From an uncultured Bacteroidales bacterium (lineage in GTDB: Bacteria > Bacteroidota > Bacteroidia > Bacteroidales > F082): a stretch of DNA of 64,000 bases. This document shows, in pieces, positions 1 to 64,000 of this stretch; positions within the stretch are counted from its first letter, which is position 1, and each line of letters starts with the position of its first letter. The notes under the pieces were generated by a model. That model worked only from the letters and a program-made list of their open reading frames with translations. It had not been told where the DNA came from and made no database searches. Position numbers and translations under genes: made by a program. Location of the stretch: positions 1-64,000 of the forward strand of contig CAJOIF010000011.1 in NCBI GenBank assembly GCA_905234765.1. Direction: 5' to 3'.

Positions 1-1
1 G

Positions 2-409
2 CCTACCGTCATCCTCGCCAAGGTGCCGAACTACGAGAGCATGGTGGAAGAGATCTTCGGACCCATCATCACCATCTACGTCTACGACGACAACAAGTTC
101 GAGGAGATGTTAGACGTGTGCGACCAGAGCTCGCCTTACGCCCTCACTGGTGCCTTCTTCGGCAACTGTCTGAAGGCCCAGAAGATTGCCAACGACAAGC
201 TGCGCCACGCAGCCGGCAACTACTACGTGAACGACAAGCCCACGGGAGCTGTGGTCGGCATGCAGCCCTTCGGCGGCGCCCGCGCCAGCGGCACCAACGA
301 CAAGGCCGGCGGCCTGTGGAACCTCATCCGCTGGACCAGCCCGCGCGCCATCAAGAACACCTTCGTTCCTGCTGCCGCCTACGGGTATCCGTTCTTGGCG
401 AAGGATTAA
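2..409 (+). CDS. pruA: L-glutamate gamma-semialdehyde (1-pyrroline-5-carboxylate) dehydrogenase, C-terminal part
   Basis: Partial gene: the frame is open from base 2 and the true start lies upstream of the window. About 135 residues are visible, roughly the last quarter of a protein of about 540 residues. The aldehyde dehydrogenase motif EEIFGP and the P5CDH-specific loop PFGGARASGTNDKAGG are both present, followed by the usual C-terminal tail (WTSPRAIKNTF). The family oxidises glutamate semialdehyde to glutamate with NAD+ as the second step of proline degradation, in the cytoplasm. The catalytic Cys lies outside the window, so activity cannot be judged. A hairpin terminator follows 25 nt after the stop codon. 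The identification is secure from the loop motif. Confidence 0.93.
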   Translation, partial: PTVILAKVPNYESMVEEIFGPIITIYVYDDNKFEEMLDVCDQSSPYALTGAFFGNCLKAQKIANDKLRHAAGNYYVNDKPTGAVVGMQPFGGARASGTNDKAGGLWNLIRWTSPRAIKNTFVPAAAYGYPFLAKD

Positions 410-433
410 GAATCTACGACCATAAAAATGAAG

Positions 434-463
434 GAAAATGTGTCAAAATTTTGGCACATTTTC
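434..463 (+). terminator. Intrinsic terminator of pruA, overlapping the next promoter
   Basis: The 15-nt arms 434-448 and 449-463 are inverted repeats with one G-T wobble and are followed by a T-rich tract. The core TGTGTCA recurs in the hairpin at 8675-8709 ahead of the third C25 gene. The right arm carries the TTTG that could serve as the -33 box of the following promoter. Confidence 0.75.
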
Positions 464-481
464 TTTTTTATTTTATTTTTG
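450..481 (+). promoter_or_regulatory. Predicted Bacteroidota promoter for the first C25 protease
   Basis: TTTG at 450-453 and TATTTTTG at 474-481 are separated by 20 nt, close to the consensus TTTG-N19-TAnnTTTG. The predicted transcript start near 488 leaves a leader of about 20 nt before the ATG at 508. Confidence 0.65.
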
Positions 482-507
482 CCGTTTGAGATATAACCCA
501 TACCGCC

Positions 508-3500
508 ATGAAACGTTTGATTCTACTATTCAGCCTCGTGCTCACGTTTGCCTTACTGAAAGCTCAGGAGACCTATCGTTTCCATACCGACGCACCCCAA
601 GGGTTCAGCGTAACGAGCAGCACTACTTCGCATCTTTCACTGCATTACTCTATTCAAGAGTTAGGCATTGCCAACATTGAGAATGGCGAGGTAAAAGGAC
701 AAGAGATTGTATTGAAGGGACAGTTCGCCCCCAACGCTGAGGGACACCCCAACCTGCCTGTGGTCAATCGATTTGTCGCCATCCCACGAGGTGCCACCGT
801 CAGCCTGCAAGTCAAAGAAAACGCAAGCACCGCACTGACCGACATCGACCTGCTCCCGGCGATGCCTGCCCGCTGCGACTTGGCCGAAGGAGAACTTCAA
901 TTGCGTTGGGATGCCGACATCTTCGGGAAGGATGCCAATTTCCCAGCGGAAAACATCGTGCTTTCGACGCCCACGCAGATACGCAGCCTTGACGTAGTTC
1001 TTCTCAGCGTGACGCCCTTCCGTTACAATCCCATGCGAAAGACGTTGGAAGTGATATACGACATCGACATCGACATCCGTTTCGAAGGTGGCAACGGACA
1101 ATTTGGCGAAAGCCGTTATTTCAACCCGGACTGGGCACACATCCTCCGAGGTCTCGTTATCAACGGAGACATGATTCCTACGACAGACTACTACCACTTA
1201 ACTAAAGATGCTCGTGAAAACGATGGCGATGGTTGGGAATACCTCATCATATCACCCGACGATCCAAATATCCTGAGTTGGGCAGACACACTGAAAGCCT
1301 TCCGAACAAAGCAAGGCATCTCAACTAAGATAGCCACACTCACGGAATGTGGAGGCAACAATGCAGACAGCATTCGCAACTATATCCTCAATGCCTATAA
1401 CAATTGGGAGATACCCCCTGCGGCTGTGCTCATTTTTGGCGGCTACTACAACGGCTATGGCATCAAGCCTTACTACCATGTCACAGTTGCCGACTCCTCC
1501 TACAACGCAACAACCTATCCCACCGACTATCCTTATTGCGACATGAACGGCGACAGCCTGGCTGACATGGCTGTTAGCCGCATAACCGCCAGAACTGTAA
1601 ATGAATACCGAATCTTTGTAGAAAAGACCATCCAATATGAAAGCAATCCACCCGCTGACGCCGAGTATTATGACCGCCCCATTATCTCATCGGGGCATGA
1701 AGCCAACAAATGGTTCCTAATCAGTTCACAGAGCGTCGATGGCTTCTATCGCGACAAGCTTGGAAAGCATCCCACCAACCTTTACATGGTCAACTCGGGT
1801 TCCATTCCCACTTCCACTTGGTCAACAGGCTATAATGCCGCAGTCGTATTGGACTATTTCGGTCCCAATGGGCAAAACTACGTCCAAGAGACCCCTGCTT
1901 ATTTAGACGATTGGAGGAGCAAGAACGACTCGATACTATTGTATAATGCGCTCAATGAAGGTTCTTTTTTGACCATGTACCGTGACCACTCCAACTATAA
2001 CGCATGGTGGTGTCCGAAATTCAAATCCATGTTTATCAACTCCATGCTATACGGGCCACCCACCTTCGTGTTATCCATCAGTTGCAGCACCACAAAATTC
2101 GACGCATCGGGCAGATGTCTCATCGACGCCTTCTGCATCAAAGAGAACAGTGGTGCCGTGGGTGGCATTGGCGCGAACACCCTCACTCATTCCTATTTCA
2201 ATGACATCCTCGCGTGGGGCATTTACGACTGCATCTGGCCAGATTTCCTGCCCGACATGGGTAACGCCACGCCACCTGAATTCGTCAGGCCCTCATTCGT
2301 GTTGTCCGAAGCAAAAGCTTATTACGTCTATCATGTTTTCCTGCCTGGTTGGTGGCCTGAAGTCGATCTTTCGCAAATGAACATTTTCTGCTATACAGGC
2401 GATACCTATCTCAACCTTTTCACCGAAGTGCCACAGCAGATGGAAATCACTCATGAACTGTACTGCACGGTGGACGAAAACGAGTTCACCTTAACCGCAG
2501 AAGAAGGCGCTATCGTATGTCTCTCAAAAGGCGGTGAAATCATCGAAGTAACCCGAAGCAACGGGCAACCTCACACTTTCGCATTGCCACAAATGGAAGT
2601 GGGCGACCACTTTACCGTTACCGCCACCAAGCAGAACCATTTCCGTTACGAGCATAAGGTGTATGTCATTCCAAGCAGCGGCCCATACGTAGCCATTGAA
2701 AGGAACGGATTGTTGGTCGAGAATGATTTCGGAGTCTTCCACAACGGCGAAAACGCACACATCGGCCTCAAACTTCACAACTATGGCAACGACATGGCCT
2801 CAAACGTCACAATCAACCTTTCTTGCGATTCTCCTTACATCGAGATCACACAAGGCACCTGCCAACTCCAGAACATTGCTTCGGATCACACCGTCACCAT
2901 CAACGATGCTTTCCGTTTCGACATTGCCGACGACATCCCCGACATGACCGAAGTGACCTTCACCTTCCATATCAACGATGGCGGCAGCGACAAGGAATTC
3001 AATATCGCGCAGACCATTGCTGCGCCCTTGTTCGTCATCAAGCCCGACATCACCTATAAGAACGAGAATCAGGAGTCGGTTCTCCAATTCGTCAAAAACG
3101 GCATCACTGACGTCCATGTCCAAATCGCCAACGAAGGCCATTTCAACAGTGGTCCCTCCCTCGTGCAATTTGAGATACAGGCACCCTTCATCACCATCGA
3201 CGCGCCTTCTATTACTATCGATGCCCTCGAAAAAGGCTGTACCAACGAGATAGTCTTCAGGGTGCATTCACAACAAAGCCTATGCGAGGAAGCTTGGCTA
3301 AACACAAGCATTCAAGTCAGTGATGGCATCCGTCAGACCGCCATGGGCACCCTTCTCCCTTACGGCGGATTCAACGAAAGTTTCGACCCAAACTCCTTCA
3401 ACATGCACGATTGGCAGATGTCGGGAGATGGACCTTGGATGGTGACAAATGAAGTATTCCATACGGAAGGATACAGTGCCAGATCTGGAGAGATCACCCA

Positions 3501-4560
3501 CAACCAATCCAGTTCCATGTCTATCACCCAGACAGTCCTAGGAAACGAAATCAGTTTCTTCAAGAAAGTGTCGTCAGAGACCAACTACGACTTTTTGCAT
3601 TTTTACATTGACGAAGAAGACATGGGCGCATGGTCGGGCGACTATCAATGGGGCGAAGAGAGATTCCCGGTGTCACAAGGCACCCACACTTTCAAATGGT
3701 CCTACGTCAAAGACTATTCAGTGAATTCGGGACATGACTGCGCATGGATTGACGATATCAGCATTTGGCCGGCACACTCTACCATCGCCTATTCAGGCGG
3801 CACCATGACATCCTGCGCGGATACAAGCGTCCCCATCACCTGCAACTATGCCTACGATTATCAAGTTTTGGAATGGTTCACGGAGGGTGATGGCAGTTTC
3901 GATGACGTTACAGCCTTACATCCCGTTTACACTCCAGGTCCCAACGACATAGCCAATGGAGGTACTGTGTTACGGTTCCATGTTGATAATATCCTCAGTA
4001 CCTTGCAGCTCATCCTGACCGACGAAATCCATTTGGGTAATGAAATCATCGGCGACGATATGATTAATCCCGACAAACCCATTAGCCACTATTCCATCGC
4101 AGGAGCCAATGGCCTGTCTTACCTCTGGCAATTGGAACCGACAGAGGCAGGTTTCATCATCAACCACGGTAACGCCATCGACATTGTTTGGGACTTCAGA
4201 CACGATATCACTGAAGCCACCCTCAATGTCTCCTCCGATGCCAGTTGCAGCCACGAGACGCTCAGCAAAACCATCCAAATCAGCCTTGTTTCCCTTTCGG
4301 AGGAAAGCCCATCAAGTTTCAGTCTTTACCCCAACCCAACCGATGGCAAAGTCTATCTCATCCCAGGGCAAGACTTCCAAAGCAAGTCGGTCGTCGAAGT
4401 GTATAATATGATGGGCACCCGTTTGACAGCCAACACCCACCGTAACTTGTCCAAAGGCCAAAGCATTGAAATAGACCTACAACATTACGCACCGGGCATT
4501 TACATCATCAAACTATGCAACGACGAAGGCTGTTGGAGTCAGAAAGTAAGTGTCAGATAA
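508..4560 (+). CDS. Gingipain-type (C25) cysteine protease with T9SS sorting domain, copy 1
   Basis: A 1350-residue secreted protein. Residues 1-20 form a signal peptide ending LLKAQ. A C25-type propeptide region follows (about 20-190), then the caspase-like C25 catalytic domain (about 240-650). The probable catalytic pair is His494 in the motif YRDHS and Cys526 in LSISCS; their 32-residue spacing matches that of gingipain R. Downstream are Ig-like segments, a jelly-roll domain (about 953-1086), a PKD-like domain and a T9SS type A sorting domain from about 1272 (YPNPTDGKVYL to the C-terminus). The family cleaves proteins at the cell surface after T9SS export. Substrate specificity (Arg, Lys or other) cannot be read here. 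It is the first of three paralogues in a row and is closest to the third. The start is fixed by the signal peptide and by the promoter 27 nt upstream. Confidence 0.87.
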   Translation: MKRLILLFSLVLTFALLKAQETYRFHTDAPQGFSVTSSTTSHLSLHYSIQELGIANIENGEVKGQEIVLKGQFAPNAEGHPNLPVVNRFVAIPRGATVSLQVKENASTALTDIDLLPAMPARCDLAEGELQLRWDADIFGKDANFPAENIVLSTPTQIRSLDVVLLSVTPFRYNPMRKTLEVIYDIDIDIRFEGGNGQFGESRYFNPDWAHILRGLVINGDMIPTTDYYHLTKDARENDGDGWEYLIISPDDPNILSWADTLKAFRTKQGISTKIATLTECGGNNADSIRNYILNAYNNWEIPPAAVLIFGGYYNGYGIKPYYHVTVADSSYNATTYPTDYPYCDMNGDSLADMAVSRITARTVNEYRIFVEKTIQYESNPPADAEYYDRPIISSGHEANKWFLISSQSVDGFYRDKLGKHPTNLYMVNSGSIPTSTWSTGYNAAVVLDYFGPNGQNYVQETPAYLDDWRSKNDSILLYNALNEGSFLTMYRDHSNYNAWWCPKFKSMFINSMLYGPPTFVLSISCSTTKFDASGRCLIDAFCIKENSGAVGGIGANTLTHSYFNDILAWGIYDCIWPDFLPDMGNATPPEFVRPSFVLSEAKAYYVYHVFLPGWWPEVDLSQMNIFCYTGDTYLNLFTEVPQQMEITHELYCTVDENEFTLTAEEGAIVCLSKGGEIIEVTRSNGQPHTFALPQMEVGDHFTVTATKQNHFRYEHKVYVIPSSGPYVAIERNGLLVENDFGVFHNGENAHIGLKLHNYGNDMASNVTINLSCDSPYIEITQGTCQLQNIASDHTVTINDAFRFDIADDIPDMTEVTFTFHINDGGSDKEFNIAQTIAAPLFVIKPDITYKNENQESVLQFVKNGITDVHVQIANEGHFNSGPSLVQFEIQAPFITIDAPSITIDALEKGCTNEIVFRVHSQQSLCEEAWLNTSIQVSDGIRQTAMGTLLPYGGFNESFDPNSFNMHDWQMSGDGPWMVTNEVFHTEGYSARSGEITHNQSSSMSITQTVLGNEISFFKKVSSETNYDFLHFYIDEEDMGAWSGDYQWGEERFPVSQGTHTFKWSYVKDYSVNSGHDCAWIDDISIWPAHSTIAYSGGTMTSCADTSVPITCNYAYDYQVLEWFTEGDGSFDDVTALHPVYTPGPNDIANGGTVLRFHVDNILSTLQLILTDEIHLGNEIIGDDMINPDKPISHYSIAGANGLSYLWQLEPTEAGFIINHGNAIDIVWDFRHDITEATLNVSSDASCSHETLSKTIQISLVSLSEESPSSFSLYPNPTDGKVYLIPGQDFQSKSVVEVYNMMGTRLTANTHRNLSKGQSIEIDLQHYAPGIYIIKLCNDEGCWSQKVSVR

Positions 4561-4582
4561 CATCAAATCGAGAACTATAACT

Positions 4583-7500
4583 ATGAAGAAAGCATTGTTT
4601 TTCGTCCTTGCCATCATAGCAAGCATCACAATACAAGCCCAAGAATACCGCTTCAACGGTGAGCCTAACGGCTTCCGCATCACTAGCAGAAACAGCAACC
4701 AACTGACCTTCAGGCATAACCTTGGAGCTGTCACCATTGAGAGTGTCAACCGTGCCGAAGTACAGGGACAAGTCATCACTCTTTCGGGCATTTACCTGCC
4801 CAATGTGGCCGGTGCCCCCGATTTGCCGAGCAGCAGCACCTACGTCGCCATCCCCAATGGCTCAACAGCCTCACTGAAGATGATCTCTTCCAAAACTAAA
4901 ACCATCAACAATGTCGACCTCATCCCAGCGGCTGTGCCCCAACTCGACAACGACGACTCCCCTGCCGTATACCAAAAAGACATGAGCATCTACGGACGCA
5001 ATGCCTTTTATCCCGAATCTCCGTTCATTCTGTCAGAAGTCACCGAAATCCGTGGTGTGCAGGTAGTTCAGGTGGACGTGATGCCTTTCCAATACAATCC
5101 AGTCACCAAGGAGTTGGTCGTCTACAGTGACATAGAGTTCCAGCTTGACGTGGAAGGCGGCAACGGCACCATCGGCGACCTTCGCTATCGCACTCCAGAA
5201 TGGGACCAAATCCTTCAAGATGTGATCCTCAACCGCGAAGATTTGCCCGAGGTGGACTATGGAGAGTGCCTCCGCAAACACTATGAAAACCGCGAGACAG
5301 GCTGCGAATACATAATCATTACTCCCAATGACGACAAAATCGTCTCATTGGCCGACAGTATCAAGCAGTTCAGGACCGAACAAGGCATTCCCACTGAAGT
5401 CTATACCGTATCACAATGCGGTGGCAACAACCAGACCTCTATCAGGAACTTCATACGCAACGCCTACAACAACTGGGACATGCCACCTGCGGCCGTTCTT
5501 TTCCTTGGCGACCACAACTCGGACGGTACTAAAGGCATTGTGTCCTATACCATGAACAACCATCCTGGAGGCAACGGATACAATCCTTACATCTCCGACC
5601 ACGCCTATGCGGTCATGGGCAACAACCACATGCCTCAGATCATTGTTGGCCGCATCACGGGTCGCGACTACGATGAGATGTACCACATGATCAAAAAAGA
5701 CCTCGACTACGAGCGCAGGCCACCCACCAATCCCGATTTCTACGACCACCCCATCACCGCCATGGGATTCCAGTTGGAGCGTTGGTTCCAGTTGTGTTCG
5801 GAAGTAGTGAACGGTTTCTGGGAGCACAGCCTTGAGAAACACCCTGTCCGTCAGAACGCCATCTACCAAGGCACGCCCGGCAGCCTTTGGTCAACATACG
5901 ACCACACGAACACCGTGCTCAACTATTTCGGGCCTAACGGTTGCGGCTACATTCCGCAAACCATGTCGCACCTCAACGATTGGAGTGCGAACGGCAACAG
6001 CGTGAACGAAGCCATCAACAGCGGTGCTTTCATCATCCAGCACCGCGACCATGGTGCCGAGGAAGTCTGGGGCGAGCCCAGTTACGGACTCGGTTATATC
6101 AGGCGTCTGACCAACCAAGACCTCACCTACGTCATGTCGAACAACTGTCTCACAGGTCGGTTCAACTACTCGGGCACCAACGGCGACGGATGCTTTGCCG
6201 AGGTTTTCCACCGCCATCAGCACGGCGCCTTGGGCCTCATTGCCGCCACACAGGTGTCCTATTCTTTTGTCAACGACGTTTACGTTTGGGGTGTTTATGA
6301 CAACATGTGGCCCGACTTTATGCCCACCTACGGCACACAACATGCCACCAATTTCCTCCGTCCCGCCTTTGGCAATGCAGCCGGAAAATTCTTCCTCAAG
6401 CAATCCTCGTGGACCGATGACGGTGTCAAGGAAATCACCTTTTACCTTTTCCACCAACACGGTGACGCCTTTATGAACCTTTACAGCGAAGTGCCGCAAA
6501 AACTCGCCGTTGAGATGCTACCCGTACTCCCAGCCGGAAGCGAGCAATACCAAGTGAAGGCCGATGAAGGCGCCGTCATCTGTTTGACTGCCAACGGACA
6601 AATCATAGGCTTTGACAATGCCACAGGTGACACTCAATACGTAGCCATCACGCCTCAAGAAGCCGGCACCAAAGTGAAGCTCACCATTACCAAACAAAAC
6701 TACTACCGTTACGAGCATTCCATCAAAACGATACCCAACGAAGGACCGTATCTGATTTTCAATGCAATCGCCATCAACGACGAGGAAGGCAATGGAAACC
6801 AAGCCCCTGACTACAATGAGACCTGCCATTTCGACATCCGACTTCACAATGTGGGATTTGCTACCATGGACGGTTTCAGCGCCACGCTCTCCTGCACCCA
6901 TCCCGCCGTTGAAATCATCCAAAACACTTCTTCTTTCAGCAGCATGAACATTGACGAGACACAATTCCAAAGCAATGCTTTCACTGTGCACTTTGGAGAT
7001 GCTTTGGCCAACCAGGAAAAAGTGAAGTTTTACATAAGGATGGAAAATGAAGGCTACGTCTTCAATGACAGCGTGACGGTCACAGTCAACGCCCCCATCC
7101 TGAAATACGGGAACATGGTCATCACCGATCTTGAAGGCATAGAGATGGACCGCTTGATGAAAGGGACTGCCGCCAATCTAACCTTTGATATTGAAAACCA
7201 AGGAGATAGCAAGTCATTAGAAATCAGCAACACAATCCATGTTTTAGCTCCTTTCATCCAAGTCGCGGAAAATGAAGTCACCATCCCGTCCATAGATGCC
7301 GGAGCCAACGGGCAGGTCACTTTCCGTGTCGACGTGGACGAAGATGCCGATGAAACCATCATCAACTACACTTTGCAAGCCGAAAGCGGATCCCACACTG
7401 ATTGGATTGAACGCCACACCTCCATCGGCTATACCTCCGAGGACTTTGAGGGCGAGACCTTAAATGGTGACCTTCAATGGCAATTAGGCTCTGGCATCAA

Positions 7501-8650
7501 AAAGTGGACTGTCGTAGAAGACATCACTGCCCATGGTGGCCATTGCTTGCGGTCGCCGTCCATCAACAACAGCAATTCTTCCAACCTATATATTGGCATC
7601 AACACCGACGCTGACGACATGTTCTCGTTCTATTACAGGACTTCCACCGAGGATGGCGACGAACTTCAGCTCTGTCTCAATGGCATCATTGTGGGTAGAT
7701 GGAGCGGCATTTCGAGCTGGGAACGCTTCGAACATCCTTTGCCTGCTGGAGAAAACCTGCTTCAGTTTACCTTCAAGAAAAACGCGCAAGGCAGTGCCGG
7801 CGAAGACGCTGTCATGGTCGACCATTTCAGTTTCCCACCTTTCGCCAAGTTGGTGCTTTATGCCGGCGATGACACTGAAGCGTGTTCCAATTCGACTTTC
7901 ACTCCCAACGGCTATATCTACAACCAAAGAACGATCGCATGGACGACCAATGGTGACGGCACTTTCGATGATGCCACATTAGAACACCCAGCATATACCT
8001 TTGGTGAAAACGACAAGACCGAAGGACAAGTCGCGCTAACCCTCATCGGCACCTCACTGTTGGATGGAAGCCAACAAAACAGCACCGTTGTCGTGAGCAT
8101 TTCGTCTGGCCTTGATCCTAACTACAGTCCCGAGGCGCCGTCAGGAGAGACCCTTATCGACCTGCGTTTAATCAGCCAAAGCGAGTACATGGCTGAAGAA
8201 ATCGAGGATGTCATCTACACTTGGAGCATTGAACCAGAAACGGCGGGCGCCATCGTTGGCGAAAGTTCTCACGCCCTCGTGGAATGGGACAGCGACTATC
8301 GCGGTGAGGCCAAAGTCATGTATGTTTACGAGAATGCTTGCGGTGCCACTTCCCTTTCAGAGCCTCTCACGGTCAACATATTCAATTCTACTGGAATCCA
8401 TGAGCAACAAAGCGCTGCTGTTGAGGTTTATCCGAATCCTGCAAACGGCGTCCTTTACGTAAAATCCAACCTTAAAGGTGAAGCTATCTTGCGTGTCATT
8501 GACCCATTAGGAAGAGTGGTTTATGAATGCAGAATGATGAATAATGAATGCAGAATGGAGTCTTCCAAGTTGGGCGGCGATGGCATTTACACGTTGCAAA
8601 TCATCCAAAACGATGTCGTGACAAGTGTCAAAGTCGTCGTAATGCCTTAA
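4583..8650 (+). CDS. Gingipain-type (C25) cysteine protease with T9SS sorting domain, copy 2
   Basis: The frame is open further upstream, overlapping copy 1, but the ATG at 4583 gives a clean signal peptide (MKKALFFVLAII, cleavage after QAQ), so it is chosen; this gives 1355 residues. The layout is propeptide, C25 domain, Ig-like regions, a jelly-roll from about residue 950, a PKD-like region, and a T9SS tail from about residue 1280 (VEVYPNPANG). The likely catalytic residues are His490 (QHRDHG) and Cys522 (MSNNCL). It sits 22 nt after copy 1 with no promoter between, so the two are probably co-transcribed. It is the most divergent of the three copies. The T9SS domain contains an inserted peptide encoded by a short direct repeat at 8523-8557. 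A terminator hairpin follows the stop. Confidence 0.87.
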   Translation: MKKALFFVLAIIASITIQAQEYRFNGEPNGFRITSRNSNQLTFRHNLGAVTIESVNRAEVQGQVITLSGIYLPNVAGAPDLPSSSTYVAIPNGSTASLKMISSKTKTINNVDLIPAAVPQLDNDDSPAVYQKDMSIYGRNAFYPESPFILSEVTEIRGVQVVQVDVMPFQYNPVTKELVVYSDIEFQLDVEGGNGTIGDLRYRTPEWDQILQDVILNREDLPEVDYGECLRKHYENRETGCEYIIITPNDDKIVSLADSIKQFRTEQGIPTEVYTVSQCGGNNQTSIRNFIRNAYNNWDMPPAAVLFLGDHNSDGTKGIVSYTMNNHPGGNGYNPYISDHAYAVMGNNHMPQIIVGRITGRDYDEMYHMIKKDLDYERRPPTNPDFYDHPITAMGFQLERWFQLCSEVVNGFWEHSLEKHPVRQNAIYQGTPGSLWSTYDHTNTVLNYFGPNGCGYIPQTMSHLNDWSANGNSVNEAINSGAFIIQHRDHGAEEVWGEPSYGLGYIRRLTNQDLTYVMSNNCLTGRFNYSGTNGDGCFAEVFHRHQHGALGLIAATQVSYSFVNDVYVWGVYDNMWPDFMPTYGTQHATNFLRPAFGNAAGKFFLKQSSWTDDGVKEITFYLFHQHGDAFMNLYSEVPQKLAVEMLPVLPAGSEQYQVKADEGAVICLTANGQIIGFDNATGDTQYVAITPQEAGTKVKLTITKQNYYRYEHSIKTIPNEGPYLIFNAIAINDEEGNGNQAPDYNETCHFDIRLHNVGFATMDGFSATLSCTHPAVEIIQNTSSFSSMNIDETQFQSNAFTVHFGDALANQEKVKFYIRMENEGYVFNDSVTVTVNAPILKYGNMVITDLEGIEMDRLMKGTAANLTFDIENQGDSKSLEISNTIHVLAPFIQVAENEVTIPSIDAGANGQVTFRVDVDEDADETIINYTLQAESGSHTDWIERHTSIGYTSEDFEGETLNGDLQWQLGSGIKKWTVVEDITAHGGHCLRSPSINNSNSSNLYIGINTDADDMFSFYYRTSTEDGDELQLCLNGIIVGRWSGISSWERFEHPLPAGENLLQFTFKKNAQGSAGEDAVMVDHFSFPPFAKLVLYAGDDTEACSNSTFTPNGYIYNQRTIAWTTNGDGTFDDATLEHPAYTFGENDKTEGQVALTLIGTSLLDGSQQNSTVVVSISSGLDPNYSPEAPSGETLIDLRLISQSEYMAEEIEDVIYTWSIEPETAGAIVGESSHALVEWDSDYRGEAKVMYVYENACGATSLSEPLTVNIFNSTGIHEQQSAAVEVYPNPANGVLYVKSNLKGEAILRVIDPLGRVVYECRMMNNECRMESSKLGGDGIYTLQIIQNDVVTSVKVVVMP
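8523..8557 (+). repeat. In-frame direct repeat of 14 nt inside the T9SS domain of C25 copy 2
   Basis: ATGAATGCAGAATG occurs at 8523-8536 and again at 8544-8557, with a 21-nt period (7 codons). It encodes ECRMMNNECRME within an otherwise ordinary sorting domain. Similar ATGAATGCAGAATG-type repeats are familiar to me from intergenic regions of other bacteria; that comparison is from memory. Confidence 0.7.
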
Positions 8651-8674
8651 TGGGATAAAATTCCCACTCCCTTG

Positions 8675-8709
8675 AAAAAAATGTGTCAAAACACTTGACA
8701 CATTTTTTT
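8675..8709 (+). terminator. Perfect 15-bp terminator hairpin after C25 copy 2
   Basis: Left arm 8675-8689 and right arm 8695-8709 are perfectly complementary around a 5-nt loop (8690-8694). The stem runs A7-TGTGTCAA against TTGACACA-T7. It shares its TGTGTCA core with the pruA terminator and also holds the TTG of the next promoter. Confidence 0.85.
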
Positions 8710-8724
8710 ATTTTTGTACTTTTG
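8694..8724 (+). promoter_or_regulatory. Predicted promoter for C25 copy 3
   Basis: CTTG at 8694-8697 is followed by a 19-nt spacer and TACTTTTG at 8717-8724, an almost exact TTTG-N19-TAnnTTTG match. The predicted transcript start near 8731 lies at or beyond the ATG at 8729, so translation more likely begins at the ATG at 8750. Confidence 0.75.
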
Positions 8725-8749
8725 TCGCATGAAACAAACTTTTTTAGTT

Positions 8750-11700
8750 ATGAAACGCCTATTTTTACTATTAACCATCATTTTAGCCTTCGGCATTATG
8801 AACGCTCAGGAGACCTTCAGTTTCCGCACCAATCATCCGCAAGGCTTCAGTATTGAAAGCAGCACCACAGAAAGCCTTTCGATACACTATTCCATTTCTG
8901 AAATCGGTATTGCCGATATCGACAACGGCGAGGCAAAAGGGCATGAAATCATACTGAAAGGCAATTTCGGATCCTATGCCGAGGGTCTGCCCAACTTGCC
9001 TTTTGAGAACCGTTACATCGCCGTTCCGAGAGGCGCGAAGGTCAGCGTAAAAGTCAAGGAAAAGGCATCACAAACCTTCAACGGCATCGACCTGCTTCCT
9101 GCGGCAGCGGTACAGCTGGACACCGCCGTGGGGTTGCCCAAGTTGCGGAAAGACATGGACGTTTTCGGCAAGGATGCCAACTTTCCATCTGAGAATGTCG
9201 TCATTGCCCAAACCACCCAAATCCGTGGCTTGGACGTAGTGCTACTCAGCGTGACGCCCTTCCGTTACAACCCCGTGAGGAAGACCTTAGAAGTTATCTA
9301 CGACATGGACATCGAAGTCCGTTTTGAAGGCGGAAACGGCCAATTTGGAGAAGCACGTTACCGTAACCCAGCTTGGGACGACATCCTTCGCGACCTGGTC
9401 ATCAACAGCGACATGCTCCCCGAAGCACATTATTACGAACTTCTCAACGAAGCCATCCAAAATCGCGAGGAAGGATGCGAATATCTCATCATCGCACCTG
9501 ACGATGAAGACATTTTGGCCTACGCCGACACCTTGAGGCAATTCCGCACCAAACAAGGCGTACTTAGCAAAGTGGTTTCAACCACGGAATGTGGCGGCAA
9601 CACCGCCGACCAAATCAAAAGCTACATTCATAATGCCTATGTGCACTGGGCCATTCCCCCAGCGGCCGTGATGATCTTTAGCGCCATAGACACGTTAGAA
9701 GTAGGCAGCAACTTCTATTGGACTTCTTCAGGTATTCCAGGATTCGGACTCCTTTTTAAGGGCTACGACACTGGTACCGTTCTATTAGACTACCATTATA
9801 GTTCCGACAACCCCTACGCCGACATGAATGGCGACAGCATTCCAGATTTGGCACTAAGCCGCCTGCCTGCCATAACCTTGGATGAATACCGCACGCAGGT
9901 GAACAAGCTCATCCAATACGAAACCAACCCTCCCTCCCAATCAAATTATTACGACCGACCCATCGTCACATCCAGCTACGAAAACAACAAATGGTTTCTG
10001 ATCACCTCCCAAAGCGTCAACGGATTCTATCGCAACAAACTTGGCCGACACCCCCATAATTTTTATATGGTATACGCTCAATCCGAACCCATATTCCCCG
10101 ACACGGCTTGGTCAACAGGCTACAATACCGATGCAGTAGTCAACTATTTCGGGCCTAACGGACAAAACTACATTGCTCAGAGTCCTGACACACTCAATGA
10201 TTGGCGCGACCCAATGGATTATTCTTATCTCCTAGAAGCACTCAACCAGAGCTCATTCTTGACTTTGTATCGTGACCATTCCTCTTTTGATTTATGGTGC
10301 AGTCCATGGATGGAATCCAGTGAAATCCAACACTTAACGAACCAAGACCCCACTTTCGTCCTTTCTATTGGTTGCGATGCTGCATTATACTCAAAAGTAT
10401 TTTTCTATGAGTTTTCTGATTCATATTGGTCTATTGGAAAAAATCCCATGATTTACGAGTTCTGCAAAGCCAAAGGCGGTGCCCTTGGAGGCATTGGGGC
10501 GACAACGGTCACCTGTTCGCATTTCAATGACATCCTTACATGGGGTGTCCTCGACAATTTCTGGTCCGACTTTATGCCTGATTTAGGCACGGCGACACAA
10601 CCAGAGTTTACGAGGCCCGCCTATGCCCTTGTCGCAGGCAAGCTGTTTCTCAACCAACATGTCTTCATGCCCAATTGGTGGCCACAAAAAGTCACCACCA
10701 CGATGAACGTATTCCATTATTTGGGAGACACCTATCTCAACCTTTATACCGAAGCGCCGCAACAGATGAACGTTGATGCAGGTCCTTGCACCAACAGCCA
10801 ATCGCAATATACTTTCACTGCGGAAGAAGGAGCTCTGGTTTGCCTGTCACATGGAAACGACATCATCAGATTAGTTCATGCCACTGGACGGCCTCAAAGC
10901 ATTGTTTTGCCAAATCTTCCCATTGGCGACCGCTTTTTCTTCACCGTGACCAAACAAAACAGAATTCGTTTCGAGCAACAAGTCACCGTCATTTCACCCA
11001 GCCAACCCTATGTCTACACAAAAGACTTCATCGTCAATGGCCAATGCAACTCTGGAGAATTGGTTGACTTCGACATTGTCCTGCGCAACAACGGCCAAAT
11101 CACATCGGACAACGGGGAAATCACGCTCGTTTGCGAATCACCTTACGTTGAAATTGTACAAAACTCAGCCAGTTACCAACATATCAGCCCATACGCCAGC
11201 GTCACACTGGAAAGAGCCTTCAGTGTCAGGTTAACGAGCGACATACCCGACCAAGCGATTCTCCATTTCACGATTCGGTTTAACGAAAACGAAAACACGC
11301 ACGAAGACGTTTTCCACATCACCGCCAACGCACCCATTATCCAAATCAGCCCCGAGTTCGCCATAACAACGGAAAACGGAGAGCCTTCCACCCATATCGA
11401 CACAGAAGGCACGAGCACGGTTACCTTCTCGCTCAGCAACATCGGGCACTCAACCACCTGCCCCATCAGTGCCGACTTGGGCATCAAAGCACCTTTTGTC
11501 AGCAGCGAAGCTTCACAATTATTAGAGACGCTCCGTCCCGAAGAAACCACCACTTTTTCCATCGCCCTGAACGCCACGCCAAACGACATCGAAGCAGGAT
11601 GGCTGCAAGCCCAACTTCTCATCCAATATGGTGCATACCAAGCCCGTTTTGACACCATCATGCAGTATGGCGGCATCTTTGAAAACTTCGAAAGCGACAC

Positions 11701-12874
11701 GCTGAACCCATTCTTCAACTGGACCAACAGTGGAAGCCACCCGTGGGAATACTGCACCGACGATGTGTTTGAGGGCGAGCGGTGCTTCATTTCGACCGCC
11801 AATACCGCCACCCATTCACAATTGAGAGCCAAACTGAGGTCACAACTCCTTGAGCACGACGGCAAGATTTCGTTCCATTACAAAACCAGCCCCGACGAGA
11901 CATTGGTGTTTTATTCTAGATCCATCAACGAAAGCACCGAGTTTACAAGCCCTGAATGGCAGTATGGCGAAGTGAGGATTTCTTCTAGAGACATTCAGTT
12001 CATCTGGAATTTTGAAAAGGAAAACGCCGAAAGCCAACAGACCAAAATTGACAACATCTGCTTCCCGCCTAAGCATACCGTCATCGCATACGCCGGCGAC
12101 GACATGATACTCTGCAATGCGACCTCAGTGACGCTTAATGACGCCTACGCATACGACTACCAATCCGTTTTTTGGACTTCCGACAGCGACGGGCAGTTTG
12201 AAGACGAAACAGCCATTAACGCCACCTATCACTTTGGGGAACAAGACATTATCAACGGCAACATTGACTTAACCCTGCACGCCTCCAGCTCAACCGACAC
12301 CATCAGCAGCACGATACAACTCACCCTGCTCAGCGACTTCAGTTGGGCAGGTCGCATCGAAGGCGACAGCATTGTGAACAAATACGAAACCGCGACCAGC
12401 CATTACTCCATTGAGCATCAAGAAGGCATTCGTTACCGCTGGCAAATCGAGCCAGCCGAGGCCGGTTACATTTATGGGCAAGGCAACGCCATCGACATTG
12501 CATGGAACCTGTGCGAAGGCGATGCAGAAGTCACGCTTTCGGTAATAACAGAAAACGGCTGCGATACGGATCCTATCACAAAGACCATCAGCCTCATCGG
12601 AACAAACGTATTTGAACAATCCAAGAGCGATTTCATCGTCTTCCCCAACCCAACTGACGGGAAAGTCAACCTTGTTGTAGGAGAGAATCTACATGGCAAG
12701 GCTATCATTGAAGTATACAACTTATTGGGTGAAAGAGTCCTCGTTCAAGAAGTCAGCCAATTACACCAAGGCACGACCATTTCCATCGACTTGAGCAGAA
12801 TGGCTTCTGGACTGTATATCATCAAGTTAAGTACTGCAAACGGTAGCTGTTCCAAGAAAGTGAGCGTCAGATGA
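8750..12874 (+). CDS. Gingipain-type (C25) cysteine protease with T9SS sorting domain, copy 3
   Basis: A 1374-residue protein. ATG 8750 is preferred over ATG 8729 because of the promoter position and because MKRLFLLLTIILAF aligns with the start of copy 1. Signal peptide to NAQ, then propeptide, then C25 domain with His510 (YRDHS) and Cys542 (LSIGCD), spaced 32 residues as in the other two copies. After the protease come Ig-like regions, a jelly-roll, a PKD-like domain (starting YAGDDMILCNATSV) and a T9SS tail (FVFPNPTDGKVNL). It is predicted to be exported by Sec and then attached to or released from the surface by T9SS. It has its own promoter, unlike copy 2, which suggests that copies 1+2 and copy 3 are two transcription units. 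Confidence 0.87.
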   Translation: MKRLFLLLTIILAFGIMNAQETFSFRTNHPQGFSIESSTTESLSIHYSISEIGIADIDNGEAKGHEIILKGNFGSYAEGLPNLPFENRYIAVPRGAKVSVKVKEKASQTFNGIDLLPAAAVQLDTAVGLPKLRKDMDVFGKDANFPSENVVIAQTTQIRGLDVVLLSVTPFRYNPVRKTLEVIYDMDIEVRFEGGNGQFGEARYRNPAWDDILRDLVINSDMLPEAHYYELLNEAIQNREEGCEYLIIAPDDEDILAYADTLRQFRTKQGVLSKVVSTTECGGNTADQIKSYIHNAYVHWAIPPAAVMIFSAIDTLEVGSNFYWTSSGIPGFGLLFKGYDTGTVLLDYHYSSDNPYADMNGDSIPDLALSRLPAITLDEYRTQVNKLIQYETNPPSQSNYYDRPIVTSSYENNKWFLITSQSVNGFYRNKLGRHPHNFYMVYAQSEPIFPDTAWSTGYNTDAVVNYFGPNGQNYIAQSPDTLNDWRDPMDYSYLLEALNQSSFLTLYRDHSSFDLWCSPWMESSEIQHLTNQDPTFVLSIGCDAALYSKVFFYEFSDSYWSIGKNPMIYEFCKAKGGALGGIGATTVTCSHFNDILTWGVLDNFWSDFMPDLGTATQPEFTRPAYALVAGKLFLNQHVFMPNWWPQKVTTTMNVFHYLGDTYLNLYTEAPQQMNVDAGPCTNSQSQYTFTAEEGALVCLSHGNDIIRLVHATGRPQSIVLPNLPIGDRFFFTVTKQNRIRFEQQVTVISPSQPYVYTKDFIVNGQCNSGELVDFDIVLRNNGQITSDNGEITLVCESPYVEIVQNSASYQHISPYASVTLERAFSVRLTSDIPDQAILHFTIRFNENENTHEDVFHITANAPIIQISPEFAITTENGEPSTHIDTEGTSTVTFSLSNIGHSTTCPISADLGIKAPFVSSEASQLLETLRPEETTTFSIALNATPNDIEAGWLQAQLLIQYGAYQARFDTIMQYGGIFENFESDTLNPFFNWTNSGSHPWEYCTDDVFEGERCFISTANTATHSQLRAKLRSQLLEHDGKISFHYKTSPDETLVFYSRSINESTEFTSPEWQYGEVRISSRDIQFIWNFEKENAESQQTKIDNICFPPKHTVIAYAGDDMILCNATSVTLNDAYAYDYQSVFWTSDSDGQFEDETAINATYHFGEQDIINGNIDLTLHASSSTDTISSTIQLTLLSDFSWAGRIEGDSIVNKYETATSHYSIEHQEGIRYRWQIEPAEAGYIYGQGNAIDIAWNLCEGDAEVTLSVITENGCDTDPITKTISLIGTNVFEQSKSDFIVFPNPTDGKVNLVVGENLHGKAIIEVYNLLGERVLVQEVSQLHQGTTISIDLSRMASGLYIIKLSTANGSCSKKVSVR

Positions 12875-12895
12875 TGAGTGTTTGAAACAAATCAC

Positions 12896-12903
12896 TATTT
12901 TTG
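12896..12903 (+). promoter_or_regulatory. -7 box (TATTTTTG) for fba
   Basis: An exact TAnnTTTG match lies 104 nt upstream of the fba ATG. No TTTG at the ideal distance is visible; one at 12881 is too close. If used, it gives a leader of roughly 100 nt that contains the palindrome at 12915-12971. Confidence 0.5.
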
Positions 12904-12914
12904 CGCTGATATTT

Positions 12915-12971
12915 GCCCCCCCCAGCCCCGTAGGGGCGGTAGGACATTAAGCAGGCGACGTAAGTCCCTGC
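12915..12971. repeat. REP-like palindrome in the fba leader
   Basis: A C-run leads into GCCCC-GTA-GGGGC (12925-12937), followed by a second weaker pair, GCAGG (12951-12955) with CCTGC (12967-12971). It lies between the promoter box and the fba start. The GCCCCGTAGGGGC core resembles short palindromic repeats I associate with Bacteroidota genomes; only one copy is seen here. Confidence 0.5.
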
Positions 12972-13006
12972 GTAAACAAGACATACAATCAACAAACACA
13001 ATCAAT

Positions 13007-14014
13007 ATGGTAAGCTACAAAGAATTAGGGCTCGTGAACACCCGTAAAATGTTCGCCAAAGCGGTCGATGGCGGCTATGCCATCCCAGCTTTCAACTTCA
13101 ACAACATGGAACAGATGCAGGCCATCATCATGGCAGCCGTTGAGACCAAGTCGCCCGTCATCCTGCAAGTGTCGAAAGGCGCGCGCAACTATGCCAACCA
13201 GACGCTGCTGCGCTACATGGCCCAAGGCGCTGTGGAATACGCCAAGGAGCTGGGCTGCGCCCATCCTGAAATCGTCCTCCACCTCGACCACGGCGACAGT
13301 TTCGAGCTCTGCAAGTCGTGCATTGACATGGGCTTCTCGTCCGTGATGATCGACGGCTCCGCCCTGCCCTACGACGAAAATGTGGCTCTCACCCGCAAGG
13401 TTGTGGACTACGCACATCAGTATGATGTGACCGTGGAAGGCGAACTCGGTGTGTTGGCTGGCGTGGAAGACGAAGTGGCCGCCGAAGAAAGCCACTACAC
13501 CAAACCCGAGGAAGTCATCGATTTTGTCACCAAGACCGGCGTGGACAGCCTCGCCATCAGCATCGGTACCTCGCATGGCGCCTATAAGTTCACTCCCGAG
13601 CAGTGCACCGTTGACCCCGCCACGGGTCGCCTCGTGCCGCCTCCCTTGGCTTTCGACGTACTCGAAGCCATCGAGAAGAAACTGCCAGGCTTCCCCATCG
13701 TACTGCACGGCTCATCATCGGTGCCACAAGACGAGGTCGACACCATTAATAAATATGGTGGTGCGCTGAAGGCCGCCGTCGGAATCCCCGAGGAGCAGCT
13801 GCGCAAGGCCGCCAAGAGCGCCGTCTGCAAGATCAACATCGACAGCGACAGCCGCTTGGCCATGACCGCCGCCATCCGCAAGACCTTCGCCGAAAAGCCC
13901 GCCGAATTTGATCCGCGCAAGTACCTCGGCCCTGCCAGAGACAACATGAAGAAGCTTTATGTACATAAAATCATCAATGTCTTGGGTTCGAACGATAAAC
14001 TTGAGAATGCTTAA
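13007..14014 (+). CDS. fba: Class II fructose-1,6-bisphosphate aldolase
   Basis: A 335-residue cytoplasmic enzyme that reversibly cleaves fructose 1,6-bisphosphate to DHAP and glyceraldehyde 3-phosphate, using a divalent metal. Class II hallmarks are visible: the N-terminal AIPAFNFNNMEQMQAI, LHLDHGDSFELCK with the metal-binding His, SVMIDGSALPYDENV, VEGELGVLAGVEDE, and LAISIGTSHGAYKF. The frame is open 43 codons further upstream through the palindromic leader, but that extension is low-complexity and Arg-rich; ATG 13007 gives the usual family N-terminus (MVSYKELGLVNTRKMF) and normal length. It is followed after 3 nt by a small membrane-protein gene, probably in the same transcript. Confidence 0.93.
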   Translation: MVSYKELGLVNTRKMFAKAVDGGYAIPAFNFNNMEQMQAIIMAAVETKSPVILQVSKGARNYANQTLLRYMAQGAVEYAKELGCAHPEIVLHLDHGDSFELCKSCIDMGFSSVMIDGSALPYDENVALTRKVVDYAHQYDVTVEGELGVLAGVEDEVAAEESHYTKPEEVIDFVTKTGVDSLAISIGTSHGAYKFTPEQCTVDPATGRLVPPPLAFDVLEAIEKKLPGFPIVLHGSSSVPQDEVDTINKYGGALKAAVGIPEEQLRKAAKSAVCKINIDSDSRLAMTAAIRKTFAEKPAEFDPRKYLGPARDNMKKLYVHKIINVLGSNDKLENA

Positions 14015-14017
14015 AGC

Positions 14018-14344
14018 ATGAGAAAACTGAAAGACACTCACATCTTCAGCAACGAGGAGGGAGCCATTGCGAAGTTCTTCGTAACTGCGGTTACATACGC
14101 AGCAGCCATATATGCCTCGAACATTCTCACATCGCTAATCGAGAAAGAACCTTTCAAATGGGGAGAAAGCCTTTTGGTGATTTTAATCATTGTTGCTCTA
14201 ATAACAGCGGTTTATTTCATCACGAGATTTCTCGCCTATCGAACCAAAATCTTCCCAAAAACCGAGAACCGTGAAGGCATCCATGGTGTGAGCTTTATCT
14301 TTCTTATGATTCTCGCCATTATTTTGCTTTTGATTTTCGCTTAA
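14018..14344 (+). CDS. Small membrane protein of unknown function
   Basis: A 108-residue protein not assigned to a named family. It has a charged N-terminal stretch (MRKLKDTHIFSNEEGA), three hydrophobic segments (about 20-42, 50-70 and 91-108) and a basic loop (FLAYRTKIFPKTENREG). No signal peptide or catalytic motif is evident. It begins 3 nt after the fba stop and is followed by a strong hairpin terminator, so it is most likely the last gene of the fba transcript. A role in glycolysis is not implied by this arrangement alone. Confidence 0.7.
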   Translation: MRKLKDTHIFSNEEGAIAKFFVTAVTYAAAIYASNILTSLIEKEPFKWGESLLVILIIVALITAVYFITRFLAYRTKIFPKTENREGIHGVSFIFLMILAIILLLIFA

Positions 14345-14373
14345 AGCAAAGCAGTTTTTTCAGACTAAACCGA

Positions 14374-14411
14374 AAAAGTATCGCAAAATGTCTTATTTTT
14401 GCGATACTTTT
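14374..14411 (+). terminator. Perfect 15-bp hairpin terminator overlapping the purB promoter
   Basis: Arms 14374-14388 and 14397-14411 (AAAAGTATCGCAAAA and its complement) are perfectly complementary around an 8-nt loop. The loop and right arm contain TATTTTTG (14394-14401), the -7 box of purB. Confidence 0.82.
14394..14401 (+). promoter_or_regulatory. -7 box (TATTTTTG) for purB
   Basis: An exact TAnnTTTG match embedded in the terminator hairpin, 26 nt upstream of the purB ATG. No clear -33 TTTG is present at the ideal distance. Confidence 0.6.
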
Positions 14412-14427
14412 CATTTAACGACATACC

Positions 14428-15774
14428 ATGAACTTAAATCCCTTAACCGCCATATCGCCCATCGATGGGCGCTACCGTTCCAAGACCGCAGAGTTGGACG
14501 ACTTTTTCAGTGAATTTGCCCTCATCCGCTACCGTGTGATGGTCGAGGTGGAGTATTACATCGCCTTGTGCGAACTGCCCTTGCCCCAACTCGAAGCCTT
14601 CGACGGCGACTACGACGACCTGCGTGCTCTGTACGAGGAGTTCCAACTCGAAGACGCACTGGAAATCAAGGAAATCGAGAAAGAGACCAACCACGACGTG
14701 AAGGCCGTGGAATACTTCCTAAAACGCCGCTTCGACGAGCTCGGCCTGACCGAGTTCAAGGAGTTCCTGCACTTCGGCCTCACCTCGCAGGACATCAACA
14801 ACACTGCCGTGCCGCTCTCGATGATGGAGGCGCACAAACTGCTCATCAAGCCCGCCTTGGAAGACCTCATCGAGAAACTAAATGACATGGCCAAGGAATG
14901 GAAGAACATCCCGATGCTGGCCAAGACCCACGGCCAGCCCGCCAGCCCGACGCACCTAGGCAAGGAGATCTACGTCTTCGTGGAGCGCCTCAACGACCAG
15001 ATGAAGATGTTGAACAGTGTGCCCTTCACGGCCAAGTTCGGCGGCGCCACAGGCAATATGAACGCCCACAAGGTGGCCTACCCCGATATCGACTGGCCGG
15101 CCTTCGCGAAGAAGTTCGTGGAGAAGAGCCTGAAACTCAAGCGTCAGCAGACCACCACGCAGATCGAGCACTACGACTACATGGCCGCCTACTTCGATGC
15201 CCTGCGCCGCGTGAACACCATCCTGATCGACCTCTCGCGCGACATCTGGCTCTACGTCTCGATGGAATACTTCAAACAGAAGATCAAGGCTGGCGAGGTC
15301 GGCTCGTCGGCAATGCCCCACAAGGTGAACCCCATCGACTTCGAGAACGCCGAAGGCAACCTCGGCATGGCCAACGCCGTGCTCACCTTCTTGAGCACCA
15401 AGCTGCCCATCAGCCGCCTGCAACGCGACCTCACCGACTCCACCGTCACCCGCAACATCGGTGTGCCGCTGGCCCACACACTCATCGCCATCAAGTCACT
15501 GATGAAGGGTTTGGACAAACTTTTGCTCAACGAGGACAAGATCCGCCAAGACCTGCAACAGAACTACGCCGTGGTGGCCGAAGCCATCCAGACCATCCTC
15601 CGACGCGAGCAGATTGAAGGCGCCTACGAGCTACTGAAAGGTCTCACCCGCACCAACAAACACATCGACAAGGCCGCCATTGATGAGTTCATCAAGGGTC
15701 TGCCCGTAAGCAAGGAGATCAAGATGGAGTTGGCTGCCATCACGCCGGAGAATTACACGGGGTACAATTTTTAA
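14428..15774 (+). CDS. purB: Adenylosuccinate lyase
   Basis: A 448-residue cytoplasmic enzyme of the fumarase/aspartase superfamily. It releases fumarate from SAICAR and from adenylosuccinate, so it acts twice in purine synthesis. The N-terminus NPLTAISPIDGRYRSK is typical of PurB. FGLTSQDINNTAVPL and KTHGQPASPTHLGKE are conserved active-site regions, and the superfamily signature GSSAMPHKVNPIDFE begins at residue 292, with the catalytic Ser in the mobile loop. Length is normal. It has its own promoter. Other purine genes in the window (PurF-like at 36893, purM at 61427) are unlinked, so no purine operon is seen. Confidence 0.95.
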   Translation: MNLNPLTAISPIDGRYRSKTAELDDFFSEFALIRYRVMVEVEYYIALCELPLPQLEAFDGDYDDLRALYEEFQLEDALEIKEIEKETNHDVKAVEYFLKRRFDELGLTEFKEFLHFGLTSQDINNTAVPLSMMEAHKLLIKPALEDLIEKLNDMAKEWKNIPMLAKTHGQPASPTHLGKEIYVFVERLNDQMKMLNSVPFTAKFGGATGNMNAHKVAYPDIDWPAFAKKFVEKSLKLKRQQTTTQIEHYDYMAAYFDALRRVNTILIDLSRDIWLYVSMEYFKQKIKAGEVGSSAMPHKVNPIDFENAEGNLGMANAVLTFLSTKLPISRLQRDLTDSTVTRNIGVPLAHTLIAIKSLMKGLDKLLLNEDKIRQDLQQNYAVVAEAIQTILRREQIEGAYELLKGLTRTNKHIDKAAIDEFIKGLPVSKEIKMELAAITPENYTGYNF

Positions 15775-15801
15775 AGGTTTTTCGCGTTTGCGAATAGAGC
15801 A

Positions 15802-17646
15802 ATGCCGATGCCTATGGCCAAGAAAAAAAGCTTTTCCCGCGTCCTGAATTACGTCAAGCCCTATTGGGGCAGCATCGTCCTGAATCTGGTCTTCAACCTG
15901 ATGACCATTTTCTTTTCGTTGTTCTCCTTCGCCTTGGTCGGGCCGTTCCTCACCTTATTATTCAAGGAAGGTGCGGTGGAAGTCATGGCCAAGCCCGAGT
16001 TTGCCTTCACGTCAGACTACCTGATGGGTTATCTCAACTGGTTCATGAGCAGCCTCATCGCCGATGGAGGCAAATACCATGCTTTGGTGTTCATGTGTCT
16101 GCTACTGCTGGTGGCCTTCTTCTTCCGCAACCTCGGGCGTTTCTTCGCCTGCTACTTTATGGCCAACGTGCGCGTGGGAGCCGTCCACGACCTGCGCCGC
16201 GACGTTTACAACAAGATCCTCATCCTGCCCCTCTCGTTCTACCACAGCCGGCAGAAAGGCGACACCATCGCGCGCATCACCACTGATGTGCAAGAGGTGG
16301 AAGTCTCGATTTTGAACTACTTGGAGATGCTCATCAAAGACCCGTTGACTATCTTGTTTTTTTTCCTTTTCATGGTAACACTCAGTCCTAAACTCACCCT
16401 TTTCGTACTGATTGTCTTGCCTTTAGCAGGACTCCTTATCGGCAAGGTCGGCAAAATGCTAAAGAAAGAGTCGAAGGAAGGTCAAACCAAGCTAGCAGGC
16501 ATCATCTCCACCGTGGAAGAGACCATCTCGGGTCTGCGTATCATCAAGGCCTTCAACGCCATACGTTATTCAGAAGACAAGTTTGAGGAACAAAACGCCG
16601 ACTATACCAAGGTACTGCGTGGCATCCACCGCAAGCGCGACATGAGTTCCCCAATGAGTGAGTTCCTCTCCTCGGCTGTGGTAATTCTCGTGTTGTGGTT
16701 TGGCGGCAAACTGATCCTTGGTGGTGGCGGCGGTATCGATGCGGGCAGTTTCATCAGTTACATTGTCGTTTTCTCACAGATTATCTCCCCTGCCAAGTCG
16801 TTCTCGCAAGGCTACTACAACGTGCAGAAAGGTATCGCCTCGGCGGAACGTATCTTCGAGATTTTGGATGCAGAAGAAGTGATTACCGAGAAAGAAAATG
16901 CATTGGAAATCAAAGACTTCAGCGACAGCATCGAATACAAGAACGTGCATTTCAGCTATGGCAAAGACGAAGTCCTGAAAGGCATCGACCTAAAGATTCC
17001 GAAAGGTAAGTTCGTCGCTCTCGTCGGTGAGAGTGGCGGCGGCAAATCTACCATGGCCGACCTTTTGCCACGCTTCTATGAAGTCGGAGAAGGCTGTGTC
17101 CGCATCGACGGCCACGACATACGCGACTGCAAAATCGGCGATTTGCGCGGCTTGATGGGTGTGGTGTCGCAAGAGACCATCCTTTTCAACGACACTGTAT
17201 TCAATAATATCGCTTTCGGCATGGAGGATGTCTCGAAAGAGAAGGTCGTCGAAGCGGCCAAGATTGCCAACGCACATGAGTTCATCATGGAACTGGAACA
17301 CGGCTACGACACCCTCATCGGCGACCGTGGCATGAACCTCAGTGGTGGTCAGCGGCAACGTCTGAGCATCGCCCGCGCCGTGCTAAAAAACCCGCCCATA
17401 CTCATTTTGGACGAAGCCACTTCTTCCTTAGACACCGAAAGCGAGCGTCTGGTACAAGATGCCTTGGCCAAGGTGATGAGCCAACGCACTTCCATCGTCA
17501 TTGCCCACCGTTTGTCCACCATCCAATACGCCGACGAAATCGTGGTCCTGCAAAAAGGCCAAATCATCGAGCGTGGCAGGCACGACGACCTCATCGCCCT
17601 TGGCGGCATCTACAAGAAACTCACGGATTTGCAGTCTATTGGATAA
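15802..17646 (+). CDS. MsbA-type ABC exporter, fused permease and ATPase
   Basis: A 614-residue half-transporter. About six membrane segments occupy residues 25-330, with the ABC_membrane motif RVGAVHDLRRDVYNKIL between helices. The nucleotide-binding domain has Walker A GESGGGKS at 409-416, Q-loop VVSQETILF, signature LSGGQRQRLSIARA, Walker B ILILDEATSSLD and switch His in IAHRLST. The family works as homodimers; closest relatives export lipid A, other lipids or drugs, and the substrate cannot be told from sequence. Three in-frame ATGs occur at the start (15802, 15808, 15814); the first is given, but any could be used. It lies 27 nt after purB and ends 3 nt before a convergent gene. Confidence 0.88.
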   Translation: MPMPMAKKKSFSRVLNYVKPYWGSIVLNLVFNLMTIFFSLFSFALVGPFLTLLFKEGAVEVMAKPEFAFTSDYLMGYLNWFMSSLIADGGKYHALVFMCLLLLVAFFFRNLGRFFACYFMANVRVGAVHDLRRDVYNKILILPLSFYHSRQKGDTIARITTDVQEVEVSILNYLEMLIKDPLTILFFFLFMVTLSPKLTLFVLIVLPLAGLLIGKVGKMLKKESKEGQTKLAGIISTVEETISGLRIIKAFNAIRYSEDKFEEQNADYTKVLRGIHRKRDMSSPMSEFLSSAVVILVLWFGGKLILGGGGGIDAGSFISYIVVFSQIISPAKSFSQGYYNVQKGIASAERIFEILDAEEVITEKENALEIKDFSDSIEYKNVHFSYGKDEVLKGIDLKIPKGKFVALVGESGGGKSTMADLLPRFYEVGEGCVRIDGHDIRDCKIGDLRGLMGVVSQETILFNDTVFNNIAFGMEDVSKEKVVEAAKIANAHEFIMELEHGYDTLIGDRGMNLSGGQRQRLSIARAVLKNPPILILDEATSSLDTESERLVQDALAKVMSQRTSIVIAHRLSTIQYADEIVVLQKGQIIERGRHDDLIALGGIYKKLTDLQSIG

Positions 17647-17649
17647 ATC

Positions 17650-19014
17650 TCAATGCTGAATGGCCATCAGCCTGATGTATTTGAGTACCATGTCACACCA
17701 AACGGAATCGCCGGGGTATTGGTAACGGGCATTGCCTTTTGGATCAGGAGTAAAGAGCGTTTCTCCATTGGGAGTGAGTGTAACCCAACCGCGTTCAGAA
17801 AGCTTATAAAACCCATCACCTTCCACTGCGTGAAGTACCGCTTGTGGATCCCACATCTTCTGCCCAGTATCGCAGTTGAGGAATTGATAAATCCACTTGA
17901 TAGGATGTGTATCGGTCCAATTCATGTCGGCAATAACGGTTTCAGGACGGTAATCTAGCGGATCGCCCACCTCGCCAGGCGAAAAGAGGATGTCGACCTC
18001 CTTGGGAAGCAACTCGAAGAATTTCAAGGAGAAATCAATGGCGGCCTTGAAGTTGTAGTCGGGTTCGACAGCCTCGCCAAACACGCCTCCCATAGCGTAA
18101 ATCTCCTTCACCTTGGTGCGAACCAATTCTACGCCATTCAATGGAGAGAACTCATCGGGGCCCGATTCCAGCAAGCGTGCCAATGAAGTCACGAACCCGA
18201 TGGAAGCAATAGTCACCGAATGGTCAGGCTGCTCGCTGAGGAGCTTACGATAGAGCTTATAGCCTTCCATATAGGTGCCATCGTCGCCCACGCTGCGCTT
18301 GAACATCGGTTCAGCATCAGTGGTACGGGCATATGGGGCATTATGGTATGTAATGAAGACATGCGGGGTCTCAACACCCTTCGTTTCCAACCCGATAGGA
18401 ATATCAGGATAGCCATAGAAGTTGTTCATCATATCGACAATATCGGCATTGGCCTTGCCCATACGGTCCACCACTACGCCAATCAGCGAGCAGCGTTTCA
18501 TATCCATGTATCGATACAACATCATAAGTGCAAACAGGTCATCGGTAGAACTACCCATATCGCAGTCGAGGATAATGCGGATGTCTTTCTGTTCATAGTT
18601 AGACCATACATTGATGCCTTTCGAGGTCACATACACCGTATGCTGGCCGTTCTCACGGGCGAAAGCCACGGCAGCAGCCAAACTGTCTTCAGGAAATGCG
18701 CGGTTGCTATCGAAGTAATATCTGCCGTTTTTGGGATTATACCATCCACCTACCAGATTATTATGTGCACGAGCATGTTTGATCACAGAGGGAAGACTTT
18801 TGCGGTCAAAACTGTTTTGTGTTGCCTTGTAGGAAACAATCAATCCTTCAGTGGGTTGACGCATTGTGTTGAGGTCAAGAGTGAATCCATCGGGATACAT
18901 CTGTCCCATGGCATAAATGACATTTACGAGTTCTTTGTCTGACAACTTCTCCTGAGCAAAACCGGGCAAAGCCAAAACAAGGAACAGCACGAGTAGGGTA
19001 TTTACTTTTTTCAT
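17650..19014 (-). CDS. Secreted nucleoside-hydrolase-like protein with an extra N-terminal domain
   Basis: A 454-residue protein with a signal peptide (MKKVNTLLVLFLVLALPGFAQ). Residues 25-135 form an unassigned domain containing GGWYNPKNGRYYFDSNRAF (89-107) and AVAFARENGQHTVYV. From about 147 there is an inosine-uridine nucleoside hydrolase-type domain: ILDCDMGSSTDDLFAL carries Asp150, Asp152, Asp158 and Asp159, matching the DTDMGSDxDD variant of the metal-binding site, followed by IYAMGGVFGEAVEPDYNF. The family cleaves the N-glycosidic bond of nucleosides; activity on this substrate class is inferred and secretion suggests an extracytoplasmic role. A TATTTTTG promoter lies upstream on the minus strand. 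It is transcribed divergently from the amidohydrolase gene and convergently with the ABC exporter gene. Confidence 0.75.
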   Translation of the reverse strand: MKKVNTLLVLFLVLALPGFAQEKLSDKELVNVIYAMGQMYPDGFTLDLNTMRQPTEGLIVSYKATQNSFDRKSLPSVIKHARAHNNLVGGWYNPKNGRYYFDSNRAFPEDSLAAAVAFARENGQHTVYVTSKGINVWSNYEQKDIRIILDCDMGSSTDDLFALMMLYRYMDMKRCSLIGVVVDRMGKANADIVDMMNNFYGYPDIPIGLETKGVETPHVFITYHNAPYARTTDAEPMFKRSVGDDGTYMEGYKLYRKLLSEQPDHSVTIASIGFVTSLARLLESGPDEFSPLNGVELVRTKVKEIYAMGGVFGEAVEPDYNFKAAIDFSLKFFELLPKEVDILFSPGEVGDPLDYRPETVIADMNWTDTHPIKWIYQFLNCDTGQKMWDPQAVLHAVEGDGFYKLSERGWVTLTPNGETLFTPDPKGNARYQYPGDSVWCDMVLKYIRLMAIQH

Positions 19015-19055
19015 GACAAATGATTTTAGTTAATACAATGATGGTTTTCGAATTA

Positions 19056-19084
19056 CAAAAATAGGGAAAATATATAAGCGACAA
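19056..19084 (-). promoter_or_regulatory. Predicted promoter of the nucleoside-hydrolase-like gene
   Basis: On the minus strand, TATTTTTG (19056-19063) is preceded, after 18 nt, by TTG (19082-19084). This is close to TTTG-N19-TAnnTTTG and lies 42 nt from the start codon. Confidence 0.6.
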
Positions 19085-19094
19085 GAATATCCCG

Positions 19095-19102
19095 TATCTT
19101 TG
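19095..19102 (+). promoter_or_regulatory. -7 box (TATCTTTG) for the amidohydrolase gene
   Basis: A TAnnTTTG match about 65 nt upstream of ATG 19167. It interleaves with the divergent promoter, so the two start sites lie within about 60 nt of each other. Confidence 0.5.
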
Positions 19103-19166
19103 CCTCGATTTTTGGATTAAAACACACCCATCAGTGACCATGAAAATTTGCCTAAATCATTATACA

Positions 19167-20801
19167 ATGAGAACACCTATAAAACAAATAGCCATCATCC
19201 CCGCGCTCTGCGCCATAATCTTGACCCTTATGATCTCCTGCAACAAAAAAACGCCCGTGGACCTCATCGTTCACAACGCCAACATTTACACTATTGACAA
19301 TGCTTTCTCCAAAGCTCAGGCCTTCGCTGTGAAAGATGGGAAGTTCGTTGCCGTCGGCGATGAAGGAACCATCATGCGCCAATACGCTGCCAAAGAAACC
19401 ATCAACGCCCAAGGCGACGCGGTGTATCCGGGCTTCATGGACGGACACTGCCACTTCACGGGCTACGGCGAGAATCTCGTCCGCTGGGCCGATCTGAAAG
19501 GCTGCCAGTCCTTCGAAGAGGTCATTGAACGCCTCAAGGTACACGACAGCCTCTACCCCGCCGAATGGCTCTTAGGTCGCGGCTGGGACCAAAACCTTTG
19601 GGATGTGGCCGAGTTCCCTGACAACACGAAACTGGCTGAGGTCTTCCCCAACAAAAAAGTCCTACTAACTCGTGTGGACGGTCATGCGGTGCTGGTCTCC
19701 AAGGAAGTGCTTGATCTGGCTGGCATTAACGAAAGCACAAAGATGGACGGTGGCATGGCCATCATCAAGGATAGTCGCTGCACGGGTGTTCTGTTGGACA
19801 ATCTTGCCGATGCCGCCAAGGCTTTGGTGCCTAAGATGGAGACGGCGTTGCGCGTTCAAGTCTTCTTAAAGGCACAAGAAAACTGCATGTCCGTTGGCCT
19901 GACCAGCGTCACTGACGCAGGATTGGACATTGCCTCTATTGAACTGATTGACAGCCTACAACAAGCTGGACAACTCAAGATGCACGTCAATGCGATGGTC
20001 AATCCCGACGACGAGACGATGGACCACTTCATGCGTCAAGGCGTTATCGACAAGGCAAGACTCACCGTCAGGAGCGTGAAAATCTATGCTGATGGTGCTT
20101 TAGGCTCACGCGGGGCAAAACTGCTTGAGCCTTACACAGATGACCCGTCGAATACTGGATTAATGGTAGAAAGCGACAACTTCTACCACCATGTCTGCCA
20201 AAAAGCCTTTGATGCCGGCTACCAAGTTTGCTGCCATGCCATCGGCGATGGCGGCGTACGACATATCTTAGACATTTACTCAGAATATCTGAAAGGCCAA
20301 AACGACCTCCGTTGGCGCATCGAGCACTCGCAGGTGGTGAATGAAGCCGACTTCCAGCGTTATGGTGAGTTGTCCGTCATCCCTTCCATCCAGACCACGC
20401 ACTGCACCTCCGACATGGACTGGGCAGGTGAACGCCTCGGCGAACGCATCAAAAACGCCTACGCCTACCAACGGCTGCTGCAACAGAACGGCTGGGTGGT
20501 CAATGGGACGGATTTCCCCATTGAGGACATCAGCCCTATCTATACCTTCTATGCCGCTGTCGCCCGCAAGCACTTGGACGGCACCCCTATTGAAGGCTTC
20601 CAGATGGAGAACGCCCTGAGTCGCGAACAAGCCCTGCGTTCCATCACCATTTGGGTGGCAAAAGGCTGTTTTTTAGAAAACCGTAAAGGCAGCATCGAAG
20701 TCGGGAAAGACGCTGATTTCGTGATCCTTGACCGCGACTTAATGACGGTAGCGGAAAATGAAATCCCAGAGGCCAAGGTGAAGATGTGCCATATTTTTTG
20801 A
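19167..20801 (+). CDS. Amidohydrolase family lipoprotein (YtcJ/amidohydrolase-3 type)
   Basis: A 544-residue protein. ATG 19167 is preferred over the upstream GTG because it gives a lipoprotein signal (hydrophobic segment ending LTLMISC). The metal-dependent hydrolase core begins DLIVHNANIYTIDNAFSKAQAFAVKDGKFVAVG (split here for reading), and GFMDGHCHF carries the HxH metal ligands His94 and His96. Further ligand regions are CCHAIGDGGVRHILD and WRIEHSQVV, and the C-terminus has FPIEDISP. The YtcJ branch includes many uncharacterised imidase or amidase-like enzymes; the substrate is unknown. A lipid anchor would place it in the envelope. It ends 3 nt before the convergent beta-propeller gene. 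Confidence 0.82.
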   Translation: MRTPIKQIAIIPALCAIILTLMISCNKKTPVDLIVHNANIYTIDNAFSKAQAFAVKDGKFVAVGDEGTIMRQYAAKETINAQGDAVYPGFMDGHCHFTGYGENLVRWADLKGCQSFEEVIERLKVHDSLYPAEWLLGRGWDQNLWDVAEFPDNTKLAEVFPNKKVLLTRVDGHAVLVSKEVLDLAGINESTKMDGGMAIIKDSRCTGVLLDNLADAAKALVPKMETALRVQVFLKAQENCMSVGLTSVTDAGLDIASIELIDSLQQAGQLKMHVNAMVNPDDETMDHFMRQGVIDKARLTVRSVKIYADGALGSRGAKLLEPYTDDPSNTGLMVESDNFYHHVCQKAFDAGYQVCCHAIGDGGVRHILDIYSEYLKGQNDLRWRIEHSQVVNEADFQRYGELSVIPSIQTTHCTSDMDWAGERLGERIKNAYAYQRLLQQNGWVVNGTDFPIEDISPIYTFYAAVARKHLDGTPIEGFQMENALSREQALRSITIWVAKGCFLENRKGSIEVGKDADFVILDRDLMTVAENEIPEAKVKMCHIF

Positions 20802-20804
20802 TCC

Positions 20805-22094
20805 TCAATACGCTATCTTGAAGATATCCACACAATTGCCGCCTTCTTTATCTCGACCCTGCGAAGTGGTATAAACGTATTTCCCATCCTTGGATATATC
20901 CAAACCAACGGGATATGAGTCGGCTGGAATGGTAACGACCGTTTTCATGGTCAAGGCATCGACCACAGTAAGGCAACTCCCAAAATTGCAAGCCGCCACT
21001 ACATAACGGCCATCAGGAGTGATTTCAATGGTCCGAGTGCCCGCCCCGACCTTGCAATTCTCCCATTCCGTATATTTCGCCTTTTTATCCGCCATGGAAG
21101 CGACCGTATCCATAAACGCACCCAAAGAAGCGCGTTGCACATAACCGCTTTTGTTGATACTCAGGTAGAGATAGTCGTTTCTGATGATTAAATGCCGAAG
21201 ATTGGGCTTCATACCGTAGACCATACCAAGATACTCGGATTTAGCGACATCTATCACCGCAATACCGCCCTTACCACCCATACATCCAACCAGAAGATAA
21301 TGACTATCTGGGGTAAACACCGTCCCACGAAGACATAATCCGCTATTAATGTCGCGATTGACGGGAGTCTCAAGATCAAAATCCAACGTCAGCTTTTTGT
21401 CCACTTCCACACATGACACATAACGCCATTCAGAAGGAGACTCACTACTGATATCGATAAAACCCACGGTGTTGTTTCCCCAATGGGTAACGGCGACATA
21501 CCTGTTATCGGGCGAAACGGCAATCATTTTGGGCAACGGTCCCGTTTCCATCAAGCGGATGATGCTATCCATCTCTGTATCAATGACCGCCACCGCTGAG
21601 GGATCTTGGGCGTTGAGGTCGTAGCTGCGACGGTAATACGGCACCCAAAGATACCGACCCTCATGCGAAAACGTACTTTCTACAGGTTTGCCGTAGAAAG
21701 TATTTAGCGAAGTCGTATAATGCGTGAACTCAAACAATCCAGAAGGTTTGCTCCACAAAGCTGAATCCGCTTCGTTGAACTTATGGCTGATGACCTTTAG
21801 CTTTTTGTTCGTTTTCGCATCATAAACCACCGTCCTGGCACCTTCCAACGAATTGACATAGTATTTGGTCCCATCAGGATGGATATTGACCGACTTGGGC
21901 GAACGGATGTCCCTGTCCAAAGTCAAGGTGTCCGAAGAAGCATAATACTGTTTTTTCGACACCAAAGTGATGGTAAACGATCCATCGGCAGATTTTGCCG
22001 AACTACCCAAAGTGGGATGCACCACGTTTTGGGCATCCGCTAAGAGTGAGAATACAAAAAGCAGGGTTATAAGGCAAAACGGGCTCTTTTTCAT
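20805..22094 (-). CDS. Secreted YVTN/YncE-type beta-propeller protein
   Basis: A 429-residue protein from ATG 22094; the open frame extends 18 codons further, but only this start gives a clean signal peptide (MKKSPFCLITLLFVFSLLADAQ). The mature part is a series of propeller blades with the recurring pattern of D-G-R/K-Y-V followed by a VVDALT-type strand: SVNIHPDGTKYYVNSLEGA, IAVSPDNRYVAVTHWGNNT, FTPDSHYLLVGCMGGKG, ITPDGRYVVAACNFG, and DISKDGKYVYTTSQGRD. Such propellers usually act as binding or scaffold surfaces; no catalytic residues or T9SS tail are visible. It is 7 nt downstream of the NlpC/P60 gene, so both are likely on one transcript. Confidence 0.78.
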   Translation of the reverse strand: MKKSPFCLITLLFVFSLLADAQNVVHPTLGSSAKSADGSFTITLVSKKQYYASSDTLTLDRDIRSPKSVNIHPDGTKYYVNSLEGARTVVYDAKTNKKLKVISHKFNEADSALWSKPSGLFEFTHYTTSLNTFYGKPVESTFSHEGRYLWVPYYRRSYDLNAQDPSAVAVIDTEMDSIIRLMETGPLPKMIAVSPDNRYVAVTHWGNNTVGFIDISSESPSEWRYVSCVEVDKKLTLDFDLETPVNRDINSGLCLRGTVFTPDSHYLLVGCMGGKGGIAVIDVAKSEYLGMVYGMKPNLRHLIIRNDYLYLSINKSGYVQRASLGAFMDTVASMADKKAKYTEWENCKVGAGTRTIEITPDGRYVVAACNFGSCLTVVDALTMKTVVTIPADSYPVGLDISKDGKYVYTTSQGRDKEGGNCVDIFKIAY

Positions 22095-22101
22095 TTCAAA
22101 C

Positions 22102-22758
22102 TCAAGATTCAGGAAGGATACGGCAAGCGGTAATGTAACGCTTGGCATAATAGGTTTCGGTTGAGGTAGAAACGGTCACGCCCAATTTCACCGTAGCATG
22201 AATGAACGTAAAACGATGGTTGACAATATCGTTATCAACTACAATGGCAACATGACCTATCTGTTTGGTTTTCTTGCGACCGCCATAAAACACCAAATCG
22301 CCTCTTTTCAAGTCCTCCGGTTTCTTGATCTCCATCCAGCCGTCCTTCAGTTGACCGTCTGCCGTCCGTTTCAATTCATATCCAAAATGTCCGAAAACAT
22401 AGGAAGTAAAACCTGAACAATCAAACTTGTTAGGACCTTTCCCGGAAGGCACATACGGCACCTTCAGGAAACGCATGGCATAGTCAATAATGCTATCCGC
22501 CACGTTATGACTATAGCCAAAACCAAATTTGAACGGATTCAATGGTTCAAACATAGAAGAATCCCACGCCAGCAAAACTCTATCAAAGCGCAAGGCTTGC
22601 AGTTCCTCCACAGGATGAAGAGTATCTTTCCTAAATGCCACACTGTCGCTTCCACGTACCGATTTCGAAAACGTTGTGCATCCTTCTACAAAAACGAGTG
22701 AAAGCAATACGGAAAGAAACGACACGATAGAAACCAATGTCCTCTTTTCTTTTCTCAT
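22102..22758 (-). CDS. NlpC/P60-family peptidoglycan hydrolase, lipoprotein
   Basis: A 218-residue protein from ATG 22758. The hydrophobic N-terminus ends FVEGC, with Cys27 as the likely lipidated residue. The C-terminal NlpC/P60 domain has Cys114 (KFDCSGFTSYVF), His169 (QIGHVAIVVDND) and a third polar residue, His187 (FIHAT), the family catalytic triad. LKRGDLVFYGG is the conserved strand between them. Members cleave D-glutamyl-diaminopimelate bonds in the cell wall. It is the first gene of a two-gene minus-strand unit with the beta-propeller, and shares a divergent promoter region with the UvrA-like gene. Confidence 0.87.
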   Translation of the reverse strand: MRKEKRTLVSIVSFLSVLLSLVFVEGCTTFSKSVRGSDSVAFRKDTLHPVEELQALRFDRVLLAWDSSMFEPLNPFKFGFGYSHNVADSIIDYAMRFLKVPYVPSGKGPNKFDCSGFTSYVFGHFGYELKRTADGQLKDGWMEIKKPEDLKRGDLVFYGGRKKTKQIGHVAIVVDNDIVNHRFTFIHATVKLGVTVSTSTETYYAKRYITACRILPES

Positions 22759-22765
22759 GGGACGG

Positions 22766-22798
22766 CAAAAATAATATTTTTTACCTTTGCAACGCAAA
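22766..22798 (-). promoter_or_regulatory. Predicted promoter of the NlpC/P60 - beta-propeller unit
   Basis: On the minus strand, TATTTTTG (22766-22773) is preceded by TTTG (22795-22798) with a 21-nt spacer. The box lies 8 nt from the start codon, giving an almost leaderless transcript. Confidence 0.55.
22782..22789 (+). promoter_or_regulatory. -7 box (TACCTTTG) for the UvrA-like gene
   Basis: A TAnnTTTG match 20 nt upstream of ATG 22809. It overlaps the spacer of the divergent promoter, so the two promoters may compete. Confidence 0.55.
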
Positions 22799-22808
22799 AA
22801 AAAGAGCC

Positions 22809-25067
22809 ATGTCCGACATTTATGACCCGATCCTCATCAAGGACGCCACCGAGAACAACCTGAAACACGTCACCGTTGAAATCCCAAAACGACAAATCAC
22901 AGTAGTGACAGGCGTGTCAGGCTCGGGCAAGTCCTCGTTGGTGCTCGACACCATCGCCGCCAAGTCGCGCCGCGAGCTAAATGACACCTTTCCTTCCTTT
23001 ACACAGCAATACCTACCCAAATACGGTCGTCCCCATGTCGGCGACATCGAGAACTTGCCCATAGCTATCGTCATTGAGCAAAGGAAGCCGACTTCCAACT
23101 CACGCTCCACAGTAGGCACATACACAGATATTTACGCCTTGTTGCGTCTGCTGTTTTCGCGTATCGGGCAGCCTTTTGTGGGCTATTCCGACGCCTTCTC
23201 GTTCAACCACCCTTCGGGCAGTTGTCCGCGTTGCGCCGGTTTGGGTGAAATCCGCGAGTTGGACATTCATAAACTGGTCGACTTCGACAAGTCTCTCAAC
23301 GATGAAGACACTATCCATTACATAGCCTTCGGCAAGGGTGGCTGGCGTTGGATCCGTTACGCCCACAGCGGCCTCTTCGACCTCGACAAGAAAATCAAGG
23401 ACTACTCGCCCGAGGAACTCGATTTGTTCCTCAACTCACCACAAATCAGGCTGAAAAACCCACCCTCGAACTGGCCAAAAAGTGCTAAGTACGAAGGACT
23501 TATCCCGCGCATGTACCGCAGTATCATCAACTCGGAGGAAGGGTTGCTCCACGCCGCCGTCCTCAACCCGATGCTGACCATGGGCACTTGTCCCGACTGC
23601 GGCGGTACGCGCCTCAACGAGAAGATACGCTCATGCAAAATCAAGGGTGTGAACATCGCCGAAGTGACTGCCTTGAGCATCACCGATTGCCGCCAGTGGA
23701 TGGAAACCATCGACAACCCGCTGGCTGAGGACATCAAGCACGCCACCATCGAGCGTTTGGCTGCCTTGGAGGAAATCGGACTTGGTTATCTCACTTTGGA
23801 TCGCGCCATCGGAACACTTTCGGGCGGCGAAGCACAACGCTGCAAGATCGCCAAGTACATCAACTCGCCGCTCTCCGACGTGATGTATATCCTCGACGAG
23901 CCCAGCGTGGGCCTGCACAACCACGACATCCTGCTCATGCAGAAGTCGGTGCAAAAGCTGAAAAACCACGGCAACACCGTCATCCTTGTCGAGCACCACA
24001 AGGACATGATCAAAATCGCCGACCACATCATCGACATGGGTCCAGGTGCAGGCATGAAAGGCGGCGAAATCGTTTTTGAAGGCTCTTATCATGAACTACT
24101 TCACAGTCAGACTCTTACAGGAATCTCGCTCAGCGCAACGAGTGAAATCAAGGAAATTGCTCGCCAACCCAAATCGTTCTTCCATTTGGAAAGTGCCACT
24201 TTACACAACCTCAAAAACCTCATTGTCGACCTGCCTTTGGGCGTGATGTGTGGCATTGCAGGCGTGGCCGGTTCGGGCAAGAGTTCACTGATGGAGTGTT
24301 TCCGCAAGGCCTACCCGCAGCCTGAAGAAATCGTCTACATCAGCCAAAAGAACATCGGCATCAGCCTGCGCTCTACCCCTGCCACTTATTTGGAAGTCGC
24401 CGACGATATCCGCAAACTCTTCGCCAAGGTGAACAAGACCAAAGCCGACCTGTTTTCTTTCAATGGCAAAGGTGGCTGTCCTGTTTGTCAAGGCAAGGGC
24501 GTGATTGTCAGCGATATGGCCTTTATGGATGCCATTGAGACCACTTGCGAGGCTTGTGGCGGACTGCGTTACAGCAACGAAGTACTGGCATATAAGGTCA
24601 ACGATATGAACATCGCTGAAGTGATGAACCTCACGGCCAACAAAGCCTCCGAACTCTTTGCTGGCACCGTCATTGCCGAGAAACTGGAGCCGCTGCGCAA
24701 AGTCGGGCTGGGCTATCTGCATCTGAACCAGTCGCTTTCGACGCTCTCGGGGGGTGAACTGCAGCGCATCAAGTTGGCCTCCTACCTCCGTGATGCGGGC
24801 AAAATCTTCATCATGGACGAGCCTTCCGACGGCCTGCACCTCAACGACATCAAGCGTATCCTTGACCTCTTTGACAACATGGTCGAGGCAGGCAACACCA
24901 TCTTCCTCATCGAGCACAACCTGGAAATGCTAAAGGCCTGCGACTACCTCATCGAACTCGGTCCTGGTGGTGGCAACATGGGCGGCAAACTCATTTTCCA
25001 TGGCACACCGAAAGAAATGATGGATTGTAAAAACTCTGTCACGGGACCCTATTTGGGCAATTATTAA
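22809..25067 (+). CDS. Short UvrA-like ABC ATPase (UvrA2/drug-resistance type)
   Basis: A 752-residue protein; full-length UvrA is about 940. ATG 22809 is chosen because the longer frame would start inside the promoter. It has two ABC modules: Walker A GVSGSGKSS (35-43) and GVAGSGKSS in the second half, with signatures LSGGEAQRCKIA and LSGGELQRIKLA. Zinc-binding pairs are seen as CPRC, CPDC, CPVC and CEAC. The region after the first Walker A passes directly from the ATPase to FSFNHPSGSCPRCAGLGE, so the UvrB-binding insertion of canonical UvrA appears to be missing. That pattern fits UvrA2-like proteins linked in other bacteria to resistance to DNA-binding compounds rather than to standard excision repair. 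No drug gene is adjacent. Confidence 0.85.
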   Translation: MSDIYDPILIKDATENNLKHVTVEIPKRQITVVTGVSGSGKSSLVLDTIAAKSRRELNDTFPSFTQQYLPKYGRPHVGDIENLPIAIVIEQRKPTSNSRSTVGTYTDIYALLRLLFSRIGQPFVGYSDAFSFNHPSGSCPRCAGLGEIRELDIHKLVDFDKSLNDEDTIHYIAFGKGGWRWIRYAHSGLFDLDKKIKDYSPEELDLFLNSPQIRLKNPPSNWPKSAKYEGLIPRMYRSIINSEEGLLHAAVLNPMLTMGTCPDCGGTRLNEKIRSCKIKGVNIAEVTALSITDCRQWMETIDNPLAEDIKHATIERLAALEEIGLGYLTLDRAIGTLSGGEAQRCKIAKYINSPLSDVMYILDEPSVGLHNHDILLMQKSVQKLKNHGNTVILVEHHKDMIKIADHIIDMGPGAGMKGGEIVFEGSYHELLHSQTLTGISLSATSEIKEIARQPKSFFHLESATLHNLKNLIVDLPLGVMCGIAGVAGSGKSSLMECFRKAYPQPEEIVYISQKNIGISLRSTPATYLEVADDIRKLFAKVNKTKADLFSFNGKGGCPVCQGKGVIVSDMAFMDAIETTCEACGGLRYSNEVLAYKVNDMNIAEVMNLTANKASELFAGTVIAEKLEPLRKVGLGYLHLNQSLSTLSGGELQRIKLASYLRDAGKIFIMDEPSDGLHLNDIKRILDLFDNMVEAGNTIFLIEHNLEMLKACDYLIELGPGGGNMGGKLIFHGTPKEMMDCKNSVTGPYLGNY

Positions 25068-25097
25068 AAAATTGCCATCGCTGTTTAGATTTTTTTC

Positions 25098-25105
25098 TAT
25101 TTTTG
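25098..25105 (+). promoter_or_regulatory. -7 box (TATTTTTG) for the T9SS protein - beta-helix pair
   Basis: An exact TAnnTTTG match 33 nt upstream of ATG 25139. A TTG occurs 23 nt further upstream, longer than the ideal spacer. Confidence 0.55.
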
Positions 25106-25138
25106 CAATTTTGTATTTCTAATCAAAATCAATTTATA

Positions 25139-25624
25139 ATGAAACGTTTATTCCGACACGGATTGCTGCTCGCAACCCTGATATTAGGGTCGATTTTCCA
25201 ACTTGCAGCGCAATCCACCCAGATGACCATCTATATGAACGATGGCACCGAACACACCTATAACATGGCAGAGAACGACCGGTTCTATTTTGAAGACAAT
25301 GAACGACTTGTGGTAGAAATCCAAGCCAATTCCAAATCAGAAAGGTATAATTTGGCTGACATCCGTAAAATCATGTGCAATGAGACGGAAGGCATCGAAG
25401 AAGCCTCTAGCACTTCTATTTGCCTTTCTCCCAACCCCGTCCACGATGCTTTCATGCTCCGCAACCTTGAAGGCATCCAAAACATCTTCATTTATTCCCT
25501 TGACGGACAGCTAATGAAATCGTTAGAAGTTACTGGAGACCAACTCATTGACATCGTCGACTTCCCTGTCGGCATCTATCTTGTGAAGACCCAGTCATCC
25601 ACCCATAAAATAATCAAGCTATGA
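25139..25624 (+). CDS. Small secreted protein with T9SS sorting domain
   Basis: A 161-residue protein. Signal peptide to LAAQ, then a short domain (MTIYMNDGTEHTYNMAEND and YNLADIRKIMC) that resembles the N-terminal segment of the next protein, then a T9SS type A domain from about residue 97 (CLSPNPVHDAFML to the end). ATG 25139 gives the signal peptide; the frame is open 12 codons upstream through the promoter. Its stop overlaps the ATG of the beta-helix gene (ATGA), so the two are translationally coupled. The next protein has no recognisable T9SS tail, so this small protein could be a partner or carrier; that is inference. Confidence 0.75.
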   Translation: MKRLFRHGLLLATLILGSIFQLAAQSTQMTIYMNDGTEHTYNMAENDRFYFEDNERLVVEIQANSKSERYNLADIRKIMCNETEGIEEASSTSICLSPNPVHDAFMLRNLEGIQNIFIYSLDGQLMKSLEVTGDQLIDIVDFPVGIYLVKTQSSTHKIIKL

Positions 25625-27906
25625 AAAAGACCTTATTTGTTTTGGCCTTTTTGCTTGGTTGCATGGGCCTCAACGCACAAAATTACCATATCAACCTATA
25701 CCAATCAGGTACAGTGATGTTTGACAACGATGTGAACACCATCGAAGACATCCGTTTCCAAGGCAGTCAACCCGCCAACATGGTAATCAATGGGGAAAGC
25801 ATTTTCACCTTCCCCATCACTGCTTTCGACAGCATCGTTTTCGTGATGAAAGAAGAGCCGCCGCAACCCCCAACAGGCGACACGGTTTTCATTGTCTATA
25901 ACGGCAACTCGGTCAGCGTATCCAACCCATTCTCCAACAATGGTGTTGAAATCAGCACAAGCGGTGCCGACATCACCGTCAATTCCATCATGGCCAATGT
26001 ACCTTATGTTGTTTCAGGTTCTTCAACCAATGGCTCGCTGACGATGTACAGCACATCAACTTTTTATCTAGCGCTCAGTTCATTGAACCTGACCAGCAAC
26101 AGCACGGCAGCCATCAATTTGGCTTCCAACGTTGAGGTGGCCCTAGCATTGAGAGGCACCTCTTCCCTCGTTGACAACGCCAATAGCGCCATCAACGGAG
26201 CCTTGTATGCGGCAGGAAGCCTCACCATCGGCGGCAATGGCTTGATGAACGTGACTGGCAATGGCAAGCATGGTATTATGGTAGAAGGCGCCATGACGAT
26301 GAACTCGGGCACCATCCACATCATCGACACCGATAGTGACGGCATCCACGGCAGCAGCAACCTGACTTGGAACGGCGGCACACTCGACATCGTTTCAGCT
26401 GGTTCCGATGGCTTGGACTTTTCAGGCAATGTGACCATCCAAAACGGCGACCTCAGCATCAACACAACGGCAGAAGGCCAAAGAGGCATCAAAGTGTCAG
26501 GCATCTTCACCATGAACAACGGCTCACTCGACATCAACACGAGCGGCATCGACAGCAAAGGCATCAAAGCTGACAGTCTGGTATATATCAACGGCGGCAG
26601 TCTCCATATCGAAAACTCTGGCGACACCTCAAAAGGCATCGCAGCCGATGGCGACATCAACATCAGCGGCGGAATCATTGTCATCAACTCGAGCGGTGAC
26701 ACTGTCGTGACGAATAACGATCCAGCATACTGCACCGCCATCAAGGGCGACGCCAACGTCATCATCAGTGGAGGCAACATCACCATCACACTCCCGACCT
26801 CCAACCACGGCGGCAAGGGCATCTCGTGTGCCGGCAACATGACCATAAATGGCAACAATACCATCAATATCGAAACCCACGGCGACGGTGCCACCTATCC
26901 TACCTCTTCGCCCACCGACACCTATTCTAGTTCTTGCCTCCGCGCAGAAGGCAATATGGAAATTCTGAGCGGCAACATTACCCTCAGCAGCACCGGCAAA
27001 GGCGGCAAGGGCATCAAAGTGGGTACTAAGACGGGTAACACCTATACCGGCACCTACACACAAGGCAACAGCGACGGCACTGGTCCCACCCTTACCATCA
27101 CCACAACGGGTGCGCAAGTAGGTGGCGGCGGCGGTGGCGGCTGGCCACCCGGTCCTGGCGGTGGTGGCAATTCGGTAAAAGCCTCTGCAAAAGCCATCAA
27201 AGTGGGTGGCGTGGCGACCATTTACGGAGGCACCACCACCATTAATACCTCGGCGAACGGTGCAGAAGGCCTAGAGTCAAAGACAGCCATTAACATTGAA
27301 GGTGGACAGCACTATTTGCATTGCTATGATGACTGCATCAGCTCGTCAGGCAACATTACCTTCAACGGTGGTGTGACAGTATGCTTCAGCAACGGCAACG
27401 ACGCCGTCGACTCGAATGCAGGCCACGCTGGTGCCATCACCATCGGCAACGGCGTCGCCTTCGCCTACACCACCAAAGGCAGCCCAGAGGAAGGCTTCGA
27501 CTGCGACAACAACAACTACATCCGTATCACAGGTACCGGCATCGGTCTCAGCGCTGGCGGCTCGCAAGGCGGCGGCTGGGGAGGAGGTGGCGGTGGAGGC
27601 ACCATCACCAATCCGGCACAAGGTTACAAATTCTACACCACCAGCTATACTTTCCAAACTGGACGATACTACACGTTGTCGAACACCAGCGGATCGGGGG
27701 GCACCAATATGGTGACGTTCAGCTTCGAAGCCAACTGCAACAGCACCCTCGCCCTTATCACGGCGACAGGCATGGTAAGCGGAAGCACCTATTATGTGAA
27801 TTACGGCACACAGGCACCCACCAACCCGACAACAGCTTTCCATGGGCTCTACCTCGGGGGAACCTCGTCGGCATCAACGCAAGCATTTAGCTTTACCGCA
27901 CAGTAA
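25621..27906 (+). CDS. Secreted Cthe_2159-type (carbohydrate-binding) beta-helix protein
   Basis: A 761-residue protein. Signal peptide MKKTLFVLAFLLGCMGLNAQ, then a short domain (GTVMFDNDVNTIEDIRFQG), then a long run of short repeats typical of a parallel beta-helix, for example GSLTIGGNGLMNVTGNGKHG, MTMNSGTIHIIDTDSDGIHG, and SLHIENSGDTSKGIAADGD. This matches the Cthe_2159 carbohydrate-binding family, whose founder binds cellulose and pectin-type polymers. Two Gly-rich stretches (around residues 501-517 and 646-660) interrupt the helix. No T9SS tail is evident; the C-terminus ends AFSFTAQ. Family members often occur with CotH-like kinases, and two of these lie 3-7 kb downstream here. Confidence 0.78.
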   Translation: MKKTLFVLAFLLGCMGLNAQNYHINLYQSGTVMFDNDVNTIEDIRFQGSQPANMVINGESIFTFPITAFDSIVFVMKEEPPQPPTGDTVFIVYNGNSVSVSNPFSNNGVEISTSGADITVNSIMANVPYVVSGSSTNGSLTMYSTSTFYLALSSLNLTSNSTAAINLASNVEVALALRGTSSLVDNANSAINGALYAAGSLTIGGNGLMNVTGNGKHGIMVEGAMTMNSGTIHIIDTDSDGIHGSSNLTWNGGTLDIVSAGSDGLDFSGNVTIQNGDLSINTTAEGQRGIKVSGIFTMNNGSLDINTSGIDSKGIKADSLVYINGGSLHIENSGDTSKGIAADGDINISGGIIVINSSGDTVVTNNDPAYCTAIKGDANVIISGGNITITLPTSNHGGKGISCAGNMTINGNNTINIETHGDGATYPTSSPTDTYSSSCLRAEGNMEILSGNITLSSTGKGGKGIKVGTKTGNTYTGTYTQGNSDGTGPTLTITTTGAQVGGGGGGGWPPGPGGGGNSVKASAKAIKVGGVATIYGGTTTINTSANGAEGLESKTAINIEGGQHYLHCYDDCISSSGNITFNGGVTVCFSNGNDAVDSNAGHAGAITIGNGVAFAYTTKGSPEEGFDCDNNNYIRITGTGIGLSAGGSQGGGWGGGGGGGTITNPAQGYKFYTTSYTFQTGRYYTLSNTSGSGGTNMVTFSFEANCNSTLALITATGMVSGSTYYVNYGTQAPTNPTTAFHGLYLGGTSSASTQAFSFTAQ

Positions 27907-27929
27907 CAAGGCAAAATAACAATTATTAA

Positions 27930-27986
27930 GTAGGGCTGCCATACCTCCCCCTTCCAAAGGGGGTAAGGGGGATTTGACAGCCCTAC
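27930..27986. repeat. 57-nt palindromic intergenic repeat
   Basis: Outer arms GTAGGGCTG (27930-27938) and CAGCCCTAC (27978-27986) are perfectly inverted. Between them is a second palindrome, CCCCCTT-CCAAAGGGGG, followed by a G-rich run. It lies 24 nt after the beta-helix gene and 11 nt before the HD gene. It could terminate the first transcript, or it may be a dispersed repeat of the common CCCCCTT/AAGGGGG type. Confidence 0.6.
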
Positions 27987-27997
27987 GTTATAAGACG

Positions 27998-28627
27998 ATG
28001 ACACAGCAGAAAATAAAGACTTATATTGAGCGAGAAATCCTACCACAATACGACCATTTTGACGCAGCTCACCAACGCAACCACGCCGAGGAAGTCATCG
28101 CCCGCAGTCTAGCCTTAGCCGTGCATTACGAGGTAAATGAAGACATGGTCTACACCATCGCCGCCTACCATGATACGGGGCTATGCGAAGGCCGCGACAC
28201 ACATCATCTCGTTTCGGGACGCATCATCCGAGAAGACCAAGAATTACGGAAATGGTTCGACGAAAGCCAAATCGAGATGATGGCTCAGGCCGTCGAAGAC
28301 CACCGTGCCTCATCGGGACATGAGCCACGCAGCATCTACGGCAAAATCGTTGCTGAAGCCGACCGCCTCATCATGCCCGAGAAGGTCATCCGCCGCACCA
28401 TTCAGTTCGGTTTAGACCATTACCCGGAGTTAGACAAGGAAGGTCAATACCAGCGTTTCAAGGCGCATCTGCTTGAAAAATACTCCGACTCAGGCTACCT
28501 CAAACTTTGGCTGCCCGAGTCGGAGAACGCACCACGATTGGAAGAGCTTCGGAAAACCATTCGTGACGAAAAACTGATGCGAGAGGCATTTGAGAAAAAC
28601 TATGACAATATCCAATTCAACAAATAA
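27998..28627 (+). CDS. HD-domain phosphohydrolase
   Basis: A 209-residue cytoplasmic protein. The metal-binding HD signature is visible as HQRNHAEEVIARS (first His), TIAAYHDTGLCEG (His-Asp pair) and HRASSGHEPRSIYGKIVAEADRL (later His and Asp; given in one run of 20 or fewer per part). HD proteins hydrolyse phosphate esters of nucleotides or related compounds; the substrate is not identifiable. ATG 27998 is chosen because the 8 upstream codons lie in the palindromic repeat. The next gene follows after 17 nt. Confidence 0.78.
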   Translation: MTQQKIKTYIEREILPQYDHFDAAHQRNHAEEVIARSLALAVHYEVNEDMVYTIAAYHDTGLCEGRDTHHLVSGRIIREDQELRKWFDESQIEMMAQAVEDHRASSGHEPRSIYGKIVAEADRLIMPEKVIRRTIQFGLDHYPELDKEGQYQRFKAHLLEKYSDSGYLKLWLPESENAPRLEELRKTIRDEKLMREAFEKNYDNIQFNK

Positions 28628-28644
28628 CATCAATTCAATACATT

Positions 28645-29511
28645 ATGAAAAGAACATGCATTTTACTTTTAATCCTTATGGCAAGCATTACCCAACTACT
28701 TGCCCAAGAATCCAACGAAACAGTGTTTAAGATGACGTTGGGCGACACCATTGTTTGGAAGCCCTTCAACAATTGTGACATGATTGGATACAAAATCAGC
28801 GGCTCAAAAATCATCAGTTACAAGCCTATCAAATATGGAGACCGCATCCAAGTCATCGCCCAGCAGACAGGCGACTGCAGCATCGTGGCAACATGTAGCG
28901 ACAACGACACAAAAGCTGTCGCCCACATTACGGTAGAAAAGCCAGCCGAAGCCCCCGTCATCGGGAAGATCGAAAAACCTGAAACGCAGCCTTTCACAGC
29001 CAACTATTCCTTCACCCCCCCGACTGACCATTTCTTCATCACCGTCACCGACCCAGGCAATCACTGCAACGAGACCTTTGTGAAAGTAGGCGACAACGAA
29101 GCCTACAACGACGGCCACGGCCTCGACCGTTTTTGGAACATCAAGACTGGCAAGAACTGGTACTACCGTCCCGACGCCCAAGGCTGGACTGACGACGTTG
29201 ATTGGGAGTTTGAGGCCTTTGGCGAAAGTTTCTCCCCAATCAACAGTTTTGCCAACGAAGTAAACAAAGACGACTTGTCCCAATACTATGTCGGCATGGA
29301 GAAAGTGCTTGACATCAATTGTTGGAAGTTTTTCGTCAATTTCGATGACGGTACGGTCATCCAATATTGGGTTGACCCCGCCAATGGCTGTACCTTAAAA
29401 CGTCAACTAAACGCTGACGAGCCCCGCGTGGTCACCGTTTACGATTTGAAATACACCAAACTTTATTTTGGCCCGAGCTTCAAGAAATCGCTGCATGATA
29501 CGACAAGATAA
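28645..29511 (+). CDS. Secreted protein of unknown function
   Basis: A 288-residue protein with a signal peptide (MKRTCILLLILMASITQLLAQ). Residues 25-95 look like a small beta-sandwich of the Ig/pilus N-terminal type (VFKMTLGDTIVWKPF, DCSIVATCSDNDTKAVAHI). The remainder has a beta-rich pattern rich in Trp and Tyr (GKNWYYRPDAQGWTDDVDWE, INCWKFFVNFDDG), possibly a second sandwich. I do not recognise the family, and no T9SS tail is seen. It is 17 nt downstream of the HD gene; the gcvT promoter lies just beyond its stop. Confidence 0.65.
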   Translation: MKRTCILLLILMASITQLLAQESNETVFKMTLGDTIVWKPFNNCDMIGYKISGSKIISYKPIKYGDRIQVIAQQTGDCSIVATCSDNDTKAVAHITVEKPAEAPVIGKIEKPETQPFTANYSFTPPTDHFFITVTDPGNHCNETFVKVGDNEAYNDGHGLDRFWNIKTGKNWYYRPDAQGWTDDVDWEFEAFGESFSPINSFANEVNKDDLSQYYVGMEKVLDINCWKFFVNFDDGTVIQYWVDPANGCTLKRQLNADEPRVVTVYDLKYTKLYFGPSFKKSLHDTTR

Positions 29512-29523
29512 AGTAATTTTCCC

Positions 29524-29531
29524 TATTTTTG
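29524..29531 (+). promoter_or_regulatory. -7 box (TATTTTTG) for gcvT
   Basis: An exact match 12 nt after the preceding stop codon and 41 nt before ATG 29573. No -33 TTTG is seen at the ideal distance. Confidence 0.55.
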
Positions 29532-29572
29532 CGGCGCAAAACACAACAACAAATATAAACAACACAAATACA

Positions 29573-30688
29573 ATGGAAAACATCGAATTGAAAAAGACCC
29601 CTTACAACCAAATCCATCACGATTTGGGAGCCAAGATGGCTGAATTTGCCGGTTACGACATGCCGATCCAATACACTGGCCTCGTCGAAGAGCACAACAA
29701 CGTCCGCAACAACGTCGGCGTGTTCGACGTAAGCCACATGGGCGAGTTCCGCGCCAAAGGCCCCTTGGCCAAGCAGTTCATGCAATATTGCACCGTCAAC
29801 GACGTGGGCGCTCTGAGCGACGGCAAGGTGCAATACACCTGCCTGCCGAATGGCAAGGGCGGCATCGTGGACGACATGCTCGTCTACCGCATCGCCGACG
29901 ACCATTACTTCATGGTGCCCAACGCCGCCAACATCGACAAGGACTGGGCTTGGATGAGCCAGATTGCAGAGAAGTTTGGCATGACCCTTGGCGAAGACTT
30001 CAAGAACGAGAGCGAAGAATGGGCACAGCTTGCCGTGCAAGGCCCCAACGCCCTGAAAGCCATGCAGAAGCTCACCAAGGCCAATGTGGTGGATATGGAA
30101 TACTACACATTCCAGATCATCAACTTCGCCGGCGTCGACAACATCATCTTCTCAACCACAGGTTACACTGGTTCAGGCGGCTGCGAGATCTACATCCCCG
30201 TTGCACATGCCAAGAAGGTGTGGGACGCTGTCTTTGAGGCTGGCAAGGAGTACGGCATCATGCCCGCAGGTCTGGGCTGCCGCGACACCCTCCGTCTTGA
30301 GAAGGGCTTCTGCCTCTATGGTCACGAAATCGACGACACCATCAGCCCCATCGAGGCTGGCTTGGGCTGGATCACCAAGTTCGTCGACGGCAACGACTTC
30401 CTCAACCGCGAAATCTTCGCCGCACAAAAGGCCAACGGCGTGAGCCAGAAGATTGTGGGCTTCGAGATGATTGACCGTGGCATTCCGCGCAACGGCTACG
30501 AAGTATGCGACGCAGAAGGCAACGTCATCGGCATGGTGCGTTCGGGCAGCCCGTCGCCCTCGACTGGCAAAAACATCGGCACCGCTTTGGTGAAGAAGGC
30601 CTTCAGCAAGAAGGACACTGAAATCTTCATCAAGATCCGCAACAAACTCATCAAGGCCATCGTCGTCAAGATGCCGTTCCTGCCGTGA
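29573..30688 (+). CDS. gcvT: Aminomethyltransferase (glycine cleavage T protein)
   Basis: A 371-residue cytoplasmic enzyme that takes the aminomethyl group from lipoylated GcvH, passes the one-carbon unit to tetrahydrofolate and releases ammonia. GcvT hallmarks are MPIQYTGLVEEHNNVRNN near the N-terminus, GVFDVSHMGEFRAKGP, and GYTGSGGCEIYIP; RDTLRLEKGFCLYGHE is the folate-binding region, and the C-terminus has SPSTGKNIGTALV. The frame is open 35 codons upstream, overlapping the previous gene, but ATG 29573 follows the promoter and gives the standard N-terminus. gcvH and gcvP are not nearby. Its stop codon overlaps the GTG start of the CotH-like gene, an unusual coupling of a housekeeping gene with a surface protein. 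Confidence 0.93.
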   Translation: MENIELKKTPYNQIHHDLGAKMAEFAGYDMPIQYTGLVEEHNNVRNNVGVFDVSHMGEFRAKGPLAKQFMQYCTVNDVGALSDGKVQYTCLPNGKGGIVDDMLVYRIADDHYFMVPNAANIDKDWAWMSQIAEKFGMTLGEDFKNESEEWAQLAVQGPNALKAMQKLTKANVVDMEYYTFQIINFAGVDNIIFSTTGYTGSGGCEIYIPVAHAKKVWDAVFEAGKEYGIMPAGLGCRDTLRLEKGFCLYGHEIDDTISPIEAGLGWITKFVDGNDFLNREIFAAQKANGVSQKIVGFEMIDRGIPRNGYEVCDAEGNVIGMVRSGSPSPSTGKNIGTALVKKAFSKKDTEIFIKIRNKLIKAIVVKMPFLP

Positions 30689-32514
30689 ACCGAATCCGTC
30701 CCCTCCTGAACGCAGTTTTGTTGCTGTGTCTTGTTTCAGCAAGAGCACAAGAGGTGGTTTTTTCGACTCCAGGCGGCTTTTATGACAAAGCCTTCAAACT
30801 GACCTTGTCGTGCGATCAGCACGACAAGGTCATTCATTATACGACCAACGGGAACACACCCACCGCCGATGACCCAGTTTATTATGAGCCGTTGCTTATT
30901 GACAAGGACCTCTTCTCTCGTTCCAACATCTACACCATACAAAACTGTCCTGACGAGCTTTGGTTTCAGTTTCAACCTGAATCCGTTCAAAAGTGCATTG
31001 TCATCCGGGCGGCAGCTTTTAACGAATCTGGAGACAGAATCAGTGAAACAGAAACAAACACCTATCTTATCAAGTCGTTAGGTTGTAACACGCATGGACT
31101 GCCCGTGGTCTCAATTTGCGCCGACTCATTGGATTTGTTTGATTACGAACGTGGTATCTTTGTCCCAGGGGCCGCATTTGACCCGTCAAATCCTGGCAGA
31201 ACAGGGAATTACTATTTTTCTGGAAGAGAATGGGAAAGGAAAATAAATTTCGAGTTTATTGAATTGAACAACACAGGTGTCAACCAACAAGCAGGATTAA
31301 GGACCCATGGTGGAAACGGGCGAAAACTTCCGCAAAAAAGCATGAAAATCTATGCTCGAGATGAATATGGGAAAAAACGGTTCAAGCACAGATTTTTTGA
31401 ATCCATCGCTGACAGTAGCTTCAAGCACTTGGTATTCAAGCCTTTCACTGCATCATGGTTTATTGCGGGAGCAAACGACCATGTAAGCAACCAAATTGCC
31501 GCCCAATTGAATCTGGAAACTTTGGCCTCCCGACCTGTTGCACTCTATCTCAATGGAGAGTATTGGGGCATTTACTACATTCACGAAAAGCCAGACGAGC
31601 GTTATTTGGAGGATCATTGCCATGCTAACATTGCGGCAATCAACCTCATTGAAAATTGGTACGGGAAATGCGAAGCGGGAAACAACGATAGTTTCTTAGA
31701 ACTTTTCGATTACATCGCCAATAGCGACCTGGCTGATCCAGAGGCATATACTTACGTAACATGCCACATTGACATCGATAATTTCATTGATTACCAAATA
31801 TTTGAAATCTTCACCGCCAATCTCGACTGGCCTGCCAATAATATGAGCTGCTGGCAAGAAAGTGACGGGCCATGGCGTTGGATTTTCTTCGACGGCGACA
31901 TTTGCCTGATACAAAAGACATTTGATGCCTTCGACAACGCCACCTATGACGGGCCCAACGGATATCCTGCCAGTCGAGCCTCTACTCTATTCCTCAGGAA
32001 ACTACTTGAAAATGAATCGTTCAAAGTAAAGTTCCTAAACCGTTTCGACCAACTTCTACACTCAGCATTTGCTTACGAAACAACAAAAGTATTCAACGAT
32101 CAGGCTCTTGAGACGCTGAAAGGAGAGATTCCCAATCAAGTGGCGCGTTTCAATATCCCGAATAGTTTGTCGGACTGGGAAAACCATATGGCAGGCATTG
32201 ATGCATTTTTGGCGGAAAGGAAAAACTTTGTTCTTGAACAGATACAAAACCACTATCTTTCTAGCGACTTCAACCTTACCATTGACGCCTTGTACCCTTC
32301 ACCCGCACAAAACGAGATACACATTCGGACAAATTTTGACAAAACAGCTCAGACTGCCCTTCAAGTTTTTGACCTTACCGGAAGACTTCGTTATTGCAAG
32401 AATTTGGTTTTTGGATCGGAGGAATCAGAGTTTACCTTGCCCATCCATTTACCGTCGGGCGTGTATGTCCTAAGAATTGGTGAGGAAACCAAGAAATTTA
32501 TTGTTATTAACTGA
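30685..32514 (+). CDS. CotH-kinase-like surface protein with T9SS sorting domain, copy 1
   Basis: A 609-residue protein starting at GTG 30685, overlapping the gcvT stop by 4 nt; no nearer ATG keeps the signal peptide (NRIRPLLNAVLLLCLVSARAQ). A chitobiase-like Ig segment follows (STPGGFYDKAFKL ... HYTTNGNTPTADDPVY), then a CotH domain: KSMKIYARDEYGKKRFKH, ALYLNGEYWGIYYIHEKPDE, and DWPANNMSCWQESDGPWRWI ending in FFDGD. The T9SS tail begins about residue 533 (LYPSPAQNEIHIR). CotH proteins are atypical kinases of spore coats and pathogen effectors; here a secreted kinase or binding role is inferred. A paralogue follows 40 nt downstream. Confidence 0.82.
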   Translation: MNRIRPLLNAVLLLCLVSARAQEVVFSTPGGFYDKAFKLTLSCDQHDKVIHYTTNGNTPTADDPVYYEPLLIDKDLFSRSNIYTIQNCPDELWFQFQPESVQKCIVIRAAAFNESGDRISETETNTYLIKSLGCNTHGLPVVSICADSLDLFDYERGIFVPGAAFDPSNPGRTGNYYFSGREWERKINFEFIELNNTGVNQQAGLRTHGGNGRKLPQKSMKIYARDEYGKKRFKHRFFESIADSSFKHLVFKPFTASWFIAGANDHVSNQIAAQLNLETLASRPVALYLNGEYWGIYYIHEKPDERYLEDHCHANIAAINLIENWYGKCEAGNNDSFLELFDYIANSDLADPEAYTYVTCHIDIDNFIDYQIFEIFTANLDWPANNMSCWQESDGPWRWIFFDGDICLIQKTFDAFDNATYDGPNGYPASRASTLFLRKLLENESFKVKFLNRFDQLLHSAFAYETTKVFNDQALETLKGEIPNQVARFNIPNSLSDWENHMAGIDAFLAERKNFVLEQIQNHYLSSDFNLTIDALYPSPAQNEIHIRTNFDKTAQTALQVFDLTGRLRYCKNLVFGSEESEFTLPIHLPSGVYVLRIGEETKKFIVIN

Positions 32515-32554
32515 TTGAATTCAAGACTGGATAACAAGCATATAGGAGAACGTC

Positions 32555-34396
32555 ATGAGAAACTCGAACAAAATCCGCAATAGCTTAATAGCAGCCTTTC
32601 TAGGACTGACATTCACCCTATGTGCTCAAGAAGTATCTTTCTCAACTCCAGGCGGCTTTTATGACAAAGCCTTCAAACTGGCCTTGGCGTGCGACCAGCA
32701 CGACAAAGTCATTCATTATACGACCAACGGGAATGCTCCAACGGCCGATGATCCTGTTTATACTGCACCTTTGTCCATGAGTCCACTTTTGTATTCCCGC
32801 TCCAATATTTATAAGATCCGGAATTGTCCGCTCGATGCTTGGTATGTTCCCAACAATGTACAAAGATGCATCGTCATCCGCGCAGCCGCTTTTGATGCCG
32901 AAGGTCAACGCATCGGTACCGTGGCGACCAACAGCTATTTCATCAGCACCTTGGGCTGCGACACGCACGACTTGCCCGTCATGTCACTTTGCGTCGACTC
33001 TCTGGACTTGTTCGACTACAATACTGGCATTTTTGTTCCCGGCGTCCATTATGACCCGTCCGATCCAGACTTTTCCGGCAACTATTTCCAAACTGGCTCA
33101 GAATGGGAAAAACCTTGCAATGTAGAATTCTACGAAAGTGACAACCGAGGCATTAACCAGCAAGCCGGAGTGAGAACACAAGGCCTCAGCACACGACGCT
33201 ATTCCCAAAAGGGCCTTAAAATCTATGCCCGGGAAGAGTATGGAAAGAAGAGATTCAAATACAAATTCTTTAGCGATACCGATATCAATAGTTTCAAACA
33301 TCTGAAAGTCAAACCTTTCCAAGGTGGATGGCATGGTATCGGTTGTCAAGATTACATTAGCGGATGCATCGCAAGAAGGCTCAATCTAGACTGTCTTGCA
33401 TCACGTCCTATGGTACTATATCTCAACGGAGAGTATTGGGGCATATACTACCTCCAAGAAAAACCAGACGAACGCTACCTTGAAGATCACTATGACATCG
33501 ACCTTGACGACATCAACATCATTGAATCATGGAACGGAACGCATTGCGAATACGGTTCAGGACAGTCCATGACAGACTTGCACAGATGGATAGCCTCCCA
33601 CGACCTCGAAGACGACGAGAACTATCAATATGTGACAGAACAAATTGACATCCATAATTTCATCGACTATGAGATTTTTGAAATCTTCAGTGCCAATCAA
33701 GACTGGCCGGCAAACAATATGCGTTGCTGGCAAACTGAGGGAGGGCTGTGGCGATGGATTTTTTATGACGGCGACGCTTGCGTCTACAGGAAAATGCCGG
33801 ATTTTAACCCTTTCGGCAATGCCACATACGACGGAGATCGATTATATCCGTCCAGCAAAACCGCAACCCTATTGTTCAGGGAACTGATGCAAAATGAGAG
33901 TTTCAAGCATGAATTCCTCAACCGCTTCGACCAACTACTCAAATCCGAATTCACCTACACAAACACAAAGCCTATCTTTGACAAGGCCTATTCCGACATT
34001 GTTGAAGAAATCGAGCCCCAAATTGCCCGTTTCAACAATCCCGAAAGTTATAAGAAGTGGCAAAAAAGAATAAATAGGGTGGACGATTTCCTGTCAGGTA
34101 GAACAACTGAAATGTACGACAAACTGCGCGAGCTTTATTCAGCCAACGCTTCTGACATCTCTCTTGAAGCCGTGTACCAAGCACCTTCAAGGAATGAAAT
34201 CGTCGCTATCATCCAAAACAAAAAAGCATCCTTGGCCGACATCATGCTCTTCGACCTTTCAGGACGACAACTCGTCCATTCGACCCTAGCCATCGCAGTC
34301 GGAGAAGAGCGAATCACCCTGCCTGCAAATTATTCATCTGGGATTTATATTGTCTACATAGGCGGTCAAGCGAAGAAAATCATGATTGTCAACTAA
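32555..34396 (+). CDS. CotH-kinase-like surface protein with T9SS sorting domain, copy 2
   Basis: A 613-residue paralogue of the preceding protein with the same order: signal peptide to LCAQ, a chitobiase-like Ig segment, a CotH domain (KGLKIYAREEYGKKRFKYKF, YLNGEYWGIYYLQEKPDERY, DWPANNMRCWQTEGGLWRWI then FYDGD) and a C-terminal sorting-type domain (LSGRQLVHSTLAI to the end, IYIVYIGGQAKKIMIVN). The conserved Asn and Asp positions of the kinase-like core are kept. The Ig segment is nearly identical to copy 1 at DNA level, whereas the rest has drifted further. A short hairpin (34419-34438, TTCCGC with GCGGAA) follows without a T-run. Confidence 0.82.
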   Translation: MRNSNKIRNSLIAAFLGLTFTLCAQEVSFSTPGGFYDKAFKLALACDQHDKVIHYTTNGNAPTADDPVYTAPLSMSPLLYSRSNIYKIRNCPLDAWYVPNNVQRCIVIRAAAFDAEGQRIGTVATNSYFISTLGCDTHDLPVMSLCVDSLDLFDYNTGIFVPGVHYDPSDPDFSGNYFQTGSEWEKPCNVEFYESDNRGINQQAGVRTQGLSTRRYSQKGLKIYAREEYGKKRFKYKFFSDTDINSFKHLKVKPFQGGWHGIGCQDYISGCIARRLNLDCLASRPMVLYLNGEYWGIYYLQEKPDERYLEDHYDIDLDDINIIESWNGTHCEYGSGQSMTDLHRWIASHDLEDDENYQYVTEQIDIHNFIDYEIFEIFSANQDWPANNMRCWQTEGGLWRWIFYDGDACVYRKMPDFNPFGNATYDGDRLYPSSKTATLLFRELMQNESFKHEFLNRFDQLLKSEFTYTNTKPIFDKAYSDIVEEIEPQIARFNNPESYKKWQKRINRVDDFLSGRTTEMYDKLRELYSANASDISLEAVYQAPSRNEIVAIIQNKKASLADIMLFDLSGRQLVHSTLAIAVGEERITLPANYSSGIYIVYIGGQAKKIMIVN

Positions 34397-34462
34397 GGCA
34401 CAAAAATACTGACATAATTTCCGCATCTGACAGCGGAACAATTCTTGATGAACGCGTAAGAC

Positions 34463-35185
34463 ATGGACAACAAAGCGGATAGAAAAAAGTTTCTGGGCAG
34501 CCTCATCGTCCCACTCATCATTGTTGCCTTGATGTGGACCGTGAAAATCATCGAGACATCATTGGGTTACGCCTTTAGTCTCTTTGGACTCATTCCACAG
34601 AGGGTGGAAGGATTGCTCGGCATTTTCACTTTACCTTTTCTGCACGGCAACTGGGAACATTTGATGGCCAACAGTGTGCCCGTCATCGTTCTAGGTACGG
34701 CACTCTATTACTTCTACCCCTCCCTTGCCAATCGTGTCATGCTTATCACCTATCTCGGCAGCGGACTGCTCACATGGTGCCTTGGCAACCCCAACACAAC
34801 TCACGTCGGAGCCAGTGCCTTGATTTATGGTCTCAACCTGTTTCTCATCATAAGTGGATTCATACGCGGCAACCGGCAACTTATCGTCATCTCGCTCATC
34901 ATGGTGTTCCTTTACGGCAGCTTCATCTGGGGCATGATTCCCTCGTTGGCCATACCGCAAAACATCTCATGGGAAGGTCACTTGAGCGGTGCCATCGTCG
35001 GCATCGTTTTAGCACTGTTGCTGCGCAAGGAAGGACCTCAAAAAGAGGTTCACCATTGGGAAGAAGACGATGGAGAGAAAGATGATTCACAAAACGAAGA
35101 TTCAGAAAGCGGTGAGAAACCCTATTGGGACGTGCCTACCCCTTCTGATGACGAGTTAACGGTACAATATCGTTTCAGACACTGA
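34463..35185 (+). CDS. Rhomboid-family intramembrane serine protease with acidic tail
   Basis: A 240-residue membrane protein with about six hydrophobic helices. The rhomboid features are HGNWEHLMAN (61-70) in the second helix, the catalytic Ser118 in HVGASALIYG, and His173 in WEGHLSGAIVG. After residue 188 comes a charged, mainly acidic cytoplasmic tail of about 50 residues. Rhomboids cut membrane-spanning segments; substrates are unknown. It lies 66 nt after the second CotH gene, on the same strand, and ends 4 nt from a convergent OmpA-family gene. Confidence 0.88.
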   Translation: MDNKADRKKFLGSLIVPLIIVALMWTVKIIETSLGYAFSLFGLIPQRVEGLLGIFTLPFLHGNWEHLMANSVPVIVLGTALYYFYPSLANRVMLITYLGSGLLTWCLGNPNTTHVGASALIYGLNLFLIISGFIRGNRQLIVISLIMVFLYGSFIWGMIPSLAIPQNISWEGHLSGAIVGIVLALLLRKEGPQKEVHHWEEDDGEKDDSQNEDSESGEKPYWDVPTPSDDELTVQYRFRH

Positions 35186-35189
35186 ATCT

Positions 35190-36845
35190 CTATTCTATAA
35201 TGACCAATTCTGTTCTACGGTTCATAGCTCGGTTACCATCGCTGTCATTGGGTACCAACGGCTTGGTGGAGCCATAACCTTTCGCCGTCAAGCGGTTTGC
35301 CTCAATGCCTTTGTCAATCAAGGCTTGGCGCACGATTTCGGCGCGGTCTGACGAAAGCTTCTGGTTGTATGCCTCACTGCCCACATCATCCGTATGACCT
35401 GCCAGTTCCACCCGCAACTCAGGATTGCGGCTCAGGAAGTCAGCCAATACCTGTATTCCGATATAGGAGTCTTCGGTCAGCGCGGAGCTATTGAACTCAA
35501 AATTCAGGTCGCGCAGCATGAATTTATCGCCCGGGTACAATTCAGTCACATCCACACCAGAGAAAAAGTTGGCCGAATCGGAGCGGATTTCCTCGGGCAG
35601 TTCAAAGGTATAGATGTCGTAACCGCCATTGCCGCCCTCACGTTGTGAAGAAATGAATGCCGTCTTGCCATCAGCCGCTACGAAGAAATTGATTTCATCG
35701 CCTTTGGTATTGATAGGAAAGCCCAGATTGACAGGCTCTTGCCATTGGCCATCAGTGCCACGTCTGCTCATAAACAGGTCGAAGCCGCCCATGCCGATGT
35801 GCTTGTCAGAAGAAAAATACAAAGTCTTGCCGTCGGGATGCAGGAATGGAGCCATCTCCGAACCTTTGGTATTGATAGGTGCTCCAAGATTCTGCGGCTC
35901 GCCCCAACTGCGGTCGGCGTTGCGCCGGCTACAATAGATGTCGGCATTACCGTTACGCCTCGAAACGAAATACAATTCCTTTCCATCGGCACTCACGCAA
36001 GGCTGCGACTCCCAACTCGACGTATTGACACTGCCTTTCAGCTTCCTAGGCATCGACCATTGGTTGTCGCTCCATTCCGATACATACAGATCGCAGCTGC
36101 CATTGCGCGACCATCCGCAGCCCGTCAGATAGAGTTTTCGTCCGTCAGCGGAAATGAAGGCCGCCCCCGGGTCAACCTCATCCGGGAAGCCTGCAAAGGC
36201 AAGTTGACTAGGTGTTATCCACTGTTCATCAATGTTTTGCGACACAAATAGAAACTCTTTTTTTATTCCGTTTCCCAGGTCCATCTTTCGGGTAAACAAC
36301 AGCTGCAAACCATCAAAAGACAGCATATTGACATATTCATCGTCAGCTGTATTAACCTCATTACCAATTCTTTCCGGATTAAAATTAACAGGATGATGCA
36401 GGGCCTCATCGCGAAACACGGCCAAATCGAGCATTTCTGCCACCGTTGCATCATTGAAAGCATTGCCCGAAGCCATTTTCTGATACCAACGCAACAGGGG
36501 AATCTCTCGCTTGTATTGTCCTTCCTGATCATACAACTTGGCTAACGTGATGGCGGCTGGCGGGAATAGCATCGAATCGGCTCGAAGCGCATTTTCATAA
36601 CCCAAAATGGCCATGTCGTAGTCCTTGTTCTCCATCCCGATTTCGCCTTCCATGAGCCATGCTTCGGCATAATTGGGATCTTCGACCACCGCCTTAAGCA
36701 ACTGGGCATGAGCTTTTGTATAGTCACGCTTCATAAAATGCTCACGCGCAGACTCGAAGGCCTTCTCTGCTTTCTTGGGGTGCTGCGCAAAACACGTCAT
36801 GGCGAGTGTTGTGCAAATGGCAAGAACAAAAAACTTATTACACAT
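35190..36845 (-). CDS. TPR / beta-propeller / OmpA-domain envelope protein
   Basis: A 551-residue protein with a signal peptide (MCNKFFVLAICTTLAMTCFAQ). Residues 25-100 are tetratricopeptide repeats (AHAQLLKAVVEDPNYAEAWL, MAILGYENALRADS). About 150-430 form a PD40-type propeller (SADGRKLYLTGCGWSRNG, PDGKTLYFSSDKHIGMGG, ADGKTAFISSQREGGNGG). The C-terminal OmpA domain (about 440-551) has NFEFNSSALTED, the peptidoglycan-binding HTDDVGSEAYNQKLSSDRAE and LTAKGYGSTKP. The layout resembles envelope proteins, including T9SS-associated PorE-type proteins of Porphyromonas, but without the regulatory-like domain of PorE. A TATTTTTG box lies at 36866-36873 on the same strand. Confidence 0.82.
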   Translation of the reverse strand: MCNKFFVLAICTTLAMTCFAQHPKKAEKAFESAREHFMKRDYTKAHAQLLKAVVEDPNYAEAWLMEGEIGMENKDYDMAILGYENALRADSMLFPPAAITLAKLYDQEGQYKREIPLLRWYQKMASGNAFNDATVAEMLDLAVFRDEALHHPVNFNPERIGNEVNTADDEYVNMLSFDGLQLLFTRKMDLGNGIKKEFLFVSQNIDEQWITPSQLAFAGFPDEVDPGAAFISADGRKLYLTGCGWSRNGSCDLYVSEWSDNQWSMPRKLKGSVNTSSWESQPCVSADGKELYFVSRRNGNADIYCSRRNADRSWGEPQNLGAPINTKGSEMAPFLHPDGKTLYFSSDKHIGMGGFDLFMSRRGTDGQWQEPVNLGFPINTKGDEINFFVAADGKTAFISSQREGGNGGYDIYTFELPEEIRSDSANFFSGVDVTELYPGDKFMLRDLNFEFNSSALTEDSYIGIQVLADFLSRNPELRVELAGHTDDVGSEAYNQKLSSDRAEIVRQALIDKGIEANRLTAKGYGSTKPLVPNDSDGNRAMNRRTELVIIE

Positions 36846-36865
36846 ACCTTATCTATTTCTTGCCG

Positions 36866-36873
36866 CAAAAATA
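36866..36873 (-). promoter_or_regulatory. -7 box (TATTTTTG) for the TPR/OmpA gene
   Basis: An exact minus-strand match, 20 nt upstream of the start codon, lying between the two minus-strand genes. Confidence 0.55.
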
Positions 36874-36892
36874 AACATAATAATCGAAAGTG

Positions 36893-38299
36893 TCAATAGC
36901 CGTAGCTGGAGCCATCGAAACAATGCGTGCACAAGTCGCACTTTGGCAGGCCGATGGCTTTGACAACACTGTCCAACGTGTTAAACTTCAATGAATCTAC
37001 TCCGACATGCTTACGCAGCATTTCAATCAAGTTGGCATATTCGGGTGTCGTCGGGTCGCAATATTTGTCGATGTTGCGGTTATCGTCACCTTCCATCTCC
37101 TCCACGCAACGGCGCGTGATGAGTTCCATGATGTTCTTCGAAGCGGAGAAGTTGAGGAAAGGACAGCCATACATCAAGGGCGGGCAGCTGATGCGCACAT
37201 GTACCTCCTTGGCACCGTAGTCATACAGCATCTTGACATTGTCGCGCAGTTGGGTACCACGAACAATGCTATCATCACAAAAAGCCACCTTCTTTCCCTG
37301 AAGCAACGCCCGATTAGGAATGAGTTTCATCTTGGCCACATGCTCCCTTTGGCTCTGATTCACAGGCATAAAACTCCGAGACCAGGTGGGAGTATACTTC
37401 ACCACACCACGCAGATACGGGATTTTGCGCACGTTGGAATAGCCCAAAGCCATTCCGATGCCAGAATCGGGAATGGCAGACACATAGTCGATATCGACAT
37501 AATCCTGCTTGCCCATTTCGCGGCCTTCATTGTAACGGGCTTCTTCCACATTGACACCTTCGTAGTCCGAAACGGGATAACCATAATAGATCCAAAGGAA
37601 GGAACAAATCTGTTTCTTGGGATTGGGAGCCAGAAGTTGCTGCACACCATCATGAGTCACTTTCACAATCTCACCTGGGCCCACATTGTAACAAGTCGTA
37701 TAATCAAGATTGATGTAGCTGTGACTCTCTGAAGCAAGCACATACCCATCTTCGTTTTTGCCTATCACGATAGGTGTACGACCGTAGTAGTCGCGGGCTG
37801 CGATGATGCCGTCCTCCGTGAGGATGAGCATTGAACACGAGCCCTTCACCTTATTATAAACGTTCTTGATGCCATCGACAAAGTCCTCGCCTTGCGTGAT
37901 GAGCAATGCCACCAACTCTGTTGGGTTGGTAAAGCCCATGCTCAACTCAGCAAAGTGCTGCTTGTTGGCGAGGCAATGATCAACTAACTCATCAATGTTG
38001 TTGATTTTAGCCACCGTGACGATGGCAAACTTGCCAAGATGCGAGTTGACAATGATGGGCTGCGCATCCGTATCGCTGATGACGGCCACACCAAGGTTGC
38101 CCGTGAACTTGTCCAACTCATCACTGAACTTTGTCCTAAAATAGGTGTTCTCAATGTCGTGAATCGAGCGGTGAAACAGTGAACCGTCGTGGGTCACTAT
38201 GCCAGCACGTTTAGTGCCCAGATGTGAGTGATAATCAACACCATAGAACAAATCCTGAACACAAGATTTTTTTAATACGGTACCGAAAAAGCCTCCCAT
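36893..38299 (-). CDS. PurF-like amidophosphoribosyltransferase homologue lacking the N-terminal Cys
   Basis: A 468-residue protein from ATG 38299 (the frame is open 10 codons further, out of family pattern). The N-terminal class II glutamine-amidotransferase domain starts MGGFFGTVLKK where catalytically active PurF starts with Cys-Gly-Ile; the nucleophilic Cys1 is replaced by Gly. The phosphoribosyltransferase domain is intact: VAFCDDSIVRGTQLRDNVKM is the PRPP-binding loop and the Cys-rich elements ISCPPLMYGCPF and LPKCDLCTHCFDGSSYGY are present. PurF makes 5-phosphoribosylamine from PRPP and glutamine. Without Cys1 this protein could use free ammonia or be regulatory. Homologues starting MGGFFG are, from memory, widespread in Bacteroidota beside a normal PurF. 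Confidence 0.82.
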   Translation of the reverse strand: MGGFFGTVLKKSCVQDLFYGVDYHSHLGTKRAGIVTHDGSLFHRSIHDIENTYFRTKFSDELDKFTGNLGVAVISDTDAQPIIVNSHLGKFAIVTVAKINNIDELVDHCLANKQHFAELSMGFTNPTELVALLITQGEDFVDGIKNVYNKVKGSCSMLILTEDGIIAARDYYGRTPIVIGKNEDGYVLASESHSYINLDYTTCYNVGPGEIVKVTHDGVQQLLAPNPKKQICSFLWIYYGYPVSDYEGVNVEEARYNEGREMGKQDYVDIDYVSAIPDSGIGMALGYSNVRKIPYLRGVVKYTPTWSRSFMPVNQSQREHVAKMKLIPNRALLQGKKVAFCDDSIVRGTQLRDNVKMLYDYGAKEVHVRISCPPLMYGCPFLNFSASKNIMELITRRCVEEMEGDDNRNIDKYCDPTTPEYANLIEMLRKHVGVDSLKFNTLDSVVKAIGLPKCDLCTHCFDGSSYGY

Positions 38300-38364
38300 A
38301 GTTTTGTTGCATTTAAGGTGATAAAACAAAAACCATCCACAAGAACTGTCCTGTAGATGGACTG

Positions 38365-38396
38365 CAAAAATAGGAGTTTTTCCATTCGGTTCACAA
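38365..38396 (-). promoter_or_regulatory. Predicted promoter of the PurF-like gene
   Basis: Minus-strand TATTTTTG (38365-38372) with TTG at 38394-38396, spacer 21 nt. It lies 66 nt from the start codon and faces the divergent Sua5 promoter. Confidence 0.55.
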
Positions 38397-38405
38397 CTTT
38401 TTGTT

Positions 38406-38413
38406 TATTTTTG
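38406..38413 (+). promoter_or_regulatory. -7 box (TATTTTTG) for the Sua5/YrdC gene
   Basis: An exact match 19 nt upstream of ATG 38433. It is divergent from the PurF-like promoter, within 40 nt. Confidence 0.55.
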
Positions 38414-38432
38414 CGCGATTTTTTGCAAGTCT

Positions 38433-39050
38433 ATGATACTCAAACTCTATCCAACGAATCCGAACCCGCGCTACGTCAAGATGATCTTGGAATGCTTGTC
38501 CGACGGCGGCACTATCATCTTCCCTACCGACACCCTTTACGGTCTTGGAGGTTGCATCAACAACCCGCGCACTTTCGAGCGCATCTGCCAAATCAAGGGC
38601 ATACGCAAGGAAAAGGCCAACTTCTCCTTCATCTTCCACGACCTCAGCATGTTGAGTGAGTTCACCAAGCCCATCAACAACGATGTCTTCAAGATGATGA
38701 AGCGCAATCTGCCAGGGCCATTCACCTTCATTTTGGAAGCCAACAACAACATCCCACGCATCTTCCAAAGTAAGAAGAAGACCATCGGCATCCGCATCCC
38801 CGACCAGCCTATCATTACCAACCTTGTTAGGGAGTTCGGTTCGCCTATTATGACCACATCATTGGCCGACGAGGAAGACGAAATCAACCCCTACCTCACC
38901 GACCCCGAGGAGATTTACGATCGTTACAAGGATTTGGTGGACATCATCATCGACGGTGGTGCGGGCGAAAACGAAGAGAGTACTGTCGTGGATTGCACTG
39001 ATAATGAGATTATTATCGTCCGACAAGGCAAGGGTTTGCTCGACGAATGA
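38433..39050 (+). CDS. Sua5/YciO/YrdC-family protein (threonylcarbamoyl-AMP synthase type)
   Basis: A 205-residue cytoplasmic protein. The family motifs are GGTIIFPTDTLYGLGG, the region KGIRKEKANFSFIF, LPGPFTFILEA, KKTIGIRIPDQP, and STVVDCTDNEIIIVRQGKG near the end. TsaC/Sua5 proteins form threonylcarbamoyl-AMP from threonine, bicarbonate and ATP for the t6A modification at position 37 of ANN-decoding tRNAs. The length matches the short TsaC/YciO forms without a Sua5 domain; a YciO-type function cannot be excluded. It is directly followed by tRNA-Lys(TTT), which is itself a t6A target; the adjacency may be chance. Confidence 0.85.
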   Translation: MILKLYPTNPNPRYVKMILECLSDGGTIIFPTDTLYGLGGCINNPRTFERICQIKGIRKEKANFSFIFHDLSMLSEFTKPINNDVFKMMKRNLPGPFTFILEANNNIPRIFQSKKKTIGIRIPDQPIITNLVREFGSPIMTTSLADEEDEINPYLTDPEEIYDRYKDLVDIIIDGGAGENEESTVVDCTDNEIIIVRQGKGLLDE

Positions 39051-39092
39051 AAAAAAAATGGGGCTAAAAGTCCACGATAACGAAAAAAGTAG

Positions 39093-39100
39093 TACTTTTG
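39093..39100 (+). promoter_or_regulatory. -7 box (TACTTTTG) for tRNA-Lys
   Basis: An exact TAnnTTTG match 19 nt upstream of the first base of the tRNA. Confidence 0.6.
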
Positions 39101-39119
39101 CAGCCGCAAAAAAAAGGAT

Positions 39120-39195
39120 GACTCGGTAGCTCAGCAGGTAGAGCACAACACTTTTAATGTTGGGGTCCTGGGTTCGAGCCCCAGCCGGGTCACCA
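39120..39195 (+). tRNA. tRNA-Lys (anticodon TTT), CCA encoded
   Basis: The cloverleaf folds completely. Acceptor arms are GACTCGG and CCGGGTC. The D arm is GCTC/GAGC. The anticodon stem is CAACA/TGTTG around loop CTTTTAA, so positions 34-36 read TTT. The T arm is CTGGG/CCCAG around TTCGAGC. The discriminator A and the CCA tail (39193-39195) are encoded. Confidence 0.96.
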
Positions 39196-39225
39196 AAAAA
39201 GATGCCGTGAGAACGGCATTTTTTG
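39196..39225 (+). terminator. Intrinsic terminator after tRNA-Lys
   Basis: ATGCCGT (39202-39208) and ACGGCAT (39213-39219) pair around GAGA and are followed by a run of six T. The upstream A-run can extend the stem. Confidence 0.85.
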
Positions 39226-39227
39226 TT

Positions 39228-39235
39228 TATCTTTG
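39228..39235 (+). promoter_or_regulatory. -7 box (TATCTTTG) for the UvrD/PcrA helicase
   Basis: A TAnnTTTG match 19 nt upstream of ATG 39255, immediately after the tRNA terminator. Confidence 0.5.
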
Positions 39236-39254
39236 CCAATACAATTTTCCAGCA

Positions 39255-41549
39255 ATGATTGACCTACTAAAAGACCTTAACGAGCCTCAAAGAGAGGCCG
39301 TTACCACCATAGAAGGCCCCGTGATGGTGATTGCGGGAGCAGGCTCGGGAAAGACCCGCGCCCTCACCTACCGCGTCGCCTACATGATACAGGAGGGCGT
39401 CGACCCCTTCAGCATCATGGCCCTCACCTTCACCAACAAGGCCGCCCGCGAGATGAAGGAACGCACCATGCAGCTCGTCAACGCCAGCGATGCGCGCAAT
39501 GTCTGGATGGGCACCTTCCACTCCATCTTTGCCAGAATTTTGCGCATCGAAGCGGAGAAAATCGGCTTCACGTCCAACTTTTCCATCTATGACACCGATG
39601 ACTCGAAAGCACTCATTACACAGATACTCAAAGACTTGCAGTTAGACACCAAAGTCTATCCGCCAAAGCAAGTTCTATCGCGCATCTCGGCGGCCAAGTC
39701 GAGCCTCTACTCGCCTGAAGACTACGCCAACAATCCCGACATCCAAGAAACCGACCGCAAGTCGAACAAGCCGCTCATCGCCCAACTGTTCAAGCTATAC
39801 AACGAGCGTCTGCACCGTGCCAACGCTATGGATTTCGATGATATCCTGTACTTTACGAATATCTTGCTGCGCGACAACCCCGATGTGCTTTACAAATACC
39901 AAAATCACTTCAAATTCATTCTCGTTGACGAGTATCAAGACACCAATTATGCCCAGTACCTCATCGTGAAACGTATCGCGGCATTGTTTGAGAACATCTG
40001 CGTGGTAGGCGACGACGCCCAAAGCATCTACGCTTTTCGTGGCGCCAACATTCAAAACATCCTCAACTTCAAAAACGATTACCCTGACTATAAACTGATT
40101 AGACTGGAACAAAACTACCGTTCCACCCAAAATATCGTCAATGCGTCGAACAGCATCATCGCCCACAACAAAGACCAGATCAAGAAAAAGGTGTGGAGCG
40201 ACAAGGAGAGAGGCGAACTCATAGGCCTCATCCACGCCAACAGCGACACCGAGGAAGGCACCCTAGTGGCAAACAGCATCTTCCGCTACAAAATGGAGCG
40301 TCACCTCGCCAACAAGGACTTCGCCATCCTCTACCGCACCAACGCCCAGAGCCGCTCGATGGAAGAAGCCCTGCGCAAGCAGAACATACCTTATAAAATA
40401 TACGGCGGCCTCTCGTTCTACGACCGCAAGGAAATCAAGGACCTGCTGGCCTATTTCCGTGTCGTCATCAACCCCGAGGACGAACAGGCTTTGTTACGCA
40501 TCATCAACTACCCTGCCCGAGGTATTGGCAAGACCAGCATCGAGCGTATGATGGTCGTCGCCAACGAACATCGCACAAGCATCTGGAAGTGCATGGAAAA
40601 CAACGTGTTCCCACAAGACTTCAACATGGGTACCCTCAACAAATTCCGCGACTTCATGGTGATGATCAAGAGTTTCCAGACGCTGCAGGAGAAGATGAAC
40701 GCTTTCGAGTTGGCTAAACACATCACCAATACCATCGGTCTCATCAAGGTGCTGAAGGAAGACGACACACCCGAGGGTGTCTCAAGGGTCGAGAACGTAG
40801 AGGAACTGCTCAACGCCATCATGGAGTTCAGCGACCGCCAAGTGGACGAGACCACTGGCGAAACCGCCCGCGTCGACTTGGTGCAGTTCATGGAAGACGT
40901 GGCCCTGCTCACCGACAGCGAGATGAAGAAAGACGACGGCGACGACGATTACGTCAGCCTGATGACCATCCACAGCGCTAAGGGTTTGGAATTCCCCTAC
41001 GTCTATGTCGTGGGCATGGAAGAGAACCTTTTCCCCGGTATTTTGAGCCTCAGCACAAGAGAGGAATTGGAAGAAGAACGCCGTCTGTTCTACGTGGCCG
41101 TCACACGTGCCATGACCAAATTGACCTTAAGCTATGCCGAGCAACGCTACCGTTACGGCAATCTCACTTTGAGCGAGCGTTCCCGCTTCGTTGACGAGAT
41201 TGATGCCACCCTGATTGAGCAAACACAAAAGGCCTCATTCAGAGGGACGACTCCGATGGGTGGCAAATCGTTCGGACGCTTCAGCGAACACGGTTTCCGT
41301 AAGTTAGAAGAAACGCCTTCGTTTACAAAGCCGAGTTTCAGCCAACCTACTGTGCCTCAAAACCTTGAGCCTTCCAACCCCGACCTTTTGCAAGAAGGCA
41401 TGAGGGTAATGCACCAGAAATTTGGCGCAGGTACCATTTTAAGCATTGAAGGTGCAGGCGCGAACAAGAAAGCCAGTGTCAGTTTTGACCATGCCGGAGT
41501 GAAAATGCTGATGTTGAAGTTTGCGAAGTTAGCCATCTTAAAAGAATAA
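39255..41549 (+). CDS. pcrA: UvrD/PcrA-type superfamily I DNA helicase
   Basis: A 764-residue 3'-5' helicase acting in nucleotide excision repair, replication restart and RecA removal. Motif I (Walker A) is GAGSGKT at 28-34. Motif Ia gives ALTFTNKAAREMKER, motif II LVDEYQDTN, motif III VVGDDAQSIYAFRGA, motif IV RLEQNYRSTQNI, motif V TIHSAKGLEFPYVYVVG and motif VI RRLFYVAVTRA. The C-terminal part includes the PcrA-like tail with MRVMHQKFGAGTILSIEGAG, a small beta domain that in PcrA contacts RNA polymerase. ATG 39255 is preferred over upstream codons that overlap the tRNA terminator. It has its own promoter. Confidence 0.93.
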   Translation: MIDLLKDLNEPQREAVTTIEGPVMVIAGAGSGKTRALTYRVAYMIQEGVDPFSIMALTFTNKAAREMKERTMQLVNASDARNVWMGTFHSIFARILRIEAEKIGFTSNFSIYDTDDSKALITQILKDLQLDTKVYPPKQVLSRISAAKSSLYSPEDYANNPDIQETDRKSNKPLIAQLFKLYNERLHRANAMDFDDILYFTNILLRDNPDVLYKYQNHFKFILVDEYQDTNYAQYLIVKRIAALFENICVVGDDAQSIYAFRGANIQNILNFKNDYPDYKLIRLEQNYRSTQNIVNASNSIIAHNKDQIKKKVWSDKERGELIGLIHANSDTEEGTLVANSIFRYKMERHLANKDFAILYRTNAQSRSMEEALRKQNIPYKIYGGLSFYDRKEIKDLLAYFRVVINPEDEQALLRIINYPARGIGKTSIERMMVVANEHRTSIWKCMENNVFPQDFNMGTLNKFRDFMVMIKSFQTLQEKMNAFELAKHITNTIGLIKVLKEDDTPEGVSRVENVEELLNAIMEFSDRQVDETTGETARVDLVQFMEDVALLTDSEMKKDDGDDDYVSLMTIHSAKGLEFPYVYVVGMEENLFPGILSLSTREELEEERRLFYVAVTRAMTKLTLSYAEQRYRYGNLTLSERSRFVDEIDATLIEQTQKASFRGTTPMGGKSFGRFSEHGFRKLEETPSFTKPSFSQPTVPQNLEPSNPDLLQEGMRVMHQKFGAGTILSIEGAGANKKASVSFDHAGVKMLMLKFAKLAILKE

Positions 41550-41553
41550 TCTC

Positions 41554-41561
41554 TATCTTTG
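41554..41561 (+). promoter_or_regulatory. -7 box (TATCTTTG) upstream of the DUF4290 gene
   Basis: A TAnnTTTG match 18 nt upstream of ATG 41580, just after the helicase stop codon. Confidence 0.45.
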
Positions 41562-41579
41562 CACCCAAATTACTTAATA

Positions 41580-42287
41580 ATGGAAAGAATCGGACTAACC
41601 TACAATACAGAAAAAGAGCAAATCGTCATCTCGGAATATGGCCGCTGCGTTCAGGAAATGATCAAGAAACTGCCTGACATCGAAGACCGTGGAGAACGCA
41701 CCGAAGCCGCCAAATACATCATCAGCGTCATGGTGCAGATGAACCCGAGCATCAAACAGTCAAGCGACTACGAACACAAGCTTTGGGATCATCTCTACAT
41801 GATTTCGGGGTACAACCTTGACGTGGACAGCCCTTTTGCTCCACCGACACCCATTGAGCAGCAAAGAAAGCCACAACACATTGGTTATCAGAACAATCAT
41901 ATCAAATACGGTCATTATGGCCTATATCTCATCAAGATGATTGAAGCCGCTTCGCAAGAGGAAAACGACGAGATTCGCGAAGCCCTCGCCTACTCCTTGG
42001 CCGCCCAGATGAAACGTAATTACCTGGAATGGAACAAGAGTGTCGTCAACGACCAAGTCATCATCGATGACCTGAAAGCCATCAGCGGTGGAAGACTGGT
42101 CATCACGGACGAAGCCACGCTGAATTCAACAGGGGAAACATATGGCAAGTTCCAGCAACAAGGCAAGCAACAGCAAGCCCAACAAGGCAAAAAGAAGAAA
42201 AAGAAAGTGCCGAACCTGAAGGCCAACATGAACAACCCGAACAACCCCGCATACAAAAAGCGGATGCAAGAACTGGGAAAACTTTAA
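41580..42287 (+). CDS. DUF4290-family protein of unknown function
   Basis: A 235-residue protein without signal peptide or membrane segments. The N-terminal 170 residues (GLTYNTEKEQIVISEYGRC, QNNHIKYGHYGLYLIKMI, QMKRNYLEWNKSVVNDQVII) match, from memory, the Bacteroidota family DUF4290. The C-terminal 50 residues are low-complexity: Gln-rich, then a Lys-run (KKKKKK), then Asn-rich with a basic end, suggesting nucleic-acid contact or a flexible tail. ATG 41580 is used. It sits between the helicase and murA. A palindromic octamer element begins 3 nt after its stop. Confidence 0.75.
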   Translation: MERIGLTYNTEKEQIVISEYGRCVQEMIKKLPDIEDRGERTEAAKYIISVMVQMNPSIKQSSDYEHKLWDHLYMISGYNLDVDSPFAPPTPIEQQRKPQHIGYQNNHIKYGHYGLYLIKMIEAASQEENDEIREALAYSLAAQMKRNYLEWNKSVVNDQVIIDDLKAISGGRLVITDEATLNSTGETYGKFQQQGKQQQAQQGKKKKKKVPNLKANMNNPNNPAYKKRMQELGKL

Positions 42288-42290
42288 TCT

Positions 42291-42366
42291 GACACGAGAC
42301 TGCGAGACTACGGGACTGCGAGACGAGCCAAGCCCCGAAGTCCCGAAGTCCCGAAGTCCCGAAGTC
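42291..42366. repeat. Octamer-built intercistronic palindrome, copy 1 (before murA)
   Basis: The left arm (42291-42325) is a series of units of form GACNNCGN (GACACGA, GACTGCGA, GACTACGG, GACTGCGA). The right arm (42333-42366) is four copies of CCCGAAGT, the inverse orientation of the same unit. It begins 3 nt after the DUF4290 stop and ends 8 nt before the murA ATG. Related elements are at 47214-47294 and 61353-61417. Confidence 0.8.
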
Positions 42367-42374
42367 AAAAAAAT

Positions 42375-43673
42375 ATGGCATCACTGAAGATAAAAGGCGG
42401 CTGCAAGCTGCAAGGCGAAATCGTCCCGCAAGGCGCGAAAAACGAGGCCATGCAGATTCTGTGTGCCTGCCTGCTCACCGACGAGAAAGTCACCATCCAC
42501 AACCTGCCCGACATCCTCGACATCAACAACCTGATTGCCCTCTTGGAAGGCATGGGTGTTATGATTGAGCGGCCCACACGGCACGACATCACGCTGCAAG
42601 CCAAGGAAATCAACTTCAACTATTTCCACCTGACCGCCTACCAAAACACTGCATCAAAACTCCGTGGCAGCGTGATGATGACCGGCCCGATGCTGGCCCG
42701 TTTCGGCAAGGCCTACATGCCCAAGCCTGGTGGCGACAAAATCGGTCGACGCAGGCTCGACACCCACGTCATCGGTTTGCAGAAACTCGGTGCCATCTTT
42801 GATTTCGACACTTACCAAGTTGGGGTGCAACATGGCGGGCTGAAAGGCTGCTACATGCTCCTCGATGAGGCTTCCGTCACGGGTACCGCCAACATCGTCA
42901 TGGCCGCAGTGTTGGCCCAAGGCACCACCACCATCTTCAACGCCGCTTGCGAGCCTTATCTCGTCCAGCTCTGTACCATGCTCAACAACATGGGTGCCGA
43001 CATCAAAGGCGTTGGCTCCAATCTCTTGACCATCAACGGCGTAAGCCGTTTGCACGGCACCGAGCACACTCTTTTGGTCGACATGATCGAGGTGGGTAGT
43101 TTCATCGGCATGGCCGCTATGACGGGCAGCGAGATTACTATCAAGAATGCTGGCATACAGCAACTTGGCATCATTCCCGATGTATTCCGCAAACTCGGCA
43201 TCCAGATGGATTTCCGTGACGATGATATCTTCATTCCCGCGCAAGACCACTATGAGGTGCAGACTTTTATGGATGGCAGCATCCTCACCGTGGCCGACGC
43301 GCCCTGGCCTGGCTTCACGCCCGACCTCATTAGTATCGTGCTAGTGGTGGCCACGCAAGCCAAAGGTACCGTGCTCGTGCACCAGAAGATGTTTGAGAGC
43401 CGCTTGTTCTTCGTCGATAAGCTCATCGACATGGGTGCGCAGATCATCCTCTGCGACCCGCACCGCGCCAACGTCATCGGCCTCGACCACGCACACAACC
43501 TCCGTGGCATCCGCATGGCCTCTCCCGACATCCGCGCCGGCGTTGCCCTGCTCATCGCCGCCCTCTCCGCCGACGGCACCAGCATCATCGACAACAGCGA
43601 CCAAATCGAGCGTGGGTATCAGTATATTGACAAGCGACTGAATGCTTTGGGAGCGGAGATCGAGAGACTGTAA
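42375..43673 (+). CDS. murA: UDP-N-acetylglucosamine 1-carboxyvinyltransferase (Asp-type MurA)
   Basis: A 432-residue cytoplasmic enzyme that transfers enolpyruvate from PEP to UDP-GlcNAc, the first committed step of peptidoglycan synthesis. Family regions: VPQGAKNEAMQIL with the conserved Lys-Asn, the loop MPKPGGDKIGRRRLDTHVIG, and APWPGFTPDLIS. In canonical MurA the loop reads GGCAIG with Cys115; here position 121 is Asp. Asp at this site retains activity in other bacteria and removes the fosfomycin target. Length is normal. No promoter box is visible directly upstream, so it may be read from the DUF4290 promoter through the palindrome. Confidence 0.93.
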   Translation: MASLKIKGGCKLQGEIVPQGAKNEAMQILCACLLTDEKVTIHNLPDILDINNLIALLEGMGVMIERPTRHDITLQAKEINFNYFHLTAYQNTASKLRGSVMMTGPMLARFGKAYMPKPGGDKIGRRRLDTHVIGLQKLGAIFDFDTYQVGVQHGGLKGCYMLLDEASVTGTANIVMAAVLAQGTTTIFNAACEPYLVQLCTMLNNMGADIKGVGSNLLTINGVSRLHGTEHTLLVDMIEVGSFIGMAAMTGSEITIKNAGIQQLGIIPDVFRKLGIQMDFRDDDIFIPAQDHYEVQTFMDGSILTVADAPWPGFTPDLISIVLVVATQAKGTVLVHQKMFESRLFFVDKLIDMGAQIILCDPHRANVIGLDHAHNLRGIRMASPDIRAGVALLIAALSADGTSIIDNSDQIERGYQYIDKRLNALGAEIERL

Positions 43674-43699
43674 AAAAACTACCCTTCTATTATGGCGTT

Positions 43700-44875
43700 T
43701 CAATAGTTTAATCCAAAATGCCACAAGGGGATAATTATGCCCTGCCCAAACTCGATTTCATCCCTTACGACAATGCCTTTCGGAATGTCCTGAATTTGCT
43801 TCTTTCCCTTCTTTCGTCCACCGACCTCGAAAGTATAATCTCCGACTACAAAATCCGATTCCCGTGATGAAAAAACTTTATTCATCACTCGCATTTGGTT
43901 ATAGAAAAAAGTCTCGCGCAAATTGCCTATCTCGGGTCGACCATTCGCCAATACTGTCATCAAACTCGGATTATCCACATAGACCTTTTCCACTTTCCCC
44001 AAGCCTCTCATCCCGCCCGTATCATCGCGCAACTGGCCAATCATACCAGCCTTTTCAAGATAAGTCAAATAATCGGGGACATTGTTTTTGCTTACATGCA
44101 GTTCCGAAGCCAAACTATCCGCATTGGGCTTGTAAGGTGCCAATTCGGCAATTACAGCCAGCATCTGCTTCAACTTCCGTGCTGTAGAAGCCCGCATATC
44201 GGCAAATTGCGGAATATCAGATTCAATTGTCTGTGAAACGACCTGTTCCATTCTGATAGCAAAACCGTTTTCTTGGGCAAAAGGATAATAGCCCGAACGA
44301 AGGTATTCCCTGAACAAAGGCAACGGATGCTCCACTTGCAGCAATTCTACCGTATGTGCAAGAATCTCCTCCAACGAATAAGTTCGCATCTTCACCGAAT
44401 GGAAAAGTTCAAGATACTCACGAAACGACAAGCCCTGCATTTGATACATCAAGGCACGACGACTCAAATCAGCCTCACCTTTAGTAATATCAAGTATCGA
44501 CGACCCTGTAAACACCACGCGCAAATCAGGATGCACATCGTAAATCTGTTTCAGTTCGCGGGACCAGTTGGCGTATTTATGCACCTCATCAATATAAAGA
44601 TGTGTGCCACCTTCTTTCACGAAATCATCAGCCAAGTCCACCAAACTATGATTGGCAAAATAAGTGTGGTCAGCCGAAACGTAAAGCCACATCCCTTCAT
44701 TGCGATGGGCTTTCACTTGTTGCAACAGCAAAGTAGATTTCCCCACGCCACGCGGCCCAACGATACCGACCAAACGGCTGTCCCAATCGATACGCTGCGC
44801 CATATAACGCTCAAAATCCATAGGCGCGCGGCGCAACTGCTCTTCCATATAAGCATACAATGTTACTTCTATCAT
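43700..44875 (-). CDS. AAA ATPase with C-terminal DUF4143-type domain
   Basis: A 391-residue protein from ATG 44875. The N-terminal AAA_14-type ATPase has Walker A GPRGVGKST, and Walker B and its neighbours THLYIDEVHKYANW; the sensor is VVFTGSSILDI. The C-terminal region (LRETFFYNQMRVM ... VGDYTFEVGGRKKGKKQIQD) matches the DUF4143-type fold, which has a nuclease-like core in related proteins. The function of this common bacterial family is unsettled; linkage to toxin-antitoxin or defence roles has been suggested. It faces murA with 26 nt between stops. A 12-bp inverted repeat overlaps its promoter region. Confidence 0.82.
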   Translation of the reverse strand: MIEVTLYAYMEEQLRRAPMDFERYMAQRIDWDSRLVGIVGPRGVGKSTLLLQQVKAHRNEGMWLYVSADHTYFANHSLVDLADDFVKEGGTHLYIDEVHKYANWSRELKQIYDVHPDLRVVFTGSSILDITKGEADLSRRALMYQMQGLSFREYLELFHSVKMRTYSLEEILAHTVELLQVEHPLPLFREYLRSGYYPFAQENGFAIRMEQVVSQTIESDIPQFADMRASTARKLKQMLAVIAELAPYKPNADSLASELHVSKNNVPDYLTYLEKAGMIGQLRDDTGGMRGLGKVEKVYVDNPSLMTVLANGRPEIGNLRETFFYNQMRVMNKVFSSRESDFVVGDYTFEVGGRKKGKKQIQDIPKGIVVRDEIEFGQGIIIPLWHFGLNY

Positions 44876-44897
44876 GGCTTTTCGGTTTATTTTGCCG

Positions 44898-44905
44898 CAA
44901 AAATA
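44898..44905 (-). promoter_or_regulatory. -7 box (TATTTTTG) for the AAA ATPase gene
   Basis: An exact minus-strand TAnnTTTG match 22 nt upstream of the start codon. No TTTG at the ideal -33 distance. Confidence 0.55.
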
Positions 44906-44907
44906 CA

Positions 44908-44996
44908 AAAAATCCCTCATTAAGGGAGTTTTTTATAAAAAAAAGCACTGTTTGAGGGTAATATTATTGAAATTTAGCACTATTTGAGGGATTTTT
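44908..44996. repeat. 12-bp inverted repeat with internal direct repeats, possible operator
   Basis: AAAAATCCCTCA (44908-44919) and TGAGGGATTTTT (44985-44996) are perfectly inverted. Inside, AGCACTGTTTGAGGG (44944-44958) and AGCACTATTTGAGGG (44976-44990) are direct repeats with a 32-nt period, about three helical turns. The first TGAGGG unit lies just upstream of the AAA gene -7 box. The intergenic gap 44876-45184 (309 nt) also contains CCCT/AGGG (a small hairpin at 44914-44926); apart from this and the promoter box I see no gene in it. Confidence 0.6.
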
Positions 44997-45184
44997 AAGC
45001 AAGAGCGAAAGCGCTTCACGAATAAAAATAGAATGAAATTCAAAAAAACACTGCCAAATCGAAAATACGACGAAGACTCACAAAAAAAGCAAAATCCCCT
45101 GCCATTTTGTCAATCCAACTCCATTTGGCAAAAGATTTGATAAAATATGCCGCAAAATGAAAAAAAAGTAAAAACAAATATATC

Positions 45185-45811
45185 ATGAAAGAAAACGAAA
45201 ACGTTAACAATCAAGACGATGCCATGAAAGACACCGTCAGTGCTGACATGGAGAACAGCCAAGAGCCCGTCGAAGAACAGCCGAAACAAGAAACCAAAGC
45301 GACTCAAGATGACAAGGTTTCAGACAAAAAGTCAAGGAGGTTCAAGATGCGTCATGCGCAGGAGAAAGCTTTGGAAGAAGAAAGAGCCAAATACGCCGAG
45401 CTAAACGACAAGTACTTGCGTCTGTTCTCGGAGTTCGACAACTTCCGCAAGCGCACCGCCAAGGAAAAGCTGGACTTGACCGTAACGGCTTCGGAGAGTG
45501 TCATCAAAGACATCCTGCCCGTGCTGGACGACTTCGAGCGCGCCCTGCAAAACATGGAAAAGAACGGCAACGAGGCCGACATGCAAGGCGTCACCTTGAT
45601 TTTCAACAAGTTGAAAGACACTTTGAAGAAGAAAGGCTTGGAGGAAATCGAGGCGATGGATGTCGAGTTCAACACCGACGAGCATGAGGCGCTCACCCTT
45701 ATCCCCGCCCCTGACGAGAGCAAGAAGGGCAAGGTTTTGGATGTGATTCAAAAGGGTTATAAGCTGAACGGCAAGGTGATACGGTTTGCGAGAGTGGTTG
45801 TTGGGAATTGA
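45185..45811 (+). CDS. grpE: GrpE, nucleotide exchange factor of DnaK
   Basis: A 208-residue cytoplasmic cochaperone that releases ADP from DnaK. The first 60 residues are acidic and low-complexity (ENVNNQDDAMKDTVSAD); a long helix follows (AQEKALEEERAKYAELNDK), then YLRLFSEFDNFRKRTAKEK, the family signature in the dimer helix, and a C-terminal beta-domain (PAPDESKKGKVLDVIQKGYK, VIRFARVVVGN). Length is normal. dnaJ follows on the same strand after 207 nt occupied by a palindromic repeat. No CIRCE or other heat-shock operator is evident upstream, and no clear TAnnTTTG box. Confidence 0.95.
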   Translation: MKENENVNNQDDAMKDTVSADMENSQEPVEEQPKQETKATQDDKVSDKKSRRFKMRHAQEKALEEERAKYAELNDKYLRLFSEFDNFRKRTAKEKLDLTVTASESVIKDILPVLDDFERALQNMEKNGNEADMQGVTLIFNKLKDTLKKKGLEEIEAMDVEFNTDEHEALTLIPAPDESKKGKVLDVIQKGYKLNGKVIRFARVVVGN

Positions 45812-45820
45812 ACACGCTTC

Positions 45821-45975
45821 GCGTCATTGCGAGGTACGAAGCCCCGCCTAAAACGTCATTGCGGGCTTGACCCGCAATCTCCAAAGCAGAAGGATACGTC
45901 TTCGCGCATAGGAGATGGCGGATGTTCCTCCGCCATGACGGTTAAAGCGTTCGGATAGTGTTCCTCGCAATGACG
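45821..45975. repeat. 155-nt nested palindromic repeat between grpE and dnaJ
   Basis: Outer arms CGTCATTGCGAGG (45821-45833) and CCTCGCAATGACG (45963-45975) are a perfect 13-bp inverted repeat. The inner core has CGTCATTGCGGGC and a GACCCGCAATC element at its left, and GGAGATGGCGGAT with CCGCCATGACGG at its right. The same core occurs at 63718-63806 ahead of pyrF. It fills most of the 207-nt gap. Confidence 0.8.
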
Positions 45976-46018
45976 TAAAACGGCAGTAAAACAAGCAGAT
46001 AGAAAGGAAAACAAGATA

Positions 46019-47215
46019 ATGGCAGACAAACAAAAACGTGATTACTACGAGGTGCTGGGCGTCAGCAAGACCTCCACACCCGACGAGATAAAGAGTGCCT
46101 ACCGTAAGGCCGCGCTCAAATGGCACCCCGACAAGTGGGTGAACGGCACCGATGCCGAGAAGAAGACCGCCGAGGAGAACTTCAAGGAAGCCTCGGAGGC
46201 CTATTCGGTGTTGAGCGACGAAAACAAGAAAGCCCGCTATGACCATTACGGTTTCGCCGGCATGGACGGCGGCTCGGCCAGCGGTGGTGCTGGAGGCTTC
46301 AGCGGTTTCGGCGACTTCGACCTGAACGACATCCTGAACAGCGTGTTTGGCCGCGGCTTCGACTTTGGGGGATTCGGCGGCGGCTTTAGCGGTTTTGGTG
46401 GCAGCAGTCGCGGCGGCACCGTCCGTCAGCGCGGCTCCAACCTCCGCGTGAAGGTGAAACTCAATCTACAGGAGATTGCTCATGGCACGAAGAAGAAAAT
46501 CAAGGTCAGCAAGTACGTGAGCTGTACCCACTGCCACGGCAGCGGCTCCGAAGATGGCTCCACCGAGACCTGCCCGACCTGCCACGGTCGCGGCCAGGTG
46601 GTGCAAACCGTCAACAGCTTCTTCGGGCAGATGCAGACCGCCTCAGTGTGTCCCACCTGCGGTGGACAAGGCACCGTCATCAAGAAGAAATGCAGCCACT
46701 GCGGTGGCGAAGGCATCGTGAAAGGCGATGAAATCATCGAGATCGACATCCCTGCCGGCGTGGGCGAAGGCATGCAACTCACCGTGCGCGGCAAGGGCAA
46801 CGCCGGACCGCACAACGGCGTGAACGGCGACCTGCTCGTCCTCATCGAAGAAGAAGCCCATCCCGACTTCGAACGAGACGAAAGCAATCTGATCTACAAC
46901 CTGTTCATCACGATCCCTGAAGCCATCATGGGCACCCAAGCAGAAGTGCCAACCGTCGACGGCAAGGTGAGAGTGAAGATCGCCCCTGGCACGCAGAGCG
47001 GCAAGGTGCTGAGACTGAGGGGGAAAGGCTTGCCCATCCTCAATGGTTATGGCAGTGGCGACATGCTCGTCAACGTGAATGTATGGATTCCGAAAAAGAT
47101 CAACAAAAAAGAGGAAGAACTGCTTCAACAACTCGGCCAGTCGGAGAACTTCAAGCCCAACCCGACGGCGGAGGAGAAGAGTTTTTTCAGCAAGATCAAG
47201 GATTACTTTAATTGA
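46019..47215 (+). CDS. dnaJ: DnaJ (Hsp40) cochaperone
   Basis: A 398-residue type I J-protein. The J domain is at 1-75 with HPD at 36-38 (LKWHPDKW). A Gly/Phe-rich linker follows (GGAGGFSGFGDFD and more). Four zinc-binding repeats are CTHCHGSG, CPTCHGRG, CPTCGGQG and CSHCGGEG, then the C-terminal substrate-binding domain (GDLLVLIEEEAHPDFERDE). It stimulates DnaK ATPase and delivers unfolded clients. It pairs with grpE; dnaK is not in the window. Its TGA stop overlaps the first base pair of the octamer palindrome (GACTTCGG starts at 47214). Confidence 0.95.
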   Translation: MADKQKRDYYEVLGVSKTSTPDEIKSAYRKAALKWHPDKWVNGTDAEKKTAEENFKEASEAYSVLSDENKKARYDHYGFAGMDGGSASGGAGGFSGFGDFDLNDILNSVFGRGFDFGGFGGGFSGFGGSSRGGTVRQRGSNLRVKVKLNLQEIAHGTKKKIKVSKYVSCTHCHGSGSEDGSTETCPTCHGRGQVVQTVNSFFGQMQTASVCPTCGGQGTVIKKKCSHCGGEGIVKGDEIIEIDIPAGVGEGMQLTVRGKGNAGPHNGVNGDLLVLIEEEAHPDFERDESNLIYNLFITIPEAIMGTQAEVPTVDGKVRVKIAPGTQSGKVLRLRGKGLPILNGYGSGDMLVNVNVWIPKKINKKEEELLQQLGQSENFKPNPTAEEKSFFSKIKDYFN

Positions 47216-47294
47216 CTTCGGGACTTCGGGACTTCGAGACTTCTTGGGGTAACCCAACGACTCACAGTCCCGTAGTCACGTAGTCTCGCAGTCT
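47214..47294. repeat. Octamer-built intercistronic palindrome, copy 2 (after dnaJ)
   Basis: The left arm is GACTTCGG, GACTTCGG, GACTTCGA, GACTTC (47214-47243). The right arm (47260-47294) is the inverted form (GACTCACAGTCCCGTAGTC and on). The centre contains TTGGG-GTAA-CCCAA, a hairpin of its own. It starts inside the dnaJ stop codon and ends 8 nt before the next ATG. Confidence 0.8.
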
Positions 47295-47302
47295 AATAAA
47301 AT

Positions 47303-48226
47303 ATGACAAAAATATCCATTAACGAGGTCACGAAAAAATTCGCCGACCACACCGCATTAGACCGTATGTGCATTGACATTCCAAAACAATGCATATACGG
47401 CCTTTTAGGTCCCAACGGAGCTGGCAAGACCACCCTCATCCGTATCCTCAACCAAATCACCGCGCCCGATACAGGTCAAGTGCTGATTGATGGAGAACCT
47501 CTTTGCCAAAAGCACATCACCCACATCGGTTATTTGCCCGAGGAACGCGGCTTGTACAAAAAGATGAAAGTCGGCGAACAGGCCGTATATTTGGCTGAAC
47601 TCAAAGGCATTAAGAAAGCCGAAGCGCAAAAACGGTTGAAAGAATGGTTCGACAAATTTGAAATTGGAGGCTGGTGGGACAAGAAAGTCGAGGAACTCTC
47701 GAAAGGCATGCAGCAGAAAGTGCAGTTCATCACCACCGTCATCCATGAGCCCGACATCCTCATCTTCGACGAGCCTTTCAGCGGCTTCGATCCTATCAAC
47801 GCAAACCTCTTGAAAGAGTCCATACTCGGACTGCGCGACAAAGGTGCGACCATTCTTCTTTCCACCCATAACATGGCCTCCGTTGAGGAGCTTTGCGACA
47901 GCATCACCTTGATTAACAATGGCAAAAGCATCCTACAAGGCAAAGTCACTGACATCAAACGGCAGCACGACACCCACCAAAGGGAGCTCATCGTCCGCTG
48001 CGACGATTTCAGCAAAGTGATGGCCGTTGCCGACACCTATAATAATATAAAGGTGGAACACACCGACCTCCCCGATGAGACCAAACTGACCCTATTCAGC
48101 GATTCGCCGAATGAACTCATTGGCAAACTGCTGGAAATCGGTCAACTCGTTTCCTTCAAGGAAGTGCTGCCTTCCATGAACGACATCTTCATCCAAGAAG
48201 TGCTATCTCAAAACCAAGCCTCATGA
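47303..48226 (+). CDS. ABC transporter ATP-binding protein (ABC-2 exporter, NatA-like)
   Basis: A 307-residue cytoplasmic ATPase subunit. Walker A is GPNGAGKTT, the signature is LSKGMQQKVQF, Walker B ILIFDEPFSGFDP and the switch His lies in LLSTHNMASVEELCD. About 80 residues after the ATPase core (from about 225) form an unassigned regulatory-type tail. It overlaps its permease gene by 4 nt (ATGA), which marks a two-gene unit. The family exports ions, lipids or peptides; the substrate is not identifiable, though NatAB-type sodium export is the closest named example. An octamer palindrome lies directly upstream; no promoter box is visible there. Confidence 0.88.
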   Translation: MTKISINEVTKKFADHTALDRMCIDIPKQCIYGLLGPNGAGKTTLIRILNQITAPDTGQVLIDGEPLCQKHITHIGYLPEERGLYKKMKVGEQAVYLAELKGIKKAEAQKRLKEWFDKFEIGGWWDKKVEELSKGMQQKVQFITTVIHEPDILIFDEPFSGFDPINANLLKESILGLRDKGATILLSTHNMASVEELCDSITLINNGKSILQGKVTDIKRQHDTHQRELIVRCDDFSKVMAVADTYNNIKVEHTDLPDETKLTLFSDSPNELIGKLLEIGQLVSFKEVLPSMNDIFIQEVLSQNQAS

Positions 48227-49536
48227 ACAAGATCGGACTCATCATCAAGCGAGAATACCTGACGCGCGTTCGCAAGCGCAGTTTCCTCATCATGACTTTC
48301 TTGGGGCCCGTCTTATTGGCCGCCATATACATCATTCCCATCATGCTTGCCTTGCACAGCGGCAACGACCATATGCGCATCGCTGTCGTTGACGAGAGCC
48401 ATTGGTTTGAAGACCGTTTCAACGACACCAAGGAGCACACATTCATCCTCATGACCGGCCAACCCATCGACTCGGTGAAGGATATGGTGAAAGACGGCGT
48501 GTTTGATATGGCGCTTTATGTCCCGCCCACCCAACTCAACATTCCATCCAATGCTGTCGTGTATAGCATCCGCCAAGTACCGATTGAGATTGAGACCTAC
48601 ATCAGCAACGTGATGGAAAAGGAAATCGAAGACCAGAAGCTGATGGCCAACGGCGTCGACCCTGAAATCGTCAATGCCGTCAAGACCAACGTCAACCTAC
48701 AAATCATGCGCATGGACGAGAAAGGCAACGAGAAGGAGACTTTCACCAAAGTACAGTTCCTGCTCGGCATCATCTTGGCCGGCCTGGTTTACATGTTCAT
48801 CATCTTCTTTGGCGGACAGGTCATGCAAGGCGTGGCAGAAGAAAAGACCAACAGAATCATCGAAGTCATCATCAGTTCGGTGAAACCTTTCCAACTGATG
48901 ATGGGCAAAATCATCGGTGTTTCGCTGGTTGCCCTCACTCAGTTCGTGATGTGGATTTTGCTCACTGGAGTACTGTATCTCGGCTTTTCGGCCTTCTTGG
49001 GCCTCAGCAACCCCGAAATGCTCTCAGCGGGCACTGTGATGAGTCAGGAAATCACTGCCAACGATGTTATGAGCAACGAAAGCGTCCAGAACATCCTGCA
49101 AATCGTCCATTCCATCGACTTTAGCACCATCATCATCACCTTCATCCTCTTCTTCATATTGGGTTACCTGCTCTATGCCACCCTTTATGCCGCCATAGGT
49201 TCTTTGGTCGACAACAACACTGATTCACAACAATTTGCATTACCCATCACCGTGCCACTCATCATTGCCATCATCAGTTCGTTCTACATCATCAACAATC
49301 CAGACAGTTCGCTTTCCGTCTGGCTTTCAATGATTCCCTTCACATCCCCCATTGCCATGATGGTCAGGATTCCGTTTGGTGTTCCGATATGGCAAGTAGT
49401 GCTGTCAGTAGTCCTTTTGGCAGGAACTTTCGTTTTGATGACCTGGCTTGCCGCAAAAATCTATCGCACAGGCATCCTCATGTACGGCAAAAAACTTTCC
49501 TACAAGGAAATTTTCAAATGGTTGAAATATAAATAG
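48223..49536 (+). CDS. ABC-2 type permease (NatB-like)
   Basis: A 437-residue membrane protein partnering the upstream ATPase. It starts MNKIGLIIKREYLTRVRKRS, a typical ABC-2 amphipathic start. It has one N-terminal helix, an extracytoplasmic domain of about 150 residues (HWFEDRFNDTKEHTFILM, DGVFDMALYVPPTQLN) and then about five helices from 183 onward, including FGGQVMQGVAEEKTNRIIEV, the conserved ABC-2 loop. A second long loop lies between helices (MLSAGTVMSQEITANDVM). It overlaps the upstream gene by 4 nt and is likely translated in concert with it. Confidence 0.88.
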   Translation: MNKIGLIIKREYLTRVRKRSFLIMTFLGPVLLAAIYIIPIMLALHSGNDHMRIAVVDESHWFEDRFNDTKEHTFILMTGQPIDSVKDMVKDGVFDMALYVPPTQLNIPSNAVVYSIRQVPIEIETYISNVMEKEIEDQKLMANGVDPEIVNAVKTNVNLQIMRMDEKGNEKETFTKVQFLLGIILAGLVYMFIIFFGGQVMQGVAEEKTNRIIEVIISSVKPFQLMMGKIIGVSLVALTQFVMWILLTGVLYLGFSAFLGLSNPEMLSAGTVMSQEITANDVMSNESVQNILQIVHSIDFSTIIITFILFFILGYLLYATLYAAIGSLVDNNTDSQQFALPITVPLIIAIISSFYIINNPDSSLSVWLSMIPFTSPIAMMVRIPFGVPIWQVVLSVVLLAGTFVLMTWLAAKIYRTGILMYGKKLSYKEIFKWLKYK

Positions 49537-49546
49537 AAATATTTCG

Positions 49547-49554
49547 TATTTTTG
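49547..49554 (+). promoter_or_regulatory. -7 box (TATTTTTG) for secDF
   Basis: An exact TAnnTTTG match 76 nt upstream of ATG 49631. TTG at 49522-49524 is 22 nt further up. The box is 10 nt after the ABC permease stop codon. Confidence 0.55.
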
Positions 49555-49630
49555 CAGGCTCGTAATTGAGTAAAAAGGATCTTTTAGAAATTTAACAAAT
49601 TAAAAGTCAAATAATTAAATCGTTTTTACA

Positions 49631-52600
49631 ATGCAAAACAAAGGAGCAATTAGGACGTTAGCCATTATCTTTGCGCTGATTTTCCTCTATCAGCTTTCGT
49701 TCACTTTGGTAACGAAACGCGTGGAAAACAAGGCTGTGAAGTATGCCGAGGCAGAGGCTAGCAAACTTGCAAACGCAGGCGAGTCAGAGTACAACCTCAT
49801 CAAAGACCAAAAAGAGACGTACTATCTGGACTCGATCAGCAACGTGAATGTGTACAACCTTTTGGTTAAGAAGTACACCTACCGCGATGCGAAGGAAAGA
49901 GAAATCAATTTAGGTCTGGACTTGAAGGGCGGTATGAACGTCACCCTTGAAGTCTCGGTGAAAGACATCGTCAACGCCCTGTCGGGCCACTCGCAAGACC
50001 CCGTTTTCTTGCAGGCCATGCAGGAAGCGACCATCGGTCAGGAGAAGAGCGAAGGCGACTTCGTGACGCTGTTTGGCGAGGCTTTCGAAAAGATTGACCC
50101 CAATGCAAGACTTGCTTCGATTTTCTTATATGAATTCAAAGACAAAGGCATCACGGTCAACTCCTCCAACAACGAGGTGCTGAAGGTGTTGCGCAACGAG
50201 AGTGAGGACGCCATCAACCGTTCCTACCAAATCCTGCGCACCCGTATCGACCGTTTCGGTGTGGCACAGCCCAACATCCAGAAGATGGAAAACTCGGGCC
50301 GTATCCTCGTCGAACTGCCTGGTATCAAGGACCCGAAGCGTGTTCGTAAACTCCTCCAAGGCACGGCACAACTCGAATTCTGGGAGACCTACAACTTCTC
50401 CGAAATCTATCGCTATTTCGATGAAGCCAACGCTGAACTGGCCAAGACCAGAAAGGCCCAAAAGGCTCTCGCCGAGACCGAGACCGTCGAAAAGACTCCT
50501 GAAGCCGTTGAGGAACCTGCTGCCGTTGAAGGTGAAGAGGTGGCTTTGAATGAAGAGACTCCCGAAGTGGTGGCCGACAGTACCGAAGCCAACCTGCTTG
50601 ACGAGCTGGCAGAAAATGCCGACACCACGAATGAGGTGCTCAGCGAAGACGAACAACTGAACCAATATCAGGAAAACAACCCGCTGTTTGCTTACCTCCA
50701 GCCTTCCTACTATCAGAACGAGGCTGGTCAGGTGGTGGCTGGCGAAACCGCACGCGTGGGTATCGCCCAGGTGAAAGACACAGCCATCATCAATCAGATG
50801 TTGGCTGAAGTCAAGGCAAAGAGCATCTTCCCGCGCAACCTGAAGTTCGCTTGGACGGTGAAGCCAGAAATCACGCAAGGCGAAGCCGAATACCTCGAAC
50901 TCGTCGCCCTGAAGATGTCGCGCGACAACAAGTGCGCCCTCGGCGGTGAAGTCATCACCGACGCTCGCCAGGACTACGGTCAAGGCAACCAAGTGGAAGT
51001 CACCATCCAGATGAACGCTGAAGGTGCCAAGGCTTGGAAACGCCTCACCGGTGAGAACATCGGCAAGCAGATTGCCATCGTCCTCGACGACTACGTCTAC
51101 AGCTTCCCCGTCGTCAACCAAGAAATCGGTGGCGGTCGTTCACAAATCTCTGGTGGCGGCATGACCATTGAAGAGGCACAAGACTTGGCCAACATCCTGA
51201 AGGCCGGTAAACTGCCCGCTCCTGCAAGAATCCTTGAGGAACAGGTGGTTGGTCCTTCACTCGGTAAGGAAGCCGTGCAAAAAGGTATGTGGAGTATGGT
51301 GTTCGCCTTCATCCTCGTGCTGGTCTACATGGTGTTCTTCTACAACAAGGCTGGTATCGTGTCCGATATCGCTCTTATCGTCAACGTGTTCTTCCTGTTT
51401 GGTGTGCTGGCTTGCCTCGGCTCCGTGCTGACGCTGCCTGGTATCGCAGGTATCGTGTTGACCTTGGGTATGGCTGTTGACTCGAACGTGATTATCTTCG
51501 AGCGTATCAAGGAAGAAGTGAAGGCTGGCAAGGGTCTGAAACTCGCCATCGCCGACGGTTATAAGAACGCTTACTCCGCCATCATCGACGGTAACGTCAC
51601 CACCTTGATCACCGGTGTCATTCTGATTGTCTTGGGTACGGGTCCTGTCCACAGCTTCGCCGTCACCCTCTGCATCGGTATCCTGACTTCGTTGGCCACA
51701 TCCATCTTCGTCTCGCGTTTGATCTTCGAACGTATGCTGGACAAGGAAAGAAACATCAGCTTCTCGACCAACATGACCCGCAACTTCTTGCAGGACAAGC
51801 ACTACGACTTCATCAGCATCCGCAAGACCTCCTTCATCATCTGCATCTGCTTCCTCGTCGTCAGCTTGGGTTCGCTCGGCATCCGTGGCCTGAACCTCGG
51901 TATCGACTTCAAGGGTGGTCGCAACTACGTTGTCCAATTCGACAACCCGAACATGAAGGTCGAGCAAGTGCGTGAGGTCTTGTCTGACGTCAACATCGAC
52001 AAGGCTGCCATCCACAGTGCCCTCGAAATGAGAGAAGACCAAGAGGTAGAAGACTGGTCAACTCCTGAAGTGAAGACCTATGGCACCAATGGTCAGGTGA
52101 AGATCACGACCAAGTTCTTGATCAAGAACGACAGCCCTGCTGTTGATAGCGTCATCCAAGTCATCCTCTACGACGGCTTGAAGGGCCTCTACAACAACGA
52201 CCTCACTATGGATCAGTTCTCTTCGGAGGATGAGACCGTGGGTATCTTGAGTACGCAGAAGGTCGGTGCCACCATCGCCAGCGACGTTACGCGTAAGTCC
52301 ATCATCGCCATCATCGTGGCTTTGGCTTTGATGTTCTGCTACATCGCCATTCGATTCAAGAAGTGGCAGTATGGTGTGGCCTCCATCATGGCTTTGGCAC
52401 AAGACACCATCATCGTGTTGGGTATGTACTCGTTGTTCTACAATGTGTTGCCCTTCACCATGGAAGTCGACCAAAGCTTCATCGCCGCTGTGCTGACCGT
52501 CATCGGTTACTCCATCAACGCTACGGTGGTTATCTTCGACCGTATCCGTGAGAATGTCAACCTGCACCCGAAGGCCACGTGGAAAGAGAACATGGTCAAC

Positions 52601-52774
52601 GCTGTGAACAGCACCTTGACGCGTTCGTTCAACACCTCAGGTTCGACCTTGGTCGTGTTGCTCGCCATCTTCATCTTCGGCGGCGACACCATCCGCGGCT
52701 TCATCTTCGCCCTGTTGGTCGGTGTGTTGGCCGGTACGGTCCTCGCCTTTCGCCTACGTCCTGATGAAGGGTAG
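49631..52774 (+). CDS. secDF: SecDF fusion, protein translocase subunit, with a disrupted C-terminus
   Basis: A 1047-residue fused SecD-SecF, the usual Bacteroidota arrangement. SecD features: first helix, GLDLKGGMNVTLEVSVKDIV, the periplasmic P1 region with an acidic low-complexity insert (about 275-345), and the second half with SIFVSRLIFERMLD. SecF features: GIDFKGGRNYVVQFDN and the membrane core with VIGYSINATVVIFDRIREN. SecDF uses the proton gradient to pull exported proteins into the periplasm. The reading frame ends early: after FALLVGVLAGT the frame reads VLAFRLRPDEG and stops, whereas the expected end is visible in another frame at 52740-52820 (see below). Confidence 0.88.
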   Translation: MQNKGAIRTLAIIFALIFLYQLSFTLVTKRVENKAVKYAEAEASKLANAGESEYNLIKDQKETYYLDSISNVNVYNLLVKKYTYRDAKEREINLGLDLKGGMNVTLEVSVKDIVNALSGHSQDPVFLQAMQEATIGQEKSEGDFVTLFGEAFEKIDPNARLASIFLYEFKDKGITVNSSNNEVLKVLRNESEDAINRSYQILRTRIDRFGVAQPNIQKMENSGRILVELPGIKDPKRVRKLLQGTAQLEFWETYNFSEIYRYFDEANAELAKTRKAQKALAETETVEKTPEAVEEPAAVEGEEVALNEETPEVVADSTEANLLDELAENADTTNEVLSEDEQLNQYQENNPLFAYLQPSYYQNEAGQVVAGETARVGIAQVKDTAIINQMLAEVKAKSIFPRNLKFAWTVKPEITQGEAEYLELVALKMSRDNKCALGGEVITDARQDYGQGNQVEVTIQMNAEGAKAWKRLTGENIGKQIAIVLDDYVYSFPVVNQEIGGGRSQISGGGMTIEEAQDLANILKAGKLPAPARILEEQVVGPSLGKEAVQKGMWSMVFAFILVLVYMVFFYNKAGIVSDIALIVNVFFLFGVLACLGSVLTLPGIAGIVLTLGMAVDSNVIIFERIKEEVKAGKGLKLAIADGYKNAYSAIIDGNVTTLITGVILIVLGTGPVHSFAVTLCIGILTSLATSIFVSRLIFERMLDKERNISFSTNMTRNFLQDKHYDFISIRKTSFIICICFLVVSLGSLGIRGLNLGIDFKGGRNYVVQFDNPNMKVEQVREVLSDVNIDKAAIHSALEMREDQEVEDWSTPEVKTYGTNGQVKITTKFLIKNDSPAVDSVIQVILYDGLKGLYNNDLTMDQFSSEDETVGILSTQKVGATIASDVTRKSIIAIIVALALMFCYIAIRFKKWQYGVASIMALAQDTIIVLGMYSLFYNVLPFTMEVDQSFIAAVLTVIGYSINATVVIFDRIRENVNLHPKATWKENMVNAVNSTLTRSFNTSGSTLVVLLAIFIFGGDTIRGFIFALLVGVLAGTVLAFRLRPDEG

Positions 52775-52820
52775 CAAGAAAGACCAGGCCATCGAAGACA
52801 GCACCTCAAAGAAGAAATAA
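52740..52820 (+). pseudogene. Displaced 3' end of secDF in another frame
   Basis: This stretch reads SSPFAYVLMKGSKKDQAIED STSKKK and a stop in the +1 frame relative to the secDF CDS. That is the expected last half-helix and Lys-rich tail of SecF (normally GTYSS-IFVAxPFAYVLMKG). Roughly 20 nt appear to be lost near 52735-52740, shifting the frame. It could be a true mutation or an assembly or consensus error. Confidence 0.75.
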
Positions 52821-52848
52821 TTCATCATTAACCTTCTAAACTGCTTGC

Positions 52849-52881
52849 AAAAAATCCCGCTGGTAACGGCGGGATTTTTTT
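52849..52881 (+). terminator. Intrinsic terminator of secDF
   Basis: TCCCGC pairs with GCGGGA around a short loop, flanked by an A-run on the left and a run of seven T on the right. Confidence 0.85.
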
Positions 52882-52914
52882 GTTGCTGCTTTTTCGCGTT
52901 ATCAAAAATATGAT

Positions 52915-52922
52915 TACTTTTG
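52915..52922 (+). promoter_or_regulatory. -7 box (TACTTTTG) for the DUF4160/DUF2442 pair
   Basis: An exact TAnnTTTG match 24 nt upstream of ATG 52947, after the secDF terminator. Confidence 0.6.
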
Positions 52923-52946
52923 CGGTTGAAACCAACATTATCAATT

Positions 52947-53252
52947 ATGCCAAACATATATTCGTATTTCGGAATCATTTTCAAATTCTACTCAAATGAC
53001 CATGAGCCGTTGCATGTCCATGCCATTTGCGGCGAATACGAAACCATCTTTGACATTGTGTTTTCTCAAGGACAACTTTTGGAACTTAAGCGTCGCAAAA
53101 AACGCGGAAAAGACCATTTACCTCCAGCTAAAATGGAATTGGCTGAAAAATTTGTTGAAGAATACGCCCTCCGCATTTCCGAAAAATGGTACCAGTTCTT
53201 TGTTTTGAAAGCTGATGTCACATGTGAAACCATCAATAAAAAAGTGAAATAA
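52947..53252 (+). CDS. DUF4160-family protein
   Basis: A 101-residue cytoplasmic protein. It matches the DUF4160 pattern: MPNIYSYFGIIFKFYSNDHE with PLHVHAICGEYE, a short beta-core with a conserved His-x-His, and a C-terminal basic helix pair. The family nearly always lies beside a DUF2442 gene, as here, 2 nt downstream. Function is unknown; the pairing has led to suggestions of toxin-antitoxin behaviour, which I treat as unproven. ATG 52947 is chosen over upstream codons because the latter overlap the promoter. Confidence 0.78.
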   Translation: MPNIYSYFGIIFKFYSNDHEPLHVHAICGEYETIFDIVFSQGQLLELKRRKKRGKDHLPPAKMELAEKFVEEYALRISEKWYQFFVLKADVTCETINKKVK

Positions 53253-53254
53253 CC

Positions 53255-53557
53255 ATGTATAAGATTGTACAAGCTGAATACGCTGGCGATTACAAGGTAT
53301 TAATAACCTTTGATGACGGGCAGAAGAGACTGGCAGACTTTTATGGGTTTATTTCCAAGAGCCTGCATCCATCGATACACAAATACATTGACAAAACGCT
53401 GTTCCAGCAGTTTGAGTTTGACAACTACGAAATCCATTGGGGTACACAGTTCGACATTGACCCATATGATATTTATTACGGTGAGTTTGAGGCTAAAGAC
53501 AGTCCTTATCTCGCTGATATAGAAGCCTCAAAAATGCAATATGAACTGATGGAATAA
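53255..53557 (+). CDS. DUF2442-family protein
   Basis: A 100-residue protein. The DUF2442 pattern is visible: an N-terminal strand pair (VQAEYAGDYKVLITFDDGQK), RLADFYGFISKSLHPSI, and the FDNYEIHWGTQFDIDPYDIY core. The DUF2442 family is paired with DUF4160 in many genomes and some members have a DNA-binding-like fold. It begins 2 nt after the DUF4160 stop, so they form a two-gene unit. If the pair is a toxin-antitoxin module, this one is the likelier antitoxin; that is inference. Confidence 0.78.
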   Translation: MYKIVQAEYAGDYKVLITFDDGQKRLADFYGFISKSLHPSIHKYIDKTLFQQFEFDNYEIHWGTQFDIDPYDIYYGEFEAKDSPYLADIEASKMQYELME

Positions 53558-53623
53558 AAGTGCACCATAGCATAAGAATAAACATAATTGATTACGGAAA
53601 TAATAATTCTAAAACGAAAAAAA

Positions 53624-54175
53624 ATGGATATGGATTTTTTAATTTATGTATTAGTCATTATCGCAGTAGTCATGGTTGTTTGGTCATTTCTGAAAACGAA
53701 ATCCACTAAAGAAAATGGCGGAAAGATAGCATCAAAGTATGCCACCTTCGACGATGTAAAAGCCCATTTAGAAGGCTTCGTTCCAAAAACAGATCCAAAA
53801 TTGAAAAATGGCTATACTGAAAAGAGCATCGAGAATCAATTAGTTAAGTATCTGAAGCAAAAGTTTGTGGAGGTCACGTCACAATACGGCATAGGTGGGA
53901 TAAATGCCCGCTCCATCGACATTGACGTTGCCGATGGAGTTGCAGGCATCGAATTAAAGGATGCAAAAAAAGTAGTCAAGACTGCTGAAATGGATAGGGT
54001 GAAATCACAACTGCTCGCTTATCAGGAAAAACGCTATCAGGATAACTTGATTCTGGTGGTGGCTGGCGAAAACGAGGACAAAGACGATTCTTGTCTCATT
54101 GAATTGAAAGAATACTGTAAGAAAAACAAAGTGAAGTATTATTTCTTCGAATTAAACCGTGGGATTATCCTATAA
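53624..54175 (+). CDS. Membrane-anchored protein with PD-(D/E)XK-like pattern
   Basis: A 183-residue protein. Residues 3-23 form a single transmembrane segment (DFLIYVLVIIAVVMVVW) with the remainder probably cytoplasmic. From about residue 65, the pattern resembles a PD-(D/E)XK nuclease-like fold: helix with Glu70 (EKSIENQLVKYLKQKF), then ARSIDIDVADG with Asp99/Asp101, GIELKDAKK with Glu110 and Lys112, then a helix (DRVKSQLLAYQEKRY) and strand LILVVAG. The named family is not recognised. ATG 53624 is used; the frame is open 12 codons upstream. It lies after the DUF4160/DUF2442 pair. Nuclease activity is a hypothesis. Confidence 0.55.
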   Translation: MDMDFLIYVLVIIAVVMVVWSFLKTKSTKENGGKIASKYATFDDVKAHLEGFVPKTDPKLKNGYTEKSIENQLVKYLKQKFVEVTSQYGIGGINARSIDIDVADGVAGIELKDAKKVVKTAEMDRVKSQLLAYQEKRYQDNLILVVAGENEDKDDSCLIELKEYCKKNKVKYYFFELNRGIIL

Positions 54176-54194
54176 ACCATTGATAATATTTGCT

Positions 54195-54202
54195 TATTTT
54201 TG
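54195..54202 (+). promoter_or_regulatory. -7 box (TATTTTTG) driving the leader of the C10 protease gene
   Basis: An exact TAnnTTTG match; the predicted start near 54209 gives a leader of about 250 nt that contains the structured element at 54306-54396. No -33 TTTG at the ideal distance. Confidence 0.55.
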
Positions 54203-54305
54203 CACCATCAAACCTGAAGTCTAACCATAAACTCTTTTATTAACAGCAAAAGCAATACAACATTTACATAAAGAAATGCATTGACTGATTTCTTGTCTTT
54301 GAAAA

Positions 54306-54396
54306 ATTTGGCGATTTTATCATCACAAAGAAATAAGTGTAATGCTCACGCCTGGCGTGAGTTTAGCTTATTATCGTGTGATGGGGTGCGCCAAAT
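54306..54396 (+). ncRNA. Predicted structured RNA element (91 nt, four nested helices)
   Basis: Four perfect complementary pairs nest in order: ATTTGGCG/CGCCAAAT (54306-54313 with 54389-54396), CATCACA/TGTGATG (54321-54327 with 54377-54383), AATAAG/CTTATT (54332-54337 with 54367-54372), and CTCACGC/GCGTGAG (54345-54351 with 54355-54361, loop CTG). Internal loops are 7x5, 4x4 and 7x5 nt. It sits in the 5' leader of the C10 protease gene, 63 nt upstream of its ATG. It could be a cis-regulatory leader, an independent small RNA, or a dispersed repeat. I do not recognise it as a named family. The rest of the gap 54176-54459 holds only the promoter box. Confidence 0.6.
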
Positions 54397-54459
54397 ACCT
54401 TCAAAGAGCGAGAACAGTTAAGTTCACGCTTCTTTTATTATTAGTCAAACATTTATCTT

Positions 54460-57400
54460 ATGAGAAGGAATTTATTATTGTTTATCATCATCGCTTTGAG
54501 CCTACCCATGCTCGGAGCATCTATTGACGAAGTAACCGCAAAGCAACTCGCCCAAAATTTCTGGAAAGAAAACAACATCATGGGCGTGAGAGGCGACAAA
54601 GTTTTCAAAAAACGGATGGACGAAGCCAAGTTTGTGAATGTTGCTCCGCAATGTGGCTATTCCGAATTCTTTATTTTCAACAATGAAGATGGCAAAGGCT
54701 TCGTCATCATTGCTGCCGATGATTGTGTGACTCCAATTCTTGGCTACTCTTACGATAACAACTTTGTAGCAGAAAACCTTCCACCCAACCTAAAAGACTG
54801 GCTTGACGGCTATGCTGAACAAATACGGATGGCTGTTGAAATGAGAGCAGTGGCCACCGATGAGATTTGCGCTGATTGGGAATGTTTGAGACGGGGAAAA
54901 AATCTGCCGATTAAGTCGGAAAGAGCAGTTGGTGAATTATTAAGTACAAGATGGGGACAAGGGGATTATTATAATGCGCTATGCCCTAGTTTGTTGGGCG
55001 TTCACACACCTACCGGTTGTGTTGCAACTGCAATGGCACAAATAATGAAATACTGGAATTACCCTATTCATGGATACAATTACCATTCATATAATTGTTG
55101 GCCATACGGAACCCAATCAGCCAATTTTGCTGGTACGGAATATCAATGGTCATCCATGCCTAACATCGTAACAAGCCCGAACAATGCAGTAGCCACTTTG
55201 ATGTACCATTGTGGTGTAAGTGTAGAAATGGATTATGGGATTAATGGAAGTAGTGCCCAAATAATTGCCAATGATTATAGTGGGTATTATGAGTATTGTG
55301 CGGAGAATGCACTCACAACTTTTTTTGGGTACGATTCATCTACAATTCAAGGTCTTAAAAGGAACAATTTTTCCGATTCAAACTGGATAAATTTGCTAAA
55401 AACGGACTTAAACAATAATAGGCCTATTTTATATGGTGGACAAGGAAGCGGTGGACATGCTTTTGTTTGCGATGGATATGACAACTCCAATTATTTTCAT
55501 TTTAACTGGGGGTGTAATGGAGATGGACAAGGGGCTAATAGCAATTATGGATATTTCAATATCAACAATCTAACACCACTTGGCAACAACTTCAACAACT
55601 ATCAAGTTGCTATTTTTGGCATCCAACCCGACAGCAATCTACAAAGTTATAATTTAGTCCTATACGATGATGTTCAAATGGTTGGAGATGTCTATGGAAA
55701 CTATGGTTTCGGGCAAAGTATTTCCGCTTATGCCGAAATTCTGAACAATGGAAATTCGACCTTTTCAGGGTATATAGCTGCTGCCGTTTTCGACAATGAC
55801 GGTTATTTCATTGATTTTTTAGGAGGCGGATCAGCAACAATCGAGCCCAATTACTGGATAGGTGGAACGGTTGAGCATGACGGAGGAATCCCTTTCCTTC
55901 CAAGTTATGACTACTTGTATCACACAATTATGTTCTATAGCACAAACGGAGAGAACTGGACGATTGTAAATAGTGGCTACTACAGTAACGATGGGGTTTT
56001 TCAAGTTCTATATAATGGAGAAGACTTGGAAACCAATTCACCAATCACATTCTCAAATGGAGAAGATGATGTGCTTTTCAATGGACAAAGTGCAACAATC
56101 AATGTGAGTGTACTAAACCAAGGCACATCCTCATACAACAATTATATTTGGCTGGCTCTTTTAGATTCGGACGGGTACTACATACAAATTATTGATGACC
56201 TACAAGTGAATATCCCTGTCAATGGTACTATTTCCTTATACTACACGGATATCATTACTGCACCAGAAGGCCAATACTATTTGGCACTGCTATACTATGA
56301 TTCAGAGAACTATGCAAGATATGTTGGATCCGTGTTTTATCCAAGTATTAAGCGCGTATATGTCATCAATTCATATAATATCAACGCAACAGCAAATCCA
56401 TACAACGGAGGGAGCGTAATAGGAGGAGGTAATTATCTAGAAGGTGAGACTTGCACACTAACTGCAACGACCAACAACGGATACACTTTTGTTAATTGGA
56501 CAGAAAACGGAAATCCTGTTTCGACAACCGCTAGTTACACTTTTACGGTGACAGGCAGTAGGAATTTATATGCCAATTTTTTATCACCCACATACACTGT
56601 CAATGTAAGTTCTAACCCTGACGATGGTGGCACTGTCACAAAACAAGGACAAATTGATTATGATTTCGAGAACGGTTTTAGTGGCTGGACACTTATTGAT
56701 GCCGATGGAGACGGCTACAATTGGAGAACAGGAACTGAAGTGATGGGGACAGGTTATGGCCATAATGAGTCAAATGATTTACTTCTTTCACAGAGTTATG
56801 ATAATGAGTATGGTGTATTGTATCCCGACAACTATCTTGTTTCTCCCCTAGTTGATTTAGGAGGCACTATCAGTTTTTGGGCTTGCGCCCAAGATAACGC
56901 ATATCCTTCAGAGCATTTCGGCGTGGCTGTTTCAACAACGAGTAATACTAATGCCAATAGTTTCACGACAATTCAAGAATGGACTATGACTGCAAAAGGC
57001 AGAGGCCGTCATTCCAACCATTCACGAGATGGAATTAGTAAAGCACAAGGCAATTGGTATTTATACACCGTTGACTTAAGCGCGTATTTAGGACAAACCG
57101 GATATATTGCCATTCGTCATTTTAATTGTAGTGACATGTTCTATTTGGATATTGATGATGTTTCTATCAATACTACTGGAGATAATACTTATTATCAAGG
57201 CCAAACTTGTACGGTGAGTGCCACAGCCAACAGCGGTTACACTTTTGTAAATTGGACAGAAAACGGAACACAAGTCTCCACCAATGCCAATTATACTTTT
57301 ACGGTAACTGGAAACAGGAATTTGGTGGCCAATTTCCAAGCCCAATCGCAGCAATACACAGTTAGTGTGTCGGCCAGCCCGAGCAACGGCGGCAGCGTGT

Positions 57401-58710
57401 CGGGTGGAGGCACTTACAATCAAGGTGCTTCTTGCACCGTTCATGCCACAGCCAACAGCGGTTACTCCTTCGTTAATTGGACGGAAAACGGCACACAAGT
57501 TTCCACCAATGCCAACTACACTTTCACGGTAAATGGAAACAGAAACTTGGTAGCCAACTTCCAAGCCCAACCACAGCAATACACTATTAACGTGTCAGCC
57601 AGTCCGAGCAACAGTGGCAATGTAACAGGCGGCGGAACCTATCAACAAGGCCAAACTTGCACGGTGAGTGCCACAGCCAACAACGGTTATACTTTCGTCA
57701 ATTGGACAGAAAATGGAACACAAGTTTCCACCAATGCCAATTATAGTTTTACAGTAACTAACAATAGAAACTTGGTCGCCCATTTCACAACACAAAACTA
57801 TGTCATCACAGCCATGGCCGACCCAACGGCTGGTGGCACCGTGACAGGAAGTGGAGGATACAACTATGGAGAAAGTTGCACACTAACCGCCACTGCCAAT
57901 GCTGGCTATACATTCACCAACTGGACCAAAAACGGCACCCAAGTATCTACAAACCCGACCTATACTTTCACCGTAACAGAATCGGCGACATATATTGCTC
58001 ATTTCTCCGCTCAAAGCTATGCTATCACAACTGCATCATCGCCTTCCAATGGCGGCACGACTACGGGCGGAGGCTCATACAACTATGGGCAAACTTGCAC
58101 CGTCACAGCATCGGCAGCAAACGGTTATGCCTTTACCAACTGGACGGAAAACGGCACACAGGTATCCACCAATGCCAACTATAGTTTTACAGTAACAAGC
58201 AACCGAAACTTGGTGGCCAACTTTGCGCAAAGTACACATACCATTCAAGCAACTGCAGGGGCGAATGGCATCATCACTCCATCAGGCTCAATCACGGTGG
58301 CGCATGGTGCGAACCAATCTTTTGCGATGATTCCAGATGAAGGTTACGAAGTCCAAGATGTCTATATCGATGGCAATTCTGTCGGAGCAATGACTTCTTA
58401 CACCTTTACCAATGTGACCGCAGACCATTATATTCATGTTACTTTTGTTCACGTAGACGGTGTAGGGGAAAACAACAACATTTCTGCTGTCGTTTATCCA
58501 AATCCGACCACTGGAATTGTGAACATCAAATGTAGCGAAGCAACACAAGTCAATGTCTACAATGTTTTTGGCCAATTACTATTAAGGCAAACCACCAATG
58601 GCAATGAACAAGAAACCATTGACATTAGCCATCTTCCAAACGGTCTCTACCTAATGCAATTGATAGGACAAAGAGGCACAGTCACAAAACCCGTCATCAA
58701 GGTTCAATAA
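54460..58710 (+). CDS. C10 (streptopain/PrtT-type) cysteine protease with B-repeats and T9SS domain
   Basis: A 1416-residue secreted protein. Signal peptide (MRRNLLLFIIIALSLPMLGA), a Spi-type prodomain (about 20-130), then a C10 peptidase with Cys187 in TGCVATAMAQIMKYW and His333 in GGHAFVCDGYD, and the NWGCNGDG element after it. Beta-sandwich segments follow (about 390-630). From about residue 640 there are six to seven copies of a 70-residue divergent InlB B-type repeat (GYTFVNWTENGTQVSTNANY, each repeated with minor change). A Cleaved-adhesin-like jelly-roll (about 730-905) is nested inside the second repeat. The T9SS domain begins near 1344 (AVVYPNPTTG). The gene has a long structured leader and is followed by a terminator. 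Confidence 0.86.
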   Translation: MRRNLLLFIIIALSLPMLGASIDEVTAKQLAQNFWKENNIMGVRGDKVFKKRMDEAKFVNVAPQCGYSEFFIFNNEDGKGFVIIAADDCVTPILGYSYDNNFVAENLPPNLKDWLDGYAEQIRMAVEMRAVATDEICADWECLRRGKNLPIKSERAVGELLSTRWGQGDYYNALCPSLLGVHTPTGCVATAMAQIMKYWNYPIHGYNYHSYNCWPYGTQSANFAGTEYQWSSMPNIVTSPNNAVATLMYHCGVSVEMDYGINGSSAQIIANDYSGYYEYCAENALTTFFGYDSSTIQGLKRNNFSDSNWINLLKTDLNNNRPILYGGQGSGGHAFVCDGYDNSNYFHFNWGCNGDGQGANSNYGYFNINNLTPLGNNFNNYQVAIFGIQPDSNLQSYNLVLYDDVQMVGDVYGNYGFGQSISAYAEILNNGNSTFSGYIAAAVFDNDGYFIDFLGGGSATIEPNYWIGGTVEHDGGIPFLPSYDYLYHTIMFYSTNGENWTIVNSGYYSNDGVFQVLYNGEDLETNSPITFSNGEDDVLFNGQSATINVSVLNQGTSSYNNYIWLALLDSDGYYIQIIDDLQVNIPVNGTISLYYTDIITAPEGQYYLALLYYDSENYARYVGSVFYPSIKRVYVINSYNINATANPYNGGSVIGGGNYLEGETCTLTATTNNGYTFVNWTENGNPVSTTASYTFTVTGSRNLYANFLSPTYTVNVSSNPDDGGTVTKQGQIDYDFENGFSGWTLIDADGDGYNWRTGTEVMGTGYGHNESNDLLLSQSYDNEYGVLYPDNYLVSPLVDLGGTISFWACAQDNAYPSEHFGVAVSTTSNTNANSFTTIQEWTMTAKGRGRHSNHSRDGISKAQGNWYLYTVDLSAYLGQTGYIAIRHFNCSDMFYLDIDDVSINTTGDNTYYQGQTCTVSATANSGYTFVNWTENGTQVSTNANYTFTVTGNRNLVANFQAQSQQYTVSVSASPSNGGSVSGGGTYNQGASCTVHATANSGYSFVNWTENGTQVSTNANYTFTVNGNRNLVANFQAQPQQYTINVSASPSNSGNVTGGGTYQQGQTCTVSATANNGYTFVNWTENGTQVSTNANYSFTVTNNRNLVAHFTTQNYVITAMADPTAGGTVTGSGGYNYGESCTLTATANAGYTFTNWTKNGTQVSTNPTYTFTVTESATYIAHFSAQSYAITTASSPSNGGTTTGGGSYNYGQTCTVTASAANGYAFTNWTENGTQVSTNANYSFTVTSNRNLVANFAQSTHTIQATAGANGIITPSGSITVAHGANQSFAMIPDEGYEVQDVYIDGNSVGAMTSYTFTNVTADHYIHVTFVHVDGVGENNNISAVVYPNPTTGIVNIKCSEATQVNVYNVFGQLLLRQTTNGNEQETIDISHLPNGLYLMQLIGQRGTVTKPVIKVQ

Positions 58711-58730
58711 TTGAAGTCTAAATCCTAGGC

Positions 58731-58766
58731 AAAAACTCCCGAGATGTTATCGTTTCGGGAGTTTTT
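58731..58766 (+). terminator. Intrinsic terminator of the C10 protease gene
   Basis: AAAAACTCCCGA and TCGGGAGTTTTT pair around a loop of about 12 nt and end in a T-run. Confidence 0.82.
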
Positions 58767-58819
58767 ATGTCATCATCATTTTTCTTTTCCGCAACACCAT
58801 TTGTTTCCCCGAATTGTTG

Positions 58820-58827
58820 TACTTTTG
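58820..58827 (+). promoter_or_regulatory. -7 box (TACTTTTG) for the OmpA/retropepsin-like gene
   Basis: An exact TAnnTTTG match 63 nt upstream of ATG 58891; TTTG at 58800-58803 is 16 nt upstream, slightly short of ideal. Confidence 0.6.
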
Positions 58828-58890
58828 TAGTTTGATTTAATTTGCAATAAAAACGCCTATTCTGCGTTGCAACAGAGAGAATTTATGTCT

Positions 58891-61350
58891 ATGAAAAGAT
58901 ACATCCTGATTATCATGTCGGCCCTGTTCATCTTCATGAGCAGCGACCTATACGCACAAAGAAGAAACCCAGCCAAGAACGCCGACCTGGCCTTCGGGCG
59001 CAAGCAATACACGGAGGCCGCCGACCGCTACAAGAAAGCCTACCGCAAGGTGCGCCGCAAGAAAAAGGAAGAACGCAACCGCATCAGCTTCCAGATGGGC
59101 GAATGCTACCGCCTCATCGGCCTCACCAAACGCGCCGAGCCCTACTACAAGCGCCTGCTGAAGACGGATTATCCTAATGCGCATCCAGAAGTATACCTCT
59201 ATCTGGCCGACACCTACAAGATGAACCAGAAATACAAGGAAGCCATACAGATGTACCAGACCTACGCCGAGAAGATGCCCGAGGACCCACGAGGGGCTTT
59301 GGGCGCGGAAACCACGGCACAAATCGAGGAGTGGCTTGAGAACCCATCGAAATACGAGCTTACGATGTTGAAGAAAGTCAACTCGTCGAAAGACTCGGAT
59401 TTCAGCGCCTGTTGGCTTAACAGCAATTACAACGAGATCATCTTCACCTCAACCCGCGATGCCGCCACAGGCAAGGAGAAAGACGGCATCACAGGACAAG
59501 AATTCGCCGACTTCTTCACCTCGAAACAAGACCGCAAGGGTGAGTGGAGCACGCCTGTATTGGCCGACGAAAGCGAGTCCGTCAACACGAAAGCCAGTGA
59601 GGGCACCCCTTTCATGAACTCGAAATACACCAAGATGTACTTCACGCGCTGTCTGAGCGACGCGCACAAGAAAAACGGCTGCCAAATCATGGTGGCAGGC
59701 AAGAGTGGCGGCACCTTCTCGGAAGCCAGACCCGTTGAGATCGCTGGCATCGACACGCTCGACATCATTGGGCATCCTACCCTCACCAGTGATGAACTGG
59801 TCATCTACTTCGCCGCAGAACGCAAAGGCGGATTCGGCGGTAACGACATCTGGATGGCTATGCGCGACAACGCCAACGAGGCCTTCAAACGCCCGTTCAA
59901 CCTCGGCGAGAGAATCAACACGGCGGGCAACGAGGTGTTCCCGTTTTTGAGATACGACACCGTCCTCTATTTCGCCTCCGATGGCCATGGCGGCATGGGT
60001 GGCTTGGACATCTTCGTCAGCTCAATGGACACCGCCGGCGAATGGGGCACGCCACGCAACCTGAAACACCCCATCAACTCGACTGGCGATGACTTCGCCA
60101 TCATCTTCCACCCCACTGAGGAACGTGGATTCATCTCATCTAACCGTGGTAACAGTCGCGGTGTCGACAATATCTATTACTTTGAAGAGCCGCCTGTCCT
60201 GTTCACTTTCTCAGGTACCGTCAAAGACGCCAAGACCAAGCAATTCGTCAGCAATGCTGCTGTCCGACTGGTCGGCAGCGATGGGTCCAACAACATGACC
60301 CGAACGAACGACAAAGGCTACTTCAATTTCAGCAACAGCCAAATCAACAAAAACACCACCTACGACATCACCATTGACAAGGATAACTACTTCACCTTGA
60401 CCGCACAAGAGACCACCATTGGCTTGGAATTCAGCAAAGACATAGAAAAAAGCTTTGACATTGAGCCCATTCCCCAAGAGCCCATCATGCTGCCCGACAT
60501 CCTCTACGACCTGGGCAAATGGGACCTCAAGCCACAGTTTGAGGACTCACTGCAAGGCCTCATCGAAACCCTTCAAGTCAATCCGACCATCACAATCGAG
60601 TTGGCTTCGCACACCGACTTGCGCGACACGGATGAGCACAATGACATCCTGTCGCAAAAACGTGCCCAAAGCGTTGTTGACTATCTGATTATCAGAGGCA
60701 TCGACCCACTCCGTCTCACTGCCAAGGGCTATGGTGAAAGAGTGCCGCGCACCATCCAAAAAGACATCACCGTGAAAGGATACACTTTCAAAGCCGGCAC
60801 GAAACTCACCGAAGAATTCATCAACTCACTGCCTAACAACGAAGTGAAGGAAGCCGCACACCAGATGAACCGTCGTACTGAGTTCCGCATCTTAAGTAAA
60901 GACTTTGTGCCTCGCACCACCATCAACGAGAACCAAACGGTCAACATTGCAATCAACCCACAAGAAGAACAGACGGAGATGTTCACCATCACCCAAAAAG
61001 GCTACTTCACCTTCTTCGGCATCGTGGATGGCTACAAAGAGCCTTTCACTTATAGCCAGAACGCTGACTTCTGCGTTTCCGAAAGTCGTGCGCTGCAGCT
61101 TCTCAAAGACGGTCGCATCTCAGCTGACGACTTCCAAGGTGATGTGGACAAAATCCTCTCCACAGATGGTATCGCCAACAACGCCGTTTTCGTCATCAAG
61201 GAATTGAGAATTGCCGGACGCTCACTCTACAACGTGGAGTGTAAGGTCGTAAGCAAGATGGTCGAACAATGGGTCATCGGACAAAAGACCATGAAGCAAC
61301 TCGGCAACTTCGAGTTTGATACAAAAGATAAAAAGTTAAAGTTCAAATAA
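58891..61350 (+). CDS. TPR / beta-propeller / OmpA envelope protein with retropepsin-like C-terminal domain
   Basis: An 819-residue protein from ATG 58891; ATG 58885 is 2 codons upstream and equally possible. Signal peptide (MKRYILIIMSALFIFMSSDLYAQ). TPR region (about 25-150), PD40 propeller (about 165-435: SDELVIYFAAERKGGFGGND, FASDGHGGMGGLDIFV), a carboxypeptidase-regulatory-like domain (about 440-530: FTFSGTVKDAKTKQFVSNAA), OmpA domain (about 555-690: ASHTDLRDTDEHNDILSQKR, LTAKGYGERVPRT). The first four match the layout of T9SS PorE-type proteins. The last 115 residues resemble a retropepsin-like fold, but the DTG motif is not kept (SQNAD at 722-726). It begins a unit with its own promoter and ends 2 nt before an octamer palindrome. 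Confidence 0.82.
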   Translation: MKRYILIIMSALFIFMSSDLYAQRRNPAKNADLAFGRKQYTEAADRYKKAYRKVRRKKKEERNRISFQMGECYRLIGLTKRAEPYYKRLLKTDYPNAHPEVYLYLADTYKMNQKYKEAIQMYQTYAEKMPEDPRGALGAETTAQIEEWLENPSKYELTMLKKVNSSKDSDFSACWLNSNYNEIIFTSTRDAATGKEKDGITGQEFADFFTSKQDRKGEWSTPVLADESESVNTKASEGTPFMNSKYTKMYFTRCLSDAHKKNGCQIMVAGKSGGTFSEARPVEIAGIDTLDIIGHPTLTSDELVIYFAAERKGGFGGNDIWMAMRDNANEAFKRPFNLGERINTAGNEVFPFLRYDTVLYFASDGHGGMGGLDIFVSSMDTAGEWGTPRNLKHPINSTGDDFAIIFHPTEERGFISSNRGNSRGVDNIYYFEEPPVLFTFSGTVKDAKTKQFVSNAAVRLVGSDGSNNMTRTNDKGYFNFSNSQINKNTTYDITIDKDNYFTLTAQETTIGLEFSKDIEKSFDIEPIPQEPIMLPDILYDLGKWDLKPQFEDSLQGLIETLQVNPTITIELASHTDLRDTDEHNDILSQKRAQSVVDYLIIRGIDPLRLTAKGYGERVPRTIQKDITVKGYTFKAGTKLTEEFINSLPNNEVKEAAHQMNRRTEFRILSKDFVPRTTINENQTVNIAINPQEEQTEMFTITQKGYFTFFGIVDGYKEPFTYSQNADFCVSESRALQLLKDGRISADDFQGDVDKILSTDGIANNAVFVIKELRIAGRSLYNVECKVVSKMVEQWVIGQKTMKQLGNFEFDTKDKKLKFK

Positions 61351-61352
61351 TT

Positions 61353-61417
61353 GACGCGAGACTGCGAGACGCGGGACGCGAGACAGTCCCGTGTCACGAA
61401 GTCCCGTGTCCCAAGTC
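61353..61417. repeat. Octamer-built intercistronic palindrome, copy 3 (before purM)
   Basis: The left arm is GACGCGA, GACTGCGA, GACGCGG, GACGCGA, GAC (61353-61384). The right arm (61385-61417) is the inverted form, rich in GTCCCGTG and AAGTCCCG units. It starts 2 nt after the OmpA stop codon and ends 9 nt before the purM ATG. Units vary more than in copy 1. Confidence 0.78.
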
Positions 61418-61426
61418 AATAATACA

Positions 61427-62587
61427 ATGGACCAACGCTATAGTCTGCGCGGCGTTTCTGCCGAAAAGGAAGACATCCACAACGCCATCAAGAACCTTGA
61501 TAAAGGACTCTATCCCAACGCGTTCTGTAAAATCATCCCTGACATCCTCGGAGGCGACCCTGCCTATTGCAACATTATGCATGCCGACGGCGCGGGGACG
61601 AAATCGTCGCTGGCTTACCTCTATTGGAAAGAGACGGGCGATATGAGCGTGTGGGAAGGCGTGGCACAGGATGCCGTGGTGATGAACACCGACGACCTCA
61701 TCTGCGTAGGTGCGACCGACAACATGCTCCTCTCCTCCACCATCGGGCGCAACAAGAGCCTCATCCCTGGCGAGGTCATTTCCGCTTTGATTAACGGCAC
61801 GGAGCATTTCTTGGAGAAGTTGCGCAGCCTCGGCATTGGCATCTACCTCACGGGCGGCGAGACTGCTGACGTGGGCGATTTAGTACGCACCGTCATCGTC
61901 GACAGCACAGTGACGACCAGAATCAAGCGCGACGAGGTGATTGAGAACAACTTGCAGCCTGGCGATGTCATCGTGGCTTTCGCATCCTACGGGCAGGCCA
62001 CCTACGAGGACAACTACAACGGTGGCATGGGCAGCAACGGTCTCACCTCGGCCCGCCACGATATGCTGAACCATTATCTGGCAGAGAAATACGATGAGAG
62101 CTACGACCATAGTATCCCTGAAGCGTTGGTCTATTCCGGTCCGCACAAACTCACCGACCCGACCGAAGTTCCAGGCGTGGACGTGGGCAAGCTCATCCTC
62201 TCGCCCACCCGCACCTACGCCCCGCTGATGATCCCGATTCTGAAGGAGTTCCGCAAGCAAATCCACGGCATCATCCATTGCAGCGGCGGCGCCCAGACTA
62301 AAGTATTACATTTCGTTGATAAATTGCACATCGTGAAGGACAACATGCTGGCCTTGCCGCCTTTGTTCAAGATGATTCAAGCCGCCTCGGGCACCGATTG
62401 GCACGAAATGTACAAGGTGTTCAACATGGGCCACCGATTGGAGATTTACACCAACGAAAAGGCTGCCAATGAGATGATTGCTATTGCCAAATCGTTTAAT
62501 ATCGACAGCCAGATTATTGGCCATGTGGAGGCTTCGGATGTAAAAGGGCTGACGATTAAGAGCGAGTTTGGGGAGTTTGAGTATTAA
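61427..62587 (+). CDS. purM: Phosphoribosylformylglycinamidine cyclo-ligase (AIR synthase)
   Basis: A 386-residue cytoplasmic enzyme closing the imidazole ring of purines (FGAM to AIR, ATP-dependent). It is of the long Bacteroidota form. Visible family regions: MHADGAGTKSSLAYLYW, AVVMNTDDLICVGATDN, IYLTGGETADVGDLVRTVIV, GVDVGKLILSPTRTYAPL, and HCSGGAQTKVLHF. ATG 61427 is chosen; the 12 codons before it lie in the palindrome. prfA begins 3 nt after its stop and pyrF follows, an order that I associate with Bacteroidota. Confidence 0.9.
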   Translation: MDQRYSLRGVSAEKEDIHNAIKNLDKGLYPNAFCKIIPDILGGDPAYCNIMHADGAGTKSSLAYLYWKETGDMSVWEGVAQDAVVMNTDDLICVGATDNMLLSSTIGRNKSLIPGEVISALINGTEHFLEKLRSLGIGIYLTGGETADVGDLVRTVIVDSTVTTRIKRDEVIENNLQPGDVIVAFASYGQATYEDNYNGGMGSNGLTSARHDMLNHYLAEKYDESYDHSIPEALVYSGPHKLTDPTEVPGVDVGKLILSPTRTYAPLMIPILKEFRKQIHGIIHCSGGAQTKVLHFVDKLHIVKDNMLALPPLFKMIQAASGTDWHEMYKVFNMGHRLEIYTNEKAANEMIAIAKSFNIDSQIIGHVEASDVKGLTIKSEFGEFEY

Positions 62588-62590
62588 GTC

Positions 62591-63697
62591 ATGGACATCA
62601 CTGAAAAACTCGAAACGATAAAGCACCGCTGGGAGGAAATGGGCGAACAATTGACTGACCCTGCCGTGGCTGCAGACATGAAGAAGTTCGTGAAGCTCAA
62701 CAAGGACTACAAGGACTTGGAGCCCATCGTCATGGCTTTCAAGGAATACAAAACCCTGAAAGCCAATGTAGAAGAAGCCCGAGAAATCCTCGCCACCGAG
62801 AAAGACGAGGAGATGCGCAAAATGGCTGTCGAGGAGATGGACACCGCCCAATCGCGCATTGAGCAGTTGGAGCAGGACATCCGCGTGATGATGATTCCCA
62901 AAGACCCGCAGGACAGCAAGAACGCCATTATGGAAATCCGTGCCGGCACAGGTGGCGATGAGGCCTGCCTCTTTGCCGGCGACTTGTTCCGCATGTACTC
63001 CAAATTCTGCGAAGCCCGCGGCTGGAAGACCGAAGTGACCAGCGTCAGCGAAGGTGCCAGCGGCGGCTACAAGGAAATCGACTTCACCGTGACGGGTAAC
63101 GGGTGCTACGGTATCCTAAAATTTGAATCTGGTGTACACCGTGTGCAACGTGTGCCCAAGACTGAAGCCCAAGGCCGTATCCATACTTCTGCCGCTTCAG
63201 TGACGGTTTTGCCTGAAGCCGAGGAGTTCGACGTGGAGATCAACGAGGGCGAAATCAAATGGGACACCTTCCGCTCCTCAGGTGCAGGTGGTCAGAATGT
63301 GAACAAAGTCGAGTCGGGCGTGCGCCTGCGTTATATGTGGAAGAACCCCAACACAGGTGAGATGCAAGAAATCCTCATCGAATGCACCGAAACCCGCGAC
63401 CAACCCAAGAACAGGGAACGTGCTTTGTCGCGCCTGCGCACACGCATCTACGACATGGAGTACCAGAAATACATCAGCGACATCTCCGCCAAACGCAAGA
63501 CCATGGTCTCGACCGGCGACCGCTCGGCCAAAATCCGCACTTACAACTATCCTCAAGGGCGTGTCACTGACCACCGCGTGGAGGGCTTGACGGTATATAA
63601 CCTAGCTGCTGTCATGGATGGCGACTTGGATGAAATCATCAACCGCTTGCAGATGGCGGAAAACGCTGAAAGACTGAAAGAAAACATTGAATCATGA
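62591..63697 (+). CDS. prfA: Peptide chain release factor 1
   Basis: A 368-residue release factor that reads UAA and UAG stop codons. The GGQ motif is at 233-235 (SSGAGGQNVNKVESGVRL), which contacts the ribosomal peptidyl-transferase centre. Other conserved regions are EIRAGTGGDEACLFAGDLFR and KFESGVHRVQRVPKTEAQGR with IHTSAASV after it, and PKNRERALSRLRTRIYDME. The tripeptide for stop-codon reading lies in the domain just before GGQ. It starts 3 nt after purM, probably on the same transcript. A palindromic repeat follows before pyrF. Confidence 0.95.
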   Translation: MDITEKLETIKHRWEEMGEQLTDPAVAADMKKFVKLNKDYKDLEPIVMAFKEYKTLKANVEEAREILATEKDEEMRKMAVEEMDTAQSRIEQLEQDIRVMMIPKDPQDSKNAIMEIRAGTGGDEACLFAGDLFRMYSKFCEARGWKTEVTSVSEGASGGYKEIDFTVTGNGCYGILKFESGVHRVQRVPKTEAQGRIHTSAASVTVLPEAEEFDVEINEGEIKWDTFRSSGAGGQNVNKVESGVRLRYMWKNPNTGEMQEILIECTETRDQPKNRERALSRLRTRIYDMEYQKYISDISAKRKTMVSTGDRSAKIRTYNYPQGRVTDHRVEGLTVYNLAAVMDGDLDEIINRLQMAENAERLKENIES

Positions 63698-63717
63698 CAC
63701 TACACCTCACCCCTCGC

Positions 63718-63806
63718 CGTCATTGCGGGCTCGACCCGCAATCCCCTGAGCGAAAAGGATACTCCTTCGCGCATGGGAGATGGCGGATCCTTGTCCGCCA
63801 TGACGG
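63718..63806. repeat. 89-nt palindromic repeat between prfA and pyrF
   Basis: It matches the inner core of the grpE-dnaJ repeat: CGTCATTGCGGGCT with GACCCGCAATC at the left, GGAGATGGCGGAT and CCGCCATGACGG at the right, with a similar middle (AAGGATAC ... CTTCGCGCAT). The ends GTCATTGCGG and CCGCCATGAC are near-inverted. It lies between stop and start, as the other copy does. Confidence 0.8.
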
Positions 63807-63850
63807 CAAGAAGTCGAAGTTTCTTTCCTAATGTAACAAATACAAATACT

Positions 63851-64000
63851 ATGAATAAACACCAGTTATTTGAGCAAATCAAGAAAAAGCAGTCGTTCCT
63901 TTGCGTCGGCTTGGACACTGACATCAACAAGATTCCGCAAGAACTCTTGGCCATGGACGACCCTGTTTTTGAGTTCAACAAACAGATTATCAACCACACC
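63851..64000 (+). CDS. pyrF: Orotidine 5'-phosphate decarboxylase, N-terminal part
   Basis: Partial gene: 50 codons are visible before the window ends. The sequence starts [20 protein letters not shown] followed by LDTDINKIP, the family start (CVGLDTD with the catalytic Asp region), then [11 protein letters not shown]. This is the type 2 PyrF layout. The enzyme turns OMP into UMP. Assignment rests on the start motif and on position after prfA. Confidence 0.87.

Follow-up and report, generated by a model that had tools for sequence, protein, structure and literature searches.

What is a long, heavily paired hairpin doing in the leader of a secreted protease gene? The window, i.e. the whole stretch of DNA analysed here, comprises positions 1-64,000 (forward strand) of contig CAJOIF010000011.1 from an uncultured Bacteroidales bacterium (F082; assembly GCA_905234765.1). 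The original prediction placed a candidate structured RNA at 54306-54396, and offered that it could be a cis-regulatory element, an independent small RNA or a dispersed structured repeat. The first of these options was retained, in a dispersed form, and the independent small RNA and the purely mobile repeat are both disfavoured. We consider it probable that the element is a cis-acting 5' leader RNA, functioning as a transcription attenuator, and that it belongs to an apparently undescribed family dispersed through the Bacteroidota.

The hairpin in the window

The 91 nt at 54306-54396 are predicted to fold into a single nested hairpin with four helices and an apical loop of 3 nt, the loop being exactly as foreseen. 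Its minimum free energy is -39.3 kcal/mol; 200 dinucleotide shuffles average -19.98 (z = -6.36), and not one of them folds as well. The nested four-helix architecture thus stood. The helices, said to be perfect and of 8, 7, 6 and 7 pairs, count 8, 8, 9 and 8 pairs in the fold, the one of 9 pairs being bulged. Heavy pairing was also rightly noticed, the figure of 56 paired nucleotides out of 91 being too low (66/91). The limits were too short, as the fold extends further at either end, to about 54281-54423, with z = -8.0 for the region 54278-54426 on the plus strand. This composite hairpin folds better on the plus strand (-60.7 kcal/mol, z = -8.0) than on the minus strand (-47.0 kcal/mol, z = -6.3). 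The covariance model R1, described below, matches the window at 54283-54436 (83.5 bits, E 5e-17). An antisense copy in the window was considered and is unlikely, the minus-strand model match reaching 23 bits versus the plus-strand score just given.

Folding energy alone does not single out the element in the window. Apart from the element itself, 8 positions of 91 nt on the plus strand have a similar energy (scan with a step of 5), and so do at least 40 on the minus strand, of which the best 40 all lie at -40.8 or lower. Relatives were therefore needed, and the case for the element rests on conservation, not on energy. Among the strongest hairpins of the window is also a different palindromic repeat present in two copies, at 45845-45950 and 63700-63815 (GTCATTGCGGGCTTGACCCGCAATC ... 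GGAGATGGCGGA ... CCGCCATGACGG and a variant). At 42270-42385, short repeated units (GAAGTCCC-like) fold against an upstream stretch of the GACTGCGAGACT type.

The coordinates are collected in Table 1. The leader of about 250 nt, running from a promoter box (54195-54202) to the ATG (54460) of a large secreted protease of 1416 aa, was correctly described from the start. The box is of the type TAnnTTTG, which we take to be the Bacteroidota promoter consensus. The protease combines a Spi inhibitor prodomain, a Peptidase_C10 domain, a cleaved adhesin domain, repeats and a T9SS sorting tail. Its gene is probably regulated by the leader.

Table 1. Positions of the leader features in the window, and members of one subclass of the family
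Feature	Position	Strand	Basis or remark
TAnnTTTG (-7 type) promoter box TATTTTTG	54195..54202	+	sequence; 88 nt ahead of the modelled element
5' part of leader	54209..54280	+	start inferred about 7 nt past the TAnnTTTG box
Whole composite hairpin, including the outer, putative antiterminator helix	54281..54423	+	fold z = -8.0; R1 match
Outer helix and P0, 5' strand	54281..54303	+	pairs with 54400-54423
P1 5' strand ATTTGGCG	54306..54313	+	pairs with 54389-54396
P2/P3 5' strands, most variable helices	54320..54338	+	pair with 54366-54384
P4 apical hairpin GCTCACGC-CTG-GCGTGAGT	54344..54362	+	fold and family alignment
P1 3' strand CGCCAAAT and ACC internal loop	54389..54399	+	loose GG(N)...ACC pattern in the family
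Terminator-like hairpin GCGAGAAC-AGTTAA-GTTCACGC, then TTCTTTT	54408..54436 (stem-loop 54408-54429)	+	fold
Secreted C10 protease gene	54460..58710	+	1416 aa; downstream gene of the leader
AGCGTTTGC(T/A)ATTTATTC subclass			L216, L219, L222, L225, L233, L236, L239, L242, L244, L248, L250, L255, L256, L258-L260, L304

Relatives and spread of the element

With the neighbouring SecDF protein as query, 80 loci were collected, mostly from uncultured Bacteroidales and many of them from rumen and other animal guts. Four of these loci (L034, L014, L058 and L016) contain a homologous leader in which compensatory changes are visible by eye. The element precedes the C10 gene in L014, L058 and L016; in L034 it precedes the gene of another secreted protein, the C10 gene being located further on. 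Seven loci (L001, L020, L021, L022, L029, L030 and L033) have a C10 gene after SecDF and no element in the preceding 330 nt, judged by inspection and by the lack of a significant blastn match. C10 genes occur with and without the element, which is therefore an optional module. Nor is it confined to C10 protease genes.

A DNA search of 173 genomes of the window's taxonomic family gave matches in 29, at no more than four places in each. The covariance model R1, built from five similar members and then used to align others, detected the element in at least 64 of 173 genomes of the same taxonomic family (E 1e-3). A second model, R2, was built from 100 members and detected it in at least 134 of 393 genomes sampled from the order (E 1e-5) and at least 35 of 395 sampled from the phylum (E 1e-6); since seven candidates were scored per genome, these counts are lower bounds. 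The same overall plan was kept in the 20 phylum-level matches that were inspected. Eight genomes, chosen for having matches and searched in depth, contain 9-20 copies each. Several copies are found within a few hundred bases of contig ends (e.g. G228:C4, G498:C32, G547:C56 and G413:C59), which may reflect assembly breaks at near-identical repeats.

Gene contexts were compiled for 113 R1 and 60 R2 matches, giving 174 members with the window copy; genes were called with a simple ORF picker and some starts are wrong. From 5' to 3', the family plan consists of P0, a GAAA/ACC internal loop, P1, an ATTTT/GGGT internal loop, a variable P2, an AATAAGT/ACTTATT region, a CTCACGC/GCGTGAG apical hairpin and a terminator hairpin. 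The sequence of P1 differs across the family (TTTGGCG, CTGGTA, CTGAGA, CCTAGG). Of the 174 members, 145 have a loose GG(N)...ACC pattern in their 3' half, a count made without a shuffled control. According to a simple scan, a small AGC/GCT-type hairpin lies just 5' of P0 in 79 members and is absent in 95.

Conservation of the structure

It had been proposed to build a covariance model from Bacteroidales homologues, to look for covariation and to check the genomic context of the hits. Homologues were found, and compensatory changes are present in them. The model-fitted alignment contains 100 of 114 contexts (99 distinct rows). In this alignment 94.1% of the cells form standard pairs, and both sides change in 45 of 47 pairs. 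Double-change cells number 1020; shuffles give 286 +/- 16, and sliding the partners by 1-3 columns gives no more than 220. The eight pairs of P2 are kept at 97.2% over the 99 distinct rows, and seven of them show all four Watson-Crick types. For P1, both partners of all eight pairs vary across the wider family.

As an independent check, the window's own predicted structure was scored on a MAFFT alignment made from sequence only, comprising the window and seven close relatives. Ten of the 56 pairs are double-changed versus 5.4 +/- 1.5 in shuffles, 1 of 500 shuffles being as high, and at most four when slid. Both sides change in 7 of the 17 P2/P3 pairs, and P1 is invariant in these eight rows. 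The outer helix/P0 strand is 81.5% paired, and UG, UA and CG variants occur in its outer section; in six of the eight rows four P0 pairs are broken, apparently owing to register shifts. The number of further pair types in this alignment is no higher than expected by chance, 144 of 500 shuffles reaching it. A diverse MAFFT alignment of 25 sequences misaligned P2 and P0, and its RNAalifold consensus was poor (17 pairs: P1, P4 and two more). Taken together, the hairpin is a real and conserved RNA structure.

Predicted terminator and competing pairing

The last 40 nt in the window fold at -10.1 kcal/mol into a terminator-like hairpin, the 5' arm and loop of which overlap the outer helix of the window fold. 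The terminator hairpin and its T-run belong to the family model, helices 7 and 8 of the alignment being paired at 93.2% and 91.8%. A generic consensus terminator scan left the window copy unflagged. The U-tract of this copy is interrupted (TTCTTTT) and its terminator is weaker than that of the family.

The balance between the two pairings was obtained from an equilibrium calculation on predicted energies, with related sequences. For 114 leaders with their natural 5' part, the median predicted terminator probability is 0.15; it rises to 0.57 if this part is dinucleotide-shuffled and to 0.77 without it. The natural value falls short of the shuffled mean in 85 of these leaders and is not lowered in the other 29. 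For the window copy the corresponding values are 0.0006, a mean of 0.72 (the shuffled part here extending to 54294 and so taking in the outer helix's 5' strand as well as the 5' leader) and 0.84. Because shuffling or removal of the natural 5' leader raises the terminator probability, this leader is predicted to be an antiterminator. As a separate observation in the L148-L163 class, an upstream GCGTGAAA(N)GAAAC stretch could pair with the terminator 3' arm TTTCACGC, making a second possible antiterminator.

These features suggest the following scheme. RNA polymerase would start at the TAnnTTTG promoter and transcribe the 5' leader, followed by the composite hairpin P0-P4 with its conserved internal loops, and would then meet an intrinsic terminator shortly before the start codon. 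Pairing of the 5' leader strand with the 5' arm and loop of the terminator, as the outer helix, would exclude the terminator. The RNA could thus adopt two competing states, one leading to termination and one to read-through, and the internal loops of the hairpin may be the place where a ligand or a protein tips the balance. What sequence and computation show is the fold with its covarying pairs, a terminator-like hairpin, an upstream promoter box, the position in cis, the spread through genomes and the classes of target gene. That termination takes place, and that the two states serve as a switch, we infer.

The signal could also be translation itself. A minimal ORF, consisting of an ATG, at most two further codons and a stop, is present in 25 of 49 leader clusters versus 10.7 +/- 2.8 in shuffles, of which 0 of 200 were as high. 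The ATG per se is not in excess in these clusters (33 vs 33.5 in shuffles). Recurrent forms are ATG TAG, ATG CAA TAA, ATG GAA TAA and ATG AAC GAT TGA. In such a sub-form of the attenuator, the state of the ribosome on the start-stop ORF would choose between terminator and antiterminator. We consider this sub-form rather unlikely, as 24 of the 49 leader clusters, including that of the window, are without a minimal ORF. None was found in the window copy within the 70 nt scanned past the box, and where present the small ORF is located well upstream of the antiterminator strand, so that direct shielding by a ribosome is not evident.

A long stable hairpin with recurring internal loops in a 5' leader might alternatively act after transcription, as an RNase III or stability hairpin or as a protein-binding site, with no role in termination. 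This is improbable in our opinion, given that the terminator hairpin lies within the conserved unit and that the 5' leader is, by prediction, tuned against it.

Arrangement relative to promoters and genes

A TAnnTTTG box is located 46-160 nt upstream of the element in 143 of the 174 members versus 17.8 +/- 4.3 in shuffles, the other 31 being without a box in this scanned interval. The gap between terminator and gene contains a promoter box in 6 of 137 cases versus 5.2 in mononucleotide shuffles, i.e. no excess. The next downstream gene shares the strand of the element in 108 of 114 contexts (window included) and in 53 of 59, or 161 of 173 in total. This answers the proposed check of genomic context in favour of a cis arrangement. 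The next gene is on the opposite strand in 12 of the 173, some of which are perhaps errors of the ORF picker. Upstream genes are distributed 77:35 and 33:26 by strand, which contrasts with the downstream same-strand bias. Among the 161 same-strand copies, 137 have the start codon 10-160 nt after the U-tract, and in 27 of these 137 the gap is 60-66 nt.

Could the element be a free-standing small RNA that acts in trans, equipped with a promoter and terminator of its own and located before genes by chance? The promoter box and the terminator hairpin do flank it, and release as a product of 200-250 nt would be possible. A free small RNA gene would need none of the arrangement just described, neither the same-strand next gene at a limited distance nor the lack of promoter excess in the gap, and we judge this explanation to be quite unlikely. 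Because the next gene is on the same strand, a promoter box is found upstream and no promoter excess is seen in the gap, the element is most likely a cis leader rather than a free small RNA.

Copies of the family diverge overall, with compensation, and six pairs of identical elements exist among the 174 members. In the pairs L165/L166 and L172/L173, the element is identical, the genomes are different and so are the downstream genes, which implies that leaders or genes have been exchanged. L172 and L173 have their upstream gene in common, as would be seen after a swap of the gene that follows the leader. Conservation of the leader extends, in one subclass, as far as the start codon, with unrelated genes following. 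Part of the dispersal of the family is thus recent copying. Such copying, the 9-20 copies in each of the eight chosen genomes and the nearly palindromic shape would also suit an accidentally transcribed mobile hairpin (MITE, REP or IS200/IS605-type palindrome). We consider this very improbable. The sequence of P2, and even that of P1, is replaced from copy to copy with the pairing restored, unexpectedly for a recent DNA repeat, and in the window copy the transcribed strand folds better than its complement. Most copies keep the same orientation and promoter position, so that insertion is not orientation-independent, and no transposase was noticed by eye as a recurring upstream neighbour.

Two other candidates were considered. 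As to a phage carrier, a 17-mer scan of viral contigs gave four loci, three of them inside a long ORF, and the family model matches none; this test, one exact-pattern scan and hence limited, gives no sign of a carrier. An att- or integron-like hairpin, considered for the long imperfect stem and the similar size of the upstream ORFs, was set aside, the upstream genes being varied by eye.

One group of neighbours deserves mention. In 12 contexts (L193, L200, L203-L205, L207, L208, L214, L223, L224, L231 and L238) the element lies just 3' of the gene for a related protein, mostly of 340-470 aa, with the pattern STSGI...KV.RQGKWFILKGL and kinase-like by eye. Small proteins of unknown function often come next in this set.

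Downstream genes

The proteins encoded downstream form 103 groups by a crude 4-mer rule. By an equally crude hydropathy rule, 89 of 155 look exported; for the remaining ORFs of these loci the count is 166 of 655 (odds ratio 4.0). In the first batch of 114 contexts, a Pfam scan covered the 104 downstream proteins whose gene lies on the same strand and no more than 450 nt away. It gave N6_N4_Mtase (8), N6_Mtase (6) and Peptidase_C10 (7), plus other restriction-modification domains. Six downstream proteins are MADS2-type methyltransferases according to NCBIfam, and methyltransferases were the commonest PADLOC matches. When 20 proteins picked as likely restriction-modification or unknown were scanned singly, 11 proved to be DNA methyltransferases and 3 more had nuclease/HSDR domains. 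For 104 control ORFs of the same loci, no DNA methylase was present among the best 25 of 91 families, one ResIII and two Peptidase_C10 being found; this single control set has fewer residues (24592 vs 36790 in the downstream proteins), and single methylases are possible outside the 25 families. Some downstream genes are mutual orthologues, and the target counts are accordingly not independent. Overall, exported proteins are over-represented among the targets, and restriction-modification genes are numerous. The targets share no single pathway that would suggest a ligand.

A subclass with a AGCGTTTGC(T/A)ATTTATTC-type sequence before P0 comprises 17 of the 174 members (Table 1). Single scans confirmed 9 of its 17 downstream proteins as DNA methylases; those of L225, L236 and L255 begin like the confirmed ones, and those of L244, L250, L260 and L304 look unlike restriction-modification genes. 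In larger and more distant Bacteroidota genomes (L299, L300, L301, L305, L308, L312 and L313), the element is located 220-375 nt before the gene of a similar protein of about 700-760 aa.

We tentatively put forward, as a possibility, that these leaders form a phylum-wide system in which one attenuator architecture is placed before about 100 unrelated gene groups (a crude figure); restriction-modification/defence genes and exported proteins would then respond to a common signal, perhaps the translation state read via the minimal ORF. One leader architecture would then link restriction-modification and defence genes with exported proteins such as C10 proteases, and the recurring start-stop ORF would provide a specific proposal for how the leaders sense the cell.

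Comparison with known RNAs and regulatory systems

The element had not been assigned to a named RNA family, in agreement with Rfam 15: at the gathering score, no family matches the window element or the elements in 40 other member loci. The only matches in the window and these 40 loci are three tRNAs and one unrelated DUF805b RNA, all away from the elements. Sub-threshold Rfam matches of the window element in permissive scans (snoRNAs, miRNAs, MicX) were taken as chance. A large regulatory RNA family of one of the dominant gut and rumen phyla thus appears to be absent from Rfam. No description of the family was found in the openly accessible papers searched, PMC2864571, PMC8040213 and PMC7366714 among them.

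According to the accessible text of Weinberg et al. 2010 (PMC2864571), the Bacteroidetes motifs described there include Bacteroidales-1 (RF01693), Bacteroides-1 (RF01694), Flavo-1 (RF01705) and 6S-Flavo (RF01685). Like the present family, they are putative structured RNAs detected in this phylum by comparative analysis. They differ from it in that Rfam 15 gives no match to our elements; GUCCY-hairpin, without an Rfam entry, falls outside this comparison (PMC2864571, same text). The human-microbiome survey candidates HMP2_4205, HMP2_1065 and HMP2_1032 are, in the accessible part of PMC8040213, palindromic, mostly or wholly from Bacteroidetes and with predicted terminators, and they resemble the family in these three respects. 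Their reported neighbours (TPR, RuvA, TonB) differ from the main targets of the family, a comparison made by description only, and an overlap with one subclass is possible judging from that portion of the source (PMC8040213).

A further close parallel is with transcription attenuators of the riboswitch type or protein-dependent type. The family shares with them a promoter, a structured leader, a terminator hairpin before the start codon and, by prediction, an overlapping alternative pairing. It differs in having one long composite hairpin instead of a branched aptamer, very diverse targets and no Rfam match. The put RNA, EAR and the LoaP- and UpxY-type leaders act on distal terminators via polymerase or NusG-like proteins. 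They are likewise leader structures acting on termination, whereas in the family described here the terminator belongs to the element itself. As a putative attenuator, the element is of a known kind; the family, its two target classes and the start-stop ORF appear to be new.
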